This document shows positions 1-24,872 of a stretch of 24,872 nt of DNA, piece after piece. The stretch lies in IMG/VR virus record IMGVR_UViG_3300024348_000230, positions 1 through 24,872 of that record. One strand, given 5' to 3'. Made by a program: the position numbers and the translations under genes. Origin of the DNA: a virus. The notes beneath the pieces were generated by a model. The model saw only the letters and a program-made list of their open reading frames with translations, was not told the origin of the DNA and did not search any database. The stretch's first letter is position 1. Every line of letters begins with the position of its first letter.

Positions 1-99
1 AACATTTTGAATTGAAATATGATTTGGGCCATCTACTGCATCATCAATTGTAAGTTCCTGTGGAACTGATGACAAGGTTAAAAGTTTTGTTCTTAGCAT
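1..99 (-). CDS. Small phage protein, N-terminal part only (cut by window edge)
   Basis: Only the first 33 codons lie in the window. They start at an ATG read from position 99 and run open to position 1. The visible peptide begins MLRTKLLTLSSVPQEL and continues with an acidic turn (IDDAVDGPNHISIQNV). It is polar and lacks a signal peptide or membrane segment. It resembles the small beta-rich structural proteins often found among phage tail or head genes, but I do not recognise the family. There is no Shine-Dalgarno sequence. Instead a perfect TATAAT lies six bases upstream of the ATG, so the transcript probably starts at the start codon (see the promoter entry). It is the last gene in the leftward group that follows the lysozyme-like gene. 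Confidence 0.6.
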   Translation of the reverse strand, partial: MLRTKLLTLSSVPQELTIDDAVDGPNHISIQNV

Positions 100-105
100 A
101 TATAT

Positions 106-114
106 ATTATATCA
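106..114 (-). promoter_or_regulatory. Extended -10 promoter for a leaderless transcript
   Basis: Read on the minus strand the sequence is TGATATAAT, followed by six bases and the ATG of the gene ending at position 99. TGnTATAAT is a perfect extended -10 element. Its distance to the ATG puts the predicted transcription start on or next to the A of the start codon. No Shine-Dalgarno sequence is present. The element overlaps the stop codon of the upstream gene. The same layout occurs at 12927-12944. No convincing -35 box is visible. Confidence 0.55.
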
Positions 115-370
115 CTTTCTTCTCTACTGCCGAAGCATTTTCAATTATTGCTTTAACTCTATCTGCTATATCGTGTGGAACATATTTGTCATCTACATTA
201 AGTCTTACCCATGGACCATAAGAATCCATTCTGTCAGAACCTTGATATACCTGACCAGTTTCTTGATCAACTAAAATCCACTTAGGCGGAACAAGAGTTC
301 TCACAAGAAGATTGATTGGCTCTTTGAGCTCTTTGACTTCTCCGCCGTTAACTAGATTCCTGCTTACCAT
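107..370 (-). CDS. Small hypothetical phage protein (87 aa)
   Basis: An 87-residue soluble protein on the leftward strand. Its centre, PPKWILVDQETGQVYQGS, has the look of a small beta-sheet phage protein: a tryptophan-containing strand, a DQETGxVY turn, then a second strand ending in WVRLN. The C-terminal third (about residues 65-85) is probably helical. I do not recognise a family. The ATG at 370 has a weak AGAG-type ribosome site upstream and lies inside the last codons of the preceding gene, overlapping it by 23 bases, so the two are probably translationally coupled. The partial gene downstream begins only seven bases after the stop. Confidence 0.6.
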   Translation of the reverse strand: MVSRNLVNGGEVKELKEPINLLVRTLVPPKWILVDQETGQVYQGSDRMDSYGPWVRLNVDDKYVPHDIADRVKAIIENASAVEKKVI

Positions 371-557
371 AATATTTCTCTACATACTTTTCTACTTTTT
401 CGTACATCTCTAAACCCATATAATTTTTATAAGAACACTCTAAGCAATATAGGTAAAGCTGATCTTCGTGTGTTAAATTTGGAAACAATTCTGCTTTGTC
501 TATTGGGCAAGTAAGCGGGGGAACTTTTTGCTCCCCCGCCAACTTCTGATAAGCCAC
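348..557 (-). CDS. Small putative zinc-ribbon protein (69 aa)
   Basis: A 69-residue protein with CPID at residues 17-20 and CLEC at 38-41. Two metal-ligand knuckles about 20 residues apart is the layout of a small zinc ribbon, but the second ligand of the first knuckle is Asp rather than Cys. Zinc binding is therefore plausible, not certain. A basic, tyrosine-rich tail (MYEKVEKYVEKYYGK) follows. The start is GTG at 557, because no ATG is available in frame before an upstream stop, and no clear Shine-Dalgarno sequence is visible. It lies between the lysozyme-like gene and an unknown gene that overlaps its 3' end. A role as a small nucleic-acid-binding regulator is possible but unproven. Confidence 0.55.
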   Translation of the reverse strand: MAYQKLAGEQKVPPLTCPIDKAELFPNLTHEDQLYLYCLECSYKNYMGLEMYEKVEKYVEKYYGKQESS

Positions 558-584
558 TATTAATTGTGTTTTAATTTACTGTCC

Positions 585-1142
585 CTACTTATTTTTCATT
601 GTTAAACACTCATCAGGGAATCCAGTTATGAATTCCTTGTATCTTACAGTTCCGTAACTTGGCCAAGAACTCCAGTCCTTGCCCGCCTTACTCATTCTAT
701 AAACGACTTCTGCGTTTAAAATGGGGTCATATAGATTTGAATTGGAAGTGAGACCGTATTTGTCTCTTCTTACATCTCCTAAACCATCAATCATATTTAC
801 TTGAAAGATGCCATAAGAGTTGTCCCCTGTTTTTCTATTGCCGTTGTGAGCAAGCGGTCTTCCGTTGGACTCTGTCTTTGACACAGCCCACGCCTTTTTT
901 AGAAACTGACCATTAAAGCCAGCAATGCTCAAAACTTCAACTAACTCGCAGTCACTTAAATCAGTTGCTACTGAATAAGCTTCTACTTTTTTCTGCATTT
1001 CTTGAGCAGCAACTTGCTCCTCAATCATTGCAGCATATGCAGGTCCATTTGTAGTTGCTACAAAATATATAGCTACCGTAAACATTACGAATATGGTAGA
1101 ATTACTAAGTAAGTCATACAAACGCTTCATATTTTTCTCCAT
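585..1142 (-). CDS. Membrane-anchored lysozyme/transglycosylase-like cell-wall hydrolase
   Basis: A 185-residue protein with a hydrophobic segment at about residues 15-38 (IFVMFTVAIYFVATTNGPAYAA). It ends in an AYA-A-like signal peptidase site, so it may be exported by signal peptide or held as a signal anchor. The domain at about residues 64-178 looks like a goose-type or SLT lysozyme fold. E91 in AVSKTESNGRP is the likely catalytic acid, followed by NSYGIFQVNM (108-117) and YDPILNAEVVYRM (138-150), matching the GxxQ and DP.xNi helix motifs of that family. Expected activity is cleavage of peptidoglycan glycan strands. The start is supported by AGGAGG (1152-1157) nine bases upstream. It faces the rightward genes and has its own promoter. 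It could be the endolysin or a virion-associated hydrolase. Confidence 0.75.
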   Translation of the reverse strand: MEKNMKRLYDLLSNSTIFVMFTVAIYFVATTNGPAYAAMIEEQVAAQEMQKKVEAYSVATDLSDCELVEVLSIAGFNGQFLKKAWAVSKTESNGRPLAHNGNRKTGDNSYGIFQVNMIDGLGDVRRDKYGLTSNSNLYDPILNAEVVYRMSKAGKDWSSWPSYGTVRYKEFITGFPDECLTMKNK

Positions 1143-1174
1143 AGGTTATTACCTCCTAAGAGACAGTAACTCTA

Positions 1175-1204
1175 ATAGTACTAAAGAAAGTATGGGCTTG
1201 TCAA
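1175..1204 (-). promoter_or_regulatory. Sigma-70-type promoter for the leftward lysozyme gene group
   Basis: On the minus strand a perfect TTGACA (1199-1204) is followed by an 18-base spacer and TACTAT (1175-1180, four of six matches to TATAAT). The predicted start near 1168 leaves a leader of about 25 bases containing the AGGAGG ribosome site of the lysozyme-like gene. It sits in the 84-base divergent gap before the glycosyltransferase gene. I found no equally good promoter for the rightward gene in this gap. Confidence 0.5.
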
Positions 1205-1226
1205 GCTAGTCAACCAGAAAGATAAC

Positions 1227-2225
1227 ATGGACATTTCATATTACACGGTAAGAGCGGGATTAAATCCTGCTGTTGGATTTGGCTACGCAGGTCAAAACAT
1301 AGTTAGATCATTACAAAAATTAGGACATAATGTAAGTTTTGCAAACCCTAAAGCTGAAGTACAAATAAACTTTACACAACCAGATAATTTTAAATTTCAT
1401 AGAGGACAATATCAAATAGGATATACTCCATGGGAATCAACATCAATGGATCCAGCATGGGCTACTAAGTTTAATTTATGTGATGAAGTTTGGGCAACAT
1501 CTGAATGGACTGCAGATGTGTTTAAGAAAAACGGTGTAACAAAAGATATCAAGGTTTACAGACATGGTATTGAAAGTTTATGGAAACCAAAGAAAAGAAC
1601 TTTAAAAGATGATGGAGTTTTTAGATTTCTTCATATTGGAGAACCAGCTCCAAGAAAAGATGGACAACTTGTTGTTGAAACTTTTATTAAATTGTTTGGC
1701 AATAACCCAAAATATCACTTAACAATCAAAGCGCATCTATTTAATACTATTAGAATATATAATAATAAGAATATATTATCTTTACCTAATATATATAATA
1801 ATATATCTATTATAACAGAAGAATATGATACTAGTCAACTACTATTTTTATATCATTCTCACCACGCACTTGTTTATCCTTCCTGGGGAGAAGGTTTTGG
1901 ATTTATTCCTTTGCAAGGTTTAGCAACTGGTATGCCAGTAATTTCAACTTATGACTGGGCGGACTACAAAGAATTTCTTGGACCTCTAAAGCTAAAGTCA
2001 ACATTGACATCTGACACTTTGCCTAAATCTATTGGACATGAATACATTGGGCAAATGTTTAGACCAGATAAAAAACACCTTGAAGAACTCATGTTAGATG
2101 TAGTTATGAATTATAAAGCTTATTCTGGCTACTATTTTGCTCAATCAGAAAAAGTTCATCAAAAGTATAACTGGGATCAGTTGACTAAGAATGCTTTTGA
2201 AGATTTATCCAAAAAATTTTCTTAG
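1227..2225 (+). CDS. GT4-like (GT-B fold) glycosyltransferase
   Basis: A 332-residue protein with the two-lobed layout of a GT-B glycosyltransferase. The N-terminal lobe begins with a glycine-rich acceptor loop (NPAVGFGYAGQNIVRSL, 13-29). The C-terminal lobe opens with FRFLHIGEPAPRKDGQLV (132-149), equivalent to the 'GR..xKG' nucleotide-sugar loop, and carries SWGEGFGFIPLQGLATGMPV (219-238), equivalent to the EX7E motif. The second glutamate of EX7E is Gln230 here. It should transfer a sugar from an activated donor, but the acceptor is unknown: virion protein, modified DNA base or host surface glycan are all possible. Codons about 172-200 are unusually AT-rich and ATA/AAT-heavy compared with the rest of the gene. 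The ATG at 1227 has only a weak AGAAAG site. Confidence 0.8.
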   Translation: MDISYYTVRAGLNPAVGFGYAGQNIVRSLQKLGHNVSFANPKAEVQINFTQPDNFKFHRGQYQIGYTPWESTSMDPAWATKFNLCDEVWATSEWTADVFKKNGVTKDIKVYRHGIESLWKPKKRTLKDDGVFRFLHIGEPAPRKDGQLVVETFIKLFGNNPKYHLTIKAHLFNTIRIYNNKNILSLPNIYNNISIITEEYDTSQLLFLYHSHHALVYPSWGEGFGFIPLQGLATGMPVISTYDWADYKEFLGPLKLKSTLTSDTLPKSIGHEYIGQMFRPDKKHLEELMLDVVMNYKAYSGYYFAQSEKVHQKYNWDQLTKNAFEDLSKKFS

Positions 2226-2228
2226 CTC

Positions 2229-2257
2229 TTGCCCTCTGAAAAAAGTTTAGGTATACT
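2229..2257 (+). promoter_or_regulatory. Promoter upstream of the ribonucleotide reductase gene
   Basis: TTGCCC (2229-2234) and TATACT (2252-2257) are separated by exactly 17 bases and match the consensus at four and five of six positions. A start near 2264 would give a leader of about 50 bases containing GGAGGAG ahead of the ATG at 2314. The core GGTATACT recurs upstream of the collagen-like gene at 14879. The leader is too short to hold a cobalamin riboswitch. Confidence 0.5.
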
Positions 2258-2313
2258 TGTAGTTACCCAAAAATTAATTAGCTGTAAAAACGGCGGAGGA
2301 GAGTATTTTATAA

Positions 2314-4245
2314 ATGTCAAGAATTATCGAAAACCCATATGAGAATTTTATTGCACTATCAAGATATGCAAGATGGTTGCAAGAAGATAACCGTCGTGAG
2401 ACATGGGGTGAAACAGTAGATAGATACTTTGACTTTATGCTTTCCCACCTTAAATCAATGGACTATGTTCCAGATTCTAAAACAGTAGAAGAGCTAAAGC
2501 AGGCTGTCTATGACAGAAGTGTCATGCCTTCTATGCGTTCAGTAATGACTGCAGGACCAGCTCTCGACAGAGACCATGTAGCAGGATACAACTGTTCATT
2601 TGTTCCAGTAGACAATCCAAGATCATTCGATGAAACTATGTATATCTTGATGTGTGGAACTGGTGTTGGCTTCTCGGTTGAATATAAATATGTCAACAAA
2701 CTTCCTGCCGTCCCAGAAACTTTTGAAAAGTCTACAACCGTTATTACAGTAGAGGATTCAAAACAAGGTTGGGCAAAGGCTTACCGTGAACTTCTTGCAC
2801 TTCTTTGGTCTGGTCAAGTTCCAGCAATTGATGTAAGTAAATTGCGTCCTGCAGGTGCACGTCTTAAGACAATGGGTGGCCGTTCATCTGGCCCACAACC
2901 ACTTATTAACCTTTTTGATTTTACAATTGCAAAGTTTAAATCAGCAGCTGGTCGTCAACTAAAGCCTATTGAAGCACATGATTTAATGTGTAAAATTGGA
3001 GAGATTGTTGTTGTCGGAGGAGTTCGTAGATCTGCAATGATTTCACTTTCAAACATTAACGACATTGAAATGGCTCAAGCAAAATCAGGAAACTGGTGGG
3101 AGAATAATTCGCAACGTGCATTATCAAACAACTCTGTTGCTTATTCTCGTAAACCAGAAATGGAACAATTTATAGCAGAATGGAAATCTCTTTATGATTC
3201 AAAATCGGGTGAACGTGGCATTTATAATGTGGCGGCGGCGCAAAAGCAAGCAGCTAAGTATGGTCGCAGAGATCCTGAAGTCCACTACGGAACAAATCCT
3301 TGCTCAGAAATTATTCTACGTCCTTATCAGTTTTGTAATCTTTCAGAAGTCGTATTACGTGAAAAGGATACACCTACAACTGTTGCAGAAAAAGTACGCC
3401 TTGCAACAATTCTTGGAACTTGGCAGTCAACGCTAACAGATTTTAAGTATTTGCGTAAGATTTGGAAAGACAACACTGAAGAAGAAAGACTTCTTGGAGT
3501 TTCACTTACAGGACAGTTTGGAAACAAATTTTTCTCTGGAAAAGAAAATCTAAAGAAGCTTGAAGACACTTTGGTATCTCTTCGTGAGTATGCAAGAGAA
3601 ATTAATAAAGAAGAGGCTGGGAAAATTGGGATTCCTGAGTCTGCAGCTATTACTTGTGTAAAGCCTTCTGGAACAGTATCTCAATTGGTCGGGGTATCTT
3701 CAGGAATGCATGCTTGGCATTCACCACATTATATTCGCACAGTTCGTGGCGATAAGAAAGATCCACTTTCAACATTCTTAAAAGAAGTTGGAATTCCAGT
3801 GGAAGATGATTTTATGAAACCAAATGACACTTATGTGTTTTCGTTTCCAGTAAAAGCACCAGAAGGTGCAATTACAAGAAATGATCTTACAGCAATTGAG
3901 CATTTGAATACTTGGCTTGTATACCAACGTGCTTGGTGTGAACACAAGCCTTCAATTACAGTTTCTGTTAAAGAAGACGAATGGATGGAAGTTGGTGCTT
4001 GGGTATACAAGCACTTTGATGAAGTATCTGGTATCTCATTCCTGCCTCATTCAGACCATTCCTATAAGCAAGCGCCTTATCAGGAAGTTACTGAAGAAGA
4101 GTACAACGATCTTGTTTCAAAGATGCCTCCTTCAATCCGATGGGAAGATTTGTCTTTCTATGAAACAGAAGACGGAACATCTGGAACACAAACACTTGCC
4201 TGTACTTCTGACGGAAACTGCGAAATTGTAGATATTTCCGCTTAG
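2314..4245 (+). CDS. nrdJ: Adenosylcobalamin-dependent (class II) ribonucleotide reductase
   Basis: A 643-residue protein that reduces ribonucleotides to deoxyribonucleotides using a B12-derived radical, supplying precursors for phage DNA synthesis. It matches the monomeric RTPR type known from Lactobacillus leichmannii. Visible landmarks are C94 (GYNCSF) and C341 (FCNLSE) as the substrate-reducing pair, N328/C330/E332 in TNPCSEIILRP as the radical active site, PSGTVSQLVG (451-460) as a phosphate-binding loop, and C630/C636 in ACTSDGNCEI as the C-terminal reshuttling cysteines. All key residues are intact. It is about 100 residues shorter than the 739-residue Lactobacillus enzyme. It needs no oxygen and no small subunit, and I see no nrdI, nrdB or thioredoxin gene beside it. 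It sits behind its own promoter and GGAGGAG ribosome site. Confidence 0.93.
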   Translation: MSRIIENPYENFIALSRYARWLQEDNRRETWGETVDRYFDFMLSHLKSMDYVPDSKTVEELKQAVYDRSVMPSMRSVMTAGPALDRDHVAGYNCSFVPVDNPRSFDETMYILMCGTGVGFSVEYKYVNKLPAVPETFEKSTTVITVEDSKQGWAKAYRELLALLWSGQVPAIDVSKLRPAGARLKTMGGRSSGPQPLINLFDFTIAKFKSAAGRQLKPIEAHDLMCKIGEIVVVGGVRRSAMISLSNINDIEMAQAKSGNWWENNSQRALSNNSVAYSRKPEMEQFIAEWKSLYDSKSGERGIYNVAAAQKQAAKYGRRDPEVHYGTNPCSEIILRPYQFCNLSEVVLREKDTPTTVAEKVRLATILGTWQSTLTDFKYLRKIWKDNTEEERLLGVSLTGQFGNKFFSGKENLKKLEDTLVSLREYAREINKEEAGKIGIPESAAITCVKPSGTVSQLVGVSSGMHAWHSPHYIRTVRGDKKDPLSTFLKEVGIPVEDDFMKPNDTYVFSFPVKAPEGAITRNDLTAIEHLNTWLVYQRAWCEHKPSITVSVKEDEWMEVGAWVYKHFDEVSGISFLPHSDHSYKQAPYQEVTEEEYNDLVSKMPPSIRWEDLSFYETEDGTSGTQTLACTSDGNCEIVDISA

Positions 4246-4254
4246 TGGTAGAAT
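4226..4254 (+). promoter_or_regulatory. Extended -10 promoter for the holin-like gene
   Basis: TGGTAGAAT at 4246-4254 is an extended -10 element (TG, one base, then TAGAAT, five of six matches). TTGTAG (4226-4231) lies 17 bases upstream of the hexamer as a weak -35. The element overlaps the end of the reductase gene. The predicted start at about 4259-4262 falls on the first hairpin of the leader. Confidence 0.5.
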
Positions 4255-4258
4255 ATAT

Positions 4259-4295
4259 ATTGGGGAAACCCAATTCATAGAGACAACTTCTCTAT
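4259..4295 (+). promoter_or_regulatory. Two tandem hairpins in the 5' leader of the holin-like gene
   Basis: Hairpin 1 (4259-4274) has a six-base-pair stem, ATTGGG/CCCAAT, closed by a GAAA tetraloop of the GNRA type. Hairpin 2 (4277-4295) has a seven-base-pair stem, ATAGAGA/TCTCTAT, around the loop CAACT. The AGGAG ribosome site (4297-4301) follows one base later and the ATG is at 4308. No U-run follows either hairpin, so neither looks like a terminator. A 5'-end hairpin stabilising a strongly translated mRNA, or a translational control element, would fit. Confidence 0.55.
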
Positions 4296-4307
4296 CAGGA
4301 GATAAAA

Positions 4308-4562
4308 ATGGCAACAGCAAAAAAAGCAGTTAAGAAGTCAGCAAAGGCAGATCTTAACAATGACGGAAAGGTCACAGAAATGGAAAAAGCACTAGCAGTT
4401 CTAGCAAGCTACGGACGTTCATTCTTCGCAGCAGCACTAGCACTATATATGACAGGCAATACAAATCCGAAGGATTTGGCAATGGCTGGAGTAGCAGCAG
4501 TAGCACCTGTGCTATTGAGAGCATTGAATCCAAACGACAAGTCTTTTGGCGTAACTAAGTAA
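4308..4562 (+). CDS. Small membrane protein, putative holin, with an N-terminal EF-hand loop
   Basis: An 84-residue protein in three parts. The first is a lysine- and alanine-rich cytosolic-type start (residues 1-14). The second is a canonical 12-residue EF-hand calcium loop, DLNNDGKVTEME (15-26), with D/N/D/G/T/E at loop positions 1, 3, 5, 6, 9 and 12. The third is two hydrophobic helices at about 37-49 and 57-72, ending in a polar ALNPNDKSFGVTK tail. Size, charge and two-helix layout fit a phage holin that permeabilises the membrane at lysis. However, the lysozyme-like gene lies 3 kb away on the other strand, so the pairing is inferred. The gene is a single-gene unit: its own promoter, a structured leader with AGGAG, and a terminator immediately after it. 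Confidence 0.6.
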   Translation: MATAKKAVKKSAKADLNNDGKVTEMEKALAVLASYGRSFFAAALALYMTGNTNPKDLAMAGVAAVAPVLLRALNPNDKSFGVTK

Positions 4563-4575
4563 ATACTTTAGGACT

Positions 4576-4609
4576 GTCCCTATGCTAAAATTGGCATAGG
4601 GACTTTTCT
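4576..4609 (+). terminator. Rho-independent terminator after the holin-like gene
   Basis: A perfect ten-base-pair inverted repeat, GTCCCTATGC (4576-4585) and GCATAGGGAC (4594-4603), encloses an eight-base loop and is followed at once by TTTTCT. It lies 13 bases after the stop codon and separates the holin-like unit from the fibre module. It is the clearest terminator in the window. Confidence 0.85.
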
Positions 4610-4638
4610 ATTTAATTTATCAAATAAGGCAGGGTATT

Positions 4639-4983
4639 GTGGCAGCAGTTAAAAATTTTGAAGTAGACCAAGGTGCTACTTTCTCTTTTCAAGTTGAGTA
4701 TTTAGACTCAAACGATAATCCAATATCATTAACAGGCTCAACCGCAAAAATGCAGGTTAGAGATACAAAAGGCGGAAAACAATTAGTAGCAACAATGTCT
4801 ACCCCATCATCAAGTGGAATTAGCATTGCTGGAAATGTTGTAACAGTTACAGTTCCTGCCGCATCAACAAATAAATTAATTTTTCCAAAGTCTGCTTACG
4901 ACCTTGTTGTAACAGATACAAATGGTAATAAAATAAGGTTACTTGAAGGATTTTTAACTCTAAGTAGATCGGTGACAATATAA
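4639..4983 (+). CDS. Small Ig-like/BppU-type virion domain protein
   Basis: A 114-residue, nearly all-beta protein. It begins FEVDQGATFSFQVEYLDSND and continues through STAKMQVRDTKGGKQL, a glycine/serine linker, VVTVTVPAAST and SAYDLVVTDTNGNKIRLLEG. This strand order (QGATF start, LTGxTAKMQVR centre, YDL...RLLEG end) is typical of a small Ig-like domain seen in phage tail and baseplate proteins, resembling the N-terminal domain of the upper baseplate protein BppU. It probably acts as a virion connector or decoration, not an enzyme. The start is GTG at 4639 behind GCAGGG. Its stop overlaps the next ATG by one base. It is the first gene after the terminator, and I see no strong promoter directly before it. 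Confidence 0.6.
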   Translation: MAAVKNFEVDQGATFSFQVEYLDSNDNPISLTGSTAKMQVRDTKGGKQLVATMSTPSSSGISIAGNVVTVTVPAASTNKLIFPKSAYDLVVTDTNGNKIRLLEGFLTLSRSVTI

Positions 4984-5426
4984 TGGCTGAAAAAATAGTA
5001 GTTCGTGAGAATGTAAACAAAGTAGTCGTTGGAGATATTGGTGTACAGGGTCCAAGAGGAAAGGGGATCCTTAATGGAAATGGCGCTCCAGCAGAGTCTC
5101 TTGGAATTAATGGAGATTTTTATTACGACAAAGACACGACAAGATTTTATGGGCCAAAGCCAACAGATCAAACATGGGCAGGAGCCCCAAATTATCTTTT
5201 GAATACAGAAGTTGCCATGATGTATCCATGGGAGCTTTCCCAGGTGACTGGGCCAGTCAATGGAGTATATTCTTTAAGAATAGAACATAATCTTCAGTTC
5301 CACCCAAACGTGACTGTTAAATCTAGTAGTGGTGACGTATTAGAGACGGGAATAGACTATAATAGTATTAACGTGCTTACACTAACAATGGCACAAGCAT
5401 TTTCTGGGACAGCGTATCTGTCCTAA
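4983..5426 (+). CDS. Short fibre protein with a collagen-like neck
   Basis: A 147-residue protein with an N-terminal strand (KIVVRENVNKVVVGDIG), a very short GxxGPRGKG collagen-like stretch (residues 20-28), and a FYYDKDTTRFYGP turn (46-58) of the kind phage fibres use around their trimer axis. The C-terminal beta domain (about 96-147) opens with YSLRIEHNLQFHPNVTV and ends FSGTAYLS. It closely parallels the end of the next gene's product (FTVNHGLNTRDISIQV ... AGAYRVVITG), suggesting a shared fold. It is probably a fibre or fibre-tip component. The start overlaps the preceding stop (TAATG), which couples translation. Confidence 0.65.
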   Translation: MAEKIVVRENVNKVVVGDIGVQGPRGKGILNGNGAPAESLGINGDFYYDKDTTRFYGPKPTDQTWAGAPNYLLNTEVAMMYPWELSQVTGPVNGVYSLRIEHNLQFHPNVTVKSSSGDVLETGIDYNSINVLTLTMAQAFSGTAYLS

Positions 5427-5443
5427 AAGGGGAGTAATATAAT

Positions 5444-6925
5444 ATGGCAAGAAAATTTCTAGTCAGCTTAGACCTAACAAAGAATGAATTGTTGAATGCT
5501 CGCATTCAAAATCTTCCTGCTTCTTCTAAGCCAACAAATCCAGTCACTGGTCAGATCTACTATGACACCACTGACAATTTCTTATATTTCTGGAACGGAA
5601 CCACATGGCTAAGAGCCTCTGGTGATTTCGGTGCAGGCGGACAAACAACACTCCTAACATTTGGTAACACAAAATCTGATGGAACATCTTCATCAGTAGC
5701 TCGTGCAGATCACGTACACGAACTTCCAGACATTATTGGTGAATCTGGACAAATTGGTATTTCAAAGGATCCAACATCTGGAGACGCAACATTTACACTT
5801 GTAGATACAGCGGTTACACCAGGTTCTTATGGTTCTCAAACAAAGATCCCAACATTTACAGTTGATGCAAAGGGTCGCTTAACAGCAGCAAGTCAGGTTG
5901 ATGTAGCTACACAGCTTAAGATTACTGACGATAATACAACAGAAATTCAAATTGATCTTCTCACAGAAGGTTTGACAGTTATTGGCGGAGAAGGAATTGA
6001 TTCTTCTGTAGTTGGTAATACTCTTACAATATCAGCAGAAGATGCAACTCATACAAATAAGGGTGTTGCTAATTTCCCAGCCACAGACTTTGAGGTTGCT
6101 TCTGGTTCTGTAACAATTAATGCTGAAAGAATTCAGGACATTGTTTCTTCACAAATTATTGCTGGAGAAGGCATTGATGTAACTTATGATGACGCCGCTG
6201 GAACACTTACAGTAGATGCAGAAATTGCAACAACAACAAATCGTGGTGTGGCATCATTTGCTACAGCAGATTTCAATGTATCTAACGGCGAAGTAACAGT
6301 AAAGAATGTAAACCTTGGAACACAAACAACTGGGGATTATGTTGCTGGAATTACTGGTACAGCAAATGAAATTGAAGTTACAAATTCAGGCGGAGAAAAT
6401 GCAACTGTAACAATTGGTCTTCCAAATAACGTAACAATTGGAAATAACCTTACAGTTAATGGAAATCTTGATGTTGTAGGATCAATTAACTCAGTAAGCT
6501 CAACTCAGGTAAATATTGTTGATAATAAGATTAATCTTAATTCCAATATGTCTGAGTCAGCAACACCAGTTCTTGATTCTGGGCTTATTATCCACCGTGG
6601 TGCTGAAGAAGACGCACTTTTAACATGGAATGAAACAGCTGATCAATGGCAGGTTGGGCTAGACAATGGCCGTCAATATGCAATTGCTCGCAAGTTTGCA
6701 GCAGACCTAAATACTGGAGACTATGTAACAATTTCAGGCGCAGGAACAATCTTTACTGTAAACCATGGTCTTAACACAAGAGACATTTCTATTCAGGTTT
6801 ATGAGTCAGCAGCAGAATGGAACAACGTTGAAGTTGATACAGAAAGAACAACTGCTAATACAGTAACAGTACGATTTGCAACTGCCCCAGCAGCTGGAGC
6901 ATACAGAGTAGTAATTACAGGATAA
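5444..6925 (+). CDS. Tail fibre-like protein (493 aa)
   Basis: A 493-residue, beta-rich, low-cysteine protein typical of a trimeric phage fibre. It begins MARKFLVSLDLTKNELLNAR, followed by a TGQIYYDTTDNFLYFWNG fold (35-52) repeated in several proteins here. An HxH motif (H90-V-H92, RADHVHELPD) may bind metal. The middle has repeated strands (GVANFPATDFEVASGSVTIN and GVASFATADFNVSNGEVTVK are clear duplicates). Next comes a SVSSTQVNIVDNKINLNSN segment typical of fibre shafts, then a C-terminal VNHGLNTRDISIQVYE domain. It follows a strong GGGGAG ribosome site. It probably contributes to adsorption fibres, but the sequence does not show which layer of the tail carries it. Confidence 0.8.
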   Translation: MARKFLVSLDLTKNELLNARIQNLPASSKPTNPVTGQIYYDTTDNFLYFWNGTTWLRASGDFGAGGQTTLLTFGNTKSDGTSSSVARADHVHELPDIIGESGQIGISKDPTSGDATFTLVDTAVTPGSYGSQTKIPTFTVDAKGRLTAASQVDVATQLKITDDNTTEIQIDLLTEGLTVIGGEGIDSSVVGNTLTISAEDATHTNKGVANFPATDFEVASGSVTINAERIQDIVSSQIIAGEGIDVTYDDAAGTLTVDAEIATTTNRGVASFATADFNVSNGEVTVKNVNLGTQTTGDYVAGITGTANEIEVTNSGGENATVTIGLPNNVTIGNNLTVNGNLDVVGSINSVSSTQVNIVDNKINLNSNMSESATPVLDSGLIIHRGAEEDALLTWNETADQWQVGLDNGRQYAIARKFAADLNTGDYVTISGAGTIFTVNHGLNTRDISIQVYESAAEWNNVEVDTERTTANTVTVRFATAPAAGAYRVVITG

Positions 6926-6928
6926 TAA

Positions 6929-7228
6929 ATGGCAAGACAATTCTTAGCAACCCTGTCATTGCCAACACTTCCTGACCATCCGACGGATGGACATGCTGGG
7001 TCACTATATTTCAACACAGAGATGAATGCATTAATGATGCATACTGGAACTGGATGGATGCCAGTAAATGGGTCTCAGTACGTTCTTGAAGATCATATCC
7101 ATACATATGACGGATCAATTCATACAGTTATTGCAGGATCATTTAATCCAAATCTTTCTATCTTTGATGGCGGTTTATCAGGTGCTCAATACAATGCAGA
7201 TACAAATCTTGACGGGGGTAATGGATAA
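6929..7228 (+). CDS. Short fibre protein, paralogue of the preceding fibre's N-terminus
   Basis: A 99-residue protein starting MARQFLATLSLPTLPDHPTD. It lines up with the start of the preceding fibre (MARKFLVSLDL), then shows the same strand-turn fold (AGSLYFNTEMNALMMHTGTG against TGQIYYDTTDNFLYFWNGTT) and an HxH motif (H56-I-H58, EDHIHTYDG). It ends soon afterwards in a polar, glycine- and asparagine-rich tail. It looks like a stand-alone copy of the fibre base, either a duplicated and shortened paralogue or an adaptor that joins fibre subunits. It starts three bases after the previous stop, and its own stop overlaps the next ATG by one base. Confidence 0.65.
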   Translation: MARQFLATLSLPTLPDHPTDGHAGSLYFNTEMNALMMHTGTGWMPVNGSQYVLEDHIHTYDGSIHTVIAGSFNPNLSIFDGGLSGAQYNADTNLDGGNG

Positions 7229-8715
7229 TGGCAATTAGAATTCAAATGAGAAGAGATACAGAGGCAAATTGGATTGCAAATAATCCAATTTTAAAGCCAG
7301 GAGAGATTGGTCTTGCATTAGATAAATTTAGATTTAAAGCTGGATACTCAGAAACTTCAAGATGGAATGATTGTGTTTACTTAAATGTTTATCCAGGAGA
7401 ATTAGTAGAGGCAGTACAAGATGCAATTGGAACATCTGTTAACCACTCAGACCATTCTCATATTACTGTAACATATAATGATGCAACAAATAAGTTTGTA
7501 TTTGGAACTGCCCCAGAAGTTGTACTATCTTCTGGTTTGACAGACACACTTGGTGACTATGTAGAATTTTCTTATTTTCAAGGAATATTAGATGAGCCAA
7601 ATGGAATACCTACCCTAGATTCAAATGGTTTAATAATGGATGCAGAAATTCCAGCAACAATAGCAAGAGTTGCTTCTCCAACATTTACTGGAACAGTTGG
7701 CGGAATTACAAAGTCAATGGTTGGTTTAAATAATGTTGACAATACATCAGACGCAGCCAAGCCAATATCAACAGCAACCCAGACAGCCCTTAATTTAAAA
7801 GCCCCTTTAGCAAATCCTTCTTTTACTGGAACAACAAGTACATCAAATCTTACGGTTTCAGGCAACCTTACAGTAACTGGATCAACAACAACACAATCAA
7901 CACAAAATCTTTCTGTTGCTAATCCACTTATTTATGTAGGAGAAAATAATCAAGCAAATATTATTGACGTAGGATTAGTCGGAAGCTTTAATAATGGAAC
8001 ATATCAACACACTGGCATTGCAAGAGACCATGAGGCAAACAAATGGAAGCTATTTAAAGGTGTTGCAGATGAACCATCAACAACAATTAATTGGACACAG
8101 GCTACCCTTGATGACCTTGCTGTTGGAGACTTAACAGCAGCAACAATATCTACAACAACATCAATTTCTTCTCCAACAATTACTTCATCTACACAATTAA
8201 ATGCAAATAACCTTACAGTAACTGGTACTTTAAATATTCCAGAAGAAAGTATTCAAAGTTCAGACTTACATTGGGAGCATTATGCTGCAGAAAGTAATTT
8301 GCCATCTGCGGCAGACAAACATGGCATGTTTGCACACGTTCATGGTACTGGTGCTGCTTATTATGCACATGCAGGCTCATGGTACAAGCTTGCTAAAGTA
8401 ACAGACATATCAGACAACAACTTAACTTCAATTGTTCAAGTTAATGCTTCATATACACCATCATTAATTGATGCGTTTAAATTAATTGAAATGTCAACTG
8501 GAACATTTACCCTTCCAAATGATTCTACTGTAGATTTTCCAGTAGGAACCTACATTGATATTCTTCAAACAACAACAAGTCAAATTACTATTGCTGGAAC
8601 AGGATTTACACCAGATTCTACACCAGGTTTAAAATTAAGAACTAGGTGGAGCAGTGCAACATGTTTAAAACGAGGCCCTAATTTGTGGGTAGTGTTTGGA
8701 GACCTAGTAGCATAA
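7228..8715 (+). CDS. Tail fibre protein with Mtd-type N-terminus and fibre repeats
   Basis: A 495-residue fibre. The N-terminus, IRIQMRRDTEANWIANNPIL followed by KPGEIGLALDKFRFKAG, matches the 'RRgT...W...NPvL..GE.G.e.dt.k.KiG' module that begins many phage fibres, including the major tropism determinant type. An HxH motif follows (H76-S-H78). The middle holds classic fibre repeats (SPTFTGTVGGITKSMVGLNN; DAAKPISTATQTALNLKAPL; ANPSFTG) and paired NLTVSGNLTVTGS strands. A His-rich stretch (KHGMFAHVHGTGAAYYAHAG) precedes a C-terminal beta domain ending LWVVFGDLVA. It is a likely long adsorption fibre subunit. The start uses the TAATG overlap, and its stop overlaps the next start in the same way. 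Confidence 0.8.
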   Translation: MAIRIQMRRDTEANWIANNPILKPGEIGLALDKFRFKAGYSETSRWNDCVYLNVYPGELVEAVQDAIGTSVNHSDHSHITVTYNDATNKFVFGTAPEVVLSSGLTDTLGDYVEFSYFQGILDEPNGIPTLDSNGLIMDAEIPATIARVASPTFTGTVGGITKSMVGLNNVDNTSDAAKPISTATQTALNLKAPLANPSFTGTTSTSNLTVSGNLTVTGSTTTQSTQNLSVANPLIYVGENNQANIIDVGLVGSFNNGTYQHTGIARDHEANKWKLFKGVADEPSTTINWTQATLDDLAVGDLTAATISTTTSISSPTITSSTQLNANNLTVTGTLNIPEESIQSSDLHWEHYAAESNLPSAADKHGMFAHVHGTGAAYYAHAGSWYKLAKVTDISDNNLTSIVQVNASYTPSLIDAFKLIEMSTGTFTLPNDSTVDFPVGTYIDILQTTTSQITIAGTGFTPDSTPGLKLRTRWSSATCLKRGPNLWVVFGDLVA

Positions 8716-9794
8716 TGAAAAAAACATCCAGAAAGTCCAGACTAACGTCTAGGACGTCTATTCCAAATTTAGTAGGATTAACAAGAGCTGAAGCAGAAAC
8801 TGCTTTATCTAATGCTGGCCTTAGATTTAAGACCACTAGCATTGTAACAAATTATTCTGCAGAAAATAACAAAGTTGCTTCTTTGCCAACGTATACTTCA
8901 GGACAAGTTATTCCTAGAGAAACAGAAGTTGAATTTGTTTACAAGTCCTATCAGGGAATTGCAGTACCAAATGTTTATGGTCTTTCTCAGGCAGCCGCTA
9001 TTGCAGCAATTACAGCTGCTGGATTAACTGCTGGAACAGTTTCTGGAACAACTGGGTCAGACAACTCATTGGATCAAAAAATTACAGGTCAAAGCGTAAC
9101 GGCTGGAAACTTGGTAGATGCACTTAGTACAATAAATATAACTTTGTATACATATGTTGCGCCATACTATAATCCTTATAGCAATCCTCCGCCATATGAT
9201 AATTATGGAAATTATGGAAATTATGGCAACTATGGCAACTATGACAACTACAACAATCCTCCACCACCCGCACCACCAGAAGTGCCACCCATTAATCTTC
9301 CTCCTATCAGTGGATGGAAAAGTCTAGGAGTGCACACTCTTGTCAGAACTCCAAACGGATTAGTTGCAGCAGGAAGCTTGCAAGTAGGGGATACTTTAGT
9401 TTCAGCAAACATTGAGGGTGTTCCTTATATGTCTAGCCCAGAAGCTAATCAAAGCATTTATAACTGGACTGAATCAGAACCAAATATTGAATATACAACA
9501 ACAACAATTGTGATGGTTCACAAAAAAATAGGAGATACAGTTGTTGCTATTAACGGAGATATATTTTCTCAATACCATTATATTCTAATAAAAAGAGATG
9601 GCCTTGCAAGATTTATTGCAACAGCAGATATAATTGACACTGATCAGATTTATAGCTATGCTTCAAACTCTTTTGAGCAGATAACAATGTTGCAAATGGT
9701 TCCAGTTTCTCATGAAATTGTTTCTATTGACTGTGAGCCATACGACATCTTTTTCACCCAAGAAATGCTTGTTCACGACTCAGTATCTATATAA
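8715..9794 (+). CDS. PASTA-PASTA-(NYG)n-Hint domain virion protein
   Basis: A 359-residue mosaic. Residues about 15-77 (IPNLVGLTRAEAETALSNAG) and 82-147 (VPNVYGLSQAAAIAAITAAG) are two PASTA domains, known to bind uncrosslinked peptidoglycan. Residues 150-200 are a Pro/Tyr/Asn linker with five NYG/NYD units. Residues about 203-359 look like a Hint (hedgehog/intein) domain: SLGVHTLVRTPNGLVAAGSL and VGDTLVS form block A, INGDIFSQYHYILI (279-292) forms block B with H288, and the end reads DIFFTQEMLVHDSVSI. Ser203 occupies the usual catalytic Cys1 position, and the final His354-Asp355-Ser356 replaces His-Asn-nucleophile. Self-cleavage is therefore possible but unproven. I chose ATG 8715 because it overlaps the previous stop as TAATG, like its neighbours. 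An earlier ATG at 8685 has no such support. Confidence 0.75.
   Translation: MKKTSRKSRLTSRTSIPNLVGLTRAEAETALSNAGLRFKTTSIVTNYSAENNKVASLPTYTSGQVIPRETEVEFVYKSYQGIAVPNVYGLSQAAAIAAITAAGLTAGTVSGTTGSDNSLDQKITGQSVTAGNLVDALSTINITLYTYVAPYYNPYSNPPPYDNYGNYGNYGNYGNYDNYNNPPPPAPPEVPPINLPPISGWKSLGVHTLVRTPNGLVAAGSLQVGDTLVSANIEGVPYMSSPEANQSIYNWTESEPNIEYTTTTIVMVHKKIGDTVVAINGDIFSQYHYILIKRDGLARFIATADIIDTDQIYSYASNSFEQITMLQMVPVSHEIVSIDCEPYDIFFTQEMLVHDSVSI
9201..9254 (+). repeat. Six 9-base tandem repeats coding for NYG-type units
   Basis: Units of AATTATGGA drift through AATTATGGC, AACTATGGC and AACTATGAC to AACTACAAC. They encode NYG four times, then NYD and NYN. They lie in the linker between the PASTA and Hint domains and read in frame. 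The step-wise change along the array suggests expansion by slippage, so linker length may vary between related phages. Confidence 0.8.
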
Positions 9795-9795
9795 A

Positions 9796-10290
9796 ATGTT
9801 ATCAAGTTGGCCAGAAGTATTAGACGGGTATTGGATGCACCTTGCTAAATTAGATAACCATTCTTCTATAAGCTACTGTGGATCACTTTATAAAAATGAT
9901 AAATACAAAAGTGGAACAATTATTGTTTCAAACTATATATTAAACGATTACCCAGATGTATATGCAACATTAGATAAAAACAATGAGCTGAATAGAGTTT
10001 ACACAAATCCAGCTTTAAGACCCTCCCACGTTTGGGAATGGTGGGGTGTAATAACTAAATTTTTGTTAAAGAATAATTTAAATTCAGATTTTCATGCGCC
10101 AAAGGTAAGAAATAGAACGGCTCAAGATGGGTACGTAAGATATCAAAAAAATATTAATAGCCCAGATAAATATAAAGTAGAAGAAATAACCCTGCTTCCA
10201 AATATTGAAGAGCCACCAAGAGACTTTATGTACCCAACAATATGGTACAATAAAAGAATAAAAGAGGTGTTAAAAAATGAGAATAATTAA
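9796..10290 (+). CDS. Unknown protein opening the oxygenase cassette (164 aa)
   Basis: A 164-residue soluble protein I do not recognise. The first half has alternating strands (SSISYCGSLYKNDKYKSGTI, then IIVSNYILN). The centre reads ELNRVYTNPALRPSHVWEWW followed by a hydrophobic helix (GVITKFLLKNN). A hydrophobic strand, 'NPxLR' and then a helix is faintly like motif A of GNAT acyltransferases, but the glycine-rich acetyl-CoA loop is missing, so this is only a remark. The C-terminus is basic. The start is ATG 9796, two bases after the previous stop (ending at 9794). An upstream in-frame ATG at 9712 would lie deep in the Hint domain and is less likely. The gene end overlaps the next start by 14 bases. 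Confidence 0.55.
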   Translation: MLSSWPEVLDGYWMHLAKLDNHSSISYCGSLYKNDKYKSGTIIVSNYILNDYPDVYATLDKNNELNRVYTNPALRPSHVWEWWGVITKFLLKNNLNSDFHAPKVRNRTAQDGYVRYQKNINSPDKYKVEEITLLPNIEEPPRDFMYPTIWYNKRIKEVLKNENN

Positions 10291-10810
10291 CTATTTAAAC
10301 GGCATATCTTATATTGAAAATGTTGTTGAGGGTATAGACCTAAATTCAATTTCTTATGAAAAAAAAGAACTTGTTTTAGGTCAAAATGAGATATACCATG
10401 CAGAATTTAATATTGGCAAAAATGATGAAAATTTAGTTTTAAAAACATTTTTTTATAAATCTCTTTTTAGCGCATTAAGCCTTTATTTTAAAAGCAATTC
10501 AATTGTAGAAAAAGTTAATGTGTGGACAAGAAACGAAGATCATTTTATACAATTACCAGGAACAGAAAACCCACAATTAAAAGAAAGATCTGGTAACTTA
10601 GTAGAAGGCGGATACACCGTATTGTATTTTTTAGATACAGTAACTAGCGGAGGAAATGTCAATATTCCAAGTCAAAATTTTTCTATTAATTTGCAGCAAA
10701 ACTGCATGATAGTGTTTCCTTCAGGACAAGATTATAAATATAATATTAATAAAATTGGAGAAGGCACAGAGAGAAAGTTTATAGAGATAGTTTTTGATGA
10801 ACGCATTTAA
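10277..10810 (+). CDS. Degenerate 2OG-oxygenase/cupin-like protein without metal ligands
   Basis: A 177-residue protein. Its C-terminal half (about 110-173) has the outline of a double-stranded beta helix of the 2-oxoglutarate/Fe(II) oxygenase type: GGYTVLYFLDTVTSGGNVNI, then a strand ending NCMIVFPSGQDYKYNI, then GTERKFIEIVF. These correspond to 'tvllYLnd...GGe..', 'G.lv.FPs...H.v' and 'G.Ry.i..w'. The HxD pair is absent, and the distal histidine is replaced in YKYNI. R166 could still match the 2OG-binding arginine. It is probably non-catalytic, for example a partner or structural copy of the two active-looking neighbours. It has an AGAGGTG ribosome site and overlaps the next gene by 14 bases. 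Confidence 0.5.
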   Translation: MRIINYLNGISYIENVVEGIDLNSISYEKKELVLGQNEIYHAEFNIGKNDENLVLKTFFYKSLFSALSLYFKSNSIVEKVNVWTRNEDHFIQLPGTENPQLKERSGNLVEGGYTVLYFLDTVTSGGNVNIPSQNFSINLQQNCMIVFPSGQDYKYNINKIGEGTERKFIEIVFDERI

Positions 10811-11342
10811 AATTAAAAACATTTTTGAAGAGTCATATTTCAATGAAATAAGAAATTATTTTGAAAGTCATTCTTTTTTAAATAATGCCGAATATGATTT
10901 CTATAATAGCAAGCGTATTGATTCCTTTGATGATCCAGTTTTAAAATCTATTTTAGAAAAATTACATGAGCCATCAAAAAAATGGTTTAATAATGAAAAT
11001 ATTGTTCCAACATATGCAATATTTTCTGAGTATTCTGGAAAACAAGCACATTTAAATCCTCACCGTGATTCAGGTCCCTGCACTTATACATTAGATATTG
11101 GGCTTTATCACAAAACTCCATGGCCCCTTATAATTGAAGGCGAAGAATATTCTTTTTTGGAAAATGAAGCAATAGGGTTTTATGCCAACGATCAAGATCA
11201 CTGGAAGCCAGAATTTCCAGATCCAGAAAATAATAAAGTTGGAATATTGCTTGTTCACTACGTTAATTCAGACCATGTATGGCTTACATTGCAACCAGAA
11301 GTTCAAAAATTAATAAGACAAAGAATTAAAACTATTTCATGA
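10797..11342 (+). CDS. 2-oxoglutarate/Fe(II)-dependent oxygenase-like protein
   Basis: A 181-residue protein with the metal-binding pattern of 2-oxoglutarate/Fe(II) oxygenases. H89 and D91 in LNPHRDSGPC form the HxD pair, and H135 in YANDQDHWKPEF is a candidate distal histidine. The strands around them (TYTLDIGLYHKTPWPLIIEG; SFLENEAIGFYAND; KVGILLVHYVN) give the expected beta-helix order. A basic residue for 2OG binding would be K147, which is less usual than Arg. Expected activity is hydroxylation or a related oxidation. The substrate is unknown. I chose ATG 10797 over the TTG codon just before it. Its stop overlaps the next start as ATGA, indicating coupled translation. Confidence 0.65.
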   Translation: MNAFKIKNIFEESYFNEIRNYFESHSFLNNAEYDFYNSKRIDSFDDPVLKSILEKLHEPSKKWFNNENIVPTYAIFSEYSGKQAHLNPHRDSGPCTYTLDIGLYHKTPWPLIIEGEEYSFLENEAIGFYANDQDHWKPEFPDPENNKVGILLVHYVNSDHVWLTLQPEVQKLIRQRIKTIS

Positions 11343-11884
11343 TAAAAGCAAACTGTAATGTTGATGGAGTTAAAGAAGCAATATTGTCTGTAAAAAATAG
11401 TACAGAAGAAATTTATTTTTTTAACTCTGGAGATAGAGCCGATCTTATAGGAGAATCTATTGTCTATTCTTCAACTCAGTTCAATGTTTTTGGTATATAC
11501 AATTCAAATATATTAAGCCTGTATAAAAATATTTTAGCCATTTTAAAAGAACAATGTTTAAAGAATGAAATAAATTTTAGCGGATCTGAATACTATATCT
11601 CTTCAGATTATTTTCAAGAATTTGTAAGCACTAGGGCCATATACGATTTTGGCGGAATTGGAATACCGTGCTTTAATGGCATAATTTCTTTACAAGAAAA
11701 AGAAATTGTTATATACTTAAACAACGAAGAAAAAAAGCTTAATTGCGGGGATATGCTGTTTTTTGAAGCGGGACAAGAAATAACATATAAAAATGAAAAA
11801 GTAGAGTGTATATACTTTAATATTGCCCCAAGATTTATGATTGAAAATCAATACCCCTTTAAATGGATACCTGTAGGAGCATAA
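11339..11884 (+). CDS. Cupin/2OG-oxygenase-fold relative, ligand residues missing
   Basis: A 181-residue AT-rich gene product. Its C-terminal part (about 110-165) again outlines a double-stranded beta helix: CFNGIISLQEKEIVIYLNNE, KKLNCGDMLFFEAGQEITY and VECIYFNIAPR, matching the 'G.lv.F..g..H...' turn of oxygenases and cupins. No HxD is present, and the usual histidine is replaced in QEITY. A catalytic Fe centre of the standard type is therefore unlikely. It ends with a short FKWIPVGA tail. The gene overlaps the preceding one by four bases, and the next gene begins directly after its stop. It may be an inactive partner in a multi-subunit assembly, or a binding protein. Family assignment is tentative. 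Confidence 0.45.
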   Translation: MIKANCNVDGVKEAILSVKNSTEEIYFFNSGDRADLIGESIVYSSTQFNVFGIYNSNILSLYKNILAILKEQCLKNEINFSGSEYYISSDYFQEFVSTRAIYDFGGIGIPCFNGIISLQEKEIVIYLNNEEKKLNCGDMLFFEAGQEITYKNEKVECIYFNIAPRFMIENQYPFKWIPVGA

Positions 11885-12520
11885 ATGGCACTAGAAGACG
11901 TTGTAGTTATATACAATTTTATTAATGAAGAAGAAAGACTAATGCTTTTGGATTACGAAAAAAATTTAACCAAGAATGATCTTTGGGAAAAGAGAAATTA
12001 CGCTGATCCACAAAATCAGTGGACAAATAGACACCTTTCAATTATACATTTGCTTACGCCAGAACTTGGATTTGGAACAGAGTACGACATTGTTATAGCC
12101 AAAAAGCTTTGGGAAATAGAAGGAAGAATTAGAAAACAAATTAAAGAATCTTGGAATTTAGATAAAGATATTTGGCCAGACTGCTTTAATCTAATTCGTT
12201 GGCCACACGGTCAAGCTCAGCCGCCTCATTCTGATTATGAAAATTTTTCAAGAGAACCACACGTTTGGAATTGGAGAGACATAGGGTGTGTTCTTTATTT
12301 AAACGATGAGTTTGAAGAGGGAGAAATACGGTTTCCCCAGTTTGACCGTGAAATAAAAATTAAAGCAGGCATGTTAGCATTTTTTCCAGGAGATATTCAT
12401 CATGCTCATGGAGTTAAGGAAGTAAAAAATGGTACTAGATATACTCTAAACACATTTTACACTTTTTCAGAAGAACATAAGTTTGAAGTAGATTTCAATA
12501 GAAAGTACGGTAATTGGTAA
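11885..12520 (+). CDS. Prolyl-4-hydroxylase-like 2OG/Fe(II) oxygenase
   Basis: The clearest oxygenase of the cassette, 211 residues. H115-x-D117 (PPHSDYENF), H175 (IHHAHGV) and R185 (NGTRYTLNTF) are placed as in prolyl 4-hydroxylase family enzymes: two metal ligands, the distal metal ligand and the 2OG carboxylate anchor. Between them come RDIGCVLYLNDEFEEGEIRF and IKAGMLAFFPGD, the diagnostic 'YLNd.feGGe..Fp' and 'G.lv.FpgD..H' strands. It should hydroxylate a substrate using oxygen and 2-oxoglutarate. Proline in a fibre protein is one candidate substrate, with a nucleic acid or small molecule as alternatives. The ATG follows the preceding stop directly. Its own stop overlaps the next ATG by one base. 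Confidence 0.85.
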   Translation: MALEDVVVIYNFINEEERLMLLDYEKNLTKNDLWEKRNYADPQNQWTNRHLSIIHLLTPELGFGTEYDIVIAKKLWEIEGRIRKQIKESWNLDKDIWPDCFNLIRWPHGQAQPPHSDYENFSREPHVWNWRDIGCVLYLNDEFEEGEIRFPQFDREIKIKAGMLAFFPGDIHHAHGVKEVKNGTRYTLNTFYTFSEEHKFEVDFNRKYGNW

Positions 12521-12912
12521 TGGCTCACGATATAAGAGTTGAAACAAAAAGGTGGCAAATAAGAAAAGTGGTGGACCTCGGCAATTTTTGCTTGAGAGTG
12601 AATACAATCATTAATGCTGCACAAAGGTATGAAACTGCCGTTTTTCAAACTGATGAGACTGGAAGAATGAGAGATCTAGGCTTTAAATACTATAAGAAAC
12701 ATGAGTCTATGCAAGAAGCAATAAATTTCAATAAGTATTTTTGTGAAACCTTAAAGCTACAAGATATCTCTGGGCTAGAAGAAATTGATATCTATGCTAA
12801 GCTTGACAAGGTTTTTGCTGATTTCATATACACTGGCGGACCAAGGACCTGGATGATGCCACCCAAAAATCCTCCAAATGTAGCGATTGGGCAAAAGCCA
12901 GAGGATATGTAG
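12520..12912 (+). CDS. Unknown protein closing the oxygenase cassette (130 aa)
   Basis: A 130-residue soluble protein I do not recognise. It is mixed alpha/beta: basic strands (RVETKRWQIRKVVDLGNF), a helix (VNTIINAAQR), a strand (YETAVFQTDETG), then two helices with KYYKKHESMQEAINFNKYF. A proline-rich tail (MMPPKNPPNVAIGQKPEDM) may bind a partner. It starts at ATG 12520 overlapping the oxygenase stop, so it is probably made together with that enzyme. It is the last gene before the second fibre module, whose promoter lies in the 29-base gap that follows. It could be an accessory to the oxygenases or a virion protein. Confidence 0.6.
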   Translation: MAHDIRVETKRWQIRKVVDLGNFCLRVNTIINAAQRYETAVFQTDETGRMRDLGFKYYKKHESMQEAINFNKYFCETLKLQDISGLEEIDIYAKLDKVFADFIYTGGPRTWMMPPKNPPNVAIGQKPEDM

Positions 12913-12926
12913 CCTAACGCCATTGT

Positions 12927-12944
12927 TGGTATAATTATAATATG
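12927..12944 (+). promoter_or_regulatory. Extended -10 promoter, leaderless start of the second fibre module
   Basis: TGGTATAAT (12927-12935) is a perfect extended -10 followed by six bases and the ATG at 12942, so transcription should begin at about the start codon. No Shine-Dalgarno sequence exists. A second TATAAT (12936-12941) abuts the ATG but is too close to drive this start. The arrangement copies that at 99-114 on the other strand. No convincing -35 box is visible. Confidence 0.6.
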
Positions 12945-14870
12945 GAAACCCTGTACCCCAATCAATTAGACATATTTATTCAACCACTTGCAACCGACTC
13001 GGTACAAGCAGTTTCCCACTCTGCACAACATAGAAGGCTAAATGACGCAGTATACCAGCTTGAACTAAAGCTTGGTATAAATAACTCAACAGACGTAGCC
13101 TCTATTGAAAACAGACTAACAACTCTCAAAAATTTTGTTGACCTTACAAGTGCAAACTTAGGAAACTTAGAGGATTCTCTAGGAGACTATGTATCGCTAT
13201 CTTTATATGAAGACGAAAAGGGATCAGCTGGAGGCTTGGCAACTCTTGGCCTAGACGGAAAACTTCAAGCCTCTCAAATTCCTTCTTCAATTGCCGCAGA
13301 TGCTCAATCTCGTGCAGATGCGGCATTATCGGCAGCAGGAACGTATACTGATGAAAAAATTTCAGATCTTTTAGATTCTGCTCCAGCTGCTTTAGACACT
13401 TTAAATGAATTAGCTGCAGCATTAGGCGACGACGCCAATTTTGCATCAACAGTAACAACAGCATTGTCTGGAAAGTCTCCAGTTGGACATACACACACTT
13501 CTTCTAATATTACCAACTTTATTGAGGCGGCACAAGACGCCTCAGCTTTGCTATTTAATCACACTGACCACAATAGCGTAACAGCAACATATGATGATGA
13601 AAACAATAAAATTATTTTAACCGTAAGCCCACAACTAACACAAGAACAAGTACAAGATTTTATAGTTCCGCTTTTTGAAAGCGCAAATAACAAGAACATG
13701 AATATCATGTATGACGACGATGCCAACAAGCTTATCTTAGAAGCCATTACAGAGCCTTCTAAGGCTGTTATGGCAGATGTTCCACCAGTTGACCCAGCTC
13801 ACGGAGCATTTTGGTTAGATACAGATGAATTTAGAAGTGGCGTTAGAGCCCTTAAAATTTATAACAAATATCCAGCCGCATATAAAGGTGATTACAATAA
13901 TGGAGCATACTATGCATTAAATGATGTAGTTAGTATTCCAGTAGGAAGCCCATATGGAGTAGTGGGATCATATTTTATAAGATCTGGTAATCCAGGAAAT
14001 CCAGGTTATCCTCCAGAGCCAGGCGGAGCAACAAACGGATCCTGGACGATGTACTCATTTGCTGGAAGTTGGGAATACGCTTCAACATCATTGGGTCTAG
14101 CAACAGAAAATGTTTGGACCGCAAAAAATACATTTAATCAGGGTGTAATTATTGGAATGGACATTGCTCCATCAAATCCAGTAGAAGGACAAATCTATTA
14201 CAATCTTGCCGCAGAAAAACTTAGAGTATTTGACGGATTAGTTTGGAAAGACGTTTCAGGTGGCGCAGGCGGCGGTGGAGGATTGCCAAGCATTTCTACA
14301 GATGGAACAGCAACACCAGCAACATTATTTTTTGGAATGATTGCTCCTCCAAATGCAGCAGCGCTTGAAGGAGACATTTGGTTTGACGTAGACGATCTTG
14401 GCGAGCCATATGGACAATTTTTTACAGGTCTTACAGCACCAGACCCAGATCAATATGAATTTTGGATAGATCCAAGTTTATCTCCTGGAGAATTAATTTA
14501 TTCTGCAGATGAGCCAACAACCCCACAATATCAAGGAGAGCTTTGGATTGATACAGATGATTTAGACGGGCAATTGTTGGAAGTTGGATCTTCTACTCCA
14601 AATCCAGAAAATGTTCAGCTTTGGGTAGATATAAATGATTTAGATACTCCGTCTTATTATACAAATTTAGTTTTTACAACTTATGCAAATTACGCTGCAT
14701 TTCCAGTTGCTGGCTCAAAGCCAGGAATGTTGGCGGTAGATGCAACAACTGGATTAGTCTATATTTCAATAAATGGCCTATGGGTTATGCAACCTAGAGA
14801 AACAGAACACGCTAAAACAAGAATACAGTCACAAAGTAGCCAGGCGTTAGTATGGATGGGCTTTTTATAA
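12942..14870 (+). CDS. Large tail fibre-like protein with WxDxDDL repeats
   Basis: A 642-residue fibre-like protein. The N-terminus has a helical segment (about 34-80), then the fibre motif GGLATLGLDGKLQASQIPSS (97-116), a helical DAQSRADAALSAAGTYTDEK stretch and NELAAALGDDANFASTVTTA, all common in trimeric tail fibres. HxH occurs at H183-T-H185. Two YDD..NK strands follow (217-224, 257-264). The C-terminal half carries a 25-30-residue repeat with the core W-x-D-x-D-D-L, once at 290-297 and four times within 465-572. A VFDGLVWKDVSGGAGGGGG hinge lies at 429-447. It is probably a long fibre or fibre connector. It opens the second fibre module and has a leaderless-type start. Confidence 0.75.
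   Translation: METLYPNQLDIFIQPLATDSVQAVSHSAQHRRLNDAVYQLELKLGINNSTDVASIENRLTTLKNFVDLTSANLGNLEDSLGDYVSLSLYEDEKGSAGGLATLGLDGKLQASQIPSSIAADAQSRADAALSAAGTYTDEKISDLLDSAPAALDTLNELAAALGDDANFASTVTTALSGKSPVGHTHTSSNITNFIEAAQDASALLFNHTDHNSVTATYDDENNKIILTVSPQLTQEQVQDFIVPLFESANNKNMNIMYDDDANKLILEAITEPSKAVMADVPPVDPAHGAFWLDTDEFRSGVRALKIYNKYPAAYKGDYNNGAYYALNDVVSIPVGSPYGVVGSYFIRSGNPGNPGYPPEPGGATNGSWTMYSFAGSWEYASTSLGLATENVWTAKNTFNQGVIIGMDIAPSNPVEGQIYYNLAAEKLRVFDGLVWKDVSGGAGGGGGLPSISTDGTATPATLFFGMIAPPNAAALEGDIWFDVDDLGEPYGQFFTGLTAPDPDQYEFWIDPSLSPGELIYSADEPTTPQYQGELWIDTDDLDGQLLEVGSSTPNPENVQLWVDINDLDTPSYYTNLVFTTYANYAAFPVAGSKPGMLAVDATTGLVYISINGLWVMQPRETEHAKTRIQSQSSQALVWMGFL
14334..14657 (+). repeat. Four tandem protein repeats with core WxDxDDL
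   Basis: Within the fibre gene, residues about 465-572 hold four copies of a 25-30-residue unit of the form P..P..G.[IFL]W.D.DDL. The cores read IWFDVDDL, FWIDPSLS, LWIDTDDL and LWVDINDL. A fifth, separated copy (FWLDTDEF) lies near 13810. The acidic cores could bind calcium; the second copy has lost them. Confidence 0.6.
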
Positions 14871-14876
14871 AAACTT

Positions 14877-14885
14877 TGGTATACT
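14877..14885 (+). promoter_or_regulatory. Possible extended -10 promoter before the collagen-like gene
   Basis: TGGTATACT is an extended -10 with five of six hexamer matches, placed 18 bases before the ATG at 14904. The predicted start near 14892 falls within the AAGGAG ribosome site (14891-14896), so the leader would be very short. It shares GGTATACT with the reductase promoter. A -35 box is not evident. Read-through from the upstream fibre gene is also possible. Confidence 0.4.
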
Positions 14886-14903
14886 TTGTAAAGGAGTAAA
14901 TAC

Positions 14904-15533
14904 ATGTCACTTAAAAGATGGGACGGCTCTTCTTGGGTTGTCGTAGCAGGTTCTAGACCAGGTCCACAAGGACCTACAGGTGCACAGGGCCCCGCAGGAA
15001 CACCCGCAACTGTTTCTATTGGTACAGTAAATACTACAAACGCAGGCACAAATGCAACTATAACAAATTCTGGATCAGCGTCTGCAGCAATTTTTAACTT
15101 TAACATTCCTAGAGGTGCAACTGGACAACAGGGAAACCAAGGAACTCAAGGTGTTGAGGGAACAAGAGGAAGTAAAATTTTTACTGGAGTCAATGCTCCA
15201 ACTTCTTTAAGTCCAGCACCTTCAGGTCTTTTAGGAAATGATCAATATTTAGCAACATCAACTGGAGCCTGGTACATTTATGATGCATCAGGGTCTGGGG
15301 CTTGGTCCTTACAGGGTAACATCAAGGGCCCACAAGGTTTGAAGGGTGATACAGGCGCCACTGGCCCAACTGGTCCTTCAGGTAACGTAGTAGCAAATGA
15401 ACTCTATGCAAAGACAGACGCTTTGCAAGTGGACGCACTACTTAATCTTGGAATATACTATCCAAAGTATACTTCAACATTAACACAATCACAGTTAAAC
15501 AGTAGATTCGCTGCAAGCAGTTTCTTATTTTAG
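14904..15533 (+). CDS. Collagen-like fibre protein
   Basis: A 209-residue protein with three collagen-type Gly-X-Y runs: residues 20-34 (GPQGPTGAQGPAGTP), 71-89 (GATGQQGNQGTQGVEGTRG) and 142-160 (GPQGLKGDTGATGPTGPSG). Between them lie a small beta segment (ATVSIGTVNTTNAGTNATI) and a YLATSTGAWYIYDASG fibre domain, with a short helical end (NELYAKTDALQVDALLNLG). Such proteins form trimeric triple-helical fibre shafts. The start MSLKRWDGSSWVVVAG echoes the 'dG..W..v' fold of neighbouring fibres. Y positions are mostly Thr, Gln, Lys or Ser, with proline mainly in X, so classical Y-proline hydroxylation would have few targets. AAGGAG precedes the ATG. Confidence 0.85.
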   Translation: MSLKRWDGSSWVVVAGSRPGPQGPTGAQGPAGTPATVSIGTVNTTNAGTNATITNSGSASAAIFNFNIPRGATGQQGNQGTQGVEGTRGSKIFTGVNAPTSLSPAPSGLLGNDQYLATSTGAWYIYDASGSGAWSLQGNIKGPQGLKGDTGATGPTGPSGNVVANELYAKTDALQVDALLNLGIYYPKYTSTLTQSQLNSRFAASSFLF

Positions 15534-15544
15534 GAGAATAAAAC

Positions 15545-18500
15545 ATGGCAAGAAGACAAATTGAAGATACATACTATACATTTAATCCAACCACAAATAC
15601 GATTACTGTTCCTAGAGTCATTAAGCCAGAGCGCCTTATGCTCATTACCAATGTTACAAAAAATATTGTTATCTACAATTTCTCCGACCCAAATACGGGA
15701 TATGTTTCTGTAACACAGGATAACACCAGTTCAAATAGACCAGGTACAGTAATTGTACTTGAATACAATTGCTCTTCTATGCTCAGCACAGACAAGCTTG
15801 CAATTGTCTACGATGAAGTCGCAGAGACAGTAACATTTGAGCCAGCACTGCTAGATGCAGTACAAAAGCTACGTGTTGCACCACCACAGTCACTTATGGA
15901 TACAGACTTTGAATACGGTGTTCAGCCATCAAAGTGGGAAGCATTAGTAACATGCAACAATTACCCAACATTTTTCTCAAGAAACACAGGCGGAAATTCA
16001 TACGATATTATTAATATATCAGGAAATGGAGTTTCACCAAGATCAACAGTTACAGTTACAACCGCATCAAACCACGGTCTTGCAAATGGTGACGTTGTTT
16101 CAGTTCAAGAATCAACATCAGGAGCTACAGCTGACGGAACTTATCCAGTTACAATTGTAGATTCTACAACATTTACTTATCAGGCTAAAGGCGTAGTTCC
16201 AAATCAATCAATTAAAGATGGAAACCTTACTGGCGTCTACGGCGGCGGAATTTATGATAACGCACATATTGTTGGTGGAAACCCTGGCGGATATGGGTCA
16301 TGGTCAGCAATTTCAGATCAGGCAGCATATTCAACAATTACAGTGACAACACCAAGACCACATGGTCTTCTACCAGGAACACCAATTTTGATTAACGATC
16401 TTTCAAATCCAATTGGTGGAATTCAATTTATTACAAACGTATCTACTCCAAATCAATTTAAATTCCAAATGGCAGCACAGGCAGCAGTAACAAACCCAAT
16501 ATCAACAGTTAACGTTGGATTGTTTACAAGACCAGAAGGATACATTGATCACCGACCATTTGACGGCGGAGTTATTTTGACTACAGCAAACAACGTTTGC
16601 GGTGTTCAGACAATTCGTCAAACACGTCGTTATTTTAGATATCAGTCAGGTAAGTCAATTCAGTTCTCAACTGGAGCAATGCTTACTCCAAACTATGATT
16701 TAGATACAATTTACTGCGACAGCAATGCTGTTGGAATTACTCGTGTTGTTGTTACAACACGCCAAGATCACGGCTTGCAGCCAGGCGCAACAATCAGATT
16801 AGAAAATGCAACTGTTACAGGAAACTACAACCCTTGGAATGGTGATTTTAAGGTTACAGAAATTTTAGGAACAAACTCATTTAAGTATGAGATGATTCTT
16901 AATCAAGTTCTTCCATCAACAGATCAGTTCCCAGGAGGAACAGATGTTAAGATTACTGTTGTTAAATGGAAAGGTGCGGCTACACGTACGGGACTCTTTG
17001 ATGACCAAAATGGATTCTATTTTGAGTATGATGGATCACAATTTCATTGTGTTCGCAGATTTACAAAGAAGGAACTTTTTGGAAGAGTTAATGTTACTCA
17101 GTTCTCAAACCTTTTACAAGGAACAAATACAAGATTTAGAAAGCAGCTTACAGTAGGAGAGCAAATCACTATTAGAGGAGCTCATTACAAGGTTATTCAA
17201 ATTAATAGTGACACAGAGCTTTATATTTCTCCAGCATATAGAGCTCAGTCAGCTACTTCTGCAAGATACCTCAAGATGGAAACAATAAAGGTTCCACAAT
17301 CACAATGGAATATTGATAAGATGGACGGAACTGGTCCTTCAGGATACATTATTAATCCAGCTCGCATGCAGATGGTTTACATTGACTATACATGGTACGG
17401 AGCAGGATTTATCAGATTTGGATTTAGAGCATCAGATGGAAATGTTTATTATTGTCACAAAATGCCTAACAACAATGCTAATACAGAAGCGTATATGCGT
17501 TCTGGAAACCTTCCAGCACGTTATGAAGCAGTAAACGAGCCAACAAAGTTTGCCCGTCTTGTTGCAGGAGGAACCGCAATCAGCGGAGCAGATCTTCAGC
17601 CAACAGAAATTGCAATGTATGTTGATAATGTTGATTTCTGGCCATCTTCTGGACACCTCATGATAAAGGATTCCCTAAATACAGAAATTGTTTCGTATTC
17701 TTCAATTGGAGCATATAACCCAACTGCAAGAGGTTGGCTTGTAAATATTGCAAGACGTCAACCAATGTCTATTAATTATTCTGGATCAATGGTTCAGCTT
17801 ACTGGAACACAAGCAAATGTTGTGTTCTCGCCAGATGCAACTATTCCTGGCGGAGCAGGTAGCGCACAAGTTTCAGTTCAGCCAATTTCACAAGAGTGTG
17901 CACCAGTTATTTCACACTGGGGCTCATCTGTAATTATGGACGGAAGATTTGACGACGATAAGGCTTACATTTTTACCGCTGGTATGCAGAGATTTATGCA
18001 GATTACTGGTTCTGGTACATTTACAGCTAAAATTGCAGGAAGATCAGCAACAGGTGGACTGGTAACTCTTACAACAGCTACAGCACATACAATTCAGCCA
18101 GGATATGATGTTTCAATATCTGGTGTAAATACAGTTGCTTCAATTACTGCAGCAAGCATTACAGGATTTAGCACAGCAAATATTACAACTTCTGGTGCAC
18201 ACAACCTGTTGGTAGGCCAAAGAGTTCAGATTTCAAACGTAATTAGCGCATCTAATACTATATTTAACGGAAGTTATATTATTACAGGGGTGCCAACAAC
18301 AAACACATTTACGTATGCTAGAGCTTATCCACAGAATCAGTCTTTTACTGGTTTAACTGGAACAGCAACAGAATCACAAACATTTAATGGAACATTCTCT
18401 GTTACAAATGTTACAGCTAACACCATTATGTATAACATTTCAAACAGCACTAACTTTGCACAGGCAGTTGTTGCTTCTGGAACAGCAACACAGTCATTCG

Positions 18501-19051
18501 GTTCTTCTTCAACACCACGTCCACTGGTATCAATTAGAATTGCACCATCAGTAGACAACGGTCTTGGAAGAAATTACGGAATTCGTGAAATTGTTAACCA
18601 TATGCAGCTTAACCTTTCATCAATTGGTATCTTGTCTTCAGGACAGTTCTTGATCCAAGGCTTCTTGAACCCAGCTTCAGTTATTGGTCCTTCAATTCCA
18701 GCAGACTGGGAAACAACTAGAATCCCTGGAGGCTCACTAGCGCAGGTAATTTACCACGATGGTGGTGGAGTTCCTGGAAATACAATTACTAACCCAACAA
18801 ATACAATTTCGGGTGGTGACCAGGTGTTTGCGTTCTATACAGAAAACTCTGGTGGAGACAACCTTTCAGTAACATCATTTGATCTTTCAAAGGTAAGAGA
18901 TCTTGGAACATCTATTCTTTCTGGAAATGGAAACACGACCTCTCCAGGATTCCCAAATGGTCCAGATATTCTTACAATCGTAGCAACAAACCTTGGTGCT
19001 ACAACAGGTAACATTTCTTGCCGTTTGTCATGGACAGAGGCCCAGGCTTAA
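15545..19051 (+). CDS. Giant virion/tail protein with E1-FCCH-like beta repeats
   Basis: At 1168 residues this is the largest product in the window. It opens MARRQIEDTYYTFNPTTNTI and continues with a beta-rich region. The repeating element is a 45-50-residue unit, 'vTvTTa..HGL..Gd.v.i.......nG.y.Vt.v.s.TFtY', at about 168-213, 264-309 and 399-450. Another set lies at 838-985, where one copy is inserted into another. Such units are labelled ubiquitin-E1 FCCH-like in phage proteins but here are structural. Residues about 510-760 form an unrecognised central region (DYTWYGAGFIRFGFR, MYVDNVDFWPSSG). The C-terminus (about 990-1168) is another beta domain. It probably assembles into the baseplate or fibre attachment. 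An AGGAG ribosome site precedes the ATG, and there are no frame breaks. Confidence 0.75.
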   Translation: MARRQIEDTYYTFNPTTNTITVPRVIKPERLMLITNVTKNIVIYNFSDPNTGYVSVTQDNTSSNRPGTVIVLEYNCSSMLSTDKLAIVYDEVAETVTFEPALLDAVQKLRVAPPQSLMDTDFEYGVQPSKWEALVTCNNYPTFFSRNTGGNSYDIINISGNGVSPRSTVTVTTASNHGLANGDVVSVQESTSGATADGTYPVTIVDSTTFTYQAKGVVPNQSIKDGNLTGVYGGGIYDNAHIVGGNPGGYGSWSAISDQAAYSTITVTTPRPHGLLPGTPILINDLSNPIGGIQFITNVSTPNQFKFQMAAQAAVTNPISTVNVGLFTRPEGYIDHRPFDGGVILTTANNVCGVQTIRQTRRYFRYQSGKSIQFSTGAMLTPNYDLDTIYCDSNAVGITRVVVTTRQDHGLQPGATIRLENATVTGNYNPWNGDFKVTEILGTNSFKYEMILNQVLPSTDQFPGGTDVKITVVKWKGAATRTGLFDDQNGFYFEYDGSQFHCVRRFTKKELFGRVNVTQFSNLLQGTNTRFRKQLTVGEQITIRGAHYKVIQINSDTELYISPAYRAQSATSARYLKMETIKVPQSQWNIDKMDGTGPSGYIINPARMQMVYIDYTWYGAGFIRFGFRASDGNVYYCHKMPNNNANTEAYMRSGNLPARYEAVNEPTKFARLVAGGTAISGADLQPTEIAMYVDNVDFWPSSGHLMIKDSLNTEIVSYSSIGAYNPTARGWLVNIARRQPMSINYSGSMVQLTGTQANVVFSPDATIPGGAGSAQVSVQPISQECAPVISHWGSSVIMDGRFDDDKAYIFTAGMQRFMQITGSGTFTAKIAGRSATGGLVTLTTATAHTIQPGYDVSISGVNTVASITAASITGFSTANITTSGAHNLLVGQRVQISNVISASNTIFNGSYIITGVPTTNTFTYARAYPQNQSFTGLTGTATESQTFNGTFSVTNVTANTIMYNISNSTNFAQAVVASGTATQSFGSSSTPRPLVSIRIAPSVDNGLGRNYGIREIVNHMQLNLSSIGILSSGQFLIQGFLNPASVIGPSIPADWETTRIPGGSLAQVIYHDGGGVPGNTITNPTNTISGGDQVFAFYTENSGGDNLSVTSFDLSKVRDLGTSILSGNGNTTSPGFPNGPDILTIVATNLGATTGNISCRLSWTEAQA
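16046..16894 (+). repeat. Three dispersed FCCH-like protein repeats
   Basis: In the giant virion gene, residues 168-213, 264-309 and 399-450 each show the signature [VI]TVTT..xHGL..G..[VI].[IL] followed by a TF.Y or .FK[FY] closing strand. The units are separated by 50-90 residues of other sequence. Similarity is at protein level; the DNA copies are well diverged, suggesting old duplication. Confidence 0.65.
18056..18499 (+). repeat. FCCH-like repeat with a second complete copy nested inside it
   Basis: Residues 838-862 (TLTTATAHTIQPGYDVSISG core) hold only the first half of a unit. A complete unit follows at about 870-946 (ANITTSGAHNLLVGQRVQIS ... NGSYIITGVPTTNTFTY ... GTATESQTF). After it come residues 947-985 (NGTFSVTNVTANTIMYNI ... 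GTATQSF), which supply the missing second half. The two ends share the DNA string TCTGGAACAGCAACA or a close relative (near 18357 and 18477). Confidence 0.55.
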
Positions 19052-19066
19052 AAAAGGAGGGCATGA

Positions 19067-19738
19067 ATGCCTAATTACTCTACATTATCTGATCAGATAA
19101 ATGTATTTAAAACAAAGGTAGATGCCTTGTATGCAACTGGCACACTAGATGCAAACTCGCTCCTACTTTTAGCAGAAGCTCTTGAAACGCTATCTACAGC
19201 CTTGGGGGTAAACGATGTTGTTGGGGCTACTGCAGCAGCAATAACTGAATTAAATACAGCAAGAGATGCAGCCATTACAGTTGTAAACGGTACAGCAAAC
19301 GGTACAGCAGTTACAACTCTTCAGTCTGCATACAACACGCTGAATGCAGCATATAATAACATTACACCAAGAGTAACTTCTCTTGAGTCATCTATTAATT
19401 CCCAGCAATCAGCAATTGCCACAGCATCCTCATTAGCGGCGCTTGGCGGATGGAATGCTTGGTCATTGCATACAAGTGGAACAAAGCAGTTGGCCATAAA
19501 TGATAGAATTCTGGTTATCCCAGCAGTAAACATGACATTAACTCTTCCTCTTACTCCATCTATTGGAAATGAAGTTAGAATTGTTGATGCGGCTGGAACA
19601 GCTGGAGCAACAAACTTTACAATTGCAAGAAATGGTGAAAGAATTATGGGAACTGCTGAAAATATGACAGTTAACACTAACTCTGCTAGACTGCATTTAG
19701 TTTATGTTGATTCAACAAGAGGGTGGAGGTTAGTATAA
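19067..19738 (+). CDS. Coiled-coil tail fibre-like protein
   Basis: A 223-residue protein in two parts. Residues about 1-125 are almost purely helical, rich in Ala, Leu, Ser and Thr with few charges (LSDQINVFKTKVDALYATG; ITPRVTSLESSINSQQSAIA), and should form a trimeric coiled-coil stalk. Residues about 135-223 form a beta domain (MTLTLPLTPSIGNEVRIVDA; NFTIARNGERIMG; ARLHLVYVDSTRGWRLV) of a type common at the ends of phage fibres. AAGGAGG sits six bases before ATG 19067. The stop overlaps the next ATG. It is probably a fibre tip or stalk that carries the following small protein. Confidence 0.75.
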   Translation: MPNYSTLSDQINVFKTKVDALYATGTLDANSLLLLAEALETLSTALGVNDVVGATAAAITELNTARDAAITVVNGTANGTAVTTLQSAYNTLNAAYNNITPRVTSLESSINSQQSAIATASSLAALGGWNAWSLHTSGTKQLAINDRILVIPAVNMTLTLPLTPSIGNEVRIVDAAGTAGATNFTIARNGERIMGTAENMTVNTNSARLHLVYVDSTRGWRLV

Positions 19739-20130
19739 TGGCACTTTATAGCGATGTTGTTAATGATACAATGAATTTCACAAATATTACTACAACTGGA
19801 GCAACCATATCTGGATATAAAACTGGTAGAACTGATCTCGGGACAGTAAGTGGAACGGTTGCTTTAAACCTAGCATTGTCAAATGATTTTACAGCCACAC
19901 TTAATGGTAATACAACTTTTAGCATTACAAACACACCATCAACTGGAGTTGTTGGATTTTCTTTGCAGCTAGTAGGCGGCGGCTCTTATACAGTATCCTT
20001 TACAAATGCTAAATATCCAGCAGCTACTGCACCAGCCCTAACTTCAGGCGGAATCGATGTAATAACATTTGTTACCTATGATAACGGTGCAAACTGGCGT
20101 GGAACTCTAGCAATGAAGGACTCAAGATAA
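19738..20130 (+). CDS. Small beta-sandwich fibre-associated protein
   Basis: A 130-residue all-beta protein. The core runs LGTVSGTVALNLALSND, FTATLNGNTTFSITNTPSTG, VGFSLQLVGGGSYTVSFTNA and ends IDVITFVTYDNGANWRGTLA. This strand pattern, closing with 'vitF.T.dnG..W.g', recurs in many phage fibre and tail-tip proteins. It is probably a receptor-contact or capping domain. I chose ATG 19738, which overlaps the stop of the stalk gene and follows a GGAGG ribosome site. A GTG at 19723 is possible but would put that ribosome site inside the gene. Its stop overlaps the next ATG by one base. Confidence 0.65.
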   Translation: MALYSDVVNDTMNFTNITTTGATISGYKTGRTDLGTVSGTVALNLALSNDFTATLNGNTTFSITNTPSTGVVGFSLQLVGGGSYTVSFTNAKYPAATAPALTSGGIDVITFVTYDNGANWRGTLAMKDSR

Positions 20131-20630
20131 TGTACGCACAAGTTATAGAAGAAGAAATTGTTCAAATTGTTAATGAGCAGTCTCTAAGAGAGCTTTATCC
20201 ATCAACACATTTTCCATCACCAATCCTACAGGCACACCTAGAAGGTTTTGATAATTGGTATGTTGTTCAAGACGACTTATCTATTCCAGAGTATGATGCA
20301 AAAAATAAAAGAATTGAATTTACTCGTGAATGGAATGCGGGAGCAGTAGTAGGATCATATAAAGTATTAAATTTAACAAAAGCAGAAAAAGACGCTCTAG
20401 TAGAATCTAGATGGAATGAAGTCAAGTACCACAGAAATAACACAATTAATGCAACAGACTATTTAGTTCTTCCAGATGTTTTTGCTTCATTCTCAGAATC
20501 AGATAAGGCAAAGATTGTTTCTTATCGTCAAGCATTAAGAGATCTTACAGATCAAGAAGATCCATTTAGCATTACATGGCCGTCACTTGGAATTAATTCT
20601 ATTACAGTAAAATATAATGTGGAGATTTAA
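20130..20630 (+). CDS. Tail fibre assembly-like protein
   Basis: A 166-residue protein. Its second half matches the pattern of phage tail fibre assembly chaperones: helix LTKAEKDALVESRWNEVKYH (82-101), RNNTINATDYLVLPDVFASF, then SYRQALRDLTDQEDPFSITW ending in WP. The order 'W.e.k..Rn..i..tDy..l.D......YRqaLRDl..q.dp...WP' is the family signature. The first half (about 1-75) is a variable beta region that may contact the fibre. Expected role: helps neighbouring fibre proteins fold or trimerise, although some family members stay in the virion. It lies between a fibre beta protein and a propeller-like protein, the usual place for such a chaperone. Confidence 0.7.
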   Translation: MYAQVIEEEIVQIVNEQSLRELYPSTHFPSPILQAHLEGFDNWYVVQDDLSIPEYDAKNKRIEFTREWNAGAVVGSYKVLNLTKAEKDALVESRWNEVKYHRNNTINATDYLVLPDVFASFSESDKAKIVSYRQALRDLTDQEDPFSITWPSLGINSITVKYNVEI

Positions 20631-21551
20631 ATGCCATTTCCACAAACCAGATATTTGCGAGGCGGAGCAGGCGGCCCAGTATCTTTTCTTTTAAGACAAG
20701 TTATTACAAAAGGATACGTTCTTGCTGGATATAGAAATAGCTCTCCGTGGACAAGCGTTAACGAAGTAACACATTCAACTGATACAACTATAGATTTAGG
20801 AAGTCCTTTAAATAACTCTACTGCATATCCAGGCGGAATGGCAGACGATACATTTGCTTATGTTCTTAAAGCCAATAATACAGTTGGAGGATCAAGTTCG
20901 CAAACTAATCGGTACAATATGAGAACAAATGTTTCAAATGTTGGACCGTCAGCTCCATATAACGTTGCAAATGCTGGAACAATAATGCATCAAGAGCAGT
21001 CATTTGCATACGGAAAACCAGCAGATGGATCAGCAGCAATTATGAAATTTAATTTTACAACCCAGCAATGGATGAGCTCTATTGGTTCAGCCGCTGGTCC
21101 AAACTCAGACACCATGTCTTCTGTTTATCACGAGACAAAAGGTTTTCACTATGGAAACAACTCAGCGTTAAAATTTGTTTTTGCAACAGAATCTCAGTCT
21201 AGTTCTTCAGTGGCTGGTGCTCATGGCCAACAAAAAGGAATTTCTTCTAAGCTAACATATCTTTATAATGGCAATGAAGGTGATTACGCTGGAGGCAACA
21301 ACCTAAGAAGATGGAGCGTTGCTACAGAGACAAACGTAGGAAATGTTGGAAAGCCAATTACAAATTGTGGCGAAGAAGATTTTGACATGGGGCAAGATCG
21401 TCAATTTATGCTTGGAAACTATAACGGAGAGCAAAATAATAGATCGTGGAGATTTAATTATGCTACAGACTCTGGTTATGAAGGCAGCAGCACAATGCAG
21501 TCTAAGGGAGTTCCAGGCAGAAGCTCTGCCTACTCAGCACAACGTTCTTAA
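20631..21551 (+). CDS. Propeller-like (Kelch-type) virion protein, receptor-binding candidate
   Basis: A 306-residue protein with a glycine-rich start (RYLRGGAGGPVSFLLRQV) and then about six similar blocks of 40-50 residues. The blocks carry the pattern 'F.YG....... [KR][FW].[FY].T........G', for example SFAYGKPADGSAAIMKFNFTT (about 124-144, shown without its last residues), GFHYGNNSALKFVFATES, NNLRRWSVATETNVGNVG and RSWRFNYATDSGYEG. This is what a Kelch-like beta propeller would show, although the exact blade count is uncertain. Phage propeller proteins of this type often sit at fibre tips and contact the host. The gene begins directly after the preceding stop. It is polar, with one cysteine and no signal peptide. 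Confidence 0.6.
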   Translation: MPFPQTRYLRGGAGGPVSFLLRQVITKGYVLAGYRNSSPWTSVNEVTHSTDTTIDLGSPLNNSTAYPGGMADDTFAYVLKANNTVGGSSSQTNRYNMRTNVSNVGPSAPYNVANAGTIMHQEQSFAYGKPADGSAAIMKFNFTTQQWMSSIGSAAGPNSDTMSSVYHETKGFHYGNNSALKFVFATESQSSSSVAGAHGQQKGISSKLTYLYNGNEGDYAGGNNLRRWSVATETNVGNVGKPITNCGEEDFDMGQDRQFMLGNYNGEQNNRSWRFNYATDSGYEGSSTMQSKGVPGRSSAYSAQRS

Positions 21552-21566
21552 TAGATAGGAAATAAA

Positions 21567-22298
21567 ATGAGATATATAAACGATTTAACGTCGGATGTTT
21601 CTGGCTATACAAAATCACAAAAAGACATTCTTCTTTACGCTACTAATAGACACTGGGGTGTTCCAGTATTTAAAATAGATAATTTTGTCGGCGGAGCACA
21701 GTTCACACCATTTGGAAAATTAAGACAGCTTTTGCTAGAGCTTGGTTCAAGAGAAAATATGATATCAGATCAGGAACTTAAAATAGAAAGAACAAAGCTA
21801 GAAATTGAATTAGAAAAAGAAAGAATTCAGCTCTCAACCTCTCCTGTAGAAATAAAAATTCACGAACTTAATATTAAGGAAAAAGAAAGGCTTCTATTAA
21901 CTCAAAAAAACTCTGTTAGCTTAATATACGAAGAAAGAGATAAGTATATGATGTTAATAGACAAGTTTAACGATTCAGAAGAAGGTAAGCTTCCAGATGG
22001 CAGACTTATTATGGATATTATTGGAAACCATGATGAGGAAGAAAGATTAGAGGCAGAGCTTTGGGGCATTAGACTTGGTGCACAGGCGGCATACGATTTA
22101 ATGTTTTACGGAAGAGTTAATGGAGGAAATATGGAGGCAATAGATCAGCTTCCAAAAGAAGTTAGAGAGATAGCCTTAGAGCATGCCGTATTTAAAGCAA
22201 TTGAAACAAATAAGCAGCTAGACTCACTACAGATAGAAGTTAAAAAAAGGTTAGAGCTTGCCGATTCAGAAACAAGCTTGTGGGAAGAGCTTGAGTGA
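21567..22298 (+). CDS. Coiled-coil phage protein of unknown role (243 aa)
   Basis: A 243-residue protein. Residues 1-60 form a globular start (DILLYATNRHWGVPVFKIDN; FTPFGKLRQLLLELGSRENM) that recurs in phage proteins near fibre genes. Residues about 62-140 form a long, highly charged coiled coil (KIERTKLEIELEKERIQL; INIKEKERLL-type heptads). The C-terminal third is helical and acidic (EERLEAELWGIRLGAQAAYD; IALEHAVFKAIETNKQLDS). No catalytic motif is visible. It may be a scaffold or an internal virion or fibre-linking protein. It has its own TAGGA ribosome site and its end overlaps the next start by four bases (GTGA), so it is coupled to the following unknown gene. Confidence 0.65.
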   Translation: MRYINDLTSDVSGYTKSQKDILLYATNRHWGVPVFKIDNFVGGAQFTPFGKLRQLLLELGSRENMISDQELKIERTKLEIELEKERIQLSTSPVEIKIHELNIKEKERLLLTQKNSVSLIYEERDKYMMLIDKFNDSEEGKLPDGRLIMDIIGNHDEEERLEAELWGIRLGAQAAYDLMFYGRVNGGNMEAIDQLPKEVREIALEHAVFKAIETNKQLDSLQIEVKKRLELADSETSLWEELE

Positions 22299-22843
22299 TT
22301 TATTTTTTATTTGATATAGAAGATAACGCCTCTTATATAGAGGAGGTTGGATCATGGGGAAATGTAATGGTAGGAGCAGTAGATGAGAACCTATTGTTGT
22401 ATATAAATCTACCATCTATTACAGTTGTGTCAAAAGATGTAGCATATGCCTGGAAATTTGCTGGAAAATATAAAGGTGTTATTAGCGTAAGAGAAAACAC
22501 AGCGCCATACAATCAAATAGATAAATATTTACTTGAGCCACATAAAGATAAGTTTAAATATACCTTGTCTGATTTAGACAAAAAAAATGGTTGCCTTTTC
22601 CATAAGGCCATAATGCATTTTCTTTTAAATAAATATTATGCCAACAAAGTTTTAATTTCAAACTCCACACCCGTTGAGCTAAGGAATGACAAATGGGAGT
22701 CTGAGGCAGAGCTAATAGTTAAGAAAAATAAAATAATTGCAGAGATAGAGTCTTGTCAAGACTGGCAGGAAACTGGTATACTAATATCTGATAGATTTGG
22801 AGTTGGGCATAATCCTGACGCCGTAGCCAAAATAGATTTGTAG
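22295..22843 (+). CDS. Unknown protein upstream of the U32-methyltransferase fusion (182 aa)
   Basis: A 182-residue protein I do not recognise. It begins with alternating hydrophobic strands (MIYFLFDIEDNASYIEEVGS; LLLYINLPSITVVSKDVAYA), followed by mixed helices (LFHKAIMHFLLNKYYANKVL) and a lysine- and glutamate-rich helix (ELIVKKNKIIAEIESCQDW). Its end (ILISDRFGVGHNPDAVAKID) has a glycine-containing turn that could be a ligand loop. It starts with GTG at 22295 overlapping the preceding stop, with GAAGAG upstream. The next gene starts four bases after its stop. The tight spacing suggests it works with the U32-methyltransferase protein, but nothing in the sequence defines how. Confidence 0.6.
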   Translation: MIYFLFDIEDNASYIEEVGSWGNVMVGAVDENLLLYINLPSITVVSKDVAYAWKFAGKYKGVISVRENTAPYNQIDKYLLEPHKDKFKYTLSDLDKKNGCLFHKAIMHFLLNKYYANKVLISNSTPVELRNDKWESEAELIVKKNKIIAEIESCQDWQETGILISDRFGVGHNPDAVAKIDL

Positions 22844-22847
22844 GAAA

Positions 22848-24512
22848 ATGTTTAGTGTGCCATTAAACCCAAAGTTAAATGAAAAACAGACAATTGAGTT
22901 TATACAGTTCCTAAAGGAATACAATAAATATATTTATGATTTTTATTTTACTTGCAGAATCCCGCCATTCACACAAGATGCTATGGGTGATATTTTTGAG
23001 GGCCAAGAAGAAGATTATTCTTATTTAATTAATCTAGCTCTACACATTCAGTCTGAGACTGGAATTACAGCATCTGCAGTATTTAATAATACAGAAGTGA
23101 GGCCATCACAACAAAACTTAGATTTGTTTATTGAAAGTTTTGCACCACTTTATGATTTAGGAATTAGATCGGCAACAATACCACACACTCATTGGATGGC
23201 TACTGGACAAATAAAAAAAGCCTTTCCAGAATTGTTTGTTAAGAACACAATCCTTAGAAATGTTTCAGAGCCTAGAGACATAGAAAAGCTAGCTAAGGCT
23301 GGCTTTGACTATATAAACTTAGATCGTGATCTAATGAGAGACCACGAAAAGCTAAAAAGATTTAATAAAGCCAAGCAACAATTTGGCGTAAAGCTGTCTT
23401 TGTTGGCAAATGAAGGCTGCTACGGCGGCTGCATAATGATGGACGAACACTATCAATTTAATAATACCCGCACAGATGGGCCTCAATATTTTAATGATCC
23501 TATAAGCAGAGTGTCCTGCCCAAAGTGGGACCATGAAGATTTTGCTGTATCATTAAAAACAGCAAATTTCCCACCATGGCGTGAAGACTGGCAAGAGTTT
23601 TTAGACGACCTGGGAGTTGATGTTATTAAGATGCATGGGCGGGAATCCCATACAAGGCTAAAAGAAACCATGGATATAATCAGGAGGTATGCCAACAATG
23701 AAGAAATTCTATTTGACAGCTTTAATGATTTTATTGAAGAAACTAATATGGTTGACAAACCGATTACCATCTGGCGCAATAAGATCAAAAATTGTAAATT
23801 TGATTGCTGGGATTGTGGTTATTGTGACAAGATAATGGCTGCCAAATATGGGAACCATATAAATCCAAAAGTTGCTATGGTGGCAAAAGAATTAGTAGAT
23901 TCTGTAAATAATCCAATTGAAATTAATATTCCAGGACTTACATCAACAAGAATACAGTCTTTAATAAATGGACTTGCTAAGACTTCCTCAAAATACCTTG
24001 AGATTGGGTCCTACCAAGGCGCTACAGCCGCTTCTGCATTAAGTGGCAATAATCTAGATGCATACTTTGTTGACATGTGGCAGGAAGCCCCACAAGCGGT
24101 AAGAGAAGGATGGAAAACCCCAAACACAAATACCATCCAAGAGTTTAAAAATAATATTGCTCCATATAGAGGAAACAATAGGGTTTTTATATCTAACTCA
24201 GATATGTTTAAGGTTAATCTATCAAGCATTTCAAATGTTGATTTATTCTTTTATGACGGACCGCATGATTTTGAGTCCACAAAGAATGCAGTTAAATATT
24301 ATTCTCCTACATTTGCAAATCAATCTATTCTAATATTTGATGATGCAAATTGGACGGAAGTAGTTCAGGGTGCTTACAAAGGCATAATTGAATCTGGATT
24401 AAAAATATTGTATAGTAAGAAAATACTGAATTCCTTAGAGTCGGAAAAAGACTGGTGGAATGGCATTTATATAGTTGTAGTAGAAAAGGAAAACAATGGA
24501 AATAACAACTAG
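22848..24512 (+). CDS. U32 peptidase-like domain fused to a class I methyltransferase domain
   Basis: A 554-residue two-domain protein. The N-terminal part (about 1-335) resembles U32-family TIM-barrel proteins (RlhA, TrhP, UbiU/UbiV), many of which carry a 4Fe-4S cluster and take part in hydroxylation rather than proteolysis. Landmarks are DYINLDRDLMRDHEKL (154-169), LLANEGCYGGCIMMDEHYQF (185-204) with C191/C195, C224, and a CKFDCWDCGYC cluster (316-326). The C-terminal part (about 378-545) is a Rossmann SAM-methyltransferase fold of the Methyltransf_24 kind. EIGSYQGATAAS (385-396) is motif I, AYFVDMW (405-411) is motif II, and DLFFYDGPHDFESTKNAVKY (465-484) holds the D/H pair. The substrate is unknown: tRNA, a glycan or a small molecule are possible. 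AGGAAA precedes the ATG. Its end overlaps the next gene by 17 bases. Confidence 0.7.
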   Translation: MFSVPLNPKLNEKQTIEFIQFLKEYNKYIYDFYFTCRIPPFTQDAMGDIFEGQEEDYSYLINLALHIQSETGITASAVFNNTEVRPSQQNLDLFIESFAPLYDLGIRSATIPHTHWMATGQIKKAFPELFVKNTILRNVSEPRDIEKLAKAGFDYINLDRDLMRDHEKLKRFNKAKQQFGVKLSLLANEGCYGGCIMMDEHYQFNNTRTDGPQYFNDPISRVSCPKWDHEDFAVSLKTANFPPWREDWQEFLDDLGVDVIKMHGRESHTRLKETMDIIRRYANNEEILFDSFNDFIEETNMVDKPITIWRNKIKNCKFDCWDCGYCDKIMAAKYGNHINPKVAMVAKELVDSVNNPIEINIPGLTSTRIQSLINGLAKTSSKYLEIGSYQGATAASALSGNNLDAYFVDMWQEAPQAVREGWKTPNTNTIQEFKNNIAPYRGNNRVFISNSDMFKVNLSSISNVDLFFYDGPHDFESTKNAVKYYSPTFANQSILIFDDANWTEVVQGAYKGIIESGLKILYSKKILNSLESEKDWWNGIYIVVVEKENNGNNN

Positions 24513-24872
24513 TTTAATTACAGATAATCAGCAGTACTTGTTGTTGCTGGCAACAGTTATGGGACTATCATTTTGGGCAAAAAAGACTCAGATCTTCCTC
24601 CCTGTATATAAATTTATAGCAGACAGGGTAAAATCAAAAAGAGCAGTTGTTGCTCTAATTTCTTTAATTTCAGGAGTTCTTCCAGTTAATGGCAGAGCAT
24701 CAATTTCTGCAGGAGCACTAGATACAGTTGCTCCAAATAATGAAAAGAGAAAGGTGTTTGGAATTATTGATTACCTTTCTACACACCACTACTATTTCTG
24801 GTCTCCATTAGAAGCCACGGTTTTGGTTCCAATGGCGGCACTAAGCATTTCTTATGCAGAATTTATGGGACG
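24496..24872 (+). CDS. Membrane transporter-like protein, 3' end outside the window
   Basis: The first 125 codons of a polytopic membrane protein. Hydrophobic segments lie at about residues 14-27, 50-64 and 105-121. Between them is a re-entrant-looking loop, LISLISGVLPVNGRASISAG (54-73), and then IIDYLSTHHYYFWSPLEATV (90-109). The order 'G.LP..GR..iSA..', 'Y...H..Y.WSPLE' faintly recalls the DUF401 and ArsB/GntP-type ion-transporter families, whose conserved loops read 'GLLPmPGG..fSAP' and 'Y.FRH.WEy.WPlyP'. I make this comparison from memory and it is tentative. Transporters are rare in phages. The ATG at 24496 sits behind AAAAGGAAAAC and overlaps the U32-methyltransferase gene, suggesting joint expression. 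Confidence 0.55.
   Translation, partial: MEITTSLITDNQQYLLLLATVMGLSFWAKKTQIFLPVYKFIADRVKSKRAVVALISLISGVLPVNGRASISAGALDTVAPNNEKRKVFGIIDYLSTHHYYFWSPLEATVLVPMAALSISYAEFMG

Follow-up and report, generated by a model that had tools for sequence, protein, structure and literature searches.

The window analysed here is the whole 24,872-nucleotide stretch of IMG/VR virus record IMGVR_UViG_3300024348_000230. Six open reading frames on its plus strand occupy positions 9796-12912, each overlapping or abutting the next. Frames 9796-10290 and 10277-10810 each overlap their successor by 14 bases, 10797-11342 (alternative TTG start at 10794) does so by 4 bases, 11339-11884 abuts the next frame (0-base overlap), and 11885-12520 overlaps 12520-12912 by 1 base, or by 7 if the latter's alternative TTG start at 12514 is used. 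Five of the six genes have a GC content of 0.28-0.34, compared to 0.36-0.44 in the surrounding fibre genes, which bears out the AT-rich block described in a first-pass annotation. That annotation had also placed the block between two fibre modules; fibre genes do surround it, but its upstream neighbour is a PASTA-repeat-Hint protein. The gene for this protein (8685-9794, plus strand), directly upstream of the cassette, had been overlooked.

The 8685-9794 product is a tail-module protein that combines two PASTA domains (1.4e-14) with a linker of Tyr/Pro-rich tandem repeats and a Hint-like domain at its C-terminus, and its homologues occupy the same position in all related loci. The low-complexity linker (9156-9317, plus strand; NPYSNPPPYDNYGNYGNYGNYGNYDNYNNPPPPAPPEVPPINLPP) lies just ahead of the Hint domain, follows the pattern GNYGNYGNY...PPPPAPP and includes a TRF array at 9204-9250 (period 9, 5.2 copies). 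A Pfam search of the product matched no Hint family; the family profile of the C-terminal domain (9318-9791, plus strand) does match solved Hint domains and inteins (9hth, 2.9e-5; the bacterial intein-like domain 2lwy, 1.4e-3), which places it in the Hint/intein superfamily. The window domain has Ser at the nucleophile position (K-S-L-G-V-H-T; Ser1 is aligned in 57 of 58 Hint domains), a block-B His and a C-terminal HD-S replacing HN-C. Splicing inteins require a C-terminal His-Asn followed by Cys, Ser or Thr. The window has HD-S and the PPxFF lineages have FD, and therefore the domain is predicted to be capable at most of N-terminal cleavage or transfer. No relative of the window Hint domain was found in the phage collection, and profiles of the Hint domain and of the 11339 family gave zero matches against cellular genome contigs.

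Two of the cassette genes carry the ligands of 2-oxoglutarate (2OG)-dependent oxygenases. The 11885-12520 product (plus strand) is a predicted P4H-like 2OG-Fe(II) oxygenase: it matches the double-stranded beta-helix (DSBH) family PF13640 above cut-off (2.4e-11) and contains an HxD...H...R set (H115, D117, H175 and the 2OG anchor R185), all four being invariant in window-lineage orthologues. Its profile best matches prolyl 3-/4-hydroxylases (8k0e, 7.8e-11; 5hv0, 1.8e-9), and 11885-type profiles thus show the similarity to P4H/P3H expected of collagen-type prolyl hydroxylases. The 10797-11342 product (plus strand) is 2OG-Fe(II)-oxygenase-like, with an HxD...H triad (H89, D91, H135) and a match to phrog_2954 (4.5e-8). 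It had no match in Pfam. The triad is invariant in window-lineage orthologues and is kept as HDH in 28 of 36 homologues, including all complete ones of the window lineage; a profile comparison with A4 gave a weak match in which PHRD aligned with HSD.

Two further genes encode proteins of related fold that lack the ligands. The model of the 10277-10810 product (plus strand; AlphaFold2 pLDDT 73.6, pTM 0.76) has a prolyl-hydroxylase-like DSBH fold, and its top Foldseek matches are all 2OG prolyl hydroxylases. The best PDB match is 5c5t, the viral collagen prolyl hydroxylase vCPH of PBCV-1 (E 6e-6, TM 0.59). In addition, its profile matches the array 2OG protein A9 (3.7e-6), and the 2OG family enters in the second round of an iterative search seeded with it. 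Metal ligands are absent in the window, in every window-lineage orthologue and in the L114 orthologue. Because the predicted fold is the same but the metal ligands are missing, we do not class this product as an oxygenase. The 11339-11884 product (plus strand; AlphaFold2 pLDDT 78, pTM 0.78) is a ligand-less cupin/DSBH protein. Its Foldseek matches in the PDB are cupins, with a low TM of about 0.3 when taken by query length, and those among viral structures include many 2OG oxygenases (TM up to 0.65). The ligands are absent in all window-lineage orthologues, with YDFGG in the window as opposed to WHEH...GHPH...PRI in the homologues of L148/L129 (profile match E 2.3e-13); HxH...GHPH...R is kept only in L123/L129/L132/L133/L140/L143/L146-148/L151, whose 11339 homologues matched no 2OG family in Pfam. 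Model, Foldseek matches and ligand-bearing homologues together rule out an unrelated fold for 11339. The earlier division into two HxD...H genes and two ligand-less DSBH genes thus holds for motifs and predicted folds alike, neither ligand-less product turned out to have an unrelated fold, and the suggestion of diverged copies is upheld by the relation of 11339 to ligand-bearing homologues. Among annotated phages, tblastn of 50,697 records found no relatives of 10277 or 11339.

The outer genes of the cassette are not DSBH proteins. The 9796-10290 product (plus strand) is weakly GNAT-like: a search of its family with three GNAT models gave weak matches to Acetyltransf_7 in two of 13 members (best E 0.0076) and to Acetyltransf_1 in one (0.008), and the acetyl-CoA motif RxxGxA, intact in L030 (YRGKGVA), is degenerate in the window (LRPSHVW). 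The 12520-12912 gene (plus strand) encodes a 130-aa protein restricted to the window lineage (65-92% identity in alignment A6), with no significant family match in searches that included Pfam and PHROG.

The six-gene order recurs in four other contigs (106, 112, 33.6 and 40.5 kb), with identities of 49-97%, and the cassette order is kept in at least four phage lineages. Across those relatives the six genes show no stops and dN/dS values of 0.03-0.52. Compared to the closest relative, dN/dS is 0.03-0.05 for 10797 and 11885 and 0.14-0.20 for 10277 and 11339; that is, the ligand-less genes are under purifying selection, although looser than that on the ligand-bearing ones. Because the order is conserved in independent contigs and accompanied by purifying selection, random cargo, which the first-pass annotation had also discounted, and a contig artefact can both be rejected, and the arrangement is not unique to this contig.

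Searching IMG/VR with the Hint domain alone returned 80 loci. At least one of five cassette families lies right behind the Hint gene in 64 of the 65 loci with at least 5 kb downstream, and when 11339-family loci were inspected singly (the window relatives and L030-L041), the Hint gene was upstream wherever the contig reaches. The linker ahead of the Hint domain is repetitive in 71 of 80 loci (scored at 0.30 or above, a threshold near the 95th percentile of control windows), and its repeat unit is lineage-specific, for example (PPGFFA)n, (PFFP)n, (FGA)n, (HGYGGF)n or (VIIAEP)n. Other lineages' cassettes also hold DUF6065-type proteins. The largest cassettes go with (PPxFFx)n and comprise seven DSBH genes, five of them with intact triads, and one or two DUF6065-type genes; PFFPPFFP lineages have similar large cassettes with six or seven intact enzymes. 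The window's cassette is one version of a widespread phage module, in which a variable tandem repeat-Hint tail protein is followed by modification-type genes. The first-pass annotation had suggested a possible hetero-oligomeric hydroxylase; a simple pairing of one active with one ligand-less copy does not generalize, since larger arrays combine a single ligand-less 11339-type protein with five to seven ligand-bearing enzymes.

An oxygenase-like block directly behind a repeat-Hint tail protein points to chemical modification of the tail by the phages themselves. The reading we favour, tentatively and at slightly less than an even chance, is that the cassette modifies the tail protein, with the adjoining repeat of the 8685-9794 product as proposed substrate and the ligand-less copies kept as partners. 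Under this mechanism, 10797 and 11885 would hydroxylate repeat residues (Pro, aromatic residues or Asn being candidates) in a reaction that depends on O2, Fe(II) and 2-oxoglutarate, before or during virion assembly and to the putative benefit of the virion. The 10277, 11339 and GNAT-like proteins would be substrate-holding or assembly partners, and the Hint domain may afterwards cleave or tether the repeat segment. This reading is favoured by the Hint linkage, the lineage-specific repeats and the association of the largest cassettes with (PPxFFx)n, as well as by the resemblance of 11885 and 10277 to prolyl hydroxylases and the purifying selection on ligand-less members. It is also favoured because lineages with non-repetitive linkers (L121, L122, L124, L128, L144) have ligand-less 10797 and 11339 homologues and no active oxygenase left.

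On the other hand, several observations weaken it. The raw correlation between repeat score and number of active oxygenases is strong (rho 0.64, 22 clusters) and vanishes once independent contrasts are taken on the Hint tree (r -0.02); only %Phe against active oxygenases plus DUF6065 retains a correlation after contrasts (r 0.43, p 0.014, one of eight tests). Co-variation, mostly lost under phylogenetic correction, was therefore discarded as proof. The PPADPP/YNPPP-repeat lineages (L126, L134-136, L145) have repeats and no active oxygenase, general synteny of the tail module could account for part of the Hint-cassette linkage, these genomes have similar 2OG and 2OG-DUF6065 genes at other sites too, away from any Hint gene, and family membership is silent on substrate.

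It is unlikely, in our estimate, that the cassette proteins, chiefly the ligand-less ones, serve the repeat-Hint fibre as chaperones or as minor virion proteins, with oxygenase activity incidental or lost. The position within a fibre module, the degenerate GNAT-like motif and the prevalence of the 11339 family (the commonest member, at 59 of 65 loci; some lineages retain nothing but GNAT and a ligand-less 11339) all fit such a role. They have to be set against the invariant triads of 11885 and 10797 in the window lineage, whose dN/dS is the lowest in the cassette, and against big arrays that hold five to seven intact enzymes. Many DSBH/cupin enzymes work on sugars, and these genomes contain glycosyltransferase, halogenase and methyltransferase genes; the enzymes might thus act on glycans or sugar nucleotides decorating fibres or the host surface, with the glycosyltransferase at 1227-2225 as partner. 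We consider this decidedly unlikely, as the soil relative Samisti12 has the glycosyltransferase without the cassette and the nearest structural matches are peptidyl-prolyl hydroxylases.

A third possibility concerns the collagen-like (GXY) fibre protein encoded at 14904-15533 (plus strand; GPQGPTGAQGPAG...GPQGLKGDTGATGPTGPSG), an alternative substrate candidate. Its Pro-containing repeats lie 2 kb downstream, the cassette includes P4H-like enzymes, and GXY runs are also present in its orthologue from the 106-kb relative. By the pattern used, no GXY runs were seen in the 109-kb array phage and the array-rich L034/G003 has no GXY protein, though its (PPGFFA)n contains PPG; GXY is thus not a general substrate by that pattern, and we rate its replacing the repeat-Hint protein as substrate a slim chance. 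Equally slim is the prospect that the oxygenases act on host metabolism by changing 2-oxoglutarate or some other small metabolite. Cyanophages commonly carry 2OG oxygenases, which are usually read as auxiliary metabolic genes and have been proposed to modulate 2OG (PMC3037559), but here their position is fixed behind one tail gene in very divergent phages, and they come as several paralogues with ligand-less partners and without metabolic pathway genes.

Known systems share parts of this arrangement. Like vCPH of PBCV-1 (5c5t/5c5u), the cassette includes a virus-encoded P4H-like family; vCPH, however, is a lone algal-virus enzyme, as opposed to a bacteriophage cassette that follows a repeat-Hint tail gene and includes ligand-less copies. 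The 2OG-Fe(II) oxygenases of cyanophages (phrog_61, phrog_2297, phrog_3531) belong to the same superfamily, occur several per genome and are the closest annotated sequence relatives of 11885, but in the one cyanophage region inspected (ACG-2014f) their neighbours are metabolic genes, and they do not follow a Hint tail gene. Hint virion proteins are known from jumbo phages (Dickeya AD1 gp108, Yersinia fHe-Yen9-02). In AD1, too, the tail region encodes a protein with a low-complexity segment (collagen-like GXY) N-terminal to its Hint domain, which is again C-terminal; unlike the window protein, this one has a Cys nucleophile and a C-terminal HN, and no oxygenase is annotated nearby within the stretch examined. 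The halovirus phrog_7084 neighbourhood, also considered, lies near thymidylate synthase and DNA polymerase genes, with no oxygenase annotated there. RiPP clusters similarly combine tailoring-type enzymes with a ribosomal protein that contains a variable repeat, and with a possible self-cleaving domain, but here the repeat is carried by a tail-module protein, no gene for an exporter or a maturation protease was seen, and modification is a prediction. In line with the first-pass annotation, a literature search (subscription journals and preprints outside its scope) found no description of an oxygenase cassette paired with a Hint-repeat tail protein.

The nearest phage kin are the Stanwilliamsviridae (the Streptomyces phages Samisti12, Wakanda and BillNye), with DnaE 57-58% identical. 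Samisti12 shares the order transglycosylase (minus strand)-glycosyltransferase-RNR-...-portal but lacks the fibre/Hint/oxygenase module between RNR and portal. Because of this kinship, actinobacterial hosts are probable.

The carriers of the oxygenase block are water-dwelling phages akin to Streptomyces phages. In aquatic phages, 2OG oxygenases belong to the most frequent 'auxiliary' genes that lack an explanation. For one group of these, a fixed neighbour whose sequence is repetitive and lineage-specific supplies a specific substrate candidate. If the favoured reading is true, phages would hydroxylate their own tail proteins after translation, and the ligand-less copies of oxygenases would be functional partners and not decay. 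More doubtful is a general phage strategy, in which fast-evolving tail repeats ahead of a Hint domain would be chemically re-tailored by a co-evolving set of enzymes, comprising oxygenases and DUF6065/GNAT-type proteins, in which the ligand-less copies are obligate partners; if true, phages would have their own counterpart to the maturation of collagen or RiPPs.

The six plus-strand genes of the cassette (9796-12912), named here by their start coordinates, are present where the first-pass annotation placed them, with neighbours overlapping or abutting. The AT-richness it reported is borne out for five of the six (GC 0.28-0.34), which are clearly AT-richer than the surrounding fibre genes. Its division of the double-stranded beta-helix (DSBH) products also stands: ligands are carried by 11885 (11885-12520; H115/D117/H175/R185) and 10797 (10797-11342; H89/D91/H135), at residues invariant among orthologues of the window lineage, and the HxD...H ligands are missing from 10277 (10277-10810) and 11339 (11339-11884). 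Among the six products, only 11885 passes a Pfam cut-off (PF13640); the match of 10797 is phrog_2954. In this and three other PHROGs families that match 2OG-type oxygenases here (phrog_3531, 2297 and 274), the names given (ferrochelatase, DNA endonuclease or endonuclease V) look like transferred misannotations.

Structure prediction agrees with the proposal that both ligand-less products keep a DSBH-type fold. The 10277 model, built from five orthologues (pLDDT 73.6, pTM 0.76), has 2OG oxygenases throughout its listed PDB matches, mostly prolyl hydroxylases. For 11339 (14 sequences; pLDDT 78, pTM 0.78), the PDB matches are cupins with low TM-scores, and the viral-library matches are many 2OG oxygenases as well as uncharacterised phage proteins, for which TM reaches 0.65. 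The assignment is also backed by sequence, since profile comparison links 10277 to A9, a 2OG family of larger arrays (P 3.7e-6), and 11339 to its ligand-bearing homologues, A12 (E 2.3e-13). Homologues of 11339 in eight loci (L123, L129, L132, L140, L143, L146-148) have the motif WHEH/FHDH...GHPH...PRI, and the window product has YDF...GQ...EKV at the same positions. These ligand-bearing homologues match no Pfam 2OG family and, on the motif, are putative active oxygenases.

The gene order, as a search of other genomes established, is not particular to this contig: the same cassette in the same order occurs in IMG/VR contigs of 106, 112, 33.6 and 40.5 kb, among others, and a sister lineage (L112-L117, L141, L155) has the order GNAT-10277-10797-11339-2OG. 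Purifying selection acts on each of the six genes, and is looser on the ligand-less ones than on the ligand-bearing, putatively active ones. Distant 11339 relatives are found within much larger arrays (GNAT, 11339, 2OG, DUF6065, phrog_7084, four more 2OGs and one degenerate DSBH). Wherever the contig extends to it, the gene ahead of the array encodes a tail-module protein (PASTA or Fn3) ending in a Hint-like domain, with a profile match to inteins and a tandem repeat directly N-terminal to it.

Used as the only query, the Hint domain retrieved 80 loci. The linker before the domain is repetitive in 71 of them (score >=0.30, where the 95th percentile of controls is 0.30), and the repeat unit varies between lineages. 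Of the 65 loci in which 5 kb or more of downstream sequence is available, 64 have a cassette member immediately after the Hint gene. Five loci whose linkers are not repetitive retain nothing of the cassette but GNAT and ligand-less 11339/10797. The Hint domains keep Ser1 and the block-B His, and nearly all lack the Asn that splicing inteins have at their C-terminus; as judged from sequence, N-terminal cleavage or transfer is possible and splicing is not expected.

Other Hint proteins were noted in passing. In L123, L132, L140, L143 and L146-L148, the tail proteins carry His/Tyr/Gly/Phe repeats (HGYGGFYHGF), followed downstream by a 248-aa protein of unknown function, a pair of phrog_7084-like proteins and an 11339 homologue that bears the ligands. 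At L089, the (PPGFFG)n Hint protein shares its locus with another one, encoded in the upstream part, whose nucleophile is Cys and whose repeats are (NTDPPVVV)n. In Dickeya phage AD1, a jumbo-phage virion protein (L156:4966-7037) has a collagen-like segment and then a canonical Hint domain (Cys...HN), and adjoins a second collagen-like tail protein.

Across 22 clusters, the count of intact oxygenases climbs with the repeat score (rho 0.64) and with %Phe, both as raw correlations. The former vanishes (r -0.02) under independent contrasts on the Hint tree; the single nominal signal that persists, in eight tests, pairs %Phe with the combined count of oxygenases and DUF6065 (r 0.43, p 0.014). The association between repeat and enzymes is thus real as linkage, but these contrasts do not establish co-evolution.

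The 106-kb relative (G001) and the 109-kb array phage (G003) are mutually syntenic, and the G001 DnaE shares 57-58% identity with its counterpart in Streptomyces phages of the Stanwilliamsviridae type. Samisti12 shares the transglycosylase(-)-glycosyltransferase-RNR...portal order but is without the fibre/Hint/cassette module. DnaE identity and gene order together suggest that the host is probably an actinobacterium. An RNR-like protein is encoded at 2314-4245 of the window (PF02867, with a B12-dependent insertion-domain match; phage GC ~38%), and part of this gene has 77% DNA identity to Streptomyces phage Mandalore. Also in the window, a 554-aa protein (22848-24512) fuses an N-terminal part of ~340 aa, which has a Cys cluster (CKFDCWDCGYC) and no family assignment, to a C-terminal Methyltransf_24 (8.9e-11). 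The 106-kb relative encodes a flavin-dependent tryptophan halogenase (L069:4340-5923; PF04820, 6e-104) immediately downstream of a signal-peptide-like protein. Two extra 2OG genes lie outside the tail module, in L074 (G003:89919-91763) and L075 (G003:106504-109340), one near a protein resembling the array DUF6065 member and the other beside a Pro/Glu-rich secreted-type protein.

The best reading, which we hold tentatively, is that the two putatively active oxygenases modify the adjacent repeat with the ligand-less copies as partners. Lineages with PPADPP repeats have no active enzymes, which counts against a simple substrate model. Pairs of 2OG and DUF6065 genes also occur apart from any Hint gene, and this counts against the same model. 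Among the rivals, an assembly or structural role for the cassette is unlikely in our judgement, glycan modification is slightly less likely still, and a role in host metabolism is improbable. A collagen-like fibre as the substrate, in place of the repeat, is equally improbable. The single prolyl hydroxylase of PBCV-1 and the scattered 2OG oxygenases of cyanophages are already known viral systems; the literature searched yielded no account of an oxygenase cassette accompanying a repeat-Hint tail gene. On our preferred reading, 10797 and 11885 would modify the repeat of the adjoining tail protein (8685-9794), and 10277 and 11339 would act as their partners.
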